Part shown: one piece after another, positions 1 through 64,000 of the stretch | Position numbering within the stretch: the stretch's first letter is position 1 | How the letters are laid out: each line of letters starts with the position of its first letter | DNA from: Lactobacillus psittaci DSM 15354 | GTDB taxonomy: Bacteria; Bacillota; Bacilli; Lactobacillales; Lactobacillaceae | Direction of reading: 5' to 3' | NCBI RefSeq assembly: GCF_000425905.1 | Contig: NZ_AUEI01000008.1 | Coordinates: 1 to 64,000 of the forward strand | DNA length: 64,000 bases | Translations under genes and position numbers: made by a program | Notes under the pieces: generated by a model | Database searches by the model: none | Seen by the model: the letters and a program-made list of their open reading frames with translations, nothing else | Told to the model about the DNA's origin: nothing

Positions 1-303
1 GACTTTATGGCTGCTCTTAAAGCTAGAGATACTAATTCTTTGAAAGAAATAATTAATTCTAAAGCTGAGGTTGGCACTTTGATGCACAAGACTTTATTGA
101 CCTTTAAGCATAACTTACGAGCAGTCTTAAATGGTGCTAGATTCAGCTACTCTAATGGTTGTTTAGAAGGTTTCAATCGTAAGATTAAACAGATTGAGCG
201 TACTGCTTATGGATACTCAAATTACATTAACTTACTAACAAGAATTAGATTAGAAGAAAACAAAGTTAAAGAAAAAGAACCAAGCAATTTATATATTGCT
301 TGA
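1..303 (+). CDS. ISL3-family transposase, C-terminal part (cut by window start)
   Basis: This is the last ~100 residues of a DDE transposase; the frame is open back to base 1, so the gene begins outside the window. The visible motif NGCLEGFNRKIKQIERTAYGY matches the conserved C-terminal block of ISL3 (transposase_12) enzymes, where the E belongs to the catalytic triad. The stop at 301-303 lies just inside the terminal inverted repeat at 315-345, the normal arrangement for a complete IS right end. Whether the element is intact cannot be judged here. The family call is confident; the exact IS name is not known. Confidence 0.85.
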   Translation, partial: DFMAALKARDTNSLKEIINSKAEVGTLMHKTLLTFKHNLRAVLNGARFSYSNGCLEGFNRKIKQIERTAYGYSNYINLLTRIRLEENKVKEKEPSNLYIA

Positions 304-314
304 TTCTTTAAATC

Positions 315-345
315 ACTCTTTATCAACAGGATTTGACAAAGAGCC
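315..345. repeat. Terminal inverted repeat of the ISL3-type element
   Basis: The sequence running from ACTCTTTATCAACAGG into ATTTGACAAAGAGCC ends in the GGCTCTTTGTCAAAT-type terminus (read inward) typical of ISL3 elements. It follows the transposase stop by a dozen bases and marks the IS/chromosome junction at about 345. The other end is outside the window, so the target duplication cannot be seen. Confidence 0.75.
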
Positions 346-1483
346 AAAAATTCAAAATGATATTCTTATAAGCTTCAATTACTGCTAGATATGAAGAAAT
401 TGTCGTATATTCGTTTATTTGGTGCGCCAATTCCCACTTGTCAGGACCTAAAATAAAGACCGGCAAATCTGGTCTACGTTTAACAAAAACAGATGCATCT
501 GTTGCTCCATTAATAATTCTGAGCTTAGGCTCTCTCAAGTGTGCAAAAGCTTCAGTAGTAGCATCTAGCCCCGCCTTAATAAATGAATTATCAGGACTTG
601 TAACTACTGGATAAAAATTATGAATTAATTCAAATTCCAAGTGAGTATCTTCATCTTGATTAAGCTTTGTAACTAAGGATTTCAATAAGTTAATTACTTC
701 TTCATTGCTAAAGGCTTTAGTTGGTCTGATATTCCCTTCTAACTTAGCTTCAGCCGGAATAATATTAACCTGCTTTCCGCCTTCAATGACCGTGATGCTG
801 TGCTTAATTTCACCTAAATATGGATCTTTTGGTGCGTTGTTAAATAACTCTTGTTCAGCTACATAAAATTTAACTAAGCCAGTAATTGCATTCTTTCCTT
901 CTTCTGGTCTTGATGAGTGAACCGCTTGACCATAACTTTTTACGCGATAGTTCAAACTACCAGAATGAGCATATACAATATCGCCACCTGTTGGCTCACC
1001 AACTACTAAAGCAGCTAAATCTGCCGCATAATCCTGAGCTTCTAAGCGATTAGCACCAGGAGTTCCATATTCTTCTCCAGCCGTGGCTAAAAAGCGCACA
1101 TGCCCTGTTACTTGGCCTGATTCAACCAGTTCAATCAAGGCGATAACTTCTGCTGCTAAGCCACTTTTCATATCTGCACTGCCGCGACCATAAAGCTTAT
1201 CACCGTCTATCCTAGGTTCAAAGGGATTGCTCTGCCACTTAGCTTCATTTACTAAGTCAACAGTGTCCATGTGCCCAGTAAGACCTAAAATCGGCCCTGA
1301 AGCTTGCGGATTTAACTCCACAATTAGATTAGCTCTCTTATCGCCAAAGGCATCAATCATAGCTTCAATATTATGTTTAGCAAATAAAGCTTTCAAATAG
1401 GTAGCTACCTCAAGTTCATTGCCATTGACGGAGTTGATTTTAATTAAATCGGTTAAAACCTGAATTCGTTCCTCTTTATCCAT
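323..1483 (-). CDS. M20 family metallopeptidase (ArgE/DapE-type deacylase), 3' end replaced by IS sequence
   Basis: This is a zinc-dependent deacylase/peptidase of the M20 family, of the kind annotated as succinyl-diaminopimelate desuccinylase. Visible motifs are GHMDTVDL (metal His and Asp), GRGSADMKSG (bridging Asp), AGEEYGTPGA (catalytic and metal Glu), GEPTG and a His-containing dimerisation segment. ATG at 1483 is preferred over GTG at 1492 because AAAGAGG lies 7-8 bases before the ATG. The last seven codons (WLFVKSC) and the TGA are read from the IS inverted repeat at 315-345, so the native C-terminus has been replaced. The loss is probably only a few residues and the enzyme may still work. 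The substrate is not determinable from sequence alone. Confidence 0.85.
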   Translation of the reverse strand: MDKEERIQVLTDLIKINSVNGNELEVATYLKALFAKHNIEAMIDAFGDKRANLIVELNPQASGPILGLTGHMDTVDLVNEAKWQSNPFEPRIDGDKLYGRGSADMKSGLAAEVIALIELVESGQVTGHVRFLATAGEEYGTPGANRLEAQDYAADLAALVVGEPTGGDIVYAHSGSLNYRVKSYGQAVHSSRPEEGKNAITGLVKFYVAEQELFNNAPKDPYLGEIKHSITVIEGGKQVNIIPAEAKLEGNIRPTKAFSNEEVINLLKSLVTKLNQDEDTHLEFELIHNFYPVVTSPDNSFIKAGLDATTEAFAHLREPKLRIINGATDASVFVKRRPDLPVFILGPDKWELAHQINEYTTISSYLAVIEAYKNIILNFWLFVKSC

Positions 1484-1668
1484 AGTTTGCACCTCTTTTT
1501 AATTTTTATCTCATATTCTACAGTGTTAGAGGTAAAAATTGCAAATAATAAGGATAGTGAATCACCAATAATTTTATTGAATTAAAATTTATCAGTGCAA
1601 AATAAAAATTATCGGTGCAAAAATCGCAAATTTTGCACCGAAAACATTAATAATTATTTTTTAGACAA
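1484..1668. other. Upstream region of the M20 peptidase gene
   Basis: This AT-rich region between the peptidase start and the tRNA terminator holds no gene. It carries two direct copies of ATCRGTGCAAAA (1591-1602 and 1611-1622). The second also forms an inverted repeat with 1631-1641. Confidence 0.5.
1612..1641. repeat. Inverted repeat TCGGTGCAAAA / TTTTGCACCGA upstream of peptidase gene
   Basis: Arms at 1612-1622 and 1631-1641 are perfectly complementary around an 8-base spacer. A further direct half-copy (ATCAGTGCAAAA) lies at 1591-1602. There is no T-tract on either strand, so a protein operator is more likely than a terminator. No regulator is recognised. Confidence 0.45.
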
Positions 1669-1695
1669 CAAAAAAGACACCGAACGTATCGGTGC
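1669..1695 (-). terminator. Rho-independent terminator of the tRNA-Thr gene
   Basis: On the minus strand a CACCGA/TCGGTG stem with a 5-base loop is followed by six T residues, about 20 bases past the tRNA 3' end. Confidence 0.75.
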
Positions 1696-1713
1696 CCAAC
1701 TTCATTCATTCAA

Positions 1714-1786
1714 TGCTGACTAAAGGGTTCGAACCTTCGACCTCCTCATTACTAGTGAGGTGCTCTGCCAACTGAGCTAAGTCAGC
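1714..1786 (-). tRNA. tRNA-Thr (anticodon AGT)
   Basis: This is a 73-base cloverleaf read on the minus strand. The acceptor stem is GCTGACT/AGTCAGC with discriminator A. The D arm contains AGCTCAGTTGGCAGAGC. The anticodon stem CCTCA/TGAGG encloses the loop CTAGTAA, giving anticodon AGT. The T arm contains GGTTCGAACC. The CCA end is not encoded. The gene appears to be transcribed alone and has its own terminator. Confidence 0.93.
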
Positions 1787-1946
1787 AACTTTATGTGTTG
1801 CCTTAACACATTTATTAATTTAACCATAAACAATTGAATCGCGCAAGTGTTTTTACGAAAAAAGTTTTCTTTTTTTTTTGAAAATTTATATTAGAATTGA
1901 AGTGATGGCAAATAAGCCTAATTAACCGTATGAAAAGGGAGTTATC

Positions 1947-2654
1947 ATGTCAGTTTTTGCATTATCAAATTTTTCAGCCCAACTGGACTGGTTAATCAGA
2001 ATTATCGTTGCGGCTCTTTGTGGGGCTGTAATTGGTTATGAGCGAGCTATTCAACGTAAAAGCGCTGGTGTTAGAACTCACATTGTTGTAGCTGTGGCAT
2101 CTGCTTTATTTATGATTGTTTCAAAGTATGGCTTTGCTGATTTATTAGCTACTCACGATGTGGCACTCGATCCTTCAAGAATTGCCGCTCAAATTGTTAC
2201 TGGGATTTCATTCATCGGTGCAGGTACTATTTTGGTTCGCCGGGAACAAATTTCTGGTTTAACTACCGCCGCTGGTGTTTGGGCAACTTCAGCAATTGGG
2301 ATGGCAATTGGTTCTGGTCTTTATCCAATTGGAGTTTTATCAACTATCTTTATTTTCTTCATTCAAATGCTCTTCCATGATGACTCAATTATCTCTCGTG
2401 TCATCATGCACGTTCGCTTTAATGTTCAGATTGTTGCTACTAATACGCCTAACATTTTAACCGAAATCAAAACTGAACTAGAAAACAATGAAGTTGAATC
2501 AATTGCTATCAAAATTTTAGATGTTAGTGATGAACAAATCATCTTCAACGTTGATGGAATTATTGATAACAAAAAAGACGAAAACAATATTATTATGAAC
2601 TTACGTAGGTATCCTGATATTAAACGAATTATTTACACTCGTGGTGGTAAATAA
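1947..2654 (+). CDS. MgtC/SapB family membrane protein
   Basis: This 235-residue protein has four to five hydrophobic segments in its first ~150 residues followed by a soluble ~80-residue ACT-like tail. The MgtC signature is clear: GAVIGYERA, KSAGVRTH, the GISFIGAGTI block and LTTAAGVWATSAIGMAIGSG. In other bacteria the family is linked to growth at low Mg2+ and to control of F-type ATPase, so an Mg2+-homeostasis role is inferred only. GGGAG is placed 7 bases before the ATG. The gene is a single unit with a terminator at 2661-2690. Confidence 0.88.
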   Translation: MSVFALSNFSAQLDWLIRIIVAALCGAVIGYERAIQRKSAGVRTHIVVAVASALFMIVSKYGFADLLATHDVALDPSRIAAQIVTGISFIGAGTILVRREQISGLTTAAGVWATSAIGMAIGSGLYPIGVLSTIFIFFIQMLFHDDSIISRVIMHVRFNVQIVATNTPNILTEIKTELENNEVESIAIKILDVSDEQIIFNVDGIIDNKKDENNIIMNLRRYPDIKRIIYTRGGK

Positions 2655-2660
2655 TTTCTT

Positions 2661-2690
2661 AAGAAGGTCAAAAATTGGGCCTTCTTTTTT
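2661..2690 (+). terminator. Terminator after the MgtC-like gene
   Basis: An AAGAAGG/CCTTCTT stem is followed by a run of T residues directly downstream of the stop at 2654. Confidence 0.75.
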
Positions 2691-2749
2691 TCTGTCTTTT
2701 TTTAAAATGTATTAAAATAGATTTTAACTGACTAAAGAAAGGATACACT

Positions 2750-3898
2750 ATGGCTGGACCACTTGAATATTTACGCTGGCGTGGAGACTTAAATTATAAA
2801 GTAGCACCTTTCAATAGTGTAGATGGCGCTATTTTAGCCTGTGTCGCTTATTTGCCCTTTGATAGTTCTACTACATCTCATACACTAAAAGAAGCCTGTG
2901 AGCGGATTTTGGAGCACTATAAGGCAGAAATCGATTTAACCAAGCGAACTGAAGCTGCTTTAATCACTAAGAGTCCGCGATTCGGAAATTTAGAAATCTT
3001 AGATTGGACTTCACGCTTAGAAGAAAAGCCAACCCCACTTCAATTTGCAGCGTTAACTGTTAAATTAGATGAAAATACTATTGTTGTTTCTTTTAGAGGA
3101 ACTGACAGCTCTGTTGTTGGCTGGAATGAAGATATGATTATGAATTACAGTTACCAAATTTATGGTCAAACTGTTGCCCGGGACTATTTAGAAACTATCT
3201 CTGCTAAATATCCTGATAAAAAGATTTATGTTGTCGGTCACTCTAAAGGTGGCCACTATGCCATCCACTCTTTAGCTGAAAGTAAACCTGAAGTGCAAGA
3301 CCGCGTTATCTTAGCATATAGCTATGACGGCCCCGGTTATCGCTCACTTGTATCCGATAGTGATAGTTTCAAACGCGCACTGCCCAAAATGCGGACTTAT
3401 GTCCCTGAAGGGTCTGTTTTTGGTATTATGCTTGATCATCCTGAAAGAACTTTAGTTATCAAAAGCGACTATCCTATGATGCACCAACATTCACCACTTA
3501 AATGGAATATAGGCCGTGATAGTTTCGTCTTAGCTGATGGCTTATCTACATCAGCTCGGGTTATCCGTCATGCTTTAATTCAATTTAATAAATCCATCCC
3601 TGCAGAAAAGCGTGGACAATTATGGTCTGCAATTTTCCTTGCATTTGAAAATATGGATATCACAGATATGAACGTCTTTACTGAGCATCGAATTAAAGGG
3701 CCTTGGACTTTAGGAAGAGTTGTCATGGGGTTAGATCCCGAAGTTCGTCATGTTGCTATTGAAATGATTAAGTTAATTTATGAAAGTGCTAAAAACAACT
3801 ACTTACCATTTTCTGAAATTGATTTTAGTAATTATCCCAAGAGTAATGACTCAAGTAAGGCTGCAATCTTCTTTGACAGTTATGATTTTAAGGATTAA
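2750..3898 (+). CDS. Mbeg1-like (DUF2974) alpha/beta-hydrolase-type protein
   Basis: This 382-residue protein has no signal peptide or membrane segment, so it is predicted cytosolic. It has a lipase-3-like core. VVSFRGTDSS (around residue 105-115) resembles the oxyanion strand. GHSKGGHYA (around residue 163-171) is a GxSxG nucleophile elbow. YDGPGY and a late His region (MMHQHSPLKW) could complete a triad. These match the DUF2974/Mbeg1-like family, annotated as lipase-like without proven substrate. GAAAGGA precedes the ATG at good spacing. It converges with the SLAP-protein gene across a shared terminator that contains a parS-like site. Confidence 0.75.
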   Translation: MAGPLEYLRWRGDLNYKVAPFNSVDGAILACVAYLPFDSSTTSHTLKEACERILEHYKAEIDLTKRTEAALITKSPRFGNLEILDWTSRLEEKPTPLQFAALTVKLDENTIVVSFRGTDSSVVGWNEDMIMNYSYQIYGQTVARDYLETISAKYPDKKIYVVGHSKGGHYAIHSLAESKPEVQDRVILAYSYDGPGYRSLVSDSDSFKRALPKMRTYVPEGSVFGIMLDHPERTLVIKSDYPMMHQHSPLKWNIGRDSFVLADGLSTSARVIRHALIQFNKSIPAEKRGQLWSAIFLAFENMDITDMNVFTEHRIKGPWTLGRVVMGLDPEVRHVAIEMIKLIYESAKNNYLPFSEIDFSNYPKSNDSSKAAIFFDSYDFKD

Positions 3899-3930
3899 AA
3901 AAGTCTGTTTCACGTGAAACAGGCTTTTTA
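3899..3930. terminator. Bidirectional terminator between convergent genes
   Basis: A long near-perfect palindrome flanked by A and T runs lies between the stops at 3898 and 3939. It can terminate both the hydrolase gene (plus) and the SLAP-protein gene (minus). Its centre is a parS-type 16-mer. Confidence 0.8.
3906..3921. promoter_or_regulatory. parS-type chromosome partition site TGTTTCACGTGAAACA
   Basis: These 16 bases match the bacterial parS consensus TGTTNCACGTGAAACA at every defined position. parS is bound by ParB/Spo0J and normally lies near oriC; this copy is about 16 kb left of the DnaA-box cluster. ParA/ParB genes are not in this window. The coincidence with a terminator stem is noted separately. 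Confidence 0.75.
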
Positions 3931-3938
3931 TTATGTCT

Positions 3939-6065
3939 TTAAAATCTTAAGTATGAGCTTGGTACCCATTGCTTATCTGTACCCAAGCGGTACATCTTTC
4001 GACCGGCGATTTGCTTTTCAGCTAAAACTTTCCAGTAGCTGTTAGTCTTAATAAATTGACCAGTATAATGGCCTTCACCATCAAGTAAGGCAATCTTCCA
4101 ATTAGCTGAATGATTAATGATTGGAGCAAAAGCAGTCTTATTTAGCTTAATTTCTGTTGCTTTTTGGCCAGTGTAATCTGCTGGAATCCATTGCTTATCT
4201 GTACCTAATCTAAAGAAAGTCTTACCATTAATTTGCTTTTTAGCGAAGACTTTCCAGCTAGTATTAGTTGAAATGAATTGACCAGTGTAATGTCCTTGGC
4301 CATCAAGCAAAGCAATCTTCCAATTAGGCTTATTATTGATTACAGGAACATAAACAACACCAGTAAATTCTTCTTCAGTTGCAGGGCTTTTGACACTAGT
4401 AGTGCTAGTAGCATTAGTTGTTGTTTGATTATTTGGTTTTGAATTTACTGGAGTTTGTGGCTTAGAAGGAGTTGTTGTTTCAGGCTTTGAAGCTAGCGCT
4501 GCTTCTACCACATTGTATTTATCAAAAGTCTTCAAATTACTTTTACCGTTACGCAAGCGAATATTAAATTGCCCCACTTCATCTACTCTAATAGCAAGCT
4601 TCTTGCTGGCATTACCATCAGCATCTGCTGTAACAGAAAAAGTATCTGAATAGCCAGCTTGCTTAGGGAAGTTATTGCTGTTAGTAGCGTCAACATAGCC
4701 CACTTGTGCCCCCTGGCTGTAACTTCCAACTGCTTTAGTAGTATAAACACCTACACTATAACCTGATACAGTTTCATTAGGCTTAAGACCACTGAATTTA
4801 AGTTCAATTGTAGCAGCTTTCCCCTTTTCAATCTTATCAGGTAAGGTGAAATAGTAATCAGCTTGTTTAGTAGGATTAATCTTTGAGCCGTAAGAACCTG
4901 GAGCAAAAGTACTTGAATCCCACCATTTATATCCTGCCTTTGAGCTTGACCATGGTTCTGGTTCTGGTTCAGTTGTCTTATCTGGACTTTCATTATCATT
5001 CAACTTAGTTTTTTCTGATAAGGCAATCTTAGCTTCTGAAAATGAAGTGTAGTTTTCTTGTTTTGACAACCAATCCGTCAAATTCAAAAGCAACTTGGCA
5101 TCACTTTCTTCTTTAAAGCCATCATATGTTCCCTTCTTCATACCAGTTTCTTCGTTAGTATACTTAGGTGTAGCATCTTCAACGGCTGACGAATCACCAA
5201 TAAATGCAGCTTTACCCTTACCATGCTTGGAAATTGCAACATATGCCCCTTCTGCAATACCACCACCATCGTAAACCCCTTGATCAACTGCATGGGCCCA
5301 CTTATTAGCACTAGTTAAGCCTGATGGTAAATATACCAAACCCTTAGCAATTTGAGGATTGGTAATTGCTAAAGTACTACCTGCATGCAATGCCACACTT
5401 TTAACGCCGTTTAAAATACCAAAGGCATCTGTCATAATTTCAGACTTAAAATCAGGAATATTATCTAAAGCATTGTAACGGAATCTAACACCGAAAGTCA
5501 TCGCTAGCCAGTCCCGACTTTCAACGCCTTGCATTGCTGCAGAATTTTTTTCATCTTCACTCATCCCTTTAGCAGGATTAGAAAATGCCCCTCTTCTAAA
5601 GCCATTAAACACTTCTGAAGCATCCCATCGATTCTTATTTCTATCCGCATTATAGTGATCAGCGATGTAAAAGACCGAGCCCCCCTGACTTACATAATCA
5701 CTGATAGCTTGTTGCTCAGATACCTTATAAGGAATACTTGCTTCTGGTATCACAAACACATCATAATTCTTTAAATCAGCCAATGTGATTGGAGTAGTCT
5801 TTCTAAGCTCTGTTACGTAGTAACCTTCATTTGCTAAAGCGTTAGCATAATCAGAAAAACCACCATCAATAACCCAGTCAGCTGAACCAGATGTCTGAGC
5901 GTGAGTGTTATCAAACAAGATACGCTTATGCTTGTCTTTGGCTTTATTGGCTTGAATAACAGGGGCTGGATCTTGCGCTGTTTCCGCGAAGGCTAATTGG
6001 CTTGACCCAAACGATAAAGTTAATAAAGTTGCTGAGAGCAGGATAAACTTACTTGCTTTTTTCAT
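3939..6065 (-). CDS. Secreted SLAP-domain surface protein with ThuA/DUF4350-like N-terminal domain
   Basis: This 708-residue exported protein opens with a Sec signal peptide (MKKASKFILLSATLLTLSFG, cleavage near AFA-ET). Residues ~45-340 form a Rossmann-like domain (RILFDNTHAQTSGSADW, YDVFVIPEAS, GGSVFYIADHYN, GKAAFIGDSSA) of the GATase/ThuA-DUF4350 kind. Residues ~375-530 look like a beta-rich Ig-type module. A Thr/Ser/Pro/Asn linker follows. Two SLAP repeats of ~65 residues (PVINNKPNWKIALLDGQGHY and PIINHSANWKIALLDGEGHY) end the protein and should hold it to the cell wall non-covalently. The N-terminal domain may have hydrolytic or sugar-binding activity, but this is not shown. It is a monocistronic gene. 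Confidence 0.75.
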   Translation of the reverse strand: MKKASKFILLSATLLTLSFGSSQLAFAETAQDPAPVIQANKAKDKHKRILFDNTHAQTSGSADWVIDGGFSDYANALANEGYYVTELRKTTPITLADLKNYDVFVIPEASIPYKVSEQQAISDYVSQGGSVFYIADHYNADRNKNRWDASEVFNGFRRGAFSNPAKGMSEDEKNSAAMQGVESRDWLAMTFGVRFRYNALDNIPDFKSEIMTDAFGILNGVKSVALHAGSTLAITNPQIAKGLVYLPSGLTSANKWAHAVDQGVYDGGGIAEGAYVAISKHGKGKAAFIGDSSAVEDATPKYTNEETGMKKGTYDGFKEESDAKLLLNLTDWLSKQENYTSFSEAKIALSEKTKLNDNESPDKTTEPEPEPWSSSKAGYKWWDSSTFAPGSYGSKINPTKQADYYFTLPDKIEKGKAATIELKFSGLKPNETVSGYSVGVYTTKAVGSYSQGAQVGYVDATNSNNFPKQAGYSDTFSVTADADGNASKKLAIRVDEVGQFNIRLRNGKSNLKTFDKYNVVEAALASKPETTTPSKPQTPVNSKPNNQTTTNATSTTSVKSPATEEEFTGVVYVPVINNKPNWKIALLDGQGHYTGQFISTNTSWKVFAKKQINGKTFFRLGTDKQWIPADYTGQKATEIKLNKTAFAPIINHSANWKIALLDGEGHYTGQFIKTNSYWKVLAEKQIAGRKMYRLGTDKQWVPSSYLRF

Positions 6066-6184
6066 TACATTACTCCTAAAAACGAATTATAAAACCCAAT
6101 ATCTTTTGTATAGTTCGATAAAAAATCAACTTAATAACAGAATATCGATTTTTATATAAACTGTCAACTTAAATTGCTAACATT

Positions 6185-6219
6185 AAAAAAAGGAACTAGA
6201 CTCCAACGAATCTATTTCC
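6185..6219 (-). terminator. Terminator of the gdpP-rplI-dnaB operon
   Basis: On the minus strand GGAAATAGATTC and GAGTCTAGTTCC pair (with G-U) around a 4-base loop, followed by seven T residues. It starts directly after the dnaB stop. Confidence 0.8.
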
Positions 6220-7599
6220 TTACTTTTCATCATGCGCATAATCAAGATTTGAAAAACGGTTATACGGCTTGGAGAACATCAGCTTTACTGTACCTCTACT
6301 ACCCGACCGGTTCTTTTCGATGATAACTTCCACTTCACCATTGTCATCATCTTCTGGTCCAGGAGCATCATTATTGTTTCCTTCTCCTTCATCATCACGG
6401 TAATAATCCTCACGATAAAGGAAGGCAACGATATCGGCATCCTGTTCAATTGATCCAGATTCACGAATATCAGATAAAACTGGTCGCTTATCTTGTCTTT
6501 GTTCAACTGAACGTGATAACTGTGATAAAGCAATTACTGGAACATGCAATTCTTTAGCTAACTTTTTTAGTTGCCGCGAAATCGCAGATACTTCTTGTTG
6601 ACGTGACTCACTTCTTGGCCCTTCAATCAGCTGCAAATAATCAATAACAACTAAACCCAAGTTGCCATCTTCTTTAGCCAATCGCCGTGCTTTAGCCCTA
6701 ATTTCGCTCATTTTAATTCCGGGAGTATCATCGATATAAATTGACGCATTCGATAGTGACCCCGCTGCTAAAATCAACTTTTTCCATTCTTCTTCTTCAA
6801 GTTGGCCAGTTCTAAGGTGCATAGAATTGATTAACCCTTCAGAAGCCAGCATTCTTTGTACTAACTGTTCACCACTCATTTCTAGTGAGAACATCGCAAC
6901 TGTTTTATTGTCATGTAAACCAGCATACTGAGCAACGTTCAAGGCAAAGGCAGTTTTACCAACACCAGGTCTGGCAGCTAAGATAATTAACTCATCATCA
7001 TGCAAACCAGTTGTCATTTTATCAAGATTGATGAAGCCAGTTGCAAGACCAGTAACATCATTTCCATCTTCGGGAATTGAGTTAATTTCATCAACTGTCG
7101 CATTTACAATATCCTTAATCTTTCGAAAGCCAGTTGAATTATTGTCTGAAGAGACATTCATAATCTCGCTTTCAGCATCGTCAAGAATATCTGTAACATC
7201 ATCACTACCTTGAATGGCATTTTGAATAATCTTTTGACTGGCAGAAATTAAGCGACGTAACAAGGCCTTACGATGGACGATTTGAGCATAATAAGTGACA
7301 TGGGCCGCAGTTGGCGTCGCCATGGCCAAATCTGAAATATAGCTAATCCCACCAATATCTTCAAGTTGCTTTCTTTTAGCTAATTCATCTTGGATTGTTA
7401 GCGGATCAATCGCTTCTTCACGATCTGATATTGTCAACATCGCCTCAAATAAAATTCGGTTAGCACGCTCATAAAAGTCATCTGGTGTAACTACCGCTTC
7501 TGCATCAGCTAATGACTCTGGGTCAATAAATATCGCACCTAAGACCGCTTTTTCAGCTTCAGAATCATGTGGAATTTGTGGTGAAACTACATTATCCAT
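6220..7599 (-). CDS. dnaB: Replicative DNA helicase DnaB (Bacillus name DnaC)
   Basis: This hexameric 5'-3' helicase unwinds DNA at the fork. The 459 residues are normal length. The N-terminal domain (residues ~8-150) begins with the conserved PHDSEAEKAVLGAIF. The RecA-like domain has Walker A ARPGVGKTAFAL (near residue 210), Walker B LVVIDYLQL, and the C-terminal SRSVEQRQDKRPVLSDIRESGSIEQ block with its arginine finger region. There is no intein. An acidic insert rich in D, E and N (around 405-425) precedes VEVIIEKNRSG. The gene lies 14 bases after rplI, the usual Firmicute order gdpP-rplI-dnaB. Confidence 0.97.
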   Translation of the reverse strand: MDNVVSPQIPHDSEAEKAVLGAIFIDPESLADAEAVVTPDDFYERANRILFEAMLTISDREEAIDPLTIQDELAKRKQLEDIGGISYISDLAMATPTAAHVTYYAQIVHRKALLRRLISASQKIIQNAIQGSDDVTDILDDAESEIMNVSSDNNSTGFRKIKDIVNATVDEINSIPEDGNDVTGLATGFINLDKMTTGLHDDELIILAARPGVGKTAFALNVAQYAGLHDNKTVAMFSLEMSGEQLVQRMLASEGLINSMHLRTGQLEEEEWKKLILAAGSLSNASIYIDDTPGIKMSEIRAKARRLAKEDGNLGLVVIDYLQLIEGPRSESRQQEVSAISRQLKKLAKELHVPVIALSQLSRSVEQRQDKRPVLSDIRESGSIEQDADIVAFLYREDYYRDDEGEGNNNDAPGPEDDDNGEVEVIIEKNRSGSRGTVKLMFSKPYNRFSNLDYAHDEK

Positions 7600-7613
7600 T
7601 TTTTACACTAACC

Positions 7614-8066
7614 TTATTCTTCAGTAATATGAACGCGAATTGTTGATTCAACACCCTTAAATAATTTCACCTTAACATTGGTGTAGCCTAAAGCCTTAAC
7701 TGGTTCTGGCAATTCAAGCTTCCGCTTATCAATTTTCAAGCCAAATTGCTTTTCTAACCCTTCAACAATCTTCTTACCACTGATTGAGCCAAATAAACGA
7801 CCATCAGTCCCTGCCTTAGACTTAAATTGAACAACAGTATTATCTGCTTCTAGTTGCTTTTTAACTTCTACTGCAGCAGCTTTTTCAGCTTCATATGCAG
7901 CTTGTTCATTAGCTTCTACTCGCTTTAAAGTATTAAGGTTACCTTTATTAGCTTCTTTGGCCAAGCCACGCTTAAACAAATAGTTTTGAGCATAACCATC
8001 AGGAACATTTTTAACTTCTCCACGCTTACCACGACCGCGAACATCTTGTGTAAAAATAACTTTCAT
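7614..8066 (-). CDS. rplI: 50S ribosomal protein L9
   Basis: This 150-residue L9 binds 23S rRNA at the base of the L1 stalk. The diagnostic N-terminus [21 protein letters not shown] and NYLFKRGLA are present, followed by the long helix and the C-terminal RNA-binding domain with [12 protein letters not shown]. The start at 8066 is chosen because the family begins MKVIF and AGAAGGAG lies 6-7 bases upstream. A 15-codon upstream extension in frame overlaps gdpP and is not used. Confidence 0.97.
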
Positions 8067-8082
8067 TTGTTTTCTCCTTCTT

Positions 8083-10101
8083 CTATTCATTTTCTTCAAT
8101 ATACTCGTCAATAGCTTGGGTTAATTGAGCTTGGGCTTGTTCAATTGTAACATCCTTTAATTGCGTAGCCGCATTTGAAAGGTGGCCTCCTCCGCCCAAT
8201 TTTTCCATAATGACTTGGACATTGATATCACCCATTGACCGAGCCGAAATACCAACCAGGTCCTTTTTTCTACGAGTTACCGCAAAACTAGCATCAACGT
8301 GTTCTAATGACAAAGCCATGTCAGCAGCTTGTGCCGTAACAATTGGGTCAATTATCTTATCATCTTCACCCAGCATAATGGCAATATTATCATGATACAT
8401 CTTCAAGGTAGCAACTAACTTGGCCTTTTGCATAAAGCTATCTAGGTCTTCTTTAAGCAAATCACTAACTACTGCAGAATCAGCACCAATTGAGCGTAAG
8501 TAACTGGCTGCATCAAAAGTTCTAGTTCCAGTCCGCAATGAAAATTCCTTGGAGTCGACTGTAATCCCGGCTAGCATTGCCGTTGCCTCTAAGTCAGTCA
8601 GCAACTGCTCACCACGTTGTGGTTGATATTCAATCATTTCAGTTACCAATTCACAAGTTGATGAAGCATAGGGCTCAATGTAAATCAGCATTGGGTTTTC
8701 AGGGAATTCCTCACCACGTCTATGGTGGTCAATAATTACTAGCCGGTTCTTTAATTTTTCATAAAGCTTAGGGCTATAAGTAATTGAATACTTAGAGTGG
8801 TCAACCATAATTAATAGTGAATTACTGGTTGCTTGACTTAAAGCATCTTCAGGACTGATAAATAAGTCTAAGTCTCCGGCTTTCTCCATTCGAGAAACTA
8901 AGCGCCCAACATCGTAGTTGGTATGGTTGGTATCTAATACCACGCTTGCCTTGGTTCCGTGGGCTCTGGCAATCTTAGCAACACCAATCCCACCACCGAT
9001 GGCATCCATATCTGGACGTTGGTGGCCCACAATAAAGATTTGATCAGCATCTTTAAAAATCTCTTGTAAAGCTTGTGATACCATCCGCGCTCTAACTCGG
9101 GTCCGCTTTTCCATTGGGTTGGATTTTCCACCAAAAAAGCGTGCCTCTTCACCAGGAACTCGCAATACCACCTGGTCTCCCCCTCGGCCTAGAGCTAAGT
9201 CTAAGTTAGATTGCGCTTGATCAGCAATTTCATTCAAGGAGTCGCTTCCATAAGCTATCCCTATTGACAGCGTCAATGGCGTATTGTTGCGACTAGTTTC
9301 TAAGCGCACCTTATCCAAGACTGAGAATTTGTCTTCTTCAATTTTCTTCAAGTCTTGAACGTGAGCTAGTAAGATAAAGTGGTCTTCATCAATCCGCTTT
9401 AAATAAGCATTGAAGCGGCTAGCATATTCACTTAATGTGTTTTGGACATATGAACTCATCAAGGTTAACTCTTGGTCATGCATCCCTTGACTTAATTCAT
9501 CGTAGTTATCAATAAAGATTTGCCCAATTGCCAAGCGTTCAGCTTGGTATTTTTCTTCGATTTTGGCATATCTAGTGATATCAAGTAAATATACCACCCC
9601 CAACTTATCTTGGACTGTCATTTCAAACTTGTGCTTCCCCCATTGAACCAAGCGATTTTCATTAGTCTTTTTATCATCTAAGACTGTCTGAAAAATCTGT
9701 CCTAATTCTGGATCAACTGAGGCAATTGAGCGGCCAAGTAAATCCTGATCTTTTAGATACAGTTGCAAGTATGGGTTCACCCATTGAATATGATAGTTAG
9801 AATCATAGAGCAAGATTCCCAATGGCATCTTGATCATTGCTTCTTGCTCACTACGTTTTATTCGATATGATAAATTAGCTGCAAAATTATTCGCATTACC
9901 GGCTAAAATGTACACTCCATAGACTGTAAAAATCGCTATTAAAATAAAAATTAATAACATGGCTAATCCAAAAAATGGATTAATCATAATCCCAATTACA
10001 GTACTAAAGAGTGACAAAAAGATTACGATTACAACCGAAGCTGTTAAGCGGGAATCTTTAATAAATTCCGGTAATTCAAGTTTCTTAACAAAATCTTTCA
10101 T
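8083..10101 (-). CDS. gdpP: Cyclic-di-AMP phosphodiesterase GdpP
   Basis: This 672-residue membrane enzyme hydrolyses c-di-AMP to pApA and so tunes potassium uptake, turgor and wall stress. Two membrane helices (residues ~18-65) are followed by a PAS-like haem/ligand domain (~80-175) and a degenerate GGDEF domain (~175-305). The catalytic DHH domain (~340-500) has [16 protein letters not shown] and VIIDHHRR. The DHHA1 domain ends with [13 protein letters not shown]. It is the first gene of the gdpP-rplI-dnaB unit, 16 bases upstream of the L9 start. Confidence 0.95.
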
Positions 10102-10184
10102 GCAGATCCTCTCTAGCTTGAAAATAAACTACATCATTATTTATTATACCGTATATTCAAGTCCTTTTTCAGTTTCTGTGCATA

Positions 10185-10215
10185 AAAAAAGCATCTAGCT
10201 ACTGCTAGACGCTTA
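10185..10215 (-). terminator. Terminator of the rpsF-ssb-rpsR operon
   Basis: On the minus strand AAGCGTCTAGC and GCTAGATGCTT pair around AGTA, followed by T7. Confidence 0.8.
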
Positions 10216-10229
10216 GTGAAAGTCTGTTT

Positions 10230-10466
10230 TTAGTCTTCTGCTACGAATGGCAATAAGCCCATGATACGAGCTCTCTTAATCGCAATAGTCAACTTACGTT
10301 GGTTCTTTGCGCTAGTGCCAGTGACACGACGTGGTAAGATTTTACCTCTTTCAGAGATAAAACGTTTCAACAGATCAACATCTTTGTAATCGACATAGTC
10401 GATGTGGTTTGCGGCAATGAAGTCTACCTTACGGTGACGACGGCCGCCTCTTCTTTGTTGAGGCAT
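10230..10466 (-). CDS. rpsR: 30S ribosomal protein S18
   Basis: This 78-residue basic protein has the S18 core [22 protein letters not shown] and [25 protein letters not shown]18 pairs with S6 in the platform of the small subunit. It is the last gene of the rpsF-ssb-rpsR operon. The N-terminus [12 protein letters not shown] lacks zinc-ligand cysteines. Confidence 0.97.
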
Positions 10467-10489
10467 GTCTCTAGATCCTTTCTATTAAT

Positions 10490-10990
10490 TTAGAATGGAA
10501 GATCATCATCCGAAATATCAATTGTATCGCCAGAATCCGCAAATGGATCTTGTGGCGCAGTATTATTGGTATTTGGAGCACTATTATTAGTACTATTGTT
10601 ATTAGCACCTAATGAACTTCCGTTAGCTTGTGGCGCATAGCCACCATTTTGTGAACGAGCTTCACGGTCTTTACGTGATTCAAGTAATGAGAAGTTATCT
10701 ACTACTACTTCAGTAACGTAGACCCTTTGCCCATCCTTATTATCGTAGCTTCTGGTTTGGATTCGGCCATCAATAGCTACTAATGAACCCTTATTAGTGA
10801 AGTTGCAGAAATTCTCTGCAGCCTTTCTCCAGATTACACAGCTAATAAAATCAGCCCCGCGTTCACCTTGAGCATTTGCAAATTGACGATCAACTGCCAA
10901 TGTGAAGGTAGCAACGCTAATCCCACTACCAGTAGTGCGTAAATCAGGATCACGTGTTAAACGGCCAACAAGTACAACTCTATTAATCAT
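10490..10990 (-). CDS. ssb: Single-stranded DNA-binding protein
   Basis: This 166-residue SSB has an N-terminal OB fold (MINRVVLVGRLTRDPDLR to ~110). An Asn/Gly/Ser-rich flexible linker follows, then the acidic C-terminal tip DISDDDLPF that recruits replication and repair proteins. Its place between rpsF and rpsR is the Firmicute norm and marks it as the essential housekeeping copy. Confidence 0.97.
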   Translation of the reverse strand: MINRVVLVGRLTRDPDLRTTGSGISVATFTLAVDRQFANAQGERGADFISCVIWRKAAENFCNFTNKGSLVAIDGRIQTRSYDNKDGQRVYVTEVVVDNFSLLESRKDREARSQNGGYAPQANGSSLGANNNSTNNSAPNTNNTAPQDPFADSGDTIDISDDDLPF

Positions 10991-11026
10991 ACCTAGGTCC
11001 TCCCTTTCCTAATTCACGAAAATAAA

Positions 11027-11320
11027 CTACTTATCTAATTTAACGGTCATTGAACGTAAAACTTGGTTGTCGATTCTTGAAAGACGACCAAATTCGTCGA
11101 CTGCGTTAGCATCTTCTGCAGTGAAAGTCATAATGTGGTAAGTACCTTCACGATACTTGTTGATTTCGTATGCAAAACGACGCTTGCCCCAGTCTTTTGA
11201 TTCAACCATTGTAGCACCGTTGTCAGCGATAAGCTTATCGTACTTATCTACAACGGCCTTCTTTGCTTCGTCATCAATATCAGGCTTGATGATGTAAGTT
11301 ACTTCATACTTGGTTGTCAT
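11027..11320 (-). CDS. rpsF: 30S ribosomal protein S6
   Basis: This 97-residue protein starts [15 protein letters not shown] and contains [19 protein letters not shown] and [11 protein letters not shown], all S6 hallmarks. A strong AGAAGGAGGTG site lies 7-8 bases before the ATG at 11320. It leads the rpsF-ssb-rpsR operon. The leader (11321-11400) can fold into small hairpins and may carry the S6:S18 autoregulatory element, which I cannot confirm by eye. Confidence 0.97.
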
Positions 11321-11423
11321 TGACTATTGCACCTCCTTCTGGACTAAATGGTTCTTACTAAGTTAAGAACAAGGAGTAATCGAAAAAATATTACTCGCAA
11401 TTCATAATTTTAGCACAGAACCA

Positions 11424-11504
11424 AAAAATTACCAAACTTTTTTACACGTGATCCTGATGTTTTTAGCCATCACTATAAAATACACGAAAAGTTGGTAATT
11501 TTTC
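11424..11504 (-). terminator. Long stem-loop after gyrA, probable terminator
   Basis: The arms AAAATTACCAA.CTTTT..CGTG (11424-11449) and CACGAAAAGTTGGTAATTTT (11483-11502) face each other across ~33 bases. On the minus strand this follows the gyrA stop and ends in a T-rich run. The rest of 11321-11528 is the rpsF promoter and leader region. Confidence 0.55.
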
Positions 11505-11528
11505 TTTTTTATTTTACGATTTTAGAAT

Positions 11529-14015
11529 TTATTTTTCTGAATCGTTAGTTTCTGCTTTCTCTTCTTGATTATCGTTATCATCATCTTCATTAGGAACTGC
11601 GGTCAAACTTGCGACACTATCGCCTTCGCCTAACTTAATTAAACGAACACCCATAGTTGCTCTACCAGTTTGTGAGACATCCTCAGTCTTAAATCTGATC
11701 ATAATTCCGTCAGTGGTAATTAACATGATATCAGTTGTCCCATCAACTACAGTCATCCCGGCAAGTGGGCCATTCTTCTTACCTAACTTGGTCGTTAAAA
11801 TACCTTTACCGCCACGCCCCTTAATTGGGTATTCACTAGCGCTGGTCCGCTTACCATAACCATTTTCAGAGATTACTAAGACTTCTGCACCTGGCTTAAG
11901 CACTTCACTGCCGACAACATAGTCATTTTCGCGCAAGTTAATTCCGCGAACTCCGGCAGCTGAACGTCCCATTACCCGAACGTCGCTTTCTTTGAAGCTT
12001 ACTGCATAGCCTAAGTGAGTGCCGATGATAATGTTTTGCTTACCATCAGTTGTTAAAACATTACTCAATTCATCCCCATCACGTAAGGTTAAAGCAATTA
12101 AACCAGAATTTCTGATATTACTAAATTCTTCAACACTAGTCCGCTTTACAACCCCCATCTTGGTAATAAAGAATAAGTTGCCTTCTTCATGCCCTTCAGG
12201 AACATTAATCATAGCTTGAATCTTTTCGCCCTTATCTAGTTGGAGCAAGTTGATGATTGGTAAACCCTTAGCGGTTCTGCTATATTCAGGAATCTCATAA
12301 GCTTTCTTAGAATATACTTTACCCTTATTAGTAAAGAACAATAAATAATCATGCGTACTTGAGTATGTTAAGCGTTCAATAAAGTCGTCATCTTGTACTC
12401 CCATACCCTTAATTCCACGACCACCACGGTTTTGCGTTCTGAATTCACTAACTGGCATCCGCTTAATATAGCCATTATGAGTCAAAGTTAAAAGTACATT
12501 TTGCTTTTCAATTAAATCTTCGTCTTCAATTGAAACAACTTCACTAGCTGTAATTTCAGTTCTTCGGTCATCACCGAAACGCTTTTGAATCTCGAGTAAT
12601 TCAGTATATATAATGCGGTCAATTCTTTCAGGTTTAGCCAAAATATCCTTGTAGTCAGCAATCTTTACTAACAAATCTTGATATTCTTGTTCAACCTTGT
12701 CTCGCTCTAAACCTGTCAAGCGAACTAAACGCATATCCAAGATAGCTTGAGCTTGCTTATCGTCTAATTCAAAGCGTGAAATCAAAGTTGCCTTAGCGAT
12801 ATCGCTTGATTCAGAGTTACGGATAATATTAACAATTTCATCAATATGGTCTAAGGCGATTCGCAAACCTTCTAAAATGTGGGCACGAGCTTCAGCCTTA
12901 TCTAAATCAAACTTAGTTCTTCGACGAACGACATCTTCTTGGTGATCAAGATAGTATTGGAGCATTTGCTTCAAAGTTAAGAAGTGTGGTGCTCCATTAA
13001 CGATTGCCACCATATTCATCCCGAAGTTAGTTTGCATTTGAGTTTCTTTGAATAAATTATTCAAAACCACACTAGCACTAGCATCACGCCGAATATCAAT
13101 GGTAATTCTCATCCCATGACGGTCAGATTCATCGCGAACCCCAGTGATACCATCAATTACTTTGTCCCGTGCTAATTCAGCAATCTTTTGCACTAACATT
13201 GCCTTGTTGACCATAAATGGAATTTCGGTAACGATAATCCGTTCACGGCCACTCTTTTCTTCTTCAATGTTAGTTTTTGCTCGAACAACAACGTTGCCTT
13301 TACCACTTTCGTAAGCATGCAAGATACCACTACGACCCATAATTACCCCACCAGTTGGGAAGTCAGGTCCTGGAATCACTTTCATTAAGTCCATTGTGGT
13401 TGCATCTGGATTTTTCATCAAAAGGTGCAATCCGGAAATAACTTCAGACAAATTATGTGGTGGAATATTGGTAGTCATACCTACGGCAATCCCACTAGCA
13501 CCGTTAACTAGCAAACTAGGAATTCTAGCCGGTAATACTAATGGTTCGTTTTCGGTATCATCATAGTTTCTTTGCCAGTCAATCGTATTTTTGTTAATGT
13601 CGCGAAGCATTTCTAGGGCAATTTTGCTCATTCTAGCTTCGGTATAACGCATGGCAGCTGGGCGGTCCCCATCAACGGAACCGAAGTTACCGTGACCATC
13701 AACTAACATATACCGGTAACTGAAGTCCTGAGCCATGTGGGCCATCGCTTCATAAATTGAAGAGTCACCGTGTGGGTGAAACTTACCCATAACTTCCCCG
13801 ACAATTCTGGCACTCTTTTTGTAAGGCTTGTCAGGAGTAACCCCTAATTCATTCATTCCGTAAAGAATCCGGCGTTGTACCGGCTTCATCCCATCACGAA
13901 CATCAGGTAATGCCCGGGCAACAATAACACTCATTGCGTAGTCAAGGAAAGAGCTACGCATGGTGTGAGTTAAATCGACATTTCTAATTCTGCGATCTTG
14001 ACCTTGATTATCCAT
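11529..14015 (-). CDS. gyrA: DNA gyrase subunit A
   Basis: This 828-residue breakage-reunion subunit of gyrase introduces negative supercoils together with GyrB. The N-terminus contains [17 protein letters not shown]. The quinolone-determining region [17 protein letters not shown] carries the Ser and Glu associated with susceptibility. [11 protein letters not shown] contains the catalytic Tyr. Six beta-pinwheel repeats form the C-terminal DNA-wrapping domain, including the GyrA-box [11 protein letters not shown]. An acidic tail ([14 protein letters not shown]) ends the protein. It lies 11 bases after gyrB in the same operon. Confidence 0.98.
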
Positions 14016-14026
14016 CTAGCTCCTCC

Positions 14027-15982
14027 TTATGCATCCAAGTTTTCAACGTATTTAGCATTCTTAGTAATAAAGTCACGCCGTGGACCAACTTCATTACCCA
14101 TTAGCATTTCAAAGACGGCATCTGCATCTTCGGCATAAGCTGGGTCAACACGGTCTAGGCGACGATTTTCTGGGTCCATGGTAGTTTCCCATAATTGATC
14201 AGCTGACATTTCACCTAACCCCTTGTAACGTTGAACAGTTGGCTTAGGACTAGGTTGAAGTGAGCCCAAATAATCATGTAATTCTTCATCACTATCAAGA
14301 TATTTAACAATCTTACCTTGCTTTACTTGGTAAAGTGGTGGACGAGCAATGTACACATATCCTGCCTTAATCATTGGCTTCATGTAGCGGTAGAACAAGG
14401 TTAAAAGCAAGGTTCTAATGTGAGCACCATCGACATCGGCATCAGTCATGATAATTAACTTGTGATAACGTGCCTTTTTAACATCAAAATCAGCTCCAAA
14501 ACCTGTCCCTAAAGCTGTGAACAAGGTTCTAATTTCTTGGTTAGCCAAAATTCGATCCATTGAGGCCTTTTCAACGTTCAAAATCTTACCTCTGATTGGC
14601 AAAATAGCCTGAGTCAATCTTGAACGACCTTGCTTAGCAGAACCACCGGCTGAGTCCCCTTCGACAATAAACAATTCTGAAATTTCAGGATCATTACTGG
14701 TATTATCAGCTAATTTACCTGGCAAGTTAGCAATTTCAAGGCCTGACTTTTTACGAGTAACTTCACGTGCACGCTTAGCAGCAATTCTAGCCTTTTCAGC
14801 TAATTGTCCCTTTTCTACAATCTTGCGGCCTACACTTGGGTTTTCTAATAAGAACTTGCTAAAGGCCTCAGAAAAGGCCTTATCAACAGCAGCTCTAGCA
14901 TCGGAGTTACCTAACTTAGTCTTAGTCTGGCCTTCAAATTGTGGGTTCGGGTGTTTAATTGAGATAACTGCTGTCATCCCTTCACGAATATCTTCACCAG
15001 ACAAGTTAGTATCACTATCTTTAAAGATTTTTGCCTTGCGCGCATAGTCATTAATTACCCGCGTCAATGCTGTCTTAAAGCCGGCTTCATGCATCCCACC
15101 TTCATAGGTATGAATGTTATTGGCAAAAGTCATCAATGTTGTCTTATAGCCAGTTGTATATTGCAAGGCCACTTCAACATTAATACCATCATAGTCGCCT
15201 TCGACATAAACAGGAGTATCAAAGAGTTTTTCTTCTTTTTTATCCAAAAAGGCTACATATTCCTTGATTCCGCCTTCATAGTGGTAAACATCGGTTTCTG
15301 CAGAATCTTTGCGCTTATCAGTAAAGGTTAATTTAAGCCCCTTATTCAAGAAAGCCAATTCTTGAATCCGCTTTTTCAAAATTTTATCATCAAAAACGAT
15401 TGTTTCAGTGAAGATATCAGGATCTGGATAAAAATGAACAATTGTCCCATGTTGACTTGGATCAACGGTGCCAATTTCTTTTAACTCATGCTTTACCCGG
15501 CCATGATCAAAATCAATAAAGTACTTCTTACCATCACGCATAACAGTAACTTCAACCTTAGTTGATAAGGCGTTCACTACTGAAGCACCAACCCCATGCA
15601 AACCACCAGATACCTTGTATCCGCCACCGCCGAACTTACCACCAGCGTGCAAAACTGTATAAACAGTTTCAACTGCGGGACGGCCGGTCTTCTTTTGGAT
15701 ATCAACCGGGATACCACGACCATCATCTTGAACAGTGACACTGCCATCTGCTTCAACTGTGACTTCAATCTTAGTCGCAAAACCTGCTAGACATTCGTCA
15801 ATCCCATTGTCGATGATTTCCCATACCAAGTGGTGCAAACCTTGAGAACTAGTAGAGCCAATATACATCCCAGGTCTTTTTCTAACCGCTTCAAGTCCAC
15901 CTAGGACTTGAATCTGACTGGCATTATATTTATCTGCTTCTTTTTCGTACTCTTTGACATCTTTCATCTTGTCATCTGCCAT
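14027..15982 (-). CDS. gyrB: DNA gyrase subunit B
   Basis: This 651-residue ATPase subunit has the GHKL ATP site ([33 protein letters not shown]), the transducer domain, and the TOPRIM domain with [13 protein letters not shown] and [14 protein letters not shown] (metal-binding Asp and Glu). The C-terminal [14 protein letters not shown] block is present. The start overlaps the recF stop as TAATG, so the two genes are translationally coupled. Confidence 0.98.
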
Positions 15983-17103
15983 TATTTAACCTTCCCTTCA
16001 CTAATAACTCCCTTGTTCAAGATAAAAATCTTTGGTGCTTTTACTATTTCCCAGGAAATTCCTGCTAAATCTGTCGTAGTGATAAACGTCTGCGTTTTTC
16101 CATGGATGTAGTTGAGTAAGGCTGACTGTCTAGTATGATCAAGTTCGCTCATCACATCATCCAAAAGTAAGACTGGATATTCACCGGTAATTTTATGAAT
16201 TAGTTGAATTTCCGCTAATTTTAAACTTAAAGCAATCGTTCTTTGTTGCCCCTGAGAGGCATAAAAATGAGCATCTTGCTGATTCAGCAAGAATTGCAAA
16301 TCATCGCGATGAGGACCTGAAAGGGTCGTCCCCGTTCTAATTTCACTAGCTTGATTTTTTTGAAAGCTGGCCAAAACCTGCTGATAAATTTCTTCAACCG
16401 CTGTTGCCTTAATTTCAACTGAAGGATTATATACCACCTCAAGTTGTTCTTTTCCTTGACTAATTGCCTGATAAGCTTCAGCCGCAAACTCACTTAAGTC
16501 ATGTAAATATTTCAAGCGTCGCGCAATTATTTCAGCAGCTAAGCCTGCCAGCTGGTCGGATAAAACCTCTAAAAAGACCTTATCTTGACTCTTGCCCTTT
16601 GCTAGTTGCTTTAAGTAATTGTTCTTTTGTTGCAGAACTTGTTTATATTGGCTTGAAAAATATAAATATTCCGGATTAATCTGCCCAAATTCTAGGTCCA
16701 TAAACCGTCTCCGAATCGTTGGCGCTCCCTTAACCAGCGCTAAGTCTTCTGGTGAAAACAAAATTGCATTTAACTGCCCGATGTAACGAGAAAGTCTAGC
16801 TTGCTGAATGCGATTAATCCAGGCCTTTTTGCCCTTTTTATTAACTAATAATTTTAAATCTGTTTCTACTTGGCTTTTGACCACGTGCCCAGCAAGGCTC
16901 GCACTTGCCTGCCCGAACCGAATCAATTCCTTATCACTACTTGTCCGGTGAGATCGGGTTAAGGCTAGAAAATAAATAGCCTCCAGTAAGTTCGTCTTAC
17001 CTTGGGCATTTTGACCAATAAAAATATTTACATGCTTCGAAAAATTAGTCGCTAGCTCTTCAAAATTGCGATAATCCTTTAAAGTTAACTGTTTAAGATA
17101 CAT
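15982..17103 (-). CDS. recF: DNA replication and repair protein RecF
   Basis: This 373-residue SMC-like ATPase loads RecA at gaps and helps restart forks. Walker A is [13 protein letters not shown] (near residue 30), the signature is TLSGPHRDD, and Walker B with D-loop is [13 protein letters not shown]. It is coupled at both ends through one-base TAATG overlaps with yaaA (upstream) and gyrB (downstream). Confidence 0.97.
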
Positions 17104-17324
17104 TATGCTTGCTCAAACACATACTCTTGATTTTGAATTTTCAACTTGTCGCCTGGATATAATTTCTTTCCACGCCGATTTTCTTCAACGCCATTCAGCC
17201 AAACGCTCTGTTCAGCTAAGAACCACTTCGCTTGGCCACCTGAACTGATAAAATCTTCTTCTTTCAAAAACTGGCCTAAAGTAATATGGTCACCTTTAAT
17301 TTTAAAAGTTTTTATTTTCCTCAC
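17103..17324 (-). CDS. yaaA: S4-domain RNA-binding protein YaaA
   Basis: This 73-residue single S4 domain has [23 protein letters not shown] and [14 protein letters not shown]-type features. It always sits between dnaN and recF in Firmicutes and is thought to bind RNA; no molecular function is proven. A GAGG site precedes the ATG at 17324. It is the first gene of the yaaA-recF-gyrB-gyrA unit, separated from dnaN by a terminator. Confidence 0.92.
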
Positions 17325-17491
17325 CTCAAACCTAACTAATACTCTTATATTATAAGCTTTTCAGAGGCTAAAAACAAACCTATTCCCTAATATAAGCCGA
17401 TTTAAGCGGATTTTTAAGAAAACGGATAACTGTATTCAAAAGCCTTTTAACTAAAAATAGCCCCTAAAACGGGCCAGATTATGAATGCAAA

Positions 17492-17516
17492 GAAAAAAGC
17501 CATCGTGTGATGGCCT
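17492..17516 (-). terminator. Terminator of dnaN
   Basis: A GCCATC/GATGGC stem with an ACAC loop is followed by T6 on the minus strand, just after the dnaN stop. The bases from 17325 to 17491 are the promoter region for yaaA-recF-gyrBA. Confidence 0.8.
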
Positions 17517-17534
17517 TTGCTCATATTTGTCTTT

Positions 17535-18665
17535 TTAGTAAGTTCTAACTGGTGTAATCAATTGAATAAATTCAACATCATCCTTACCAGGAACAACTGT
17601 AAATGGTCTAAGTGGTTCAGTGAAGTTGATGACCACAGTATCAGTAATTGAAGCAGTTAAGGCTGCTTTCAAGTAGTCTGGGTTGAATGAAATTTCCAGC
17701 TTATCACCAGTAAGTGATTTTACCATTGGTCTTTCTTCAACATTACCAATTTCAGGAGAATCACCTTCTAATTTGGCAATTCCACTTTCAGTATCCAAAG
17801 TCAACTTAACTACGTTGTTGCGACCAGCGTGAGTCAATAAGCTAACCCGATCAAGGGCTTGAGACAAGTCACTTTTATCGAATTCAGCTTGAGTTGAACT
17901 AGTAGTTGGCAATAAACGATCAGTATCAGGATAAGTTCCTTCAAGTAAACGTGAGTAAAAACTTACATTACCAATTACGAACAAGACTTGATTTTCACCA
18001 GGATTTACATGAACTTGCGGATCTTGTTCACCAATAATTCGAGAAAGTTCAACTAAGCTCTTTCCAGGAATAATCAAATCAGTTTCAACTTGAGGGCCAT
18101 TTTCAAGGGTAATTGTTCTTTGAGACAAACGGTGAGAGTCAGTAGCAACAGCCTTAATTTTATCTGAGTTGAAAACAAAGTGGACCCCAGTTAAAATTGG
18201 ACGACTTTCTTGAGTTGAAACTGCAAAGTTAGTTTCGTTAATAATTTCTCTGAAAGTTTTACCAGAAATATCAAAAGCAGTTTCTGAATCAATTTCTGGT
18301 AAACGAGGATAGTTATTAGCATCTAAGCCGTTAATAGTAAATTCACTATTTTCAGAACTAATTTGAGTTTGCATACCTTCTTTTACTTCAAAGAGTAAGT
18401 CTTTACCAGGCAATTTTTTTACGATTTCATTGAAAAAGCGTGCAGGTAAAACAATTGATCCAGTAGATTCGACGGTTAAGTCTTCACTAACAGGAATTTT
18501 GATTTCAATTGAAATATCAGTATCGCTACCTGTCAAAACCATTTCGTCATTTGATAAATCGACTTTAATCCCACTAAGAATTGGAATAGTTGCTCTTGAT
18601 GAGATAGCCCGCATAACATTATTCAAATTATCAAGAAATAAGTTACGGTTAATTGTAAATTTCAT
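17535..18665 (-). CDS. dnaN: DNA polymerase III beta subunit (sliding clamp)
   Basis: This 376-residue clamp has three repeated DNA-clamp domains. The start MKFTINRNLFLDNLNNVMRA, RPILTGVHF in the second domain and the C-terminus ending LITPVRTY are typical. It rings DNA and tethers the polymerase. The gene follows dnaA across a 178-base gap that carries two DnaA-box-like sites. Confidence 0.98.
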   Translation of the reverse strand: MKFTINRNLFLDNLNNVMRAISSRATIPILSGIKVDLSNDEMVLTGSDTDISIEIKIPVSEDLTVESTGSIVLPARFFNEIVKKLPGKDLLFEVKEGMQTQISSENSEFTINGLDANNYPRLPEIDSETAFDISGKTFREIINETNFAVSTQESRPILTGVHFVFNSDKIKAVATDSHRLSQRTITLENGPQVETDLIIPGKSLVELSRIIGEQDPQVHVNPGENQVLFVIGNVSFYSRLLEGTYPDTDRLLPTTSSTQAEFDKSDLSQALDRVSLLTHAGRNNVVKLTLDTESGIAKLEGDSPEIGNVEERPMVKSLTGDKLEISFNPDYLKAALTASITDTVVINFTEPLRPFTVVPGKDDVEFIQLITPVRTY

Positions 18666-18806
18666 TTTGACCTCCTGAAGTTCTTTTGGCGACTATATTT
18701 ATTAATTATTATATTAATTTATTTTAGAAGTAGTAGTAGGGCCTGTTAATTATGTTGAAAAATAGGCTCAACCCTTAAAATAACGCATTTGTGGCGGTGG
18801 GCAAAC

Positions 18807-18833
18807 TGTGAATAACTCTACAAGTTTTCCACA
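18807..18833. promoter_or_regulatory. DnaA-box-like sites between dnaA and dnaN
   Basis: TGTGAATAA (18807-18815) and TTTTCCACA (18825-18833) are each close to the DnaA box TTATCCACA. They lie downstream of dnaA, the position of the second half of bipartite origins in other Firmicutes. The gap 18666-18843 holds no gene. Confidence 0.55.
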
Positions 18834-18843
18834 TGTTATTAAC

Positions 18844-20208
18844 TTAATGCTCTAACATTTGACGCAATTCGTAAATCGCATTTTTGATTTCACTATCAGT
18901 ACGCACGTCTTTTTCGATTTTTTCATAAGCATGCATAACTGTGGTGTGATCTTTACCGCCAAATTCTTGACCAATTTTTGGCAAGCTAGCATCTGTTAAC
19001 TCTCGTGCTAAGTACATTGCAATTTGACGAGGGACGACAATCTGTCTAACCCGCTTCTTGCCTTTTAATTCACTAACTGTTGTCTGGAAATAGTTAGCAA
19101 CTACTTCTTGAATTTTTGGAATCTGAATTCCGCGACTCTTTTGGACTAATTTTAGATCAGTTAAGGCATCTCGAGCCAAGTTGACATTGATGTCAGCTTT
19201 TTCAATGGTAGCATGTGCTTGTACCTTAACTAAGGCCCCTTCAAGTTCTCTAATGTTTGTGGAAACTTGAGATGCAATATAGTCTAGCGTTTGATCGTCG
19301 ATTCTTAAACCGTCAGATTCCGCTTTTTTCCGCAAAATTGCAATTCTAGTTTCCAAATCAGGAGGGGTAATTTCAACTTGTAAGCCCCAAGCGAACCGCG
19401 ATACCAACCGTTCAGATAAATCTGGAATTTCAGTTGGCAAGCGATCACTAGTCATAACAATCTGCTTTTGATCATTATAAAGGGTCTCAAAAGTATGGAA
19501 GAATTCTTCCTGAATCCCTTCTTTTTTGGCAAAGAATTGAATATCGTCAACCAATAATAAATCAGCTGTCCGGTACTTTTCACGAAACTCATCTTGAGTT
19601 TTATTTTTGATGGAGTTGATAAAGTCATTAACGAAAGTTTCACTTTGAATGTAAACAACTTTCGCATTAGGACGTTCCTTGAGCATTTGGTGCCCAATAG
19701 CCTGCATCAAGTGGGTTTTACCTAAACCAACGCCCCCAAAAATGAAGAGCGGGTTGTAAAAACTACCTGGGCTATCAGCGACTGCAAGTGCAGCTCCTTC
19801 AGCTAACTTGTTGCCTTCACCTTGAACAAAGGTATCGAAAGTGTACTTATCATTAAGTTGCAAATCCTTAGTGATAAAGTCACTGGCAACAGGTGTACTT
19901 TTAGCAGGTACTTTTTTTGGTGGCTCGGGTGCTTTAAAACGTTCTGGACTTTCTTCTCCGTCAATTTCAAACACTGGTAAAACTTCAAAATTACCATAGG
20001 CGTAAGCCGTTTGAATTAACTTGGTAGAAAGGTTGGTTTCCCAATAACCTTTAGCAATAGGATTCTTTACTGCAATGACCAATTCACCAGTTTCCTTATT
20101 ATAGGAAATAGGCTTAGTATTTTTGAACCAGGCATTATAAGCCACTTCGTTATACTCTTGGCGCATTTGTTCATTAAAGTAATCCCAAAATTTCTGTAAA
20201 TCGAACAC
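18844..20208 (-). CDS. dnaA: Chromosomal replication initiator DnaA
   Basis: This 454-residue AAA+ initiator binds DnaA boxes and opens the origin. Domain I is residues ~1-85. A short linker rich in P, K and E follows (~85-115). The AAA+ core has Walker A GGVGLGKTHLMQA, Walker B DLLLVDDIQFF and sensor SERLVSRFAWGL. The DNA-binding domain IV ends with GGKDHTTVMHAYEKI. It is transcribed away from oriC, which lies directly upstream. Confidence 0.98.
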   Translation of the reverse strand: MFDLQKFWDYFNEQMRQEYNEVAYNAWFKNTKPISYNKETGELVIAVKNPIAKGYWETNLSTKLIQTAYAYGNFEVLPVFEIDGEESPERFKAPEPPKKVPAKSTPVASDFITKDLQLNDKYTFDTFVQGEGNKLAEGAALAVADSPGSFYNPLFIFGGVGLGKTHLMQAIGHQMLKERPNAKVVYIQSETFVNDFINSIKNKTQDEFREKYRTADLLLVDDIQFFAKKEGIQEEFFHTFETLYNDQKQIVMTSDRLPTEIPDLSERLVSRFAWGLQVEITPPDLETRIAILRKKAESDGLRIDDQTLDYIASQVSTNIRELEGALVKVQAHATIEKADINVNLARDALTDLKLVQKSRGIQIPKIQEVVANYFQTTVSELKGKKRVRQIVVPRQIAMYLARELTDASLPKIGQEFGGKDHTTVMHAYEKIEKDVRTDSEIKNAIYELRQMLEH

Positions 20209-20672
20209 AAAAAATTCCTCACTTTAACTGTAAAAACATATTAAGTGTAGCATTACTTGCAGAAGTTTTCCACAAGTGAATAAAAAGAATTAAGAATTCA
20301 CAAGCTGTGCATAAGTGACTAAAAAGATATCCACTTTTTGACTGCGAAAAACTAAAAAACAGACTTATCTACAGCAAAAGTTGTGCATAACTTTTGAAAT
20401 AATACCAAAGGATTAAGTGACTTTTTGAAAACACTATCCACATGCTGTGGAAAAACTTTTTGACAAGTTGTGACTTGTGGAAAAGTGCGAGTACAAGCCT
20501 GTGATTTTCCAAAAAATGGCTAAAAAATTTTTTTATTTTTATCCACAAATCTTGCTAGCGCTCGAAAAAAATTAGCCTTTTTTGGAAATATTACTTGGTT
20601 TTTCGCTTTAAACATGCTATCCTTAATAGTAAATTGTGCTGTTAGCAATAAAAAATGGAGGTGCTAGATACA
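20209..20672. other. Chromosomal replication origin (oriC), dnaA-rpmH intergenic region
   Basis: This 464-base gene-free region between divergent dnaA and rpmH carries a cluster of DnaA boxes. TTATCCACA is perfect at 20539-20547. Close matches are at 20266-20274, 20306-20314 (reverse), 20365-20373, 20382-20390 (reverse), 20434-20442, 20446-20454 (reverse) and 20476-20484 (reverse). A very AT-rich stretch at 20519-20542 (AAAAAATTTTTTTATTTTTA) is a candidate unwinding element. Gene orientation also switches here. The promoters of dnaA and rpmH must lie in the same region. Confidence 0.9.
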
Positions 20673-20813
20673 ATGACAACTAAGAGAACATACCAACCTA
20701 AGAAACGTCACCGTCAACGTGTACATGGTTTCATGAAACGGATGAGCACATCTAACGGCCGTAAGGTTTTAGCAAGACGCCGTGCAAAAGGTAGAAAAGT
20801 CTTATCTGCTTAA
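20673..20813 (+). CDS. rpmH: 50S ribosomal protein L34
   Basis: This 46-residue, very basic protein begins [20 protein letters not shown] and continues with [19 protein letters not shown], the complete L34 signature. GGAGGTG lies about 10 bases upstream of the ATG. A terminator follows, so part of the transcription stops before rnpA, giving more L34 than RnpA. Confidence 0.97.
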
Positions 20814-20840
20814 ACCACTGAATTTACCAGTGGTTTTTTT
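20813..20840 (+). terminator. Terminator/attenuator between rpmH and rnpA
   Basis: AACCACTG and CAGTGGTT pair around a 7-base loop and are followed by T7. It starts in the rpmH stop codon and should be partly read through for rnpA. Confidence 0.75.
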
Positions 20841-20864
20841 AATGTTTGGATGGAATGAAACATT

Positions 20865-21233
20865 TTGAAAAAATCTTATCGCGTAAAATCGGAAAAGGAT
20901 TTTCAGACTGTTTTTAAAAAAGGCGATTCAGTAGCTAATCGCGCTTTTGTGGTCTACAAGTTAGTTCGGCCCGAAAACAAACATTTTCGGATTGGAATTT
21001 CTGTAGGTAAAAAAGTCGGTCATACGGCGGTAGTTAGAAATCGTCTCAAACGTTACATCCGAGCAACTGTTACAGAAGTAAGGGACCAAATTGATGCACA
21101 AGCAGATTTTTTGGTAATTACTAGACCATATGCTCGTGATTTCGGAATGACCGAAGTTAAACAGAATCTGATTCATGCTTTAACTTTAGCTAAGGTAATC
21201 GAAAATAGTTCAGAAGAAAATAAGGGGAACTAG
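20865..21233 (+). CDS. rnpA: Ribonuclease P protein component
   Basis: This 122-residue basic protein assists the RNase P RNA in trimming tRNA 5' ends. The family start [19 protein letters not shown] and the RNA-binding RNR motif [19 protein letters not shown] are clear. The start is TTG at 20865; nearby ATGs are out of frame. A weak GGATGG-type ribosome site and a rare start codon fit low RnpA output. It ends 1 base before yidC. Confidence 0.95.
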
Positions 21234-21234
21234 G

Positions 21235-22092
21235 ATGAAAGGCATTTTAAATAAGAAAAATGTCAAACGAATCCTGGCACTTTTAGCAGTAGTTGCAGTT
21301 GCAGTTGTTGTAGCTGGTTGCTCTGCTAATACTGGCCATGTATCACATACAAGTGGTAGTTGGTGGGATCGTTACGTCATTTATTACTTTTCTCAATTCC
21401 TGCTTTGGTTAGCAGACTTGCTAGGTAAGAACTATGGCTTAACCATTATTGTATTTACAATTTTGGTTCGGTTGTTAATCTTTCCGCTTTTCGCAATTTC
21501 ACTCAAGAGTACGGCTAAGCAACAACAGCTTCAGCCAGAACTTGATAAGTTGCGAAAAAAGTATGCAGGTAATGATGTCGAAAGTCGACAATTATTAAAC
21601 GAAGAAACACAAAAGCTCTATAAAGAAGCCGGCGTAAATCCTTATGTTGGTTGCTTGCCTATGCTTTTGCAAATTCCATTTATGTTTGCTTTGTACCAAT
21701 CTATTTATGCGACTAAGCAATTACAAGCTGGAACTTTTCTTTGGATGAATTTGAGTAAGGCGGATCCTTATTATGTCATGCCAATTTTGGCTGCGGTATT
21801 TACATTCATGGCTTCATATGTAAGTCAAATGTCAATGCCGGATTCATCATCTGCCGGGATGACTAAGGCGATGACTTGGGTTACTCCAATCATTGTTGCA
21901 ATCCCCGCAATTAGTTTCCCAACTGCAATTACTCTTTACTGGGTAATTTCAAGTTTATTCTCCGTTGTGCAAACTTTCATCTTGCAAAACCCATTCAAAT
22001 ATGCGAGGGAGCAAGAAGCAAAGAAAAATGCTGAAAGGGAACGCAAGCGTAAGATACGTAAGGCGTACAAGCGCATCGGAAGAAAGAAATAA
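21235..22092 (+). CDS. yidC: Membrane protein insertase YidC (lipoprotein type)
   Basis: This 285-residue Oxa1-family insertase places proteins in the membrane, alone or with SecYEG. The lipoprotein signal ends VVVAGC. Five membrane segments follow; GLTIIVFTILVRLLIFPLF carries the conserved hydrophilic-groove Arg. The C-terminal tail is very basic (KKNAERERKRKIRKAYKRI) and should contact the ribosome. The adjacent jag/khpB gene found in many Firmicutes is absent here: mnmE comes next after a hairpin. Confidence 0.96.
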   Translation: MKGILNKKNVKRILALLAVVAVAVVVAGCSANTGHVSHTSGSWWDRYVIYYFSQFLLWLADLLGKNYGLTIIVFTILVRLLIFPLFAISLKSTAKQQQLQPELDKLRKKYAGNDVESRQLLNEETQKLYKEAGVNPYVGCLPMLLQIPFMFALYQSIYATKQLQAGTFLWMNLSKADPYYVMPILAAVFTFMASYVSQMSMPDSSSAGMTKAMTWVTPIIVAIPAISFPTAITLYWVISSLFSVVQTFILQNPFKYAREQEAKKNAERERKRKIRKAYKRIGRKK

Positions 22093-22129
22093 AAGTTAAT
22101 AAATCTAATTTTGATTAGATAAAGTAGTG

Positions 22130-22174
22130 AAAGTGCTTTATCCATCACATCGTGATGGAAATTGCGCTTTTTTT
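22130..22174 (+). terminator. Terminator after yidC
   Basis: AAAGTGC and GCGCTTT enclose an inner CCATCAC/GTGATGG hairpin, followed by T7. The in-frame codons upstream of mnmE fall inside this structure. Confidence 0.7.
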
Positions 22175-22193
22175 AATACAAAAAAGGAAGATA

Positions 22194-23579
22194 ATGATGC
22201 CGACATTAACTGAGTTTGATACGATTGCTGCAATTTCAACGCCAATTGGTGAAGGTGGAATATCAATTGTTAGATTATCAGGCGAAGATGCAGTTAAGAT
22301 TGCTAATAAACTATTTAAGGGAAAAGATTTAAGTAAAGTTGATAGTCACACTATCAATTATGGTCATATTGTTAATCCTGAAACTAAGCAAGTGATTGAT
22401 GAAGTAATGGTTTCAGTCCTACTTGCACCCAAGACTTTCACTAAAGAAGATATGGTAGAAATCAACTGCCATGGTGGGATTGTAGTCACCAATAAAATTT
22501 TGCAATTACTTTTGAAAAATGGGGCAAGAATGGCAGAAGCGGGAGAGTTTACCAAGCGTGCTTTTGTTAATGGCCGAATTGACTTAACCCAAGCTGAGAG
22601 TGTGATGGATATTGTGCGAGCTAAGACTGACAAGGCACGACAAGTAGCGATGAATCAGCTTGAAGGTGGTTTGCTAGTTAAGATTCGGGCAATGCGCCAA
22701 GAAATTTTAGATACTTTAGCTAATGTAGAAGTAAATATCGACTATCCAGAATATGATGCCGATCAAGTTACTGCCAAACAGATGCAAGAAACTTCAAAAA
22801 GTGTAATTGCCAAAATTAATCGTTTGCTCAAAACTGCCAGTGAAGGCAAGATAATGCGTAATGGTTTAGCAACGGCAATTGTAGGCCGACCTAATGTGGG
22901 AAAGAGCTCCCTGCTTAACTATTTGACTCAAGATGATAAGGCGATAGTGACTGACGTTGCTGGGACTACACGTGATACGCTTGAAGAATATGTCTCAATT
23001 AAGGGTGTACCGTTGAAGTTAATTGATACCGCCGGAATTCACCATACTGAAGACAAGGTTGAAAAAATTGGTGTTGAACGGTCAAAAAAGGCTATCGAGC
23101 AGGCAGATTTAGTTTTATTATTGCTTAACGCGAGCGAGGAATTGACGCCTGAAGATGAAAAATTAATTGAGTACACCAAGAATAAAAAGCGTATTGTGGT
23201 TTTAAACAAGTCTGATTTGGGACTAAAACTGAAAAAAGCGGACTTAGCTGCAAAAACTGATGCAGAAATTGTAGTCACTTCAATTCTGAAAGAAGAGAAC
23301 TTGGATGATCTAGAAGAAGCAATCAGGAAACTGTTCTTTAGTGGAATCCACAATTCTAATGATGAAGTACTGGTTACTAATCAAAGGCAAGCTGGCCTAC
23401 TTGAAAAGGCCAAAACTCAACTAACGGATGTGATTGAAGCCGTTGATAATGATGTGCCAGTTGATATTGCGCAAATTGATTTTACCGGAGCCTGGGATAC
23501 TTTAGGTGAAATAACGGGAGATAGCGCACCTGATGAGTTAATTACACAATTATTTAGTCAATTCTGTTTAGGTAAGTAG
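22194..23579 (+). CDS. mnmE: tRNA modification GTPase MnmE
   Basis: This 461-residue GTPase works with MnmG to install the cmnm5 group on U34 of certain tRNAs. An N-terminal tetrahydrofolate-binding domain (~1-120) and helical domain surround the G domain with [24 protein letters not shown] and NKSD. The C-terminus FCLGK contains the conserved CxGK catalytic motif. ATG-ATG at 22194-22199 follows AAAGGAAG; the second ATG is equally possible. The gene is 9 bases upstream of mnmG. Confidence 0.96.
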
Positions 23580-23588
23580 GAGAAGAAA

Positions 23589-25487
23589 ATGCTGAAAACA
23601 TATAGCTCAAATGAATATGATGTAATTGTCGTCGGAGCAGGACATGCAGGTAGTGAAGCAGCCCTTGCTAGTGCAAGAATGGGTCAAAAAACTTTATTGC
23701 TTACGATTAGTTTAGACATGGTAGCCTTCATGCCATGTAACCCATCAGTTGGTGGACCTGCCAAAGGTACAGTTGTTAGAGAAATCGATGCCTTAGGTGG
23801 TCAAATGGGTAAAAATATTGATGCCACTTATATTCAAATGCGGATGCTCAATACTGGTAAGGGTCCTGCAGTGCGTGCTTTGCGTGCGCAAGCTGATAAG
23901 GTGCAATACCATGAAACAATGAAGCAGACGATTGAAGACACACCTAATTTAACTTTGCGCCAAGCAACAGTTGATGAATTAATTGTTGAAGATGGCGTTT
24001 GTCATGGCGTTATTACTAATACTGGTGCAAAATACCTAGCTAAAAGTGTGGTTTTAACAACCGGGACTTCAGCTCGTGGCCGAATCATTATTGGGGAACT
24101 TACTTATTCTTCAGGTCCTAACAATACAATCGCAGCTATTAAACTTTCAGAAAATCTTGAAAAACTAGGCTTTAAATTGCGCCGGTTTAAGACTGGGACT
24201 CCACCAAGAGTTAATGGCAATACAATTGATTTTTCAAAGACAGAAGAAGAACCTGGGGATAGCGAACCAAGACACTTCTCATTTGAAACCAAAGATGAGG
24301 ACTATCTCAAAGAACAACTTTCTTGCTGGATGACCTACACTAATGAAAGGACTCATCAGATAATTCGAGATAATCTTGATCGTGCTCCGATGTATACTGG
24401 GGTGATTGAAGGGGTAGGCCCGAGATATTGTCCATCAATTGAAACTAAGATTGTGCGTTTTGCGGATAAGCCACGGCATCAAATTTTCTTAGAGCCTGAA
24501 GGCAAAAATACGGATGAATATTACGTCGGCGATTTTTCAACTTCAATGCCAGAAGAAGTTCAACAAGATATGGTGCATTCGATTGCCGGTCTTGAAAATG
24601 CAGAAATGATGCGTCCTGGTTATGCAATTGAATATGATGTAATTGAGCCATGGCAATTAAAGCATACGCTTGAAACCAAGAATATTAAGAACTTGTTTAC
24701 TGCTGGTCAAATGAATGGGACTAGTGGCTATGAAGAAGCTGGCGGTCAAGGAATTATTGCAGGGATTAATGCGGCTTTGCGTGCACAAGGTAAGCCTGGT
24801 TTTACTTTGGGTAGGGATGAAGCTTATATTGGTGTCTTAATTGATGACTTAGTTACTAAAGGAACCAATGAACCTTATCGATTGCTTACTAGTCGAGCTG
24901 AATATCGCTTGCTTTTGCGTAATGATAATGCAGACTTGCGGTTAACAGAATATGGTCATGAACTTGGATTAATTAGTGATGAACGCTACCAAAGATTTGA
25001 AGCTAAAAAAGCAGCCATTAAGGCAGCTTTGGTTAAACTTTATGATGTTAAAATTCATCCAACTGATGAAGTGCAAGCATTTCTTGAATCAATTAATCAA
25101 AGTCCATTGACTGCTGGCCTTAGAGCTAGTGCCTTCTTGCGTCGCCCAGGGGTAACAGTTGAAGCAATTGAAAAATTAACTGGTGAAGAAATCGCAAGTG
25201 ATCGTTATGTACGTGAACAAGTGCAAATCGATGTTAAATATGCTGGCTATATCAAGAAGCAAGAATTGCAAGTTGAAAAGCTTCGCCGACTTGAATCAAA
25301 GAAGATTCCAGAAGGAATTGACTATAGTAAGATTGATGGCTTGGCTACTGAAGCACGGCAAAAATTTGAGAAGATTCGGCCAGAATCAATTGCTCAAGCA
25401 GAACGGATTTCAGGGGTAAATCCAGCTGATATTGCAATTTTGACGGTTTACATTCAACAAGGTAAGTATTCAAAAATTGAAAAGTAA
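23589..25487 (+). CDS. mnmG: tRNA uridine-5-carboxymethylaminomethyl modification enzyme MnmG (GidA)
   Basis: This 632-residue FAD protein is the partner of MnmE in wobble-uridine modification. The N-terminal dinucleotide fold [17 protein letters not shown] is present, as are [11 protein letters not shown], the [12 protein letters not shown]-like loop, [14 protein letters not shown] and the C-terminal helical tRNA-binding domain. GGAGAAG precedes the ATG. It is co-transcribed with mnmE and followed by a terminator. Confidence 0.98.
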
Positions 25488-25496
25488 TAAATAAGA

Positions 25497-25531
25497 AAAA
25501 TAGGGCTACGATAAAGTGGCCCTATTTTTTT
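25497..25531 (+). terminator. Terminator after mnmG
   Basis: AAATAGGGC and GGCCCTATTT pair around about ten bases and are followed by a T-run, 10 bases past the stop. Confidence 0.8.
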
Positions 25532-25814
25532 ACAATAAATCTTATGAATTGGTTAAATTTAAAAATAACAAGTTAAGTGCTTACAATTTAAAAAGTTGAA
25601 AAAGTGGGTACAAAAAGTAAGGATTGATAATGCTATCACAAATTTAAAGCTTGTAATATCAGTAAAAATAAAAATAAATAACGTCAGCTTGTGAAATCAT
25701 TATCTTTGGAAAAGCGGTTACATTTGCGACATGATAACGATAGCAAACACTTGCAATTGTGAAAAAAAGTGTTTTAATTACAAATGTAAGTATAACATTA
25801 AGGAGATGCACAAT
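25532..25814 (+). promoter_or_regulatory. Pyruvate oxidase control region with two cre-like sites
   Basis: GAAAAGCGGTTACA (25709-25722) differs from the cre core TGAAAGCGGTTACA at two positions. ATGATAACGATAGCA (25731-25745) matches WTGNAANCGNWNNCW except at one position. CcpA control of pyruvate oxidase is known in lactic acid bacteria. A clear -35/-10 pair could not be assigned. No other gene is seen in this stretch. Confidence 0.5.
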
Positions 25815-27620
25815 ATGGCAAAAATTAATGGCTCAGACGCTATGTTTAAAGTTTTATACGACTGGCATATTGATCACGTTTATGGTTTTCCAGGTGGTTC
25901 ATTTGACTCAAGTATGAACGCTATTCACAACTGGAAAGATAGAATTAAATTTATCGAAGTTCGTCACGAAGAAGCAGGTGCTTTAGCCGCTTCAGCAGAA
26001 TACAAATTAACTGGTAAAGTTGGTGTATGTTTTGGTTCAGCTGGACCAGGTGCTGCTCACTTATTCAACGGTTTGTACGATGCTAAGTTTGACAAGACTC
26101 CTATGGTAGCAATCGTTGCTAACGTTCCAGAAGGCCGTCAAGACATCGACTTCTTCCAAGCATTCGATGAAGACAAGTGGTTCTTGAACGCTAGTGTATT
26201 CTGCCGTCAACCAAAGACTGCAGCTCAAATCCCAGTAGTAATGGACGAATGTATTCGTCAAGCTTACGCAAGAAAAGGTCCTGCAGTAATGATTATTTCT
26301 AAGGACTTAGGTTGGGAAAAGATTGATGATAACTTCCGTGTAAACTACGATGCACGTGTTGAAGACAACTATGCTGCACCAACTAAGGCTTCAGTTGAAG
26401 AAGCGGTTAAACTTCTTAAAGAAGCTAAGAACCCTGTTATGTACTACGGTAATGGTGCAAAGGGATGTGGCGAAGAAATTAAGGAATTTGCTGAAAAATT
26501 CAAGACACCACTTCTTACTTCATACCTTGGTAAAGGTATTGTAGAAGATGAATTCCCTGCATACATGGGTACTATTGGCCGTATCGGGCCAAAGCCAGCT
26601 AACGAAATTCAAGGTCACACTGACTTGGTAGTTTGGGTTGGTAACAACTCACCATTCTCAGTATTATGGTTCCCAAAGGATGCTAAAGTAATCCAAATCG
26701 ATGTTGATCCTGCTAAGTTTGGTAAGCGTCACAAGGTTGATGTATCAATGCTTGCAGATGCTAAGAAGTCACTTCGTGCTATTATTGATGCTGGTGAAGC
26801 ACGTGATGAATCTCCATTATACAAGGCTGCTCTTGCTGACCGTCAAAATTGGGATGAATGGCTTGACAGCTTCAAGGACTCAAAGGAAAGTCCAGTTCGT
26901 CAAGAACCAATCTGGGATGTAATCAACAAAGAAGCTGCAGACAACGCAGTCTTTGCTATTGATGTTGGTAACGTAAACATGGACCACACCCGTCTTCTTA
27001 AGATGCACGGTGACCAAAAGTGGACTACTTCAGGTCTTCATGCAACTATGGGTTATGGTGCTCCAGCAGCTCTTACTGCAGCAACAGTTTACCCAGACCG
27101 TGAAGTATGGCAATTAGCTGGTGATGGTGGCTTCGCAATGATGTGTGAAGAATTGTTGACCATGGCACGCTACAACATGCACGTATTAAACGTTGTCTTC
27201 ACTAACGAAACTCTTGGTTACATCCAAGCAGAACAAGAAGATGAATCTAACCAACCATTGTCAGGTGTTATCATTCCAGATAACGACTGGGCAAAGGTTG
27301 CTGAAGGTATGAACGTTAAGGGTGTAACTGTACGTACTAAGGAAGAATTTGAAGAAGCAGTTAAGGAATGGAAGAAGATGGATGGACCAATGTTAATCGA
27401 CATTAAGTACACCCACGACATGCACTACTCAACTGAACTTAACACTCTTAGTGACCCAGCATTCGTTGAAAAGTACCAAGCACAACCATTGAAGCCATTC
27501 TCATACTTTGCTGAAAAGTTTGGCTTAGAAAATGATGCTGCAACTGGTGCTTCAGCTCACGAAGAAGAAGTTGAAGAAGAACCAGAAGAAGATGCAACTT
27601 CAGGTGCTTCAGCTCACTAA
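25815..27620 (+). CDS. spxB: Pyruvate oxidase with flavinylation-like C-terminal tail
   Basis: This 601-residue ThDP/FAD enzyme should convert pyruvate, phosphate and O2 to acetyl phosphate, CO2 and H2O2. The ThDP-fold is complete: VYGFPGG, RHEEAGALAASAEYK (catalytic Glu), FGSAGPGAAHLFNGLYDAK, the FAD domain, then GDGGFAMMCEELLT and NETLGYIQ. The start at 25815 follows AAGGAGATG; the 28 upstream codons are untranslated leader. After the enzyme fold (ending FAEKFGLEN) the protein has an extra ~30-residue tail: DAATGASAH (from residue 574), an acidic spacer EEEVEEEPEE, and DATSGASAH (from residue 593). Each D-x-x-(S/T)-G-A-S resembles the ApbE FMN-attachment motif. Codon use is that of a highly expressed gene. 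Confidence 0.92.
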   Translation: MAKINGSDAMFKVLYDWHIDHVYGFPGGSFDSSMNAIHNWKDRIKFIEVRHEEAGALAASAEYKLTGKVGVCFGSAGPGAAHLFNGLYDAKFDKTPMVAIVANVPEGRQDIDFFQAFDEDKWFLNASVFCRQPKTAAQIPVVMDECIRQAYARKGPAVMIISKDLGWEKIDDNFRVNYDARVEDNYAAPTKASVEEAVKLLKEAKNPVMYYGNGAKGCGEEIKEFAEKFKTPLLTSYLGKGIVEDEFPAYMGTIGRIGPKPANEIQGHTDLVVWVGNNSPFSVLWFPKDAKVIQIDVDPAKFGKRHKVDVSMLADAKKSLRAIIDAGEARDESPLYKAALADRQNWDEWLDSFKDSKESPVRQEPIWDVINKEAADNAVFAIDVGNVNMDHTRLLKMHGDQKWTTSGLHATMGYGAPAALTAATVYPDREVWQLAGDGGFAMMCEELLTMARYNMHVLNVVFTNETLGYIQAEQEDESNQPLSGVIIPDNDWAKVAEGMNVKGVTVRTKEEFEEAVKEWKKMDGPMLIDIKYTHDMHYSTELNTLSDPAFVEKYQAQPLKPFSYFAEKFGLENDAATGASAHEEEVEEEPEEDATSGASAH

Positions 27621-27639
27621 TTTTGACAAATAAACAAAA

Positions 27640-27677
27640 ATAAAGAAGCGAAACTTTAGGTTTCGCTTCTTTTTTGT
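27640..27677. terminator. Bidirectional terminator after pyruvate oxidase
   Basis: AAGAAGCGAAAC and GTTTCGCTTCTT pair around five bases, with T6 on the plus strand and A-rich flank on the other. It separates convergent genes. Confidence 0.85.
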
Positions 27678-27691
27678 ACTTAATTATTTAA

Positions 27692-28594
27692 TTATTGTTG
27701 TTTAATCTTAACTCCAAGAGAAATAAAAAGGGCAAGTAATAAACCGATACTACTAAAGCCGATGATGATACTTGAAGTGTTAGATTTTTTAGGCTTAGAT
27801 GTAGCTTTTTGGGCCTTTTTATGGGCAGTTACAGCTTGAGAACTAGCTTGTGGCTTCTTAGTCGAAGCTGCAGGCTTTTTCTTTGGTTTGGAATTTTTAA
27901 CTTTATGAACGTGGCCGTCGAGCTGAGCATTGGCCTTATTAATTGCGCTGGTAGCTTGATCAATTTGAGATTGGCTAGCGTTATTTTGACTTAAAATTTT
28001 TTGGCCGGCAGCGACAGCTTGGTTATAAGCCTGCTTGTTCTTTTCTTTAGCACCTTTATAAGGGGCGGATCTTTTGACTGTATCTTCGAAGTTAACAGCC
28101 GCAGCTAAATCTGCCTTATCTTCGCTAGTATTGCTATTTGAGTTATTTGTTTGATTTTGAGTTTCAGAATTTGAAGATTCAGCTTTGTTATTATCACTAG
28201 TTTTATCAGTTTCAGCTGAATTTGAAACAAAGGTGTTTTGAGACGTAAGGTCATGAGTAGAACCATCGATAAATTGCACCCTAGCACTACCGTCGTCATT
28301 AACAATAGCAGTTGCATTAGGGTTAGCAGTTTCAATATTCTTCTTAATCTGAGCAAGTTCATCAGCAGACAAGGCAGCTTGATTAGCTACAGTGACCTTA
28401 TCAGGCATCTTAATTGAATCAGCTAGCTTAGCAGGGGGTAAGCTACCAGAACTAGTTGACTTGTCAGAGCTGTCAGAAAGAGCATCAGCCGTAACTTGGT
28501 TATTAATTGAAATGGCAAAAAGAATTGTCGCTGAAAACATAGCAGCAAGAACATGCTGTGATAGTTTTGAAGGACTTTTCTTTTTAAAAAGCAT
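27692..28594 (-). CDS. Cell-surface protein with signal peptide, FIVAR-like region and C-terminal membrane anchor
   Basis: This 300-residue exported protein has a basic start and hydrophobic segment LAAMFSATILFAISINNQV as signal. A Ser/Thr/Asn/Asp-rich low-complexity region (~40-160) follows. The ~60-residue helical module NFEDTVKRSAPYKGAKEKNK with YNQAVAAGQKIL resembles FIVAR/albumin-binding type repeats. A Lys/Pro/Ala-rich wall-spanning stretch leads to one membrane helix (TSSIIIGFSSIGLLLALFIS) and a short basic tail. There is no LPxTG, so it is anchored as a membrane protein. AGGAGG lies upstream of the ATG. It diverges from the LPQTG surface-protein gene. Function is unknown; an adhesin role is a guess. 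Confidence 0.65.
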   Translation of the reverse strand: MLFKKKSPSKLSQHVLAAMFSATILFAISINNQVTADALSDSSDKSTSSGSLPPAKLADSIKMPDKVTVANQAALSADELAQIKKNIETANPNATAIVNDDGSARVQFIDGSTHDLTSQNTFVSNSAETDKTSDNNKAESSNSETQNQTNNSNSNTSEDKADLAAAVNFEDTVKRSAPYKGAKEKNKQAYNQAVAAGQKILSQNNASQSQIDQATSAINKANAQLDGHVHKVKNSKPKKKPAASTKKPQASSQAVTAHKKAQKATSKPKKSNTSSIIIGFSSIGLLLALFISLGVKIKQQ

Positions 28595-28874
28595 GCAAAT
28601 AAGCCTCCTAATAGTTAATTATGGGTACATTATACCGGATAAATTATAAAAATGCTGACGTGATGCTTAGAGATAAGATTTTGTGAATCTGTAAATTGCA
28701 AATGAATAATATGAAAAAATATATAACTAAACAGATATATAAATGGCAGAAAATTTCAAAAAAATACATTAAATTTGTTAAACCACTTGACAATAAAATT
28801 GGGGGGGTAAAATCGAGCTTGTAGACAAAGGGGATAAGTGTCTCCTATATTTTTTAATCTTGGAGGAAAAAAGT
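28595..28874. other. Divergent control region between two surface-protein genes
   Basis: This is a strongly AT-rich 280-base gap containing the promoters of both surface-protein genes, the G7 tract at 28801-28807, and the GGAGG ribosome site of the rightward gene at 28861-28865. No gene is seen in it. Confidence 0.6.
28787..28813 (+). promoter_or_regulatory. Promoter of the LPQTG protein gene with a G7 tract in the spacer
   Basis: A perfect -35 TTGACA (28787-28792) is followed by a 15-base spacer ending in seven G residues (28801-28807) and a -10 TAAAAT (28808-28813, one mismatch). The spacer is two bases short of the 17-base optimum. Slippage in the G-run would change promoter strength. Confidence 0.65.
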
Positions 28875-30995
28875 ATGAATTTTAAGAATGAAAAGCGCGT
28901 TCAACGTTTTGGAATTCGTAAGTTAACAATTGGTGCAGCATCAGTGTTGTTATCAACTGTAACTTTCATGTCAATGGGAGCAAATGGTCAAGTTAAGGCT
29001 GCAGAAACTAATGCACAACAACCTGCAACTGAAAAGGTTGCTAAAGATGCAACTCCAGCTAAGGATGAAGCTAAGTCAGAAACTTCAGCTCTTAAAGATG
29101 GTGTTACTCAAGAAGCTTACAACAACCAAAAGGCTAAAGTAGCAGACGACCAAGCACAAGTAGACAAGGCTCAAAAAGATGTAAATGATGCCCAAACTGC
29201 TATCGACAACGCTAAGAAGACTAACGAAGCAGCTGGTAAAGTTCAAGCCGCTCATGATGCTTGGAAGCAAGCTGAAAAAGATGCTGATAGCGCAGTGCAC
29301 ACTTATAACGCAGCTCAAAGAAAAGCTACTAGTGCAAAGTCAGCTTTAGATGACGCTAAGAGATACAAGGATAACTGGGATAAGAATGAAGCTAAGACTT
29401 ATGCTAAGTTAACTAAAATGAAGGACGATGCTAACAAGACTATCGCAGAACAACAAAAGATTGTTGACGCAGAAAAAGCTGCAGCTAAGACTGATGATGC
29501 AGCATACAATGCAGCACTTGAAGGCTTTGATCAAGCTAAGATTGCTACTGATCCAGCTATGAAGGCTAAGGCAGATAAGTTAAATGCTTTATACCAAGCT
29601 TCACAAAAGCACAAACAAGCAGCAACTGATGCTCAAAACAAGATTGATGCAGCTAACAAGACTATTCGAGATGCTGACTTAATCCTTAAGAGAGGCGATT
29701 ACGCAGGTCACAAGAAGGCAGCTGATAGCGTAGCTGACTTACAAGCATCATATGATGCAGCAGCTAAGGAAGCAGCTGATTTACAAGCTATTAGAAAAGC
29801 AAGTGCATTATCACTTCAAGAAAAAGTTGATGAATACGCACAAGCTCGTAAAGAAGCTAACTTACCAAACAACTATGAATTAGGCAAGTTAAGAGATGCA
29901 GCGACTGCAGCACAAGGTCAAATTAATCGTGATAAGAATGCAGCAGCTTACAAAGCAGTAGCAGAAAACGAAACTCATGTTAAGAATGCAACTATCGTAT
30001 TGAACAACGCTAAGAAAGTTTTAGATGAAGCTACTAAGCAACTTGACGCAGCTAAGAAGGTAGCAGATGATGCAAACAAGGCATTAGCAGATGCTAAAGC
30101 TGCAGCAGCCAAGGATTCAAGTAACGATGTATTAGCTGCAGAAGTTGCTGAAAAGCAAAGTTTAGCTGATTCAGCAAATGCAGCATTACACAGACACCAA
30201 GTTAGTGTTGACAGACACACTGCAGATGTTACTGACAGACAAAAAGCACTTGACTGGTGGAATAAGCAGTTAGATGCAGCTAAGAAGGATCCATTTGTTG
30301 TCCGTGCAAATGCTGAAATCGCAGCAGATGAAGCTATTATTGCCAAATACAATGAAGCTGTTAAAAACCTTGCAGCTGTTAAGGATTTGAACAAGACTTT
30401 ATCAACTCTTAACAACGATTTAGCTAAGAAGCAAAACGTTTTGAATACTTGGCAAGATGCTTTGAAGGCAGATACTAACGTTCTTAACAACATGCTTGTT
30501 AGCGTACCTAAGTATGAATCAAAGACCGGTGAACCATTATTCCAAGATGGACAAGGTCATGAATACGAAGGTATGCCAAAGAGCAAGACTGGCGCCCCAT
30601 TGTTCCAAGATGACAGAGGTACTGAATACCAAGGAATTAGCCAAGGTTCACAAAGCACTTCAACTGATACTGACTCAAACAAAGGCTCACAAAGTTCAAC
30701 TACTGACACCAACTCATCATCAGACGTTAAGTCAAACGACAGTGTAGTATCATCAGATACTAAGCCAGCTGCAGCAAGCGTTAAGTCAACTGCTTCAGAA
30801 GCAAAGCCTTCAGTATTAAGCGCAAACACTAAGGCTAAAGTAGCTGCAATCGCTGCACATTCACAAATTGCTTCTTCAAGCAGCAAGTCATTACCACAAA
30901 CTGGTATGGAAACTAATGCAGCAGAAGCTCTTGGATTACTTGCATTAGGCTTAGGTTCATTAGCCGCATTTGCAACTAAGAAGAGAGAATTTTAA
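28875..30995 (+). CDS. YSIRK-type, LPQTG-anchored coiled-coil surface protein (SEC10/PgrA-like)
   Basis: This 706-residue wall-anchored protein opens with a YSIRK-like signal (RVQRFGIRKLTIGAASVLLS), cut near VKA-AE. The body (~60-545) is Ala/Lys/Asp-rich heptad coiled coil of the kind labelled SEC10/PgrA surface exclusion domain. Two short repeats (SKTGEPLFQDGQGHEYEGMP and SKTGAPLFQDDRGTEYQGIS) and a Ser/Thr/Asp stalk follow. LPQTG near residue 673, a hydrophobic helix and the KKREF tail form the sortase signal. ATG at 28875 follows GGAGG. Its promoter carries the G7 tract, so expression may switch. Adhesion or aggregation is the likely role but is not shown. Confidence 0.85.
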   Translation: MNFKNEKRVQRFGIRKLTIGAASVLLSTVTFMSMGANGQVKAAETNAQQPATEKVAKDATPAKDEAKSETSALKDGVTQEAYNNQKAKVADDQAQVDKAQKDVNDAQTAIDNAKKTNEAAGKVQAAHDAWKQAEKDADSAVHTYNAAQRKATSAKSALDDAKRYKDNWDKNEAKTYAKLTKMKDDANKTIAEQQKIVDAEKAAAKTDDAAYNAALEGFDQAKIATDPAMKAKADKLNALYQASQKHKQAATDAQNKIDAANKTIRDADLILKRGDYAGHKKAADSVADLQASYDAAAKEAADLQAIRKASALSLQEKVDEYAQARKEANLPNNYELGKLRDAATAAQGQINRDKNAAAYKAVAENETHVKNATIVLNNAKKVLDEATKQLDAAKKVADDANKALADAKAAAAKDSSNDVLAAEVAEKQSLADSANAALHRHQVSVDRHTADVTDRQKALDWWNKQLDAAKKDPFVVRANAEIAADEAIIAKYNEAVKNLAAVKDLNKTLSTLNNDLAKKQNVLNTWQDALKADTNVLNNMLVSVPKYESKTGEPLFQDGQGHEYEGMPKSKTGAPLFQDDRGTEYQGISQGSQSTSTDTDSNKGSQSSTTDTNSSSDVKSNDSVVSSDTKPAAASVKSTASEAKPSVLSANTKAKVAAIAAHSQIASSSSKSLPQTGMETNAAEALGLLALGLGSLAAFATKKREF

Positions 30996-31052
30996 TTTCA
31001 ATCTTTTAAATCATACTTATTTCTATAGCTCTATATAAAACCCATTAAAAGA

Positions 31053-31096
31053 AAGTCTTTAACTTAGAATAAAGTTCTGAGTTGAAGGCTTTTTTC
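31053..31096 (+). terminator. Terminator of the LPQTG protein gene
   Basis: AAGTCTTTAACTTAGAA pairs (with some G-U) with TTCTGAGTTGAAGGCTT around five bases, followed by a T-run. Confidence 0.75.
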
Positions 31097-31166
31097 TTGC
31101 CTTAACTTAGCATTTTTCTAGGGTAAAAAGTATAATAGTAGTATATGGTTAAATGGAGGTAAATAT

Positions 31167-32555
31167 ATGCAAGAATTCGGTGTTATCGGCCTTAGCGTTA
31201 TGGGTAAGAACTTAGCTCTTAACATCCACAGTAAGGGCTACTCTGTTGCTGGTTTTAGTATTGATAAGCCAGAAGTTGATGCTTTGGCAAAATATGCAGA
31301 TGATAAACTTAAGCCAACTTATACTTGGGAAGAATTTGTAAATTCACTTGAAAAACCCCGTAAGATTTTGATTATGATTAGAGCAGGTAAGCCTGTTGAC
31401 TTGACTTTGGAAAAGTTGACCAAGCTTCTTGAACCTGGTGATATCGTAATTGATGGTGGTAACTCTAACTTCCACGATACCCGTCGCCGTTTCCATGAAT
31501 TAGAAAAATTTGGTTTGCACTTTATCGGTATGGGTGTTTCTGGTGGTGAAGAAGGTGCCCTTCATGGACCAGCCTTGATGCCAGGTGGTGATGAAGCAGC
31601 TTTTGAAAAGGTAAGACCAATCTTAGAAGCAATTGCTGCTAAGACTCCAGAAGGTCGTCCTTGTGTAAGTTATATTGGTCCTGAAGCTAGTGGTCACTAC
31701 GTTAAGATGGTCCACAATGGAATTGAATATGGGATTATGCAACTTTTCTCAGAAGCTTATGACATGCTTAGAAAGGCTTGCGGACTTTCAAATGATGAAA
31801 TGAGTGCCTTGTTTGATAAGTGGAACCATGAAGACTTGCAATGCTACTTAGCTGAAATTACAGCTGAAGTGTTGAAAAAAGATGATGATTTAACCAGTGA
31901 TAAGGTTATTGATCATATCTTGAATGAAGCTTCTTACAAGGGTACTGGTAACTGGACTTTGGAAGATGCAATTGTCTTAGGTGCACCTATTAGTGTGATT
32001 GCAGAAGCTGTACTTGCCAGATTTATGTCTAAGGCTACTACTAGAACTGGTAAGGAAATTAGCGTTGATCAAAGTAAGATTAGTAGTGATTTACCAGAAC
32101 TTATCGCCAGTGCTTTATACCTAGGTCAAGCAGTTTGTTACGCTCAAGGCTTTATGCAACTTAAGATGGCTGCTAAGGCTTATGATTGGACTTTACGCTA
32201 CCCAGGTATTGCCCAAAACTGGGAAGCTGGATGCATTATTCGTTCTAAGACTTTGAAGGATATTGAAGATGCCTTTGAAGAAAATCCAGAAATTAATAAC
32301 TTATTCGAAGCACCATTCTTTGCTAAGATGATGCAAGATCGTTTACCTGACTTGAGAAGAGTTGTTAGTGTTGCTGCTGAAAATGGTATTCCAACTCCAA
32401 CTTTGAGTGCAGCCCTTAACTACTTAGAATCAATCTTTAACCCAAGCTTGCCTGCTAATTTGATTCAAGGTCAACGTGACTACTTTGGTGCTCACACTTA
32501 CTTCAGAAATGACCGTGAAGGTGTCTTCCACACTGAATGGTATGATGAAAAATAA
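31167..32555 (+). CDS. gnd: 6-phosphogluconate dehydrogenase (decarboxylating)
   Basis: This 462-residue enzyme oxidises 6-phosphogluconate to ribulose 5-phosphate and CO2 with NADP+ or NAD+. The N-terminal nucleotide fold GVIGLSVMGKNLALN, DGGNSNFHDTRRR, VSGGEEGALHGPALMPGG (catalytic loop), GHYVKMVHNGIEYG (catalytic Lys) and the end FGAHTYFRND are all present. GGAGG is 7 bases before the ATG. It is monocistronic with its own terminator at 32594-32620. It links gluconate and pentose use to NADPH supply. Confidence 0.97.
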   Translation: MQEFGVIGLSVMGKNLALNIHSKGYSVAGFSIDKPEVDALAKYADDKLKPTYTWEEFVNSLEKPRKILIMIRAGKPVDLTLEKLTKLLEPGDIVIDGGNSNFHDTRRRFHELEKFGLHFIGMGVSGGEEGALHGPALMPGGDEAAFEKVRPILEAIAAKTPEGRPCVSYIGPEASGHYVKMVHNGIEYGIMQLFSEAYDMLRKACGLSNDEMSALFDKWNHEDLQCYLAEITAEVLKKDDDLTSDKVIDHILNEASYKGTGNWTLEDAIVLGAPISVIAEAVLARFMSKATTRTGKEISVDQSKISSDLPELIASALYLGQAVCYAQGFMQLKMAAKAYDWTLRYPGIAQNWEAGCIIRSKTLKDIEDAFEENPEINNLFEAPFFAKMMQDRLPDLRRVVSVAAENGIPTPTLSAALNYLESIFNPSLPANLIQGQRDYFGAHTYFRNDREGVFHTEWYDEK

Positions 32556-32593
32556 TATGGTAATTATATAATTGCTAAATAAAGAATAGTGAA

Positions 32594-32620
32594 GATGAAG
32601 GCTTTATAGCCTTCATTTTT
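32594..32620 (+). terminator. Terminator of gnd
   Basis: ATGAAGGCT and AGCCTTCAT pair around TTAT and are followed by T5. Confidence 0.8.
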
Positions 32621-32717
32621 GTCTTATAAATATAATTTATAAAAGCTGGTAAGTTTGACTATAGCTATCTTGAGTATATATAGTATTTCTATATTGTTTT
32701 TAAAAAAGGAGGAAGCT

Positions 32718-33677
32718 ATGTCAACGTTTATCTCATCTATTTCTAGTGTAATCGTGGTTATCTTGATTATTGCACTAGGATATACTTTAAGAATCAAAGA
32801 CTGGTTTGCTGATACTTTTTCAGGTAATATTTCTAAATTAATTATGCAAATAGCCCTTCCAGCTTCAATCTTTGTTAGTGTTCAAAAGAACTTAACTAAG
32901 GATAGTTTGGGACAGTTATTTGAAGGAATGCTGATACCAGCCTTAGGGGTATTTTTAACTTATATTATTGCCTTTTTATTAATTGCAATGTTTAGAATTC
33001 CAGCCGGTAGACGGGGAACTTTCATCAATACAGTTGCAAATGCCAATACAATTTTTATTGGGATGCCACTTAACATGGCTTTATTTGGCAATAAGGCGAT
33101 GCAATACTTCTTAATCTACTACGTGATTAATACTGTTTCTACTTGGGCTGTTGGTATTTTCTTCATGCAAGGGGATGCAATGCCAGGTAAGGCTAAAGAA
33201 CAAGCAAGCTTTAACTGGAAGAAGCTTTTGCCGATGCCACTAATAGGATTTATTGTTGCAATTGTCTGGCTATTAACTGGATTGAAGTTACCAGATTTTG
33301 CAACTAATACCTTTACTTATGTTGGTAACTTAGTTACTCCACTTTCATTAATCTACATTGGGATTATGTTAGCTAATATCGGGATTAAGAACATTAAGTT
33401 CGACTTACAAACTATTTTGGCTGTTTTAGGTAGATTAGTAATTGCTCCAGCAGTAATGATTCTTTTAATTAGAGTTGTTGCTCCAGCTATGGGCTTACAC
33501 TTAGCACACTTAATGGCTAATACCTTTATTATTCAATCCGCTACTCCAGCATTAGCTGTTTTACCAATTTTAGCTGATCAAGGTAATGGCGATAAGGAAT
33601 ATGCTACTAACGTTGTGGCATTAACTACTTTACTCTTCGTAATTGTAGTTCCAGCCTTGATGTTAATTGCTGGTTAA
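32718..33677 (+). CDS. AEC family transporter (auxin efflux carrier-like, malate permease type)
   Basis: This 319-residue membrane protein has about ten hydrophobic helices in two inverted halves. The AEC signature features LIMQIALPASIFVSVQKNL (first half) and the polar-rich central loop are visible, with the C-terminal half containing IQSATPALAVLPILADQG. ATG at 32718 follows AAAGGAGG; upstream codons are leader. The family exports or exchanges organic acids such as malate in lactic acid bacteria; the substrate here is unknown. Confidence 0.85.
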   Translation: MSTFISSISSVIVVILIIALGYTLRIKDWFADTFSGNISKLIMQIALPASIFVSVQKNLTKDSLGQLFEGMLIPALGVFLTYIIAFLLIAMFRIPAGRRGTFINTVANANTIFIGMPLNMALFGNKAMQYFLIYYVINTVSTWAVGIFFMQGDAMPGKAKEQASFNWKKLLPMPLIGFIVAIVWLLTGLKLPDFATNTFTYVGNLVTPLSLIYIGIMLANIGIKNIKFDLQTILAVLGRLVIAPAVMILLIRVVAPAMGLHLAHLMANTFIIQSATPALAVLPILADQGNGDKEYATNVVALTTLLFVIVVPALMLIAG

Positions 33678-33687
33678 TAATTTATTC

Positions 33688-33718
33688 AAAAGGGATGTCT
33701 ATTAGGCATCCTTTTTTT
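33688..33718 (+). terminator. Terminator of the AEC transporter gene
   Basis: AAAGGGATGTC and GGCATCCTTT pair around five bases and are followed by T7. Confidence 0.78.
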
Positions 33719-33761
33719 GCGCTACAATAAGACTATGCTGTTTTTTTTGGAGAGAAGATAG

Positions 33762-35273
33762 ATGGATAAACAAAAGATAATTAATTTAAAGTTGATGGCC
33801 ATCTCCTTAGTAGTTGGTATTGTAGCAGGGTTAGTAGTTGGGGCCTTTCGCTTTGCAATTGGTCAAATGCAAACGTTCTGGCTGACGATTTTTAAGGCTG
33901 CTCACGCTGAGTTATGGCTCTTAGGTGTAATTCTCCTGGGCTTTATTATTATCGGCTTGGTTGCCGGCTATTTGGTTAAGCAAGAGCCTCATGCAGGTGG
34001 TAGTGGTATTCCAGAAGTTGAACTGCAACTGCAAGGAAAACTACATCTGAATTGGTGGTCAATTCTCTGGCGTAAGTTTCTTGGTGGCGTTTTAGCAATT
34101 GGAAGTGGCTTATTCTTAGGGAGAGAAGGTCCTTCAATTCAACTAGGTGCTGCAATTGGCCAAGGTTTTGGTTCAAAAACTAGTCAAACTAATCGCCGAG
34201 TTTTAATTGCTACTGGTGCCGCTAGCGGGTTAAGTGCAGCCTTTGGTGCACCACTTGGTGGGACGATGTTTGTCTTAGAAGAAGTCTTTCATAACTTTTC
34301 ACCAAGAGTTTGGCTTAATTCCTTAACTGGAGCTTTAGCGGCTAATTTCTTAGTCAGCAACCTCTTTGGCCAAAAGCCAGTCTTAGCCATTCCGTATAAT
34401 CATCCCTTTGATGTGCATCTTTATGGCCACTTGATTATTTTAGGTATTATCTTAGGATTAGTTGCTCGTTTTTACCAATGGGGCCTTCTTAATGGTAAAA
34501 AGATTTATGATAAGTTAACTTTTATTCCTAGATTTATGCATGGCTTAATTCCTTTGTTTTTGTTAATTCCAATTGCCTTTATCATGCCGCAAATAATTGG
34601 TGGGGGTAATGAATTAATTTTGAGTTGGCATTCAATTAATGCAATTAAGCTCTTAAGTATAATTTTCATTGTTAGAATTATCTTTTCGATTATCTCTTAT
34701 GACTCAGGTTTGCCAGGGGGCATCTTTTTACCGATTCTGACCATGGGAGCGATTTTAGGTGAACTTTATGGCTTGATTATGGTTAGATTGGGGATGCTAC
34801 CAGAGGGCTTGGTTGTTAACTTGGTAATTTTCTCCATGGCCGGTTTATTTAGTGGAATTGTCCGCTCACCTTTTACTGCGATTTTATTAATTACTGAAAT
34901 GGTAGGGTCACTACTTCATTTGATGCCACTAGCTGTTTTGGCTTTAGTAGCTTATTTAGTTAATGACTTACTTGGCGGAAAGCCAATTTATGAAAGTCTA
35001 GCTGATCGGATGGAAACAGCAAATCTTGAAGTATATGCCGACAACGTCGATGAATTGACAGTAACTATTTTTGAAGAGAGTAAGTTAGCTGATAAAGAAG
35101 TAAAAGAAATTAAATGGCCGGAAAAGACCTTGGTGAAGTTAATTCATCGAGGAGCTCATGATATTATTCCATTTGGAAAGACTAAGCTTTTAGCTGGTGA
35201 CTTAGTTGTTTTAGAAGTCGACAGCAAATGTCGAAGCAAGGTCTATGACCAAATAAAAGCAATGCAGAAATAA
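33762..35273 (+). CDS. clcA: ClC family chloride/proton antiporter with C-terminal RCK_C (TrkA-C) domain
   Basis: This 503-residue protein has ClC motifs GSGIPE, GREGPSIQLG (with the gating Glu) and GLPGGIFLP across about eleven membrane helices. The last ~75 residues (from VDELTVTIFEESK) look like an RCK_C/TrkA-C regulatory domain that usually binds nucleotides. An acid-resistance or anion-exchange role is inferred from the family. GGAGAGAAG lies before the ATG. It converges with a purine permease across a parS-like terminator. Confidence 0.9.
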   Translation: MDKQKIINLKLMAISLVVGIVAGLVVGAFRFAIGQMQTFWLTIFKAAHAELWLLGVILLGFIIIGLVAGYLVKQEPHAGGSGIPEVELQLQGKLHLNWWSILWRKFLGGVLAIGSGLFLGREGPSIQLGAAIGQGFGSKTSQTNRRVLIATGAASGLSAAFGAPLGGTMFVLEEVFHNFSPRVWLNSLTGALAANFLVSNLFGQKPVLAIPYNHPFDVHLYGHLIILGIILGLVARFYQWGLLNGKKIYDKLTFIPRFMHGLIPLFLLIPIAFIMPQIIGGGNELILSWHSINAIKLLSIIFIVRIIFSIISYDSGLPGGIFLPILTMGAILGELYGLIMVRLGMLPEGLVVNLVIFSMAGLFSGIVRSPFTAILLITEMVGSLLHLMPLAVLALVAYLVNDLLGGKPIYESLADRMETANLEVYADNVDELTVTIFEESKLADKEVKEIKWPEKTLVKLIHRGAHDIIPFGKTKLLAGDLVVLEVDSKCRSKVYDQIKAMQK

Positions 35274-35275
35274 AA

Positions 35276-35309
35276 AAAGAAGTAGTTTCACGTGAAACTA
35301 CTTCTTTTT
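35276..35309. terminator. Bidirectional terminator with parS-like core
   Basis: AAGAAGTAGTTTCACGTG is a perfect palindrome with its right arm and is flanked by A- and T-runs. It lies between the stops of clcA (plus) and a purine permease (minus). Confidence 0.85.
35284..35299. promoter_or_regulatory. parS-like site AGTTTCACGTGAAACT
   Basis: It matches the parS consensus TGTTNCACGTGAAACA at all defined positions except the two outermost bases. It lies about 15 kb right of oriC, mirroring the perfect site at 3906. Confidence 0.5.
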
Positions 35310-35314
35310 GTTTG

Positions 35315-36625
35315 CTAAATATTAATAATCCAAAGATAAATAATGAAGATGAAGAATAGCCCGTACATGATTGGTGATACTTCTTTACCACGCTTTGAAG
35401 CAAGCATGGTAATTGGATAAGTAATCATCCCCAAGGCTAAACCATCTGAAATTGAGTAAGTAAGTGGCATCCCCAAAACTACTAAGAAAGCAGGTAAGGC
35501 TACTTCGAACTTGCCCCAGTTAATCTTAGCAAGGTTGCTTGCCATTAAGACTCCAACAATAATTAAAGCTGGAGCAGTAACAGTAGTAGGAATAACAGTT
35601 AATAATGGGCTGAAGAACATGGCAATTAAGAACCAAACTCCAACTAAAACAGCGGTTAAACCAGTCTTACCACCCATGGCAATGCCTGAACTTGATTCAA
35701 CTACAGTACCAAGAGGTGAAACCCCAAAGACTGAACTGATAATCATCCCAATTGAGTCACTCATTAAAGCTTTCCCAATGCGAGGAATCTTACCATCTTT
35801 ATCAGTTAAGCCAGCTTGTTGAGTCATCCCAATTAAAGTACCAGCAGTATCAAAGAATGTTACAAGTAAGAAGGTAATTACAACAATGCCCATTTGAACG
35901 GTATTAACATTACCCAAGTGTGTAACAGCTTGACCGAAACTTGGTGCAATTGAAGGTGGGGTAGAAATAAATTCTTTTGGTAAAGGAATTTGACCAATTA
36001 AAATGCCAAAGATAGCAGTTAAAACCATCCCGATAAAGATTGAACCCGGTACTCCTAAACACATTAAGACGATAGTAACAATTAAACCAAAGACAGCAAT
36101 CCAAATTGCTGGGTTATTGAATGAGCCTAAGCCAACTAATGATGAATCTGAATTAACGATAATTTTCCCATTTTGTAAGCCGATAAAGGCGATGAAAATT
36201 CCAATCCCTGCACTGATGGCATATTTTAAATCTTGCGGAATCGCGTTAATTACAATTTCTCTTAATTTAAAGATGGTAATTAAGACGAATAAAATCGATG
36301 CGACTAAAACGCCAGCTAGGGCAGTAGCCCAGTTAATCTTCATTCCTTGGCAAACAGTGTAAGCAAAAAATGAGGCACTACCAAGAGTTGGTGCAAGGGC
36401 AATTGGATAGTTAGCTAAAACTCCCATTACCATGGAACCTAATGCACTAGCTAATACTAAGGCGGTAAAGACTGTACCCTTACCTAGTCCACTAGCTGAT
36501 AAAATATTAGGAACAACAAAGAGCATATAACTCAAACTAACAAAGGTAGTTAAACTAGCAACAACTTCACGTTTGAGTGAGCTACCTTGCTCAGTTACTT
36601 TGAAAAAATCATCTATGTTTTTCAC
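35315..36625 (-). CDS. NCS2 family purine permease (AzgA/PbuG-like)
   Basis: This 436-residue permease has about 12-14 helices. It has the AzgA-type features FVSLSYMLFVVPNIL, PIALAPTLGSASFFAY, DTAGTLIGMTQQAG, SGIAMGGKTGLTAV and PLTYSISDGLALG. Such proteins import adenine, guanine or hypoxanthine with protons. The position usually occupied by GLNAFF reads GSASFF in this copy but GINAFF in the neighbour, so the two may differ in substrate. A GGAGG site is seen before the ATG. Confidence 0.9.
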   Translation of the reverse strand: MKNIDDFFKVTEQGSSLKREVVASLTTFVSLSYMLFVVPNILSASGLGKGTVFTALVLASALGSMVMGVLANYPIALAPTLGSASFFAYTVCQGMKINWATALAGVLVASILFVLITIFKLREIVINAIPQDLKYAISAGIGIFIAFIGLQNGKIIVNSDSSLVGLGSFNNPAIWIAVFGLIVTIVLMCLGVPGSIFIGMVLTAIFGILIGQIPLPKEFISTPPSIAPSFGQAVTHLGNVNTVQMGIVVITFLLVTFFDTAGTLIGMTQQAGLTDKDGKIPRIGKALMSDSIGMIISSVFGVSPLGTVVESSSGIAMGGKTGLTAVLVGVWFLIAMFFSPLLTVIPTTVTAPALIIVGVLMASNLAKINWGKFEVALPAFLVVLGMPLTYSISDGLALGMITYPITMLASKRGKEVSPIMYGLFFIFIIYLWIINI

Positions 36626-36679
36626 TTTTATCCTCCATAAAAAATATTATATCTAGCATAACTCAATTCTAAGAAAAAT

Positions 36680-36707
36680 AAAATAGCCTTGAAATCAAGG
36701 CTATTTT
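36680..36707 (-). terminator. Terminator between the two purine permease genes
   Basis: AAAATAGCCTTG and CAAGGCTATTTT pair around AAAT. It ends the 36725-38032 transcript, so the two permeases are separate units. Confidence 0.8.
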
Positions 36708-36724
36708 GGAGATAGATATAGTAA

Positions 36725-38032
36725 TTAAACATTCAATACCCATAAGAAGATAATGAAGATTACGAATAAGACCCACATCATTGGGCTAATTTCTTTACCA
36801 CGCTTAGCAGCAATCATGGTGATTGGGTAAGTAATCATTCCCCATGAAAGGCCGTCTGAAATTGAGTAAGTAAGTGGCATTCCGATTACAATCAAGAAAG
36901 CAGGAACGGCAATTTCAAGTTTGGTCCAGTCAACTTTAGCTAAGTTTTGTGCCATTAAGACCCCAACAATAATCAAGGCTGGAGCAGTAACTTGAGTAGT
37001 GATTACGCTAAGTAATGGACTGAAAATCATTGAAATTAAGAAGAAAATTCCGACAAAGACAGCTGTTAAACCACTCTTACCACCAACGGCAATACCGGCA
37101 CTTGATTCAACATAAGCACCAACTGGTGAAGTACCTAAAATTGATCCTGCCATCATAGCAGTTGAGTCAGCAGCGAGTGCGCGACCAACACGTGGCATCT
37201 TGTTGTCCTTCATTAAACCAGCTTGACTAGCTAATCCAATTAAAGTACCAGTGGTATCAAAGAAGGTAACTAATAAGAAAGTTAAGACAATTACCCACAT
37301 TTGCATTGTATTGATATCACCAATGTGCTTAAATGCTTGACCAAAAGTTGGTGCAATACTTGGAGCTGATGAAACAATGGCTGAAGGTAATTTGATTTGG
37401 CCAATTAAAATGCCAAAGACAGCAGATAAAACCATTCCGATAAAAATCGCCCCAGGAACGCCCATAATCATTAAGATGATAGTGACTAGCAAGCCAAAAA
37501 TTGCAATCCAAACTAGTGGATTCTTTAATGAACCAACAGTAACAAAAGTAGACTTGCTTGCTTGAACTAACCCACCATTTTCTAGGCCAAGAAAGGCAAT
37601 GAAGATTCCGATTCCGGCACTAATGGCATGCTTTAAGTCACTAGGAATTGCATCAATGATTTTTTCTCTTAACTTGAACATGGTAATTAAGATAAAGATA
37701 AATGAAGCTACAAAAACCGCAGCTAAGGCAGTTTGCCACTTAACATGCATGGTTAAGACAGCAGTGTAAGCAAAGAAGGCATTAATTCCAAGTGCTGGAG
37801 CAGTCGCAATAGGGTAATTAGCAAAAATCCCCATAACAAAGCAACCCAGTGCGCTAGCTAAAGCAGTTGCGGTAAAGACAGCGCCCTTATCCATTCCACT
37901 AGCCCCTAAAACATTAGGGTTAACGAATAAAATGTAGGACATACTTACAAAAGTAGTAAGTCCAGCTAAAAATTCGATTTTGATATTAGTACCCAACTTT
38001 TTTAAGTCAAAGTACTTGGCAATTGTTTCCAT
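36725..38032 (-). CDS. NCS2 family purine permease (AzgA/PbuG-like), second copy
   Basis: This 435-residue protein is a clear paralogue of the one encoded at 35315-36625, sharing much of its length. It shows FVSMSYILFVNPNVL, PALGINAFFAY, DTTGTLIGLASQAG, SAGIAVGGKSGLTAV and PLTYSISDGLSWG. It likely imports guanine/hypoxanthine or adenine. It is divergent from lactate oxidase. No purine riboswitch aptamer was recognised upstream. Confidence 0.92.
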   Translation of the reverse strand: METIAKYFDLKKLGTNIKIEFLAGLTTFVSMSYILFVNPNVLGASGMDKGAVFTATALASALGCFVMGIFANYPIATAPALGINAFFAYTAVLTMHVKWQTALAAVFVASFIFILITMFKLREKIIDAIPSDLKHAISAGIGIFIAFLGLENGGLVQASKSTFVTVGSLKNPLVWIAIFGLLVTIILMIMGVPGAIFIGMVLSAVFGILIGQIKLPSAIVSSAPSIAPTFGQAFKHIGDINTMQMWVIVLTFLLVTFFDTTGTLIGLASQAGLMKDNKMPRVGRALAADSTAMMAGSILGTSPVGAYVESSAGIAVGGKSGLTAVFVGIFFLISMIFSPLLSVITTQVTAPALIIVGVLMAQNLAKVDWTKLEIAVPAFLIVIGMPLTYSISDGLSWGMITYPITMIAAKRGKEISPMMWVLFVIFIIFLWVLNV

Positions 38033-38253
38033 TCTTTATCTCCTCAGTAGTAAAAATTCGACTATTAAGGTAAAATACCTAACTATTTAACTTTACCATC
38101 CCGCTTTTTATTTGTAAACACGAATATTATCAAAAGAAACGGTTTTAATCTAAATTTTTGAATAATCGGTGCTAGCTTTTTAATTGAAAGCGTTTCCTGT
38201 TAAGAATATAATAGAAGTGATAATATATCAGATTAATTAAAGGAGTCAGAAAT
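38033..38253. other. Divergent control region between purine permease and lactate oxidase
   Basis: This 221-base gap contains the lactate oxidase promoter and cre site on the right. On the left are the permease ribosome site (GAGGAG) and an imperfect inverted repeat GTAAAATACC..TTTAC. No gene is seen. Confidence 0.5.
38184..38212 (+). promoter_or_regulatory. Lactate oxidase promoter overlapped by a CcpA cre site
   Basis: -35 TTGAAA (38184-38189), a 17-base spacer and -10 TATAAT (38207-38212) form a strong sigma-A promoter. The cre TGAAAGCGTTTCCT (38185-38198) matches the WTGNAANCGNWNNCW consensus and covers the -35 and spacer, so CcpA binding should repress transcription on rapidly used sugars. 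Confidence 0.8.
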
Positions 38254-39474
38254 ATGACTGTATTTTATAAAGGCTTTCCACAAAGTGACCGTAATCAAGC
38301 CATTAAGATGGTAAATGTAGATGAACTTGAGGAACGTGTAAAAAAGGTAATGCCTGAAGCAGCTTACTACTATATTGCTTCTGGTTCAGAAAATGAATGG
38401 ACCTGGAGAAACAATACTGCAGCTTTCAACCATTTCCAGATTATCCCACGTTCTTTGACTGACATGGACAACCCTTCAACTGATACTAAGTTTATGGGGA
38501 TGGACCTAAAGACTCCAGTTATGATTTGTCCAATTGCTTGTCACGGAATTGCACATAAGGATGCCGAAGTAGCAACCGCAGAAGGTGCTAAGGCTGCAGG
38601 TGCATTATTTAGTTCAAGTACTTATGCTAATAGAAGTGTGGAAGATATCGCAGGTGCAACTGGTGACTCACCTAAGTTCTTCCAATTATACTTAAGTAAG
38701 GATTGGGACTTTAACAAGATGGTACTTGATGCCGTTAAGGCAGCTGGCTACAAGGGCATTATGTTAACAGTTGATGCCCTTGTATCAGGCTATCGTGAAG
38801 CTAACTTGAGAACTAACTTCACTTACCCAGTGCCATTAGACTTCTTCACTCGTTATGGTAAGGGTGAAGGGATGAGTGTAGCTCAAATGTATGCTAACTC
38901 AGCTCAAAAGATTGGTCCTAAAGACGTTGAAAAGATTAAGGAATTGTCTGACTTACCTGTCTTTGTTAAGGGAATTATGAACGCAGAAGATGCTTACTTA
39001 GCAATGGGTGCGGGTGCCGATGGGATTGTTGTCTCTAACCACGGTGGTCGTGAAATTGATACCGCTCCAGCAACAATTGACATGCTTCCAGAAATTGCAG
39101 CTGCAGTTAACGGCAGAGTTCCAATCATCCTTGATTCTGGTGTTCGTCGTGGTTCTCACGTCTTTAAAGCTTTAGCTTTAGGTGCTGACTTAGTTGGAAT
39201 TGGTCGTCCATTCTTATACGGCTTAGCACTTGGCGGTGCGAAGGGCGTTGAAAGTGTAATTAACCAAATCAATAACGAATTTAAGATTTTGATGCAATTA
39301 ACTGGTTGCAAGACTGTTGAAGATGTTAAGCATGCAGATATTCGACAAATTAATTATACTGCTGACAACTTACCTTCAAACACTGATCCAGCTGTCAGAA
39401 AACCATATCCTGTAACTAAGGATAACCAATTAGAAGGTACACAAGACGCTGTTAGTGGCGCTTCAAAACACTAA
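38254..39474 (+). CDS. lox: L-lactate oxidase (FMN-dependent) with flavinylation-like C-terminal tail
   Basis: This 406-residue alpha-hydroxy-acid oxidase should turn L-lactate and O2 into pyruvate and H2O2. TIM-barrel motifs are present: PIACHGIAHKDAEVATAEGAK, the substrate loop with YLSKDWDFN, LTVDALVSGYREANLRT, VSNHGGREIDTAPATIDMLPEI (catalytic His/Arg) and DSGVRRGSHVFKALALGAD. After the barrel a ~40-residue extension ends DAVSGASKH (Asp at 398, candidate FMN-acceptor Ser at 404). It is nearly the same motif as on pyruvate oxidase. The products feed each other: lactate to pyruvate here, pyruvate to acetyl phosphate there. AAAGGAG precedes the ATG. Lactate monooxygenase is the main alternative function. 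Confidence 0.88.
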   Translation: MTVFYKGFPQSDRNQAIKMVNVDELEERVKKVMPEAAYYYIASGSENEWTWRNNTAAFNHFQIIPRSLTDMDNPSTDTKFMGMDLKTPVMICPIACHGIAHKDAEVATAEGAKAAGALFSSSTYANRSVEDIAGATGDSPKFFQLYLSKDWDFNKMVLDAVKAAGYKGIMLTVDALVSGYREANLRTNFTYPVPLDFFTRYGKGEGMSVAQMYANSAQKIGPKDVEKIKELSDLPVFVKGIMNAEDAYLAMGAGADGIVVSNHGGREIDTAPATIDMLPEIAAAVNGRVPIILDSGVRRGSHVFKALALGADLVGIGRPFLYGLALGGAKGVESVINQINNEFKILMQLTGCKTVEDVKHADIRQINYTADNLPSNTDPAVRKPYPVTKDNQLEGTQDAVSGASKH

Positions 39475-39521
39475 TAAAAACTAAAATTTAAGCAATAAAC
39501 AACTCAAACAAACTATCTACT

Positions 39522-39557
39522 TAAAGAGCTTTACATGTTATGTGTAAGGCTCTTTTT
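39522..39557 (+). terminator. Terminator of lactate oxidase
   Basis: AAAGAGCTTTACA and TGTGTAAGGCTCTTT pair (with a small bulge) and are followed by T5. Confidence 0.75.
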
Positions 39558-39786
39558 GTTTACTTAAATTTTATTGTTGTTTTTATTAGTGTAATTGTTT
39601 TTTTGAATCAGCGATAAAAGGTATTTAACTAGACAATCAGACTTAATTTTTTTAGCTTGGTGTCAAATGTTCACATTCTTCGAGATAGCTACAAATTGAA
39701 AGATAAAACTACCTTTTTTATACGAATTCCTGCATTTGAATACTATACGGTATAGTATCTTATCTCTGTTTAAAAGTTTACGAAAA
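39558..39786. other. Gene-free stretch with a 19-base perfect palindrome
   Basis: There is no credible ORF with a ribosome site in this AT-rich stretch. At 39740-39758 ATACTATACGGTATAGTAT is a perfect palindrome around one central base, operator-like (TetR/GntR style), with no gene directly attached. Confidence 0.5.
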
Positions 39787-39830
39787 AAATAGTGAATTAA
39801 TTATCTTGTTAGATAATTAATTCACTATTT
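39787..39830 (-). terminator. Strong terminator of the lanthipeptide precursor transcript
   Basis: Two perfect 20-base arms (39787-39806 and 39811-39830) surround a 4-base loop. On the minus strand seven T residues follow. The only minus-strand gene upstream is the peptide ORF at 39916-40023, giving a transcript of about 260 bases. Confidence 0.8.
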
Positions 39831-39915
39831 GGTCTAGAGGGTAAAAAAGCAATGCTATTAAATTTACCTAAGCTAGCTTAACTTAAATATACAAATGATA
39901 TTTACTAAAAATAAA

Positions 39916-40023
39916 CTAATCCTTCATTTTGCACTTCCATGTAAAATTGGTAAAGTCCACTTTTGTGTCTTTGTCCTTTTCGGTTTGGGCACAAAGCTTT
40001 TGCAATTTGAGCATTTCTTCCAT
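39916..40023 (-). CDS. lanA: Putative class III lanthipeptide precursor (LanA), 35 residues
   Basis: This small ORF was found by reading the minus strand. The product starts MEEMLKLQKL, matching the conserved class III leader motif (I/L-x-x-LQ-x-L, as in labyrinthopeptin and SapB leaders). A charged linker EKDKDTK follows, then the candidate core FTNFTWKCKMKD. T25-x2-T28-x2-C31 fits the S/T-x2-S/T-x(2-5)-C pattern that LanKC enzymes turn into labionin or lanthionine. AAAAAAGGAG lies 9 bases before the ATG, with a strong promoter and a terminator around it. It is divergent from the LanKC-like gene. An overlapping 40-codon frame starts at 40027 with the same ribosome site but lacks these features. 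There is no direct proof of modification. Confidence 0.75.
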   Translation of the reverse strand: MEEMLKLQKLCAQTEKDKDTKVDFTNFTWKCKMKD

Positions 40024-40054
40024 ACATATCATCTCCTTTTTTGGATTTAGCTTA

Positions 40055-40083
40055 ACTATAAATGATTTTATTATTAACGTCAA
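40055..40083 (-). promoter_or_regulatory. Promoter of the precursor peptide gene
   Basis: Read on the minus strand: -35 TTGACG (40078-40083), a 17-base spacer, and -10 TATAGT (40055-40060). The expected start is near 40048, about 25 bases before the peptide ATG. Confidence 0.75.
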
Positions 40084-40167
40084 CATATTTTTTAAATAAT
40101 TCCCAACAAAATAAAAAAGTGTGATAAAATAATTAGCAAATAAAAAATGCTTAAAGAAGGTGTAAAA

Positions 40168-42390
40168 ATGAGGGGACCTTGTGATATTTTACCTAAAAGT
40201 TTTGATGATGAAGATAAAAAATATTTTGGTCTATCTTCAGACAATTATTACGCGCAATTTAATTTTGAAGACAAAGAAGAAATACCTTTGCAAGGATTTA
40301 AAATCCATATTTCTGCAACAATTCATAATTATGAAGAGGTGATTAATCATTGTTTTGAATTCTGCAAGAATCAGAAAATTAATTTTAAATATATTGCAAA
40401 GAGAAAAGAAATTGAAAAGAATTTAAACGGTTTTGTTTGTTCATGGGCAATTGGAAAGGTAATTACTATTTATCCTACTACTCATAGGTTTAAAAATATT
40501 CTGCTAAGTTTACATAATAATGATTTTTTCAAAAGACAACAGGGCGTTACAATTTTTTCTGATAGAAGATATAAGGACTCAGAATTAATTTTTTACAGAT
40601 TTGGTAGACTGATTGGACCAGGAAAAGAAATCGTTAATCCTGTTACAAAGAAAATTGAATATTATGATTATGATAGCCCTACTTATAAAATACCTAGTTG
40701 GATAGAAGAACCATTTCCTAATAATATTGATGATTTACGGCAAGCTACTAAATTTTACAAAGAATATATTCCAATTGCTGCAGTTAATCACAAAGGATCA
40801 GGGGCTACATTTATAGCTAAACAAGCAAAAGAGGAAAGAGAAATTATATTAAAAAATGCTCACCCAAATTTCTTTTGTGAGAATATATCTATAATTAACC
40901 TTTTGAAACGTGAAAAGGAAAACTTAATAAGTCTTTCGGACTTAGATTTTATCCCTAAATATGTTGATGATTTTTTTGAAAATAAAGATTACTTCTTGTG
41001 TGAAGAAAAAATGGAAGGGATAGTTGCTAGTGAATTAAGATCGCTAGAAAGATTTGATTTCTTAAATTCTAAAAAAAGACAGGATACTTTAAGATTTTAT
41101 CGCTTGTTAATTCTCGATTTGCTTAGAAAGGTTGATTTACTTCATAAAAGGAAATTTTTTATTGGAGATATTTCAGATAATAATTTAATAATTAATCTTA
41201 AGTCTGGAAGGGTTTCATTTATAGATCTTGCGCAAAGTAAATATATAAATAAAAGGGAACCAGATGATAAAGTGTTCTTTAGAACTATGGGTTATTATGA
41301 TAAAAGAATTGATGATTTATCATTATTGGATCAAGATAAAGCACAATTAGTCTATCTATTAATATCTTTATTTTCGAGAGCAAACATGTTTTTAAAGCTT
41401 GACAATAGTGGAAAAACCACAATTAAATTCTTTAAAAAATACAGTAATTTTTATAAAATTCCGCAAGCATTTGTTACTTTGATTTTTAAGCTGTATCGTA
41501 ATCCAACTCAAAGCTTAAAACCATTGATAAATGAGCTAGAAAATGCTGATTTAAGTATTGAATATCATTTTGAGGAAAAATATGATATTCAAAAAATAGA
41601 AAGAAACTTAAAGCAGACAATTTTTATTAATCAATTGAAATTAAAAAGGGCAAAAGAATCTTATAGTAAGAAAGGAAACGATAGCAAAGATTTATTTATT
41701 AGTACTTTAGAATATGGAAGCTATGAAATAACTGAGAAATTAAAGAAGAAGATTTACGATGAATGGAGGATTAACAAAATAAAGATGGAGGGGGCTGTAA
41801 AGCAATATTCTGACTTGAAATCCGACGATGTAATCGCTACGTTATTTTGCATGATTGTTTATATTAAACCTGAGTTAGTTGATATACAAGAGTACTTGAA
41901 GAGTGTGTTTAATAAGTTTCTAGTTGTTTCTGGTAAAGGATATTATTTAAAGCTAACGGAAGGTAGTTCACAAGTTTCACCATATTTATCTAATGGATCT
42001 GCTGGATTGCTATTATGTCTGTTAGAAATAAGGCAAGGGTATAATACAGAATTATATGATAATTTAATTTTGAAGCTTGTAAAAACTTTGAAAAGTAGTG
42101 AGATACCTCAAAGAGGCTCAGTTGTCAATGGATTGGCAGGTATTGTTATAGCAATCTCTAAATATAAAATGATTTTTAGAGATACAGCTGTAGATAGTCG
42201 TATACGGGAACTAGTCGATATAATTCCATATTATTTATATAAAAAGGATAAATTACTTTACTTGATTGATGATACGTTTGGAGATGTTTCTGTAAAATTT
42301 AAAGATGGAAATAAAGGGATTGTAAAAATAATAAGTGATTTGAAGAAAAATAATTTTTTTAATCAGGAGGAGAATCAATGTCGTTTTTAA
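40168..42390 (+). CDS. lanKC: Class III lanthionine synthetase (LanKC-like), short cyclase domain
   Basis: This protein is about 740 residues. The N-terminal lyase-like part (~30-200) has GFKIHISATIHNYEEVINH, KVITIYPTTHRFKNIL and TIFSDRRYKDSELIFYRFGR, the RamC/LanKC signature. The kinase part (~200-465) has a candidate ATP-binding Lys in FIAKQAKEER, the catalytic-loop HKRKFFIGDISDNN and IDLAQ in the DFG position. The LanC-like C-terminus shows SNGSAGLLLCLLEIRQGYN and RGSVVNGLAGIVIAISK but ends early; family members are usually ~850-900 residues. ATG at 40168 follows AGAAGGTG. The last 13 bases overlap the ABC exporter gene. It is very AT-rich with many AAA/ATA codons, unlike neighbouring genes, suggesting acquisition. 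It likely dehydrates and cyclises the 39916-40023 peptide. Confidence 0.82.
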   Translation: MRGPCDILPKSFDDEDKKYFGLSSDNYYAQFNFEDKEEIPLQGFKIHISATIHNYEEVINHCFEFCKNQKINFKYIAKRKEIEKNLNGFVCSWAIGKVITIYPTTHRFKNILLSLHNNDFFKRQQGVTIFSDRRYKDSELIFYRFGRLIGPGKEIVNPVTKKIEYYDYDSPTYKIPSWIEEPFPNNIDDLRQATKFYKEYIPIAAVNHKGSGATFIAKQAKEEREIILKNAHPNFFCENISIINLLKREKENLISLSDLDFIPKYVDDFFENKDYFLCEEKMEGIVASELRSLERFDFLNSKKRQDTLRFYRLLILDLLRKVDLLHKRKFFIGDISDNNLIINLKSGRVSFIDLAQSKYINKREPDDKVFFRTMGYYDKRIDDLSLLDQDKAQLVYLLISLFSRANMFLKLDNSGKTTIKFFKKYSNFYKIPQAFVTLIFKLYRNPTQSLKPLINELENADLSIEYHFEEKYDIQKIERNLKQTIFINQLKLKRAKESYSKKGNDSKDLFISTLEYGSYEITEKLKKKIYDEWRINKIKMEGAVKQYSDLKSDDVIATLFCMIVYIKPELVDIQEYLKSVFNKFLVVSGKGYYLKLTEGSSQVSPYLSNGSAGLLLCLLEIRQGYNTELYDNLILKLVKTLKSSEIPQRGSVVNGLAGIVIAISKYKMIFRDTAVDSRIRELVDIIPYYLYKKDKLLYLIDDTFGDVSVKFKDGNKGIVKIISDLKKNNFFNQEENQCRF

Positions 42391-43964
42391 AGCTGCTCAA
42401 AACCAACTGGCTAAGAGCAATTAGTTTTATTGTCTTGGCAATTGCATCAGCGAGTCTAGTTGCTCTGGGAAATTCATATTTAACTAGTCTGGGTAACTCG
42501 TTATTAAAGTATAATGTTAACATTTTTATAACTTATATTTTAATTTTCTTCCTTGTAGGAACTTTGGGAGAAATATTGGGTTTTATCGCAACATATTTGT
42601 TCAATAAGCAAGTTCAAGCCTATCTCCATCAGATTAGGGCTAAAATAGTTAATAAGTTGTTTGGGCAAAAAGAAATTACCAAACCAACAGATGTTCAAAA
42701 CTCACTAACTAATGATTTGAATATGATGAACGATAACTTTTTAACGCCGATTTATCAAATTATCAGTTCAATTTTTAATATTGTATTTTCAATTGCCATT
42801 GTCTTTACTTATAGCTGGATTTTAGTGGTTTTAATTTTAATCTTGGCAGTAGCAATGTTTGTCTTGCCACAACTTATCTCAAAGCCGCTTGAAAAAGCGA
42901 CAGTTGCTGTTTCTGAAAATAATAAAGAATATCTTGATACAATCGAAAAGTGGTTTAAAGGTATTGCAATTTTGAAGCGTTATAACGTTAAAGCAAAATT
43001 ATTTCAGGTCTTAGCTAAGAGTTCTGATAAGTTGGAAAAAGCAAACGTTAATCGCTCAAAAAAGGTTAGTCAAACCTCAATCTTTAATGACTTAGTTAAT
43101 GGTTCAGCCCAAGTATTAATTATCTTTACAGCTGGATTATTGGTAGTAACTAAGAATATGCCATTTGGTGCCTTTTTTAGTATCGGTAACTTTTCTGGAG
43201 TAATTTTTACGGGGTTGTTTACTATTGTTAGTCAGATTACTTTGATTCAATCTAGTAAGCAATTGAACCAAAAAATTACTGCTAATATGACAGTAGAAGA
43301 TACTGAACTTGCTAGTGATAGTTTGGATAATTTTGCGACTGTTTCTGGCCAAGATTTAACCCTTAACTTCCCTAATGGTGAGCAGTTACGTTTCCCAGAT
43401 TTTGAAGTTAAACAAGGTGAAAAGGTTCTTTTAACGGGTGAAAGTGGAGCCGGGAAGTCAACACTGTTTAAGTTAATTTTAGATGAACTAACGCCAAGTA
43501 GCGGAAAAATTATCTTCAAAGACAAAAATGGTAAGCTTCTCAAGCCTAACTTGAATCAAATTGGTTATATTCCGCAAGATCCAGTCTTATTCCCTGGAAC
43601 AATTCAAGAAAATATCACACTCTTTAATGATTCTTTGAATGAAAAAGCAAAAGCTTGGGCTGACAAGGTTCAATTAGGAACTGATTTAACCAAGTTCCCT
43701 CAAGGGATTAAGACTATGGCTGATTTAGATAAAGATAATTTATCAGGTGGGCAAAGACAGAAGGTAGTCTTGGCCCGGACCCAAGTTTATGAAAGTAAGT
43801 TAGTCTTAATTGATGAAGGGACTAGTGCAATTGATTCTAAGAATACGCAAATTATTTTGCAGAATTTATTGCAAAGTCCCGCTACTGTCATCTTTATTGC
43901 CCATAATTTAACTCCTGAAATGCATAAGTTATTCGACCGAGAATTGAAGTTGACTAAGGCATAA
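42378..43964 (+). CDS. lanT: ABC transporter, fused membrane and ATPase domains (lanthipeptide exporter candidate)
   Basis: This 528-residue half-transporter has six membrane helices in residues ~15-300 (type IV exporter fold). The ATPase has Walker A LTGESGAGKSTLFKL, Q-loop GYIPQDPVLF, signature NLSGGQRQKVVLAR and Walker B LVLIDEGTSAIDS. There is no N-terminal C39 peptidase domain, so leader removal must be done elsewhere. GGAGGAG precedes the ATG inside the end of the LanKC gene; the overlap implies coupled translation. It probably works as a homodimer exporting the modified peptide. A composition closer to the host than the LanKC gene is noticeable in its second half. Confidence 0.82.
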   Translation: MSFLKLLKTNWLRAISFIVLAIASASLVALGNSYLTSLGNSLLKYNVNIFITYILIFFLVGTLGEILGFIATYLFNKQVQAYLHQIRAKIVNKLFGQKEITKPTDVQNSLTNDLNMMNDNFLTPIYQIISSIFNIVFSIAIVFTYSWILVVLILILAVAMFVLPQLISKPLEKATVAVSENNKEYLDTIEKWFKGIAILKRYNVKAKLFQVLAKSSDKLEKANVNRSKKVSQTSIFNDLVNGSAQVLIIFTAGLLVVTKNMPFGAFFSIGNFSGVIFTGLFTIVSQITLIQSSKQLNQKITANMTVEDTELASDSLDNFATVSGQDLTLNFPNGEQLRFPDFEVKQGEKVLLTGESGAGKSTLFKLILDELTPSSGKIIFKDKNGKLLKPNLNQIGYIPQDPVLFPGTIQENITLFNDSLNEKAKAWADKVQLGTDLTKFPQGIKTMADLDKDNLSGGQRQKVVLARTQVYESKLVLIDEGTSAIDSKNTQIILQNLLQSPATVIFIAHNLTPEMHKLFDRELKLTKA

Positions 43965-43996
43965 AAAATAGCATCCATGTGGATGCTATTTTTGTT
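43965..43996. terminator. Bidirectional terminator between ABC exporter and ABC-F genes
   Basis: AAAATAGCATCCA and TGGATGCTATTTT pair around two bases with A- and T-flanks between convergent stops. Confidence 0.8.
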
Positions 43997-44003
43997 TGGC
44001 AAA

Positions 44004-45500
44004 CTAACTAGTTAACTCTATCTTTCTCTCAGCTACTTGCTCAATGAAATATTTATCATGCTCAACTAGAATCATAGCAGGTTTAGTTTGCTTTAGCAGC
44101 TTAATTAATTGATCCTGATTAAAAACATCTAGATAATTTGCGGGTTCATCCCATAAGTAAAAGTCAGCGTCTTCAACTAATGATTTTGCCAACGCGACTC
44201 TTTTTTGCTGGCCCATGCTCATATCTTCAATTTTTAAGGTAAAGTCAGCTCGCGGAAAGCCCATTTTTTTCAAATTATTCAGCAAATCAGAATATGTAAT
44301 GTGTTCTTTTTCAGAAAACTCCTTTAAGGTGCCAGTATATGTTGAAAAAGTCTGTGGCAAGTAGGAAATTTTTAACCCATTTGCTAGTATCATTTTGCCA
44401 CTAGCTTCAGCCTTAGACTTATTCAGAATAAATTTTAGTAGGGTAGATTTACCAGAACCATTTTTCCCTTCTAGGGCAACAATACCATGATTTTTAATGA
44501 TTAAGTTTAAGTCTTGAAATAAAGGTTTATTATCAATTCTTAAACTTAAGTGTTGCAGTTCTAGGAGAGTTTGATGGTAATTAGGGCTAAAGTTCATTAA
44601 TAATTCTGGTGCCTTTTCAATATTAGTTAAAAGGCCTTCTTTTTCAGTTATCTTTTTATTTACTCGTTGCTGCATAGTGATTGAGCGTTTCATTATTTTG
44701 GCAGCTTTATGACCATAAAAGCCCTTATTGATATCAGCGTGAATTTCATTTTTATGGGCAGCAGCAGTTTTGTTTTTCTCCGATTTTTCAGAAAAATTCT
44801 TAATTTGTCTAGCGCTCTTTTTGAGTGAAGCAATCTCGCTTTTTAGCTTAAGATTTTTTTCTTGATTATATTTGTCTCGCTTATCTTTAGTTGCTTCATA
44901 ACTAGCATAATTACCTTGATATAAGTGAATTTCATTATTCTCAATTGCCAGCACGTGATTGCTGACTTCATTTAAGAAGTCACGATCGTGACTGACAATA
45001 ATATACCCTTCTTTGTGCTTTTTCAGGTAGTTGGCAACTTGCCTTCTGTTAGCTACATCTAGGTGGTTAGTTGGTTCATCAATTAAGGCAAAAGAATTCT
45101 GGCTAACAAACGATAAAGCTAACAAAACCATCGTCTGCTCGCCACCACTTAAAGTATTAAATGGCTGCCAAAGTAAATCGGGATTAAGCTGCATTAAGTT
45201 TAGTTCGCGCTCTAATTGCCAAACTTCGAAGTTAACTTGATTCTGCAGTTCATATAAAACTAGATTGTCTGGATTAGCAATTTTGATAGGGAAGTAGGAA
45301 AAAGTTAGATTAGTTGAAATCTCGCCACTTCCTTTGAGTTTGCCTCGCAGTAGGTTCAGGAATGTTGTTTTTCCACGACCATTTCTACCAACTAAGCCTA
45401 GTTTCCAAGAACTATCTAAATTAAGATTTAAATTAGAAAAAATAACTTTATCGCTATTGTCATAGCTGAATGATAGATTGCTTATTTTAATAATACTCAT
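44004..45500 (-). CDS. ABC-F protein, Lsa-type ribosome protection candidate
   Basis: This 498-residue cytosolic protein has two ATPase domains and no membrane segment. Domain 1: GLVGRNGRGKTTFLNLL, LSGGEQTMVLLAL, FALIDEPTNHLDVANRR. Domain 2: ALEGKNGSGKSTLLKF, MSMGQQKRVALAKSL, FYLWDEPANYLDVFNQ. A Lys-rich linker (~190-290) includes AAKIMKRSITMQQRV. Order and wording resemble Enterococcus LsaA, which protects ribosomes from lincosamides, streptogramin A and pleuromutilins. Resistance here is inferred, not shown; some homologues are housekeeping. GGAGGTG lies before the ATG. It sits between the peptide exporter and an MFS gene. Confidence 0.8.
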   Translation of the reverse strand: MSIIKISNLSFSYDNSDKVIFSNLNLNLDSSWKLGLVGRNGRGKTTFLNLLRGKLKGSGEISTNLTFSYFPIKIANPDNLVLYELQNQVNFEVWQLERELNLMQLNPDLLWQPFNTLSGGEQTMVLLALSFVSQNSFALIDEPTNHLDVANRRQVANYLKKHKEGYIIVSHDRDFLNEVSNHVLAIENNEIHLYQGNYASYEATKDKRDKYNQEKNLKLKSEIASLKKSARQIKNFSEKSEKNKTAAAHKNEIHADINKGFYGHKAAKIMKRSITMQQRVNKKITEKEGLLTNIEKAPELLMNFSPNYHQTLLELQHLSLRIDNKPLFQDLNLIIKNHGIVALEGKNGSGKSTLLKFILNKSKAEASGKMILANGLKISYLPQTFSTYTGTLKEFSEKEHITYSDLLNNLKKMGFPRADFTLKIEDMSMGQQKRVALAKSLVEDADFYLWDEPANYLDVFNQDQLIKLLKQTKPAMILVEHDKYFIEQVAERKIELTS

Positions 45501-45639
45501 TAAAACACCTCCAATAAAAGGCCGGCTAATGGGAATAAGTTATAAATATCTTAACATAATAAAAAAACTTGTAAAAGCTTAAATTAGGTATTAAAATCAC
45601 ATTTAAATATTATTTTTATTGAGTGGGAGGGCCATTTAT

Positions 45640-46866
45640 TTGAGAAAAATCTACAAATTAACACTCAACGATTTTATCAGTACTGTAGCAATTCAAGCCT
45701 TTGATGTATATACAATCTGGTATATTGCTCAAGTTACTCAAGATCAACATTTAATTGCCTTATTTGGGAGTGTGGGCATTTTTAATATTATTTTGTCGCC
45801 AATTGGAGGAGCATACTCAGATTCATACTCAAAAGCTCGAATTATTCAAATAACTAGTTATTTAAAAACTTGCTTATTTGGCTTACTCTTAGTTTATTTA
45901 TTAGTTAATCATCAAAAAGTTAGCTATAGCATTATTATTGTTTCGGCAGCTTTAAGCATTGTGAATGCCTTTTATACTCCTGCAATTGAATCAATTGTGC
46001 CTGAAATTTCTACTGATGAAAATGACTTATTTAAAAATAATACTTTTATTAGTATGGCAGGACAGATTGCCTCTCTAGCTGGAGCGGGAGTAGGAAGCTT
46101 ACTGATTGTAGTTTTTTATCCCACTTTGAGTTATCTAGCTGTTTTTGGGATAACTTTAATTTCGGCAATTTTTGTGATTAAGCTCGGAGCTGCTAAGACT
46201 GAAAGTCACAAAAATCAACCTGTAAAACTATTGGCATTCAAACATATTTTTAAGGGCTTTAAAACTATCTGGAGTATTGATATTATCAAAATTCTATTTC
46301 CTTATGCTTGTTTAATGAACTTGAGCTATTGGCTTTATTACTACTTAATGCCAATATATTTGAGTAAAGAGTTTCCTACTTTTAAATTTGCCTATTCTTT
46401 ACAAGAATTTACGATTGCCTTTGCGGCCTTTATTTGCGGGATATATCTAACTAAGTTTTCGAACTATATTGTTAAATATTCTAAGTTGTATGTACCTTTT
46501 CTTCTTGCTCAATCTATTGGAATTGTTTTGATGCCACTATTATTTATGATTACTAATAACGAAGTGGTGAAGTTAGCAATTTTGCTTGGAGCCTGGCTTT
46601 TATATGGAGTATTTAACTTCTTATCAAGTCTAATTTTTGTAACCAAAATCCAGCAATTAGTAGATGGCAGTAAACTAGGCACTACTTTTGGAATTATCTT
46701 TTCGATTTTTGGCGCATTAAGCCCAATTTCTGCTGGATTTAGTGGTTTAATAAAAGAAATTAATTCTATTACAGTATTTTTGGTCGGTAGTATTATGATA
46801 TTAACAGTTGTTGTGATGCTACTTGATAAGCGAATTAAAAAGTTATTTATCACTAAAACTGAATAA
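45640..46866 (+). CDS. Major facilitator superfamily transporter
   Basis: This ~408-residue, 12-helix membrane protein has an MFS loop-2/3 motif region GGAYSDSYSKARII and resembles small-molecule efflux MFS proteins (MFS_3-like). The start is TTG at 45640 because GGGAGGG lies 9 bases upstream; an earlier TTG at 45619 has no ribosome site. It is divergent from the ABC-F gene and followed by a hairpin. The substrate is unknown. With the ABC-F and peptide exporter it makes a cluster of export/protection genes. Confidence 0.75.
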   Translation: MRKIYKLTLNDFISTVAIQAFDVYTIWYIAQVTQDQHLIALFGSVGIFNIILSPIGGAYSDSYSKARIIQITSYLKTCLFGLLLVYLLVNHQKVSYSIIIVSAALSIVNAFYTPAIESIVPEISTDENDLFKNNTFISMAGQIASLAGAGVGSLLIVVFYPTLSYLAVFGITLISAIFVIKLGAAKTESHKNQPVKLLAFKHIFKGFKTIWSIDIIKILFPYACLMNLSYWLYYYLMPIYLSKEFPTFKFAYSLQEFTIAFAAFICGIYLTKFSNYIVKYSKLYVPFLLAQSIGIVLMPLLFMITNNEVVKLAILLGAWLLYGVFNFLSSLIFVTKIQQLVDGSKLGTTFGIIFSIFGALSPISAGFSGLIKEINSITVFLVGSIMILTVVVMLLDKRIKKLFITKTE

Positions 46867-46869
46867 ATA

Positions 46870-46915
46870 TAAAAAGCTGACATATCCTCAAAACAGAAGA
46901 TATATCAGCTTTTAA
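46870..46915. terminator. Bidirectional terminator after the MFS gene
   Basis: AAAAAGCTGA.ATATC and GATATATCAGCTTTT form a stem between convergent stops at 46866 and 46917. Confidence 0.7.
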
Positions 46916-46916
46916 T

Positions 46917-47588
46917 TTAGTTATGACTAGGTACCCAATCTTCAGGTAACTTATCCATTTCTTTAAGCTTGGCAACAATCGTATCCAAGACTTCTTGACG
47001 ATCTTTTTCACTTGCCATAAAGTCTAACTTATCACCGTCAATCTTAATCTTTGGTGAGTAGTCATAGTTTTCATACCAAGGTTCATAATAACTCAATAAA
47101 CGCTTGTAGTAGTCTTCTAGCGTAGGATCATAGTCGAGCTGTTCGAACTCACGACCGCGTTTTTGAATTCGGTGAATCATTGTGTCGTAAGAAACATCAA
47201 TGTGGACTAATAAGTCAGGATTTTTCTTAGGCATGTGCTTTAATTCCTTCATCATGGAATCAAGCAATTCATCGTAAGTGGCGATTTCTTCCTTGGTTGC
47301 ACGACCGATATCGGCGTTCATATGGAAGAAGAGTGAATCTTCGTAGATTGAACGGTCTAAGACGTTATTATCATCGGTTAAAGCAGCCTTAATACTGTGA
47401 AAACGGGTATTTAAGAAGAAAATTTGTAATAAAAATGCATACTTCTTAGGATCCTTGTAGAAAAGTGGCAAAACAGGGTTATTATCAACACTTTCATAAA
47501 AAGGCTTAGTTCCTAAATACTTTGACAAAATGGTGGTTAAACTGGATTTACCGGCTCCAATAGGCCCGCTTAATACAATAACTGTCAT
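46917..47588 (-). CDS. dgk: Deoxyguanosine kinase-type deoxynucleoside kinase
   Basis: This 223-residue kinase phosphorylates deoxynucleosides with ATP. The P-loop [13 protein letters not shown], the ERS-like [11 protein letters not shown] and the lid [12 protein letters not shown] are visible. The pair resembles the tandem deoxyadenosine/deoxyguanosine kinases of L. acidophilus, which act as a heterodimer. This downstream copy, with [22 protein letters not shown], is taken as the guanosine subunit from recall of that system. GTG-ATG precede the protein; the ATG at 47588 is used. It is separated from its partner by 18 bases. Confidence 0.82.
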
Positions 47589-47606
47589 CACATTCTCTCT
47601 TTTTAA

Positions 47607-48257
47607 TTATATGTTTCCAAGTTCACGTAACTTGTCATCAATCAACTTCAAAACAGCCTCGCAATCAGCTTCGTTATCAACGAAGTTGTACTTGTCGCCA
47701 TCGATAATCATCTTAGGTGATTCATCGTAGTTTTCGTACCAAGGTTCGTAGTAGTTGCGTAAGCGTTCATAATATTCCTTCAAGCTTGGGTCAGTTTCAA
47801 GCTGTTCGAAAGAGCGTCCCCGACGCTTGATGCGGTTAAGCATAGTATCAAGGGAAACGTTGATGTAGATTAATAAATCAGGCTTTTTGTGAGGATTGCC
47901 TGGAACATCTTCCATCATGTTATGAACGAGGTCATCGTAAATTTCGCATTCAGTTGGATCAGCAATCCCGCTGTCGGCGTTCATTTTGAAAAAGAGCGCA
48001 TCTTCGTAGATTGATCGATCTAATACGACATTCTTATTACCAGTCGCAAGTGCCTCGTTAATTTGGGCTAAGCGCTTATTAAGTAGATAAGTATTAAGTA
48101 AGAAGGTGTAGCGTTTCATATCCTTGTAGTATAAAGGCAAAACAGGATTTTGAGAAACATCTTCATAAAATGCCTTAGCATCTAAGTGCTTGGCTAAAAT
48201 GGTGGTTAAACTGGATTTACCGGCTCCAATGGGCCCGCTCAATACAATAACTGTCAT
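47607..48257 (-). CDS. dak: Deoxyadenosine kinase-type deoxynucleoside kinase
   Basis: This 216-residue partner of the kinase at 46917-47588 is first in the operon. It shares [29 protein letters not shown] and [32 protein letters not shown] differs in the region affecting base choice. ATG at 48257 follows AGAAAGAG. The pair salvages purine deoxynucleosides for dNTPs, needed if the cell lacks full ribonucleotide reduction under some conditions. Its first ~65 bases are almost identical to those of the downstream gene. Confidence 0.82.
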
Positions 48258-48359
48258 CACGCTCTTTCTGTACATGAAAATTACTAGATATAGTTTACCT
48301 TTACTAGTTTAATTCAAGATATTGGGAGCTACAAGCCTTTTTTTAATTAAGTTGAAAAC

Positions 48360-48398
48360 AAAAAAGTCAAGTAGAAAAACTTAATCTACTTGACTAAA
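48360..48398 (-). terminator. Terminator of nagB
   Basis: AGTCAAGTAGA and TCTACTTGACT pair around about nine bases; on the minus strand a T-run follows. Confidence 0.78.
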
Positions 48399-48423
48399 TT
48401 TGTTATTTAATTTTGAAATTAGT

Positions 48424-49143
48424 TTACTTTAAATATTTAGGATCTAAGTCTTGAACTGCAGCTTTATCACAAATAATTGTCACATCTGGGTGCTTTTGCA
48501 AAATTGATGCTGGCATTTCTTCAGTGACAGGACCTTCAACCATATGCTTGATTGCCCAACGCTTCTTTTCGCCAAATGCTAGTAAAACAATCTTCTTAGC
48601 TGACATAATTGACGCAATTCCCATGCAAATAGCTGACTTAGGTACTTCATCAATGCTATCAAAAAAGCGGGAGTTAGCTTCAATCGTGCTTTGCGTAAGC
48701 TTGACTTCGTGAGTGGTACTATCAAATGGAGTGCCTGGTTCGTTGAAGGCAATGTGACCGTTACGACCGATTCCTAAAAGTTGTAAGTCAATTGGATGTT
48801 CTTTAATTATTTGATCATAGCGGGCAACTTCACTAGCTGTATCACTTGCTAGACCATTAGGGAGGTAGGAGTGCTTAAATGGTTTTGCCTTAAAGAGGTG
48901 CTCGTTCATGAAGTAGTGGTAGCTTTGATCATTTTTAGGATCTAAGCCAACATATTCGTCTAAGTTAATACTGGTAAGATTTGAAAAGTTTAAATCACTA
49001 TGAGCTAATTCTTGATATAGTTCAATGGGAGATGAGCCAGTTGCTAGACCTAAGACTTTAGCACCATTTTGAATTTCATTAGCAAAAATCTTGAAAGCTT
49101 GGGCTCCGCCGGTAATTTTATCTTTGGTAACAATAATTTTCAT
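48424..49143 (-). CDS. nagB: Glucosamine-6-phosphate deaminase
   Basis: This 239-residue sugar-phosphate isomerase/deaminase converts glucosamine 6-phosphate to fructose 6-phosphate and ammonia. [15 protein letters not shown], the catalytic [29 protein letters not shown] and the lid region are present. Length fits the short Gram-positive type without the allosteric extension. AAGGGAG precedes the ATG. Two NagR/YvoA-like operators lie in its promoter, so it should be induced by amino sugars. Confidence 0.96.
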
Positions 49144-49165
49144 AATTAGGACTCCCTTCTTACTT

Positions 49166-49205
49166 TGGTATAGTCCATTATAAACCGGTATAGTCCAAAA
49201 GTCAA
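49166..49205 (-). promoter_or_regulatory. nagB promoter with two NagR/YvoA-like operators
   Basis: Minus-strand -35 TTGACT (49200-49205), 17-base spacer, -10 TATAAT (49177-49182). GGTATAGTCCA occurs twice, within 49166-49177 and 49186-49197, 20 bases apart on the same face of the helix. One lies in the spacer and one just past the -10. The motif is close to the GntR/HutC-type dre site TGGTATAGACCA bound by NagR (YvoA). Confidence 0.72.
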
Positions 49206-49240
49206 AAAAGAAGCTAGATTTTTCTAGCTTCTTTTTATTA
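49206..49240 (-). terminator. Terminator of the toxin-antitoxin operon
   Basis: AAGAAGCTAGA and TCTAGCTTCTT pair around TTTT with T-runs on both sides, just past the toxin stop. Confidence 0.8.
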
Positions 49241-49242
49241 AT

Positions 49243-49509
49243 TTAATAGTGGAAACGTAATTGGATAATTTCTATTCGATCTTCAAAAACACAATAAACT
49301 AAACGATCTTTTTCGTTAATTCTGCGTGACCAGTATCCACTTAATTCATGTTGTAATGGTTCTGGATTCCCTAAACCTGAAAAAGGATTTCTAATTGTAT
49401 CTGTAATTAAAGAATTGATTCTTTTTAATGTTTTTTTATCTTGCTTTTGCCAATACAAATATTCTTGCCAACTATCACCTTTGAATTCTATATTTAATCT
49501 TTTAGTCAT
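49243..49509 (-). CDS. yoeB: YoeB-type toxin (ribosome-dependent mRNA interferase)
   Basis: This 88-residue RelE-fold toxin has LNIEFKGDSWQEYLYWQKQDK, LSGYWSRRINEKDRLVYCV (catalytic Arg region) and the C-terminal LRFHY with the His-Tyr end required in YoeB. When free it cuts mRNA at the ribosome A site. It overlaps the antitoxin stop by 8 bases, ensuring coupled synthesis. Confidence 0.92.
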   Translation of the reverse strand: MTKRLNIEFKGDSWQEYLYWQKQDKKTLKRINSLITDTIRNPFSGLGNPEPLQHELSGYWSRRINEKDRLVYCVFEDRIEIIQLRFHY

Positions 49510-49780
49510 TAGTTTGTACCAAATTATCCCATTCTTCGGGGCTTAAAATTTTGTTGCTATGCTTAGATGATAAGCCTCTTTGTAAAGCTTCTTTATTAGC
49601 CTTTGTAGATAACAAATAATTAGTTTCTTGCCATGAATTAAACTCTTTTTCGGATAGAAGGACAACATTTTTATTTTCAGGTCTAGTAATAAAAACAATA
49701 TCATTATAGTCTGAAACATCATTAGCAATTTGCTTAAAATTCTTTCGTAAATCTCTGGCAGTTGTTGCTTTAATAGTCAA
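49502..49780 (-). CDS. yefM: YefM-type antitoxin
   Basis: This 92-residue Phd/YefM antitoxin has the N-terminal dimer/DNA-binding part KATTARDLRKNFKQIANDVSD and EFNSWQETNYLL. The flexible C-terminal half wraps the toxin. The start is taken as TTG at 49780, 7-8 bases after AGAAGG; the longer open frame upstream would read through the operator. It should repress its own operon by binding the palindrome at 49822-49853. Confidence 0.88.
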   Translation of the reverse strand: MTIKATTARDLRKNFKQIANDVSDYNDIVFITRPENKNVVLLSEKEFNSWQETNYLLSTKANKEALQRGLSSKHSNKILSPEEWDNLVQTND

Positions 49781-49821
49781 AATTATATACCTTCTTTCTA
49801 AAACAATCTTCAATAGAATTT

Positions 49822-49853
49822 TAACATGTGTACACAAAAAAGTACACATGTTA
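49822..49853. promoter_or_regulatory. YefM operator palindrome
   Basis: TAACATGTGTAC (49822-49833) and GTACACATGTTA (49842-49853) are perfect inverted arms around 8 bases. They contain the TGTACA-type core known for YefM-YoeB operators, about 45 bases upstream of the antitoxin start. Confidence 0.7.
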
Positions 49854-49855
49854 GA

Positions 49856-49893
49856 ATTAAAAACTCATAGCCTTAATTTAAAGACTATGAGCT
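49856..49893 (-). terminator. Terminator of the nucleoside ABC transporter operon
   Basis: CTCATAG and CTATGAG pair around about 14 bases; on the minus strand T5 follows. It lies after the permease stop at 49912. Confidence 0.7.
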
Positions 49894-49911
49894 TCTTTTT
49901 ATTAATTCTTG

Positions 49912-50868
49912 TTATTTAGATTTTACATAAGTTTGGCCATCTGCAGCAGGAGCAACACTCTTACCGAAGAATGCCACCAAAACGATAATTGTAATTACGT
50001 AAGGTGCAATTTGTAAGTAAACAGATGGTACATGAGAAATGAATGGTAATTGACTACCGATAATACTTAAACTTTGAGCAAAGCCAAAGAATAACGAACT
50101 AAGCATTGCGCCGATTGGATCCCATTTACCAAAGATCATCGCAGCTAAAGCCATGAAGCCTTGACCAACGATAGTTGAAACGCTGAAGTTACCTGAAATC
50201 GCTTGGGCAAAAACAGCACCACCAATACCACCAAGGAAGCCAGAAATTAAAACTCCCGCATAACGCATCGCATAAACGTTAACTCCCATAGTATCAGCAG
50301 CTTTAGGATTTTCACCAGCTGAACGAAGACGCAAGCCAAATGGAGTCTTATAAAGTACCCACCATAAGAAGATTGCTAGGATAACTGAAATCCATGCAGG
50401 AGCTGAAGTATCTTTAAAGAAAATATCACCAATTACAGGAATTTTAGACAGTACAGGAACATTGTAGTAACCAAAGTTAGCTGAAATGTTTTCAGTTTGA
50501 CCTTTGTCATACATGGCCTTAATTAAGAAAACGCCAAGTGGAGGAGCCATTAAATTTAAAACTGTCCCAGAAATGATGTGGTCAGCTCTGAAGTTAACAG
50601 TTGCGACCGCATGCAATAGTGAGAAAATCAAACCAACAATCCCACCAACAAGTAAGCCAATCCAAGGAGTAGCAGAACCGAAGGTAGAAGCAAAAGTTAA
50701 GTTAAAGACAATACTTGAAAATGCTCCCATGGTCATAATGCCTTCAAGTCCAACATTAACAATTCCACTGTGTTCACTAAATGCGCCACCTAAAGCGGTA
50801 TAAACTAAAGGAGCAGAATAAACCAAGGTTGAAGATACAATCAAGGCAATAATTGAAACGATATTCAT
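49912..50868 (-). CDS. Nucleoside ABC transporter permease (NupQ/YufQ type)
   Basis: This 318-residue BPD_transp_2 permease has eight to nine helices. GAFSEHSGIVNVGLEGIMTMGAF is the family signature, with GLRLRSAGENPKAADTMGVNV as the cytosolic coupling region. It forms the importer with the permease at 50868-52013 and the ATPase at 52013-53548. BMP lipoproteins encoded upstream bind the nucleoside. The start overlaps the upstream permease stop by one base. Confidence 0.92.
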   Translation of the reverse strand: MNIVSIIALIVSSTLVYSAPLVYTALGGAFSEHSGIVNVGLEGIMTMGAFSSIVFNLTFASTFGSATPWIGLLVGGIVGLIFSLLHAVATVNFRADHIISGTVLNLMAPPLGVFLIKAMYDKGQTENISANFGYYNVPVLSKIPVIGDIFFKDTSAPAWISVILAIFLWWVLYKTPFGLRLRSAGENPKAADTMGVNVYAMRYAGVLISGFLGGIGGAVFAQAISGNFSVSTIVGQGFMALAAMIFGKWDPIGAMLSSLFFGFAQSLSIIGSQLPFISHVPSVYLQIAPYVITIIVLVAFFGKSVAPAADGQTYVKSK

Positions 50869-52013
50869 TAAACTTCTCCTCCTTTCCCGACTTTAACTGC
50901 CGGGCCATCAACACTATTATTTGGAATATTTGCTAAAGTTTCAGGTTGGTTGTAATTAGGTTTTTTCTTGGTAAAGAGCAAGCCAATAACATAGTTAATT
51001 GCGACAAAGAAGATAATTGCGGCAATAACGATAGAAACAATTTCGTAAGGAATTCCAGCTAAAGTCTGCATCCCTAAACCACCAATTTTGAGGATAGAGA
51101 AAAGAATAGCGGCAAATAAAATCCCCAAAGCAGTGCCACTACCAAGCAAGGCAACGCTCATTCCATCAAAACCAATGTCGACACTAGTTGTTTGAGTAAA
51201 GTAGTTTTGGTAAGTTCCCAAGCCTTGAACAACGCCACCTAAACCTGCGAATCCACCAGATAAAAGCATAGAAATAATGATATTCTTCTTAGCACTCATA
51301 CCAGCGTAACGTGAGGCAAATGGGTTAAGCCCAACTGATTTAATTTCAAAACCAGTTACGGTCTTTTTCATAATGAACCAAAAGACAAGTAGAGCAATTA
51401 AAGCTAAGAAAATTCCGGCATTAATTCTTGAACCACCGAAGATGTTGCTAAGCCAGTCTAATTGTAAGCTACCAGCTGCAGGAACAGTCTTGGTTGCATC
51501 AGTTGAAACTCTGAGGTTTTTGTTCATCACGTTTTGCATCAAGTATTGGCATGAGTAAAGCACGATGTAGTTAACCATGATAGTAACAATAACTTCGTTA
51601 GTGCCAAAGTATGCTCTTAAAACTCCGGCAATCCCAGCAATTAAAGCACCAACTAAGGTACCTACAATAATTGCGTAAGGTAAGAGGATATACTTGGGTA
51701 AGTGTGGATTAGCTAAGGCAATCCAAATTGCTGCTAGCCAGCCACCTTGAGCTTGACCAGGTAAGCCGATGTTGAAAAAGCCGGCGCTACTTGCAATTGA
51801 AAATCCAATTGCTGTAAAGATTAATGGCGTAGCTTCACGAATAGTTTCACCGATACCATTCATATTACCTAGGGCACTAGAAAACATTGAAGAGTAAGCT
51901 ACAAATGGGTTGTAGCTCCAAATTAACATGATAATCGCACCGACTAAAAAGCCAGCAATAATAGAAATAAGTGGTACCAAGATTTTCTTTGTTTGCGGTG
52001 TAACTTTAAACAT
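50868..52013 (-). CDS. Nucleoside ABC transporter permease (NupP/YufP type)
   Basis: This 381-residue BPD_transp_2 permease has the signature TAIGFSIASSAGFFNIGLPGQAQGG and the coupling helix GFEIKSVGLNPFASRYAGMS. Its C-terminal tail is hydrophilic and basic. One-base overlaps join it to the ATPase gene upstream and the second permease downstream. Confidence 0.92.
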   Translation of the reverse strand: MFKVTPQTKKILVPLISIIAGFLVGAIIMLIWSYNPFVAYSSMFSSALGNMNGIGETIREATPLIFTAIGFSIASSAGFFNIGLPGQAQGGWLAAIWIALANPHLPKYILLPYAIIVGTLVGALIAGIAGVLRAYFGTNEVIVTIMVNYIVLYSCQYLMQNVMNKNLRVSTDATKTVPAAGSLQLDWLSNIFGGSRINAGIFLALIALLVFWFIMKKTVTGFEIKSVGLNPFASRYAGMSAKKNIIISMLLSGGFAGLGGVVQGLGTYQNYFTQTTSVDIGFDGMSVALLGSGTALGILFAAILFSILKIGGLGMQTLAGIPYEIVSIVIAAIIFFVAINYVIGLLFTKKKPNYNQPETLANIPNNSVDGPAVKVGKGGEV

Positions 52014-53548
52014 TAGTTGGTACCTTCTTTCTGATTAGCTCCAGTCATCAATAATCCTAACTCTCTTTCACTTGTTGTTTGTGGGTTAACTTCACCGGAT
52101 TCTTGGCCATCATGTAAGACTAAGATTCGATCTGAAAGTTGCATAATTTCGTCTAATTCGTATGAAATTAACAAGACTGCTTTACCGGCGTCTCTTTGAG
52201 CTAAAAGTTGCTTATGAATATATTCAATCGCTCCAACATCAAGACCACGTGTAGGTTGGAAGACGATGATTAAGTCACTATTCCGGTCTAATTCACGAGC
52301 AATAATTGCTTTTTGTTGGTTACCACCTGATAATTCACCAGCTTTTAAGTTTTCATCAGTAGTCCGAACATCGAACTTCTTAATTAGTTTGCGAGCATGA
52401 GCGGTAATAGCGTTGTGGTTAATAATACCGTGATTTGAATATGGCTTTTGGTAGTATGTTTGCAAAGCGATGTTATCAGCTAAAGACATTTCCAAAATTA
52501 AGCCGAATTTTTGTCTGTCGGCAGGGACGTGGCTAACACCTAATTCAGTAATTTGACGAGGGCGCTTGTTAGTCATATCTTGACCCTTAATTTCAAAATG
52601 ACCAGCTGCAACATGGCGTAAACCAGTTAAAGCTTCAACTAATTCATCTTGACCGTTGCCGTCGATTCCAGCAAGACCTAAGATTTCACCAGCATGAACT
52701 TCAAAACTTAAACCTTTAACAGCTAAATTCCCACGGTCTTCATTAACTTTTAAGTTATCTACCTTTAAGATGGTTTTACCAGGTTGATTTTCTTTCTTAG
52801 CTAAGTTGAAGTTAACATGGCGGCCAACCATCATTTCGGCTAAGCTTTCATCAGTTGCACCAGCAACGTCAACCGTATCAATACTTTTACCGTGACGAAT
52901 AACTGTTACACGGTCAGCTGATTCACGGATTTCTTTTAACTTGTGGGTGATTAAAATGATTGACTTACCTTCGTTACGTAAGTTCTTCATAATCTTGATG
53001 AACTCAGTAATTTCTTGTGGTGTTAAAACAGCAGTTGGTTCGTCAAAAATTAAAATATCAGCACCGCGGTAGAGTACTTTTAAGATTTCAACTCTTTGTT
53101 GTTGAGCAATAGTAATATTTGAAATCTTAGCATCAGGATCAATCGCTAACCCATACTTTTGTGAAAGGGCAAGAATTTGCTTGCGCGCAGTCTTAAAGTC
53201 GATTTTAAGACCCTTAGTAGTTTCATGACCCAAAATAATATTTTCAAGGACAGTGAAAGCCTTGGCTAACATAAAGTGTTGGTGGACCATCCCAATTTTT
53301 AAATCTTTAGCTACATTAGGACCTGAAATATCCACCTTTTTTCCTCTTACAATAATTTCGCCGGAGGTTGGTTCTAGTAGACCAGAAAGAATACTCATTA
53401 AAGTCGATTTTCCAGCCCCGTTTTCACCTAGAAGCGCCAGGATTTCGCCCTTTTTAAGCGTGAGGTTGATATCGTTATTAGCTTTAAAACCATTGAAGTC
53501 TTTAACGATATGGCGCATCTCAATAATGTTTGTGTTCTCTTTTTCCAT
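52013..53548 (-). CDS. Nucleoside ABC transporter ATPase (NupO/YufO type, double ATPase)
   Basis: This 511-residue protein has two ABC domains. The first has LLGENGAGKSTLMSIL, the degenerate signature ISNITIAQQQRVEILK and ILIFDEPTAVLTPQ. The second has GLAGIDGNGQDELVEAL (atypical Walker A), LSGGNQQKAIIAREL and LIIVFQPTRGLDVGA. This paired pattern is typical for simple-sugar/nucleoside importers. ATG at 53548 follows GGAAGGAAAG. It drives uptake with the two permeases. Confidence 0.93.
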   Translation of the reverse strand: MEKENTNIIEMRHIVKDFNGFKANNDINLTLKKGEILALLGENGAGKSTLMSILSGLLEPTSGEIIVRGKKVDISGPNVAKDLKIGMVHQHFMLAKAFTVLENIILGHETTKGLKIDFKTARKQILALSQKYGLAIDPDAKISNITIAQQQRVEILKVLYRGADILIFDEPTAVLTPQEITEFIKIMKNLRNEGKSIILITHKLKEIRESADRVTVIRHGKSIDTVDVAGATDESLAEMMVGRHVNFNLAKKENQPGKTILKVDNLKVNEDRGNLAVKGLSFEVHAGEILGLAGIDGNGQDELVEALTGLRHVAAGHFEIKGQDMTNKRPRQITELGVSHVPADRQKFGLILEMSLADNIALQTYYQKPYSNHGIINHNAITAHARKLIKKFDVRTTDENLKAGELSGGNQQKAIIARELDRNSDLIIVFQPTRGLDVGAIEYIHKQLLAQRDAGKAVLLISYELDEIMQLSDRILVLHDGQESGEVNPQTTSERELGLLMTGANQKEGTN

Positions 53549-53576
53549 AGCTTTCCTTCCCTGTATAAATTTAGCA

Positions 53577-53610
53577 AAAAACACTCCGTATCATTACGAA
53601 GTGTTTTAGA
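53577..53610 (-). terminator. Attenuator between lipoprotein gene and transporter operon
   Basis: AAAACACTTCGTA and TACGGAGTGTTTT pair around four bases and T6 follows on the minus strand. It lies 20-50 bases after the lipoprotein stop and before the ATPase ribosome site. It should let only part of the transcripts continue, giving more lipoprotein than membrane complex. Confidence 0.72.
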
Positions 53611-53631
53611 AATGACACACTATATATTGTG

Positions 53632-54720
53632 CTACTTACTTGGAGAAGTTGCAACCTTAATTTTGCCATCAATGATATCTTGACGCGCTTGTTGCACGGC
53701 TTTCCAGGCTTTTGAATTTAAATTTCCTTTGGTAAGAGATACACCATTATCTTGTAGTCCGAATACTAAGTGCTTACCGCCAGGGAATTTACCTTGATAT
53801 GCTTTGTCAGCGATTTCTTTAGCGGCAATATTCAAACCTTTAAGGACAGAAGTAAGGGTAAAGTTTGACTTTTGTCCACCTTTAGCAGTGTATTTACCTT
53901 GAGAAGATTGATCGATATCAACCCCGATAACCCATACCTTATCATTAACTGCTTTTTCTGAGTTTAAGTCTTTAGCTTCTTGGAAAACACCGTTACCGGC
54001 ATTACCAGCAGCTTGGTAGATGATATCAGCCTTTTTGGCATACATTGATTGGGCAATTGATTTAGCTTTGTCTATTGAAGTGAAATTACCGATATATTGA
54101 TCTAAAACTGTAACTTTCTTATTTAATTTTTTAGCTGTATCAGCTACACCTTGTTTGAATCCAGCTTCAAATAGATCTAAAACAGTGGACTTAGCGCCGC
54201 CAATGAAACCAACAGTGTTAGTTTTAGTACTGTAAGCAGCAGCTACACCAGCAAGGTATGAAGAATCGTTAGATTTGAAAGTTGCACTAGCGATATTCTT
54301 TTTACCGGTAACTACGTCATCGATGATAACAAAGTTTTTCTTAGGGAATTTCTTAGCAGTAGACTTAACAGCATCAGTTATCATGTAGCCAACTCCGTAG
54401 ATTGTTTGGTAACCGGCGTTAGCAGCTTGAGTGAAGTTGGGAACAAAATCAGCAGCACTAGAAGATTGGAAGTATTGATATCCACCTTTACCTTGGCTTA
54501 AATTATGTTCTTTACCATATGCTTGAAAGCCACGCCAAACTGCTTGGTTAAATGACTTATCATCAATCCCATTACCATCAGTGATTAAAGCAATAGAGTG
54601 GTTAGCCTTCCCATTGTTCGCATTTTTTGCACTCTTATTTTGGCAGGCGGTTAATAATAAACCTGTAGCAATAACTGCCATACTAGTACTCAATACCTTA
54701 CTAAAACTTGATTTTTTCAC
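53632..54720 (-). CDS. BMP family nucleoside-binding lipoprotein 1
   Basis: This 362-residue lipoprotein has signal and lipobox GLLLTACQNK (Cys-anchored). The BMP/PnrA-like fold shows SIALITDGNGIDDKSFNQAVW, VGYMITDAVKSTAKKFPKKN, FKSNDSSYLAGVAAAYSTKT, VGFIGG and VWVIGVDIDQSSQGKY. It captures purine nucleosides for the ABC importer encoded directly downstream. It is the closest of three paralogues to the transporter and shares its transcript through an attenuator. Confidence 0.9.
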   Translation of the reverse strand: MKKSSFSKVLSTSMAVIATGLLLTACQNKSAKNANNGKANHSIALITDGNGIDDKSFNQAVWRGFQAYGKEHNLSQGKGGYQYFQSSSAADFVPNFTQAANAGYQTIYGVGYMITDAVKSTAKKFPKKNFVIIDDVVTGKKNIASATFKSNDSSYLAGVAAAYSTKTNTVGFIGGAKSTVLDLFEAGFKQGVADTAKKLNKKVTVLDQYIGNFTSIDKAKSIAQSMYAKKADIIYQAAGNAGNGVFQEAKDLNSEKAVNDKVWVIGVDIDQSSQGKYTAKGGQKSNFTLTSVLKGLNIAAKEIADKAYQGKFPGGKHLVFGLQDNGVSLTKGNLNSKAWKAVQQARQDIIDGKIKVATSPSK

Positions 54721-54869
54721 AACAACGTCCTCCTGCTGTTATTTGATAAATGTTTGCATATTAGATGTATAAATAATATTTTAACAGCAAAATTATCTCT
54801 GTCAATATAAAATACATACATTGAGTAAACCTAGTTATAATAAAGTTCGATTTTTATGCGGGGAGGGTA

Positions 54870-54912
54870 AAAAAGAAGAGATAGCTCTTTGCAAAACTAT
54901 CTCTTCTTTAGT
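54870..54912 (-). terminator. Terminator of BMP lipoprotein gene 2
   Basis: AAGAAGAGATAG and CTATCTCTTCTT pair around 12 bases; on the minus strand a T-rich run follows. Confidence 0.78.
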
Positions 54913-54925
54913 GAATTAATATTAA

Positions 54926-56002
54926 TTATTTACTTGGGTGAATTGGAACGTTAATCTTGCCCTTGATGACATCTTGTCTAGCAGTTCTTGAAGCCTTCCA
55001 AGCCTTGTCTGAAATGTAACCGCGAGTAATTGAAACACCATTAGTATCAAGACCGTATTGTAAGTTCTTACCACCAGGGAATTTGCCCTTGTAAGCACGG
55101 TCTGCAATATCTTTAGTAGCAATGTTAACACCAGTAATAACTGAAGTTAAAGTAAAGTTAGATTTCTTGCCATCTTTTGACTTGTAGTTACCAAGACTTG
55201 ATTGGTCAATATCAACCCCGATAACCCAAACTTTATCTTTTTCCTTCTTAGTTTGGTTAAGGGCTTTAGCTTCTTGGAATAAACCGTTACCAGCACCACC
55301 AGCAGCGTGCATTACGATGTCAGCATGTTTAGCGTACATTGCAGAAGCAATTGACTTAGCCTTGTCACTTGAATTGAAGTTACCAATGTATTGGTTCAAA
55401 ATGGTAATCTTCTTGCCAAGCTTCTTAGCAGTGTCGTTAACACCCTTGGTGAAACCAGCGTCGAATAAGTCAACGATATCACCGTGAGCACCACCGATGA
55501 AACCAACAACGTTAGTCTTAGTAGTGTAAGCAGCAACTACACCTGCAAGGTAAGCAGCTTGGTTTGACTTGAAGTTAGCAGAAACAACGTTCTTTTGACC
55601 TTTAATTACATCATCGATGATGGCAAAGTTCTTTTTAGGATATTTCTTGGCAACGCTAGCAACAGAATCCTTTAATTGGTAACCAACACCATAAACGACA
55701 TCGAAATTCTTAGCAGCTTCTTCCAAGTTAGGAACAAATTCAGAAGCACCACTAGTTTGGAAGTATTGGTAACCATTGTTACCTTGCTTTAAGCCATGTT
55801 CTTTACCATAAGCTTTAAAACCATTCCAAGCTGATTCGTTGAATGAGTTATCGTTAACCCCGTTACCGTCAGTGATTAAAGCGACAGTACCCTTATTTTT
55901 CTTGCCGTTAGTGTTAGTAGCGGTTTTGTTTGAACAAGCGGTTAAAGTAAGACCTAAACCAGCTGCAATGGCAGCAATTGTAGTAATTTTCTTAAATTTC
56001 AT
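54926..56002 (-). CDS. BMP family nucleoside-binding lipoprotein 2
   Basis: This 358-residue paralogue has lipobox LTLTACSNK, then VALITDGNGVNDNSFNESAW, FKSNQAAYLAGVVAAYTTKT, VGFIGGAHGDIVDLFDAGF and VWVIGVDIDQSSLGNYK. It has its own terminator and no ABC gene of its own, so it presumably supplies the same importer, perhaps with another nucleoside preference. Confidence 0.9.
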   Translation of the reverse strand: MKFKKITTIAAIAAGLGLTLTACSNKTATNTNGKKNKGTVALITDGNGVNDNSFNESAWNGFKAYGKEHGLKQGNNGYQYFQTSGASEFVPNLEEAAKNFDVVYGVGYQLKDSVASVAKKYPKKNFAIIDDVIKGQKNVVSANFKSNQAAYLAGVVAAYTTKTNVVGFIGGAHGDIVDLFDAGFTKGVNDTAKKLGKKITILNQYIGNFNSSDKAKSIASAMYAKHADIVMHAAGGAGNGLFQEAKALNQTKKEKDKVWVIGVDIDQSSLGNYKSKDGKKSNFTLTSVITGVNIATKDIADRAYKGKFPGGKNLQYGLDTNGVSITRGYISDKAWKASRTARQDVIKGKINVPIHPSK

Positions 56003-56048
56003 AAAAATCCATTCTCCTCAATTATTTTTTTAACATTAGTTAACTTAA

Positions 56049-57134
56049 TTAATTATTAGATGGTGTAGTAGGAACCTTAATCTTGCCAGCAATAATGTTT
56101 TGCTTAGCGGTTTCTACTGCAGACCAGGCTGCATTATTCATATTACCCTTGAGTACATAAGTACCATTACCTTTAAGGCCGTAAACAAAGTGCTTACCAC
56201 CAGGGAAGTCGTTATTATAAGCTCTGTTGGCAATATCAGCAACAGCGGTTCCGATACCCTTAATGGTACTAGTTAAAGTGAAGTTAGCAGCTTTACCGTT
56301 TTTATCGGTGTATTGACCAAGACTTGATTGATCAGAGTCAACACCGATAACCCAAACGCGGTCACTAGCAGCCTTTTTAGCGTTGATATTCTTAGCTTCT
56401 TGGAAGACCCCTTCGCCGGCAGTAGCGGCAACTTGGTAAATTACGTCAGCTTTACGAGCATACATTGCTTTAGCAATAGCATTAGCTTTATCAACACTTG
56501 AGAAGTTACCAACATAAGCATTCAAAATTTGAATTTTCTTGTGTTGGGCTTTGGCTGCATCGTAAACTCCTTTAGCAAAACCGGCGTCGAACAAATCTAA
56601 GATAACGCCATGGGCACCACCGACAAAACCAACAACGTTAGTCTTGGTAGTGTAAGCTGCTGCAACCCCAGCTAGATAAGATGCATCGTTAGATTTGAAA
56701 GTTGCACTAGCAACATTCTTTTTGTTGATGACATTGTCAATCATGATGAAATTGTTCTTAGGGTGCTTAGCAGCCTCACTTTTAATAGCATCACCTAATT
56801 CGTAACCAACACCGACAATTGTTTTATAGTTGGCTTTAATAGCTTGCTCGATGTTAGGCACATGATCACTCGCAGAACTAGATTCGAAATAATTATATCC
56901 GCCAGGACCTTTTAATAAGTCGTGAGACTTACCATATTTTTGTAGACCTTGCCAAGCTGATTGGTTGAACGAATGATCATCAACCCCAGTATTGTTAGTG
57001 ACTAAGGCAACACTGTGATTTGAACTTTTTGCGTTATTAGCAGACTTATTAGCACAAGCAGTAGCTGTCAGGCCGAGTGCTGCTAGGATGACGCTAAAAG
57101 ACAAAACTTTTTTAGTTTTGGTAAACATCCTCAT
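56049..57134 (-). CDS. BMP family nucleoside-binding lipoprotein 3
   Basis: This 361-residue paralogue has lipobox LTATACANK, VALVTNNTGVDDHSFNQSAW, VGFVGGAHGVILDLFDAGF and VWVIGVDSDQSSLGQY. The TNNTGVDD segment differs from TDGNGVDD/TDGNGIDD-type sequences in the other two at the ligand pocket, hinting at different binding. GGGGAGA precedes the ATG at 57134; a second ATG two codons later is possible. It lies 46 bases upstream of BMP gene 2. Confidence 0.88.
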   Translation of the reverse strand: MRMFTKTKKVLSFSVILAALGLTATACANKSANNAKSSNHSVALVTNNTGVDDHSFNQSAWQGLQKYGKSHDLLKGPGGYNYFESSSASDHVPNIEQAIKANYKTIVGVGYELGDAIKSEAAKHPKNNFIMIDNVINKKNVASATFKSNDASYLAGVAAAYTTKTNVVGFVGGAHGVILDLFDAGFAKGVYDAAKAQHKKIQILNAYVGNFSSVDKANAIAKAMYARKADVIYQVAATAGEGVFQEAKNINAKKAASDRVWVIGVDSDQSSLGQYTDKNGKAANFTLTSTIKGIGTAVADIANRAYNNDFPGGKHFVYGLKGNGTYVLKGNMNNAAWSAVETAKQNIIAGKIKVPTTPSNN

Positions 57135-57397
57135 ATTCTCCCCTAAAAAATACTTTTAACGTCAATCAAGATTAGCAGTCTTTATCTAAGCTGTCAAAGG
57201 CAACAAAAACACGATAAACGTTGATATATCAACGTTTTAAAAATATGGCGAAATAGTGTTAAGCCTTATGTATCAATGCATCAGGGGCAATATATTGATT
57301 ATTTTATAAAATAGCACAATATCTTGTGGATAAAAGTGTGAATAAGTGGATTAATCCCAAAATATTGTGATTAAAAACCGATATAGACACAATATGT
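57135..57397. other. Control region upstream of BMP gene 3 with repeated blocks
   Basis: This gene-free region holds a perfect 20-base palindrome (AACGTTGATATATCAACGTT, 57217-57236). A block at 57315-57350 contains a perfect DnaA-box core TGTGGATAA (57325-57333). There are several CACAATAT octamers (57315, 57363 in reverse, 57389). Related blocks occur upstream of the PhnD-like gene at 57431-58360. Confidence 0.6.
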
Positions 57398-57428
57398 ATA
57401 AAAGCACTCCTGGTAGGAGTGCTTTTCG
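57398..57428 (-). terminator. Terminator of PhnD-like gene 1
   Basis: AAAAGCACTCC and GGAGTGCTTTT pair around five bases directly after the stop. Confidence 0.8.
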
Positions 57429-57430
57429 GC

Positions 57431-58360
57431 TTATTTAGTAGCTTCGTTTGCTAATTTTTGATATTTACGAACGATATCGAAGTCGCTATCTTTGGCATTG
57501 ACATAGCCAAGGTGGTTATAGATGTGGAACAAGACATCTTTACCTTTTTTAGTTTTGATAATTTTCTTAAAAGCAGTAGCTAGTTTCTTTCTGAACTTTT
57601 GAGACATATCAGTTCTAACTGAAACAGTGTCATTAGGTAACCACTTAGTGAAGTAAATTGGCTTAACTCCAGTCATTACCTTTGGTTCATCTTTAGCTGC
57701 TAAGTTTCTAGCGTCAGCAAAAACAGCAGCGGCATCAACGTCACCGTTATATACTGATAAAATTGCTTGGTCGTGCCCTTGAATTTGAACCATGCGAGTT
57801 TGTTTAGGAATATTTAAGCCTTTAGAATAAAGTTCGCCGACAGGTGCAACGTAGCCGGAAGTAGAAGAAGGTGATTGAACGGCGATTTTCTTGCCTTTAA
57901 GATCCTTCCAAGATTTAATCTTAGAGCCCTTCTTAACTACAATCATTGAACGATAGTGACTCATTTTTTGGCCGTTTGGCTTACCAGAAGGCTCATCATA
58001 ACCTTCGTTCATGGCGCGAAGCAAGACATCAGCAGCTTTCTTTTGGTGCGCTAAAACATAAGTATCACCGCCAATAAAACCAACGTCTACCTTTTTTGAG
58101 GCAAGAGCTTCAACTAAAGCGGTATTACTAGTTGAAACAGAAACATGAACAGGAATACCAAGTTCTTTTTTTAGTAAACCTTCAAGTGGCTTAACACGGT
58201 CCGCTAAGTGACTACCTTGAACACTTGGCACAAATTGTACATTCAAAGTTTTAGGTGTGTAGCCATTACCAGATTGACTAGTTTTATTGCTTGAACAAGC
58301 AGTGGCAGTTCCGGCGATTACGAGCGCAAGAGCTGCAGTTAACAACTTTTTAAATTTCAT
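57431..58360 (-). CDS. PhnD-like phosphate/phosphonate-binding lipoprotein 1
   Basis: This 309-residue lipoprotein has lipobox GTATACSSN, a PhnD/SBP fold starting LNVQFVPSVQGSHLADRVKP, and VDVGFIGGDTYVLAH, KGKKIAVQSPSSTSGYVAP and VYNGDVDAAAVFADARN. The family delivers phosphonate, phosphite or phosphate to PhnCE-type ABC importers, but no such genes are in the window. The ligand is uncertain. GGAGGG lies before the ATG. Confidence 0.85.
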   Translation of the reverse strand: MKFKKLLTAALALVIAGTATACSSNKTSQSGNGYTPKTLNVQFVPSVQGSHLADRVKPLEGLLKKELGIPVHVSVSTSNTALVEALASKKVDVGFIGGDTYVLAHQKKAADVLLRAMNEGYDEPSGKPNGQKMSHYRSMIVVKKGSKIKSWKDLKGKKIAVQSPSSTSGYVAPVGELYSKGLNIPKQTRMVQIQGHDQAILSVYNGDVDAAAVFADARNLAAKDEPKVMTGVKPIYFTKWLPNDTVSVRTDMSQKFRKKLATAFKKIIKTKKGKDVLFHIYNHLGYVNAKDSDFDIVRKYQKLANEATK

Positions 58361-58597
58361 TTTTATCCCTCCAAAATAAACAACGAAAATTAGCCTAGCA
58401 GGCCATGTTTATTTTGTCAAAGAAGGGAAAAACGCTATAAACCTTGGTATATCAACATTTATAAAAGTACTCAAAGAGGGTGAGAAACCTAGAACAATAA
58501 AGGATTACACAATATTTTGAAAAAATATTTTTAAATAACACAATATCTTGTGGATAAAAATGTGAAAAAGTGGAATAACTATCAAATTTTTAATAAT
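58361..58597. other. Control region upstream of PhnD-like gene 1 with repeated blocks
   Basis: There is no gene here. It shares two blocks with 57135-57397: an imperfect palindrome around TTGGTATATCAACA (near 58445) and a 36-base block at 58539-58574 with TGTGGATAA (58549-58557). CACAATAT also occurs at 58507. Confidence 0.6.
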
Positions 58598-58629
58598 AAA
58601 AAGGTATCAGCTTTGTGCTGATACCTTGA
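58598..58629 (-). terminator. Terminator of PhnD-like gene 2
   Basis: AAGGTATCAG and CTGATACCTT pair around seven bases with a T-rich flank on the minus strand, about 25 bases after the stop. Confidence 0.75.
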
Positions 58630-58654
58630 TTTAAAGGGATAATCTATAGAAAAA

Positions 58655-59590
58655 TTACTTAGTTACTTTGTCGATAGTTTTTTCGTATTCGCGAACAACA
58701 TTAAAGTTAGAATCTTTAGAATCTTTGTAACCTAAATGTTGGTATACACTAGACATAACTTTCTTACCTTTAGCAGTCTTCATGATAGCCTTGAATGCTT
58801 TCTTAAGCTTGTTACGGTATGAATTAGACATATCTGAGCGAACTGAAATGGTGTCGTTTGGAATCCACTTAGTGAAGTAAATAGGCACAACGTCTTTCAT
58901 AACTTGTGGAGTATCCTTAGCTGCAATATTTCTTGCATCTGCAAAGACAAAGGCTGCATCAACGTCACCGTTGTATACTGACAAAACTGCTTGGTCGTGA
59001 CCTTGAACTTGAACTAATTTAGAATCCTTAACAACATTTAATCCTTTTTTGTAAAGTTCAGCTACAGGGAAAACATAACCAGAAGTTGAAGATGATTCTT
59101 GAACAGCAATCTTCTTGCCCTTAAGGTCTTTCCAAGACTTAATCTTTGAACCTTTCTTAACAACAACCATAGCGCGGTATTTGTCCATTAAAGTCTTGTT
59201 CATCTTACCTGATGGTTCATCGTAACCGAAACGTTCGGCTTGGAGTAAAACATCAGCGATGTTACGCTTGTGAGCTAAAACGTATGAGTCAGGTGGCAAG
59301 AAACCAACATCAACTTGGTGGGATTGCATAGCTTCAACTAAGGCGTTGTTACTAGTTGAAACAGTTACTTTAACAGGAATACCAAGTTGCTTTTTAAGTA
59401 AGCCTTCAAGTGGCTTAGCCTTAGCTTCAAGAGTACTTGCTTGAGAACTAGGAACAAATTGTACGTTTAATACCTTTTTAGGGGTATAAGCCTTACTACT
59501 GTTTTTAGCAGTATTGCTGCTTGAGCAAGCAGTGGCAACAACGGCAGTAGCGAGGGCTACAGCTGTAACAAAAATCTTCTTTAACTTCAT
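58655..59590 (-). CDS. PhnD-like phosphate/phosphonate-binding lipoprotein 2
   Basis: This 311-residue paralogue of the protein encoded at 57431-58360 has lipobox VVATACSSS, LNVQFVPSSQASTLEAKAKP, VDVGFLPPDSYVLAH, KGKKIAVQESSSTSGYVFP and VYNGDVDAAFVFADARN. The GFIGGDTY of the first copy reads GFLPPDSY here, close to the ligand loop, so ligand preference may differ. ATG at 59590 follows GGAGG. No transporter genes are adjacent. Confidence 0.85.
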   Translation of the reverse strand: MKLKKIFVTAVALATAVVATACSSSNTAKNSSKAYTPKKVLNVQFVPSSQASTLEAKAKPLEGLLKKQLGIPVKVTVSTSNNALVEAMQSHQVDVGFLPPDSYVLAHKRNIADVLLQAERFGYDEPSGKMNKTLMDKYRAMVVVKKGSKIKSWKDLKGKKIAVQESSSTSGYVFPVAELYKKGLNVVKDSKLVQVQGHDQAVLSVYNGDVDAAFVFADARNIAAKDTPQVMKDVVPIYFTKWIPNDTISVRSDMSNSYRNKLKKAFKAIMKTAKGKKVMSSVYQHLGYKDSKDSNFNVVREYEKTIDKVTK

Positions 59591-59639
59591 ATAAACCTCC
59601 AAGTTAGCTTTAATAGCTTACAAGTAATGTTTTACCAAT

Positions 59640-59680
59640 AAAAAAATAGTTCGTCAAGATAAATTGCGAACTATTTTTAA
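59640..59680 (-). terminator. Terminator of the YdcF-family gene
   Basis: AAAAATAGTTCG and CGAACTATTTTT pair around 13 bases. On the minus strand it lies downstream of the stop at 59789. Confidence 0.7.
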
Positions 59681-59788
59681 ATTGATTACAAACATTGTTC
59701 AGATACAAACTGAAACGTCGGCAGAAATTCCCATAAAAATCTTAGCTTTGGTCAGCTATAAGTGTGAGATACGACTTAATCACGAATA

Positions 59789-60883
59789 TTAACGGATGTT
59801 AACATAGGACAAAACCGCATTTAGTAATGAAAATAGGATTATCAGTAAAATAACAGCTAGATGACGCTTTTTATGTAAGATACAAATTCCCGCAAATTCT
59901 CTTAAAGTAGCGGTTGGCAAATAATAAAGGCGAGTTTTAGCACCAACCCCATTAGCATCAAGTCCAGCCTGTTTTGCTAAAATACCGGCGCGTAATAGGT
60001 GATAATTGTTAGTGAAAAATTTAGCCTTAAAGTTTTTACTACCAAAATTATCTTCAGCTAGCTTTTTAGAAAAGAGCATATTCTCATAAGTGTTTTTAGA
60101 TTTATCTTCTAAGAGAATCATTTCCCGGGGAATAGCAAATGTAAGAGCATAATTTTCCATTGCTTTAGCTTCAGATATCTTTTCATCAGAGCCTTGACCA
60201 CCGGACATAATAATTTTAGGGAAATTTCCTGTCTTAGCAGCTTGTTTTTGCGCATAAGTAATTGCTCGATCAATTCTTTTGGCTAAAAGTGGGGTGACAG
60301 TTTCACCGTTAATTAATCCAGCTCCAAGGACAATTAAGTAGTCTTCATGATATTTTTTCGGGACAAATTGATAAAGGAAAAGATTAATTAGAAAACTGTA
60401 CATAACTATCAGTAGATAAAATGCAATAGTTGGTGCAATTCCGATAATTGGAATCAAATAAACTGGAACATGGAGCCAGCGTGTAAAAACCCCGTAAAAC
60501 CAAAAAGCGACGAGACCAAGTCCTAGAAATAAAGTTAATAAGTTGGGAAGGGTATGGCTTTCATGTTTTAGTACGAAGTACGAATTCCAAAGTAGCAACA
60601 GCCAAGAAACTGATGAAATTAATAAAATTATTAATATTCCCGCAAGAAGTGCATCATACCAGAGCAGGCGTAGCCAAAGGGGCCCATATTCATAAACAAT
60701 AATGCTTAACCAAAAAGCTAGTATGGCCAGGGAAATAGTTAAAATATTACCATTTAGTAAGCGCCGTGGTTCTCTTAACCATAGCCAGAAAAAGAGGGCA
60801 AAAAAGAAAATTAAGCTAATTGTAACCAAGAACAAGGCAAAGTGTGAGCTGATTTTTTGAAAGATTAATTCAGTTAAATTCAT
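59789..60883 (-). CDS. YdcF/SanA family (DUF218) membrane protein
   Basis: This 364-residue protein has five to six membrane helices in the first ~190 residues. A cytosolic or extracellular DUF218 domain follows (DYLIVLGAGLINGETVTPLLAKR, IIMSGGQGSDEKISEAKAM, EDKSKNTYENMLFSK, TNNYHLLRAG), and one C-terminal helix ends the protein. DUF218 proteins are linked to envelope/sugar-nucleotide metabolism (SanA, ElyC), with no firm activity. It is a single gene with its own terminator. Confidence 0.85.
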   Translation of the reverse strand: MNLTELIFQKISSHFALFLVTISLIFFFALFFWLWLREPRRLLNGNILTISLAILAFWLSIIVYEYGPLWLRLLWYDALLAGILIILLISSVSWLLLLWNSYFVLKHESHTLPNLLTLFLGLGLVAFWFYGVFTRWLHVPVYLIPIIGIAPTIAFYLLIVMYSFLINLFLYQFVPKKYHEDYLIVLGAGLINGETVTPLLAKRIDRAITYAQKQAAKTGNFPKIIMSGGQGSDEKISEAKAMENYALTFAIPREMILLEDKSKNTYENMLFSKKLAEDNFGSKNFKAKFFTNNYHLLRAGILAKQAGLDANGVGAKTRLYYLPTATLREFAGICILHKKRHLAVILLIILFSLLNAVLSYVNIR

Positions 60884-61011
60884 GTGTCAACCTCCATTCT
60901 TGTTATAAGAATAACAAAAAATTTTAAATTATAGGTAAACTAGGTTTTGTATTTGCATTTAAGTGGTTGTTTTATATATCATTGTAGTAATAATTAATTT
61001 CGGAGGTTTCT

Positions 61012-61698
61012 ATGTCACTTTGGACTTATGTTAAAAGACTTTCTCTAGCAGTTCTTTTATTTGTTTTATATGAACTTTCGCTCCTAGGCTATAGTTTACC
61101 TAAGACTTGGGAACAAAATAAATTCTATCTAGCAATAATAGCTATAACTGTGCTTGTAACAATCGCTTTATTTTTCTTGTTCCGTTATTGTTATCGTAAG
61201 CAGCTTGATTATGATAATGATTGGAATTTTAACCAAAAACCTCATTGGTCTTCTAAAAGAATCGGACTTAGCATTTTAGGTTTTGTTGCAATCATGGCTC
61301 TTCAAATTATTTTAAGTATATTCTTAACTCATGGTCAAAGCTCAAATAACCAAGAATTATTACAAAAGATTGCTAACAAGGCAACTATCCTTTTCTTCAT
61401 ATACACTGCATTTTTAGCACCAATTTTTGAAGAATTTATTTTTAGAGGTTTATTTTTCAATGTTTTCTTTACTAAAGAAAACAAATTGAATTTTTGGCTA
61501 GGGATTTTCTTTAATGGATTTTTATTTGGCTTTTTGCACGATCCTAGCCTATCAAAATCATCTGTAGTTTACATTACAATGGGGATGATTTTAGCGTTAG
61601 TTTACTTAAAGACTAAGGATTTACGTTATTCAATAATTGTTCATATCTTAAATAACTGTGTTGCAGTTTTAGGAATGCTCTCCTTAATTGGAAAATAA
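61012..61698 (+). CDS. CPBP family intramembrane glutamic endopeptidase (CAAX/ABI protease)
   Basis: This 228-residue protein has about seven helices. The motifs are APIFEEFIFRG (EExxxR, catalytic Glu), FLFGFLHDP (FxxxH) and HILNNC (HxxxN). Homologues occur in bacteriocin self-immunity (Abi/SkkI) and in Rce1-type processing; neither is proven here. It could be a leader-processing or immunity candidate for a peptide system, but it lies 18 kb from the lanthipeptide cluster. GGAGG precedes the ATG. Confidence 0.88.
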   Translation: MSLWTYVKRLSLAVLLFVLYELSLLGYSLPKTWEQNKFYLAIIAITVLVTIALFFLFRYCYRKQLDYDNDWNFNQKPHWSSKRIGLSILGFVAIMALQIILSIFLTHGQSSNNQELLQKIANKATILFFIYTAFLAPIFEEFIFRGLFFNVFFTKENKLNFWLGIFFNGFLFGFLHDPSLSKSSVVYITMGMILALVYLKTKDLRYSIIVHILNNCVAVLGMLSLIGK

Positions 61699-61711
61699 AA
61701 ATTGCTAATAT

Positions 61712-61756
61712 AACGAAAAAAGAGCAAGCTTTCTTTTGAAAGCTTGCTCTTTTATT
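61712..61756. terminator. Bidirectional terminator between convergent genes
   Basis: AAAAGAGCAAGCTTTC and GAAAGCTTGCTCTTTT pair around four bases, with A- and T-flanks. Confidence 0.85.
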
Positions 61757-62920
61757 TTATGCTTCAGCTATGGACTTTTGCTTAATATAGTAATTTAAAA
61801 TAAATGGCGATAAGATGGTAGTAACAATGATGACTAAAATTAAGCTGGAATAAATATCTTGTGGGAAGAGCTTATGCGAAATTCCAATTTGAGCAACAAT
61901 TAAAGCAACTTCACCTCTAGAAATCATACCCGCACCAACAATGCTGGCATCAACCTTATTAAACCCATAAAACTTGCAGGTATACTTGCCTGCCCAGAAT
62001 TTGGATAATAAAGCTAGGATAGTAGCTCCAATAATAAAAATCATATCTTTACTTAGGCTGGCAAAAGTCATTTCTAAGCCGATTCCCGCAAAAAATACTG
62101 GAATAAACACTGAATAACCAATTGCACTAACGGAATCTTTGACTTCTTTGGCTTGAGGAGTTTGACGAATTGCAAGTCCACCAAAGAAGGCACCAACCAC
62201 TGCACTTAAGCCGGTGATATCCGCAAACCAAGCTAAAGTAAAGGCTAAGATTAAAGAAGCAATAACAACAGAGTAGTTAATTTCAAACTTTTCGGCATAA
62301 CGCATGAAATAAGGTGTTACAAATTTGAAGATAAACCAGACAACAACGAAATAAATAATTTCAATTAAGAAGTTAAGAGCTAAATTGTTAGTTAAACCGC
62401 TACTGCCACCTTCATGTGAAAATGAAGTAAACAAGCTTAAAACAACAACAGCTAAAATATCATCAACAACCGCTGCTCCTAAAATGGCGACGCCAGGTTT
62501 AGTGTGAAGTTGTCCGGCATCATGTAAAACTTCTACTGAAATTGAAACGCTCGTAGCAGCAAAGACAATCCCAATAAATAGAGCTTCTAAAAAGGCTAAG
62601 TGAAATAATAAAGTGAAAGTTGTCATGAAGACTACAGGCAAGATGACGCCAATGAAGGCAACGGAAAAGCTCAGCTTAAAGTATTTTTTTAATAGGTTTA
62701 AATCACTCTCTAAACCAGCTAAAAACATCAGTAAGATTACACCTAGCTCTGAAAATAGACTGATAGTATTGTTTAAATGGACTATTCCAAGTAATGCTGG
62801 GCCCAAAACGATACCCGATAATAATTGACCAATTACTGGAGGCAAGTTCAACCGTGTAAAAATTTGTCCTAAAACTGTAGTTGCAAGCAAAATCAGGATT
62901 AATTCACCGATAAAATGCAA
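61757..62920 (-). CDS. Cation/proton antiporter (CPA2, NapA/Kef type)
   Basis: This 387-residue protein has about 12 helices, with LPPVIGQLLSGIVLGPALLG and LFSELGVILLMFLAGLESDL at the N-terminus, the TSVSISVEVLHD and AAVVDDILAVVVL core (paired Asp of electrogenic antiporters) and ISRGEVALIVAQIG. There is no RCK/TrkA-N domain, so it is NapA-like rather than a full Kef channel. The start is TTG at 62920, after AAAGGATG. It likely exchanges Na+ (or K+) for H+ and aids pH/salt tolerance. Confidence 0.88.
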   Translation of the reverse strand: MHFIGELILILLATTVLGQIFTRLNLPPVIGQLLSGIVLGPALLGIVHLNNTISLFSELGVILLMFLAGLESDLNLLKKYFKLSFSVAFIGVILPVVFMTTFTLLFHLAFLEALFIGIVFAATSVSISVEVLHDAGQLHTKPGVAILGAAVVDDILAVVVLSLFTSFSHEGGSSGLTNNLALNFLIEIIYFVVVWFIFKFVTPYFMRYAEKFEINYSVVIASLILAFTLAWFADITGLSAVVGAFFGGLAIRQTPQAKEVKDSVSAIGYSVFIPVFFAGIGLEMTFASLSKDMIFIIGATILALLSKFWAGKYTCKFYGFNKVDASIVGAGMISRGEVALIVAQIGISHKLFPQDIYSSLILVIIVTTILSPFILNYYIKQKSIAEA

Positions 62921-62949
62921 TGTTAATTCATCCTTTCAAAAAGCAGGAG

Positions 62950-63008
62950 AAAAGAAAAAAACTTCCAAGAGGCTTCTTGACCCAAAGAAGCAAATCTTGA
63001 AAGTTTAA
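62950..63008 (-). terminator. Terminator of the P-type ATPase gene
   Basis: CTTTCAAGATTTGCTTCTT pairs imperfectly with AAGAAGCCTCTTGGAAG around GGGTC; T7 follows on the minus strand. Confidence 0.75.
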
Positions 63009-63050
63009 AAACTCCAACCACTAAATTTAATATTTAACTAATTAAATATT

Positions 63051-64000
63051 CTACGAAAACTTAACTTGCTTTGCAAGTATTTGATTTGTAGGCTTTTTTT
63101 TCATAATTTTGGGAGTAGTCTTGGCTAATAATGCAAGACAAATTGTAATTAAGTCTACAACTTCTTGTAAAACGGCCCCTGCCATTGCTGGAATAATACC
63201 TGTAAAGGCAATAATTTCAATTAAAATAACAATACTAATTGCTGTCAAAATATCCACATGAGCTACTTTCATGGTATGTTTAGAAATTGCGACTGCATCA
63301 CTAACTTTGCTCAAATCATTTACCATAATTACAGCATCAGCACTTTCACTAGCAGCAGTTGCCCCTTTAGCACCCATAGCAATACCAACATCAGCTGCCA
63401 TCAAACTAGGAGCATCATTGACACCATCACCAGTCATTACTACTGGACGATTTTCAGCGCTGACTTCCTTAACAGCGGCAATTTTTTGTGCAGGTAAAAG
63501 TTCGCTACGAACATCGTCAATGTCGGCGCTAGCTGCGATTTTTTTAGCAACAGCTTTATGGTCACCAGTTAGCATCATAATACTTTGGGCACCTTGCTTA
63601 CGTAAGCTAGCGATAGTTGCACTAGTTTCAGGGCGAATTTGATCTTTAAAGCTAATATAGCCAGCATATTTACCATCAATGGAAATATAAATAGTAGTTG
63701 CATTTTTAGTATTAGCTTGTTGATTAGCAGCAACATAAGTTAATTTACCAACTTTAACTTCTTTACCAGCAACGGTACCACTAACGCCGTTACCAACTTT
63801 TTCTTTCAAGTTAGTTACTGGTAGTAAGTTTTGAGCTGAAGTATTTTTAACTAAACTAGTGGCAATAATATGACTCGATTGTTGTTCAACACTGGCACTT
63901 AAACTTTGAATTTCATCAGCTGTATAGCCATTTTCTGGATGGATTTCGTCGATTACCAATTCATTTTTGGTTAAGGTGCCAGTTTTATCAAAGGCAAAAG
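63051..64000 (-). CDS. P1B-type heavy-metal ATPase, C-terminal part (cut by window end)
   Basis: The frame is open through base 64000 and begins with FAFDKTGTLTKNE, the phosphorylation site, so the N-terminal membrane part is outside. The nucleotide domain has MLTGDHKAVAKKIA and VVMTGDGVNDAPSLMAADVGIAMG. Two membrane helices follow, the last containing GAVLQEVVDLITICLALLAK. In the place of the P1B HP dipeptide the sequence is SSHIIATSL (HI), a deviation that could alter nucleotide binding. The metal is not determinable from this part; zinc/cadmium-type or the peroxide-linked iron/manganese exporters are possible. Confidence 0.85.
   Translation of the reverse strand, partial: FAFDKTGTLTKNELVIDEIHPENGYTADEIQSLSASVEQQSSHIIATSLVKNTSAQNLLPVTNLKEKVGNGVSGTVAGKEVKVGKLTYVAANQQANTKNATTIYISIDGKYAGYISFKDQIRPETSATIASLRKQGAQSIMMLTGDHKAVAKKIAASADIDDVRSELLPAQKIAAVKEVSAENRPVVMTGDGVNDAPSLMAADVGIAMGAKGATAASESADAVIMVNDLSKVSDAVAISKHTMKVAHVDILTAISIVILIEIIAFTGIIPAMAGAVLQEVVDLITICLALLAKTTPKIMKKKPTNQILAKQVKFS

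Follow-up and report, generated by a model that had tools for sequence, protein, structure and literature searches.

The locus described here lies in a 64-kb stretch of DNA from Lactobacillus psittaci DSM 15354 (the window, i.e. the entire stretch that was analysed) and comprises a gene for a small peptide, lanA, a divergently oriented gene for a LanKC-like synthetase, and a gene for an ABC half-transporter that shares 13 bases with the synthetase gene. The features are:

39787..39830, minus strand: terminator-like hairpin of lanA, a perfect 20-bp stem
39916..40023, minus strand: lanA-like precursor gene, 35 aa, MEEMLKLQKLCAQTEKDKDTKVDFTNFTWKCKMKD (ORF and ribosome site)
39931..39942, minus strand: predicted ring residues Thr28-Trp-Lys-Cys31
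39994..40014, minus strand: leader recognition motif M4-L5-K6-L7-Q8-K9-L10
40033..40037, minus strand: ribosome-binding site AGGAG of lanA
40055..40083, minus strand: promoter-like site of lanA, TTGACG-17-TATAGT
40168..42390, plus strand: LanKC-like synthetase, 740 aa, with a reduced cyclase
40240..40722, plus strand: lyase domain, residues ~25-185, with K45, H47, K74, K97, D132 and R144 (profile match and alignment)
40765..41562, plus strand: kinase domain, residues ~200-465, with K229, E249, D334, N339 and D353 (alignment)
41563..42387, plus strand: reduced LanC-like cyclase domain, 275 residues (length comparison, AlphaFold2 model, Foldseek)
42378..43964, plus strand: ABC half-transporter, presumed exporter (PF00664 and PF00005)

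The first-pass annotation of this DNA had described the 35-codon ORF with its ribosome site, the divergent LanKC-like gene and the overlapping gene for an ABC exporter, and this organization was borne out by our reading of the ORFs: AGGAG is located nine bases 5' of the lanA ATG, and the two domains of the downstream product predict an exporter. The LanKC-like ORF has an alternative start at 40147. The proposed terminator is present, and its loop has 4 bases. The near-consensus promoter is also present, with 10 of 12 matches and both hexamers unchanged in L. jensenii; however, a promoter scan found 2 such sites versus 4.8 in shuffles and, therefore, the promoter by itself is no proof.

Synthetase with a reduced cyclase domain

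The LanKC-like identity that had been assigned to the synthetase is upheld by a RamC_N (PF25816) match of 4e-26 (92.1 bits versus a cut-off of 27) and by best PDB matches that are LanKCs rather than members of an unrelated kinase family. The curated class III model NF038151 gives 212.5 of the 575 bits required (1.2e-62), and the kinase profile PF00069 likewise remains below its cut-off (19.6 of 31.7). The enzyme has an N-terminal RamC-type phospho-Ser/Thr lyase domain followed by a central Ser/Thr kinase domain, which has kept its catalytic residues and aligns to ThurKC over most of its length. The eleven lyase and kinase residues inspected are invariant in six intact enzymes of the clade to which the synthetase belongs; the ThurKC lyase residues K108 and R191 align with Phe and Asp in the window enzyme.

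The C-terminal domain is LanC-like and has no zinc ligands: the ligand positions align with S608, V653 and N654, and neither Cys nor His is found there. PF05147 is narrowly below its cut-off (20.9 of 23.2 bits). Counted from the same alignment column, the domain has 275 residues versus 387-403 in three full-length LanKCs, and with ~100 residues fewer and only ~ten helices in an AlphaFold2 model (pLDDT 66.7) it does not amount to a full-length cyclase toroid. The best Foldseek matches of this middling model are LanKCs (TMq ~0.5), and VIA-align ranks unrelated alpha-toroids first. Two stretches of the ThurKC cyclase, of ~68 and ~48 residues, have no counterpart in the window enzyme, and the second of these includes D667. 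Asp771 of ThurKC aligns, weakly, with Asn, and this position is Asn, His or Arg in five clade members. Because these lyase and cyclase residues are unmatched and parts of the cyclase are missing, dehydration or ring closure could be weaker or altered. Within the clade, the PY-S motif of the cyclase and several of its glycines do not vary; relatives with little or no cyclase were also found.

Precursor peptide and related loci

The leader motif had been matched to I/L-x-x-LQ-x-L. Its position and LQ-x-L hold, but the first hydrophobic residue is Met4 and not Ile or Leu; the motif is similar to V-L-x-L-Q-x-L, which the relevant section of PMC10604976 gives for the leader of ThurA1. The clade precursors are 32-44 aa long and contain [ST]xxC, and in all seven of them LQ-x-L, a leader of the LxLQ type known from class III LanA peptides, is at the identical register. 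The curated precursor model NF038154 scores the window peptide at 17.2 bits, below its cut-off of 22, and among the precursors of six relatives one reached 15 bits and five gave no match.

The distinctiveness of lanA was assessed with a rule that combines an ATG start, a length of 25-80 aa, a ribosome site, the leader motif and either [ST]xxC or the labionin motif. On both strands of the window, inside genes included, lanA (with two possible starts) is the sole ORF that fits, and among random regions of the same base-step composition 2 of 2000 contain such an ORF. Around 51 LanKC loci, 44 small ORFs at distances up to 2.5 kb fit the rule, versus 1 in a roughly equal non-coding length farther out. 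In the last trial of the rule, on L. gasseri plasmids located through the enzyme alone, exactly one of the listed ORFs upstream of LanKC that start with ATG and span 20-79 aa fitted it, MQELIELQELDVEVNATEAEWTGICSNQISTK.

The divergent precursor-LanKC pair recurs at six related kinds of locus (L. jensenii, L. gasseri plasmids, L. kefiranofaciens, Lactobacillus sp. ESL0246, Levilactobacillus brevis and genome G011), i.e. in seven of seven clade lineages with the window included, and homologous loci thus keep the peptide frame beside the LanKC gene, as the first-pass proposal required. In a tree built from the lyase-kinase part alone the intact clade enzymes group at 100/100 support. L. jensenii DSM 20557 (G022) has a 91% identical lanA ORF at the matching place; the five base changes between the two are too few to weigh codon-level conservation.

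An exporter-type gene adjoins every clade synthetase read; genes 39-50% identical to the window exporter adjoin the LanKCs of G011, G041, G027 and G299, and the identity is 97% in G022. No peptidase domain was seen in the half-transporter and, therefore, the leader is probably cleaved by a protease coded elsewhere. M16_C matches occur in pairs in five of the six genomes scanned; the search gave no pair in ESL0246, and in G011 a stop interrupts one copy of the two.

Proposed product and alternative explanations

In total, the genes, their homology and the conservation of the leader, the ring residues and most catalytic residues confirm the lanthipeptide locus that had been proposed, and on these comparisons of sequence the locus is a class III lanthipeptide system of a variant type, with a reduced cyclase. 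We suggest, with reasonable confidence, that it is a compact cluster in which the LanKC-like enzyme makes, and the half-transporter exports, a peptide with a single methyllanthionine ring. In this model, the short leader would dock on the LanKC-like enzyme, the kinase domain would phosphorylate Thr28 and perhaps other Ser/Thr residues, and the lyase domain would remove the phosphate to give dehydrobutyrine; the small zinc-free cyclase domain would then join Cys31 to residue 28, giving a four-residue methyllanthionine near the C-terminus. The half-transporter, as a homodimer, would export the peptide, and the M16B-type proteins encoded as a pair in the genome are candidates for leader removal. 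The exported peptide probably serves as a small bacteriocin or a signal. A cluster of this type is also present on plasmids of L. gasseri from human urine, so the peptide may have a role in competition or signalling among urogenital microbes.

The core residues T25-x2-T28-x2-C31 are at the positions first described, and both methyl-lanthionine and methyl-labionin had been considered possible. The inner Thr28-x2-Cys31 is kept in the family; the labionin spacing is not. In six independent clade precursors Ser/Thr is at -3 of nine of nine core Cys (reached in 0 of 20000 permutations) and at -6 of one of nine, which points to a single four-residue (methyl)lanthionine ring between Thr28 and Cys31 rather than to labionin. 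A methyl-labionin in which Thr25, Thr28 and Cys31 form the triple link is, therefore, unlikely, even though S/T-x2-S/T-x(2-5)-C fits the peptides of the window and of L. jensenii and the relevant part of PMC10604976 describes labionin as made by the ThurKC group of LanKCs; this core is not kept in the clade, and the precursor of G155, from another genus, has the same TWKC, but there the other Thr precedes by two residues instead of three. The same -3 rule implies selection for a ring and, together with the invariant PY-S and glycines, makes it improbable that the cyclase is non-catalytic, only keeping the kinase active while the small ring of the dehydrated peptide forms spontaneously or stays open. 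Such a role would accord with the lost ~100 residues, the D667 stretch among them, with the substitutions at Asp771, with the relatives that have little or no cyclase, and with the requirement of the ThurKC cyclase for dehydration reported in that part of PMC10604976.

Decay of the cluster, leaving no product in this strain, is brought to mind by the broken LanKC of G011, the broken neighbouring ABC gene of L. jensenii and the 8 of 25 L. mulieris strains for which the pertinent section of PMC10449518 gives no antiSMASH call; yet all three window ORFs are intact, and LanKC has a pN of 0.020 versus a pS of 0.071 against L. jensenii, so that we regard decay as very improbable. The section just cited reports an antiSMASH 'lanthipeptide-class-iv' cluster (QGR95320) in the other 17 of the 25 strains, with ~38% relatives in L. 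crispatus, and names no precursor. From the species group, the single LanKC match in the window's genome and these relatives, this cluster is very probably the window locus. The published call notwithstanding, a class IV (LanL) cluster seems extremely unlikely: the class IV model gives 138.2 of 650 bits versus 212.5 for the class III model, which also scores higher in two relatives tried, the zinc-ligand positions align with Ser, Val and Asn, and the nearest structures are class III. The first-pass annotation knew of no class III system characterised from this Lactobacillus group, but the novelty is smaller than this would suggest: the locus has very probably been published as predicted class IV, a Lactobacillus group of class III precursors, Pre_181, is among those mined in the part of PMC8960859 concerned, and structures of the class III enzymes PneKC and SalKC have been solved. 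Our analysis proposes the missing substrate for the L. mulieris cluster, reported in many genomes, and corrects its class.

Comparison with known systems

The best NCBIfam model for the window exporter is that of the streptosactin exporter GggC, at 155.9 bits, far under the model's cut-off of 750. The best sequence and Foldseek matches of the synthetase are ThurKC/andalusicin, PneKC and SalKC, class III LanKCs that share with it the lyase-kinase-LanC order, the zinc-free cyclase and the LQ leader motif. PneKC and SalKC are streptococcal enzymes. The window enzyme differs from these LanKCs in the length of its cyclase and in that K108, R191 and D771 are not kept as aligned. Other Lactobacillaceae class III systems share the leader motif and frequently have S-x2-C, as in SLICGH; in contrast, canonical-length Lactobacillaceae LanKCs are longer after D353 (452-532 residues versus 384-421 in the clade) and are on separate branches of the tree.

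More tentatively, the clade may be a distinct minimal system, with a cyclase of ~five helical hairpins that has lost the Asp667 part and is specialised for single four-residue (methyl)lanthionine rings on its short precursors, encoded both by plasmids and by chromosomes in lactobacilli of food and of the human urogenital tract, the further-shortened and cyclase-less relatives reflecting stepwise loss of the cyclase. The small size of this two-gene system makes it suited to asking what minimum of a LanC toroid suffices for thioether ring closure.

Locus layout and the candidate precursor

The locus comprises the following genes in the window, to which one flanking gene is added.

Features of the locus
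39916-40023, minus strand: precursor ORF, 35 codons, with AGGAG nine bases upstream
40168-42390, plus strand: LanKC-like gene
42378-43964, plus strand: ABC half-transporter gene, overlapping the LanKC-like gene
44004-45500, minus strand: flanking gene, Lsa-like ABC-F protein by profile scores

The first-pass annotation had described a 35-codon minus-strand ORF with a ribosome site, a promoter-like site and, behind the ORF, a 20-bp perfect hairpin, as well as an exporter gene overlapping the LanKC-like gene, and each of these elements was located in the window. The Lsa-like ABC-F protein scores 457 bits, above the general ABC-F cut-off of 380, and 604 bits, below the Lsa cut-off of 750; on inspection of the window neither its gene nor the L-lactate-oxidase-like gene that also flanks the cluster showed any tie to it.

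We defined a precursor rule (ATG start, a length of 25-80 aa, a ribosome site, a leader motif close to the start and, after it, [ST]xxC or the labionin motif), and the precursor ORF is the only ORF in the 64-kb window that fits it; 2 of 2000 random regions did so. Within 2.5 kb of 51 Lactobacillaceae LanKC loci (window among them) there are 44 rule-fitting small ORFs, at least one at 35 of the loci, and farther away there is one (non-coding DNA 53.2 v 52.0 kb), a ratio that is not a probability because the rule was shaped by prior inspection, the loci include near-copies and another peptide type accounts for 3 of the 44 ORFs. The L. gasseri plasmid enzyme, found next, served as a fresh test: among the listed upstream ORFs that start with ATG, one (32 residues) fitted the rule.

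Divergent precursors and core spacing in relatives

Scanning named genomes for synthetase relatives returned L. jensenii DSM 20557 at 95%, L. kefiranofaciens ATCC 43761, Lactobacillus sp. ESL0246 and Levilactobacillus brevis CD0817 at 36-38%, and three distant LanKCs. Among 67 records, 80% query coverage was reached only at four places, on three plasmids of L. gasseri and one of L. kefiranofaciens, where the matches are annotated 'lanthionine synthetase LanC family protein'. Some LanKC match occurs in 25 of 75 genomes of the genus, with E below 1e-90 only in the window's genome, L. jensenii DSM 20557, G027, G041 and G011. Conserved divergent peptide-LanKC pairs, the proposed check on the precursor, are present in all seven clade lineages, namely the window, L. 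jensenii, L. kefiranofaciens, ESL0246, G011, L. brevis and L. gasseri; a transposase gene now separates the two genes in L. brevis, and the LanKC of G011 is divided between contigs and has a broken reading frame.

The clade precursors share the motif M-x-E-[LM]-x-x-LQ-x-L, with Leu for Glu in ESL0246, and their cores carry TWKC, TWKC, SYKC, SKFC + TIFC, TFYC + TISC, TIAC + SHDC and TGIC. Counting L. jensenii and the window as one precursor, Ser/Thr stands at -3 of 9/9 core Cys, at -4 of 0/9 and at -6 of 1/9, a spacing matched by 0 of 20000 permutations. The peptides of L. kefiranofaciens, ESL0246 and G011 were found by the leader and any Cys, Ser/Thr not being a criterion; that of L. brevis is not a blind pick, since it was chosen by eye from an unfiltered list. 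Thus, of the T-x2-T-x2-C spacing originally noted, the inner [ST]-x-x-C is general among the clade precursors and the outer position is not, and the labionin pattern seems confined to the window and its sister L. jensenii. At another locus (L112 7123-7382) a tandem pair of near-identical 35-residue precursors adjoins a 604-aa LanKC.

A synthetase with a reduced cyclase domain

A complete LanC toroid has fourteen helices, and our cyclase-only model (pLDDT 66.7) has about ten. With this model Foldseek placed ThurKC, SalKC and PneKC on top (E 8e-5 and up, TMq ~0.5); VIA-align listed other toroids. From a common column the cyclase measures 275 residues here, 272-309 in the clade and 387-403 in three full-length LanKCs. 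The six intact clade enzymes already group at 100/100 when only their lyase-kinase sequence is used, so that they share the short cyclase as an independent trait. Elsewhere in the family, 290 to 532 residues follow the position of D353, in some enzymes just 94-185.

With ThurKC chain numbers moved by three to agree with PMC10604976, lyase residues K65, H67, K94, K117, D152 and R163 are all kept (K45, H47, K74, K97, D132, R144), Phe and Asp stand at the positions aligned to K108 and R191, and kinase K257 and E279 are K229 and E249; the catalytic Asp is D334 and the DF(G/E) Asp D353. In the cyclase, profile alignment leaves ThurKC ~519-586 and ~620-667 without a match, the second stretch including D667 of PMC10604976; S608 in the same numbering aligns with a non-conserved stretch, and F770/D771 align with V653/N654 here and with Met-His, Tyr-His and Tyr-Arg in three relatives, in weak cyclase alignments.

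At canonical-length Lactobacillus LanKC loci (L045 9980-10299, L052 8675-8981, L053 3163-3624, L038, L039, L040, L041, L050 3511-8359) the precursors number one to three, are 42-52 aa long and mostly carry SLICGH/RSLICFH-like cores. In same-order genomes (L182-L191) the LanKC is shortened at 9/10 loci (644-806 aa; 877 aa at L188), and several adjoin a regulator whose start, we presume, resembles Rgg/MutR proteins. Five loci (L057 5477-7356 in L. jensenii G022:C4, L058 5420-7341, L118 4763-6620, L113 4343-6167, L062 5168-6850) encode apparent lyase-kinase proteins of 416-447 aa that lack a cyclase domain. Each is preceded by a peptide of 76-95 residues whose end has motifs like GALSGAHS...C, and at 4/5 loci an unknown protein of 102-124 aa separates the two. 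In the L057 set, the one profiled, the lyase-kinase scores 81 bits (RamC_N) and 46.7 bits (Pkinase), and the peptide resembles the NHLP Os17 family below cut-off (31.2 of 40). Possibly these loci form a separate dehydratase-only RiPP system.

Export, possible role and relation to known systems

Profile search of the ABC half-transporter found no peptidase domain. Tandem half-transporters 38-40% identical to it lie elsewhere in the window's genome (L147 4515-7720, G000:C2), no adjoining LanKC being seen, and similar pairs occur in G027 and G011. At the syntenic site of L. jensenii DSM 20557 (L146 7893-9858 and L003) the same flanking genes enclose an additional ABC pair, a broken ATPase gene with a permease gene, along with the 3' end of an otherwise lost exporter gene. 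The assembly is interrupted at this point, and the cluster contig, not joined to the site, seems to match the gap. Such ATPase/permease pairs frequently serve in self-protection, and the L. jensenii pair weakly hints that the product might be a bacteriocin. M16_C protease pairs, candidates for removing the leader, are present in 5/6 genomes examined (one G011 copy with an internal stop) and were not found in the sixth, ESL0246; according to PMC8960859, proteases of this family mature other class III peptides of Firmicutes.

An antiSMASH 'class IV' cluster is listed in PMC10449518 for 17/25 L. mulieris and 0/36 L. jensenii, and its relevant section names no precursor. From the single LanKC match of the window's genome and its 95% identity to L. 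jensenii in that protein, we infer that the window cluster is this cluster, and likewise the species name L. mulieris. In the open PMC papers searched, passages of PMC10604976, PMC8960859, PMC7268733, PMC10206099, PMC10134562 and PMC12366303 among them, we found no precursor or product for the cluster; one may be described in other papers. In contrast to the 0/36 count, the cluster is present in L. jensenii DSM 20557. The clade leader motif resembles the leader seen bound to the enzyme in ThurKC (PMC10604976).
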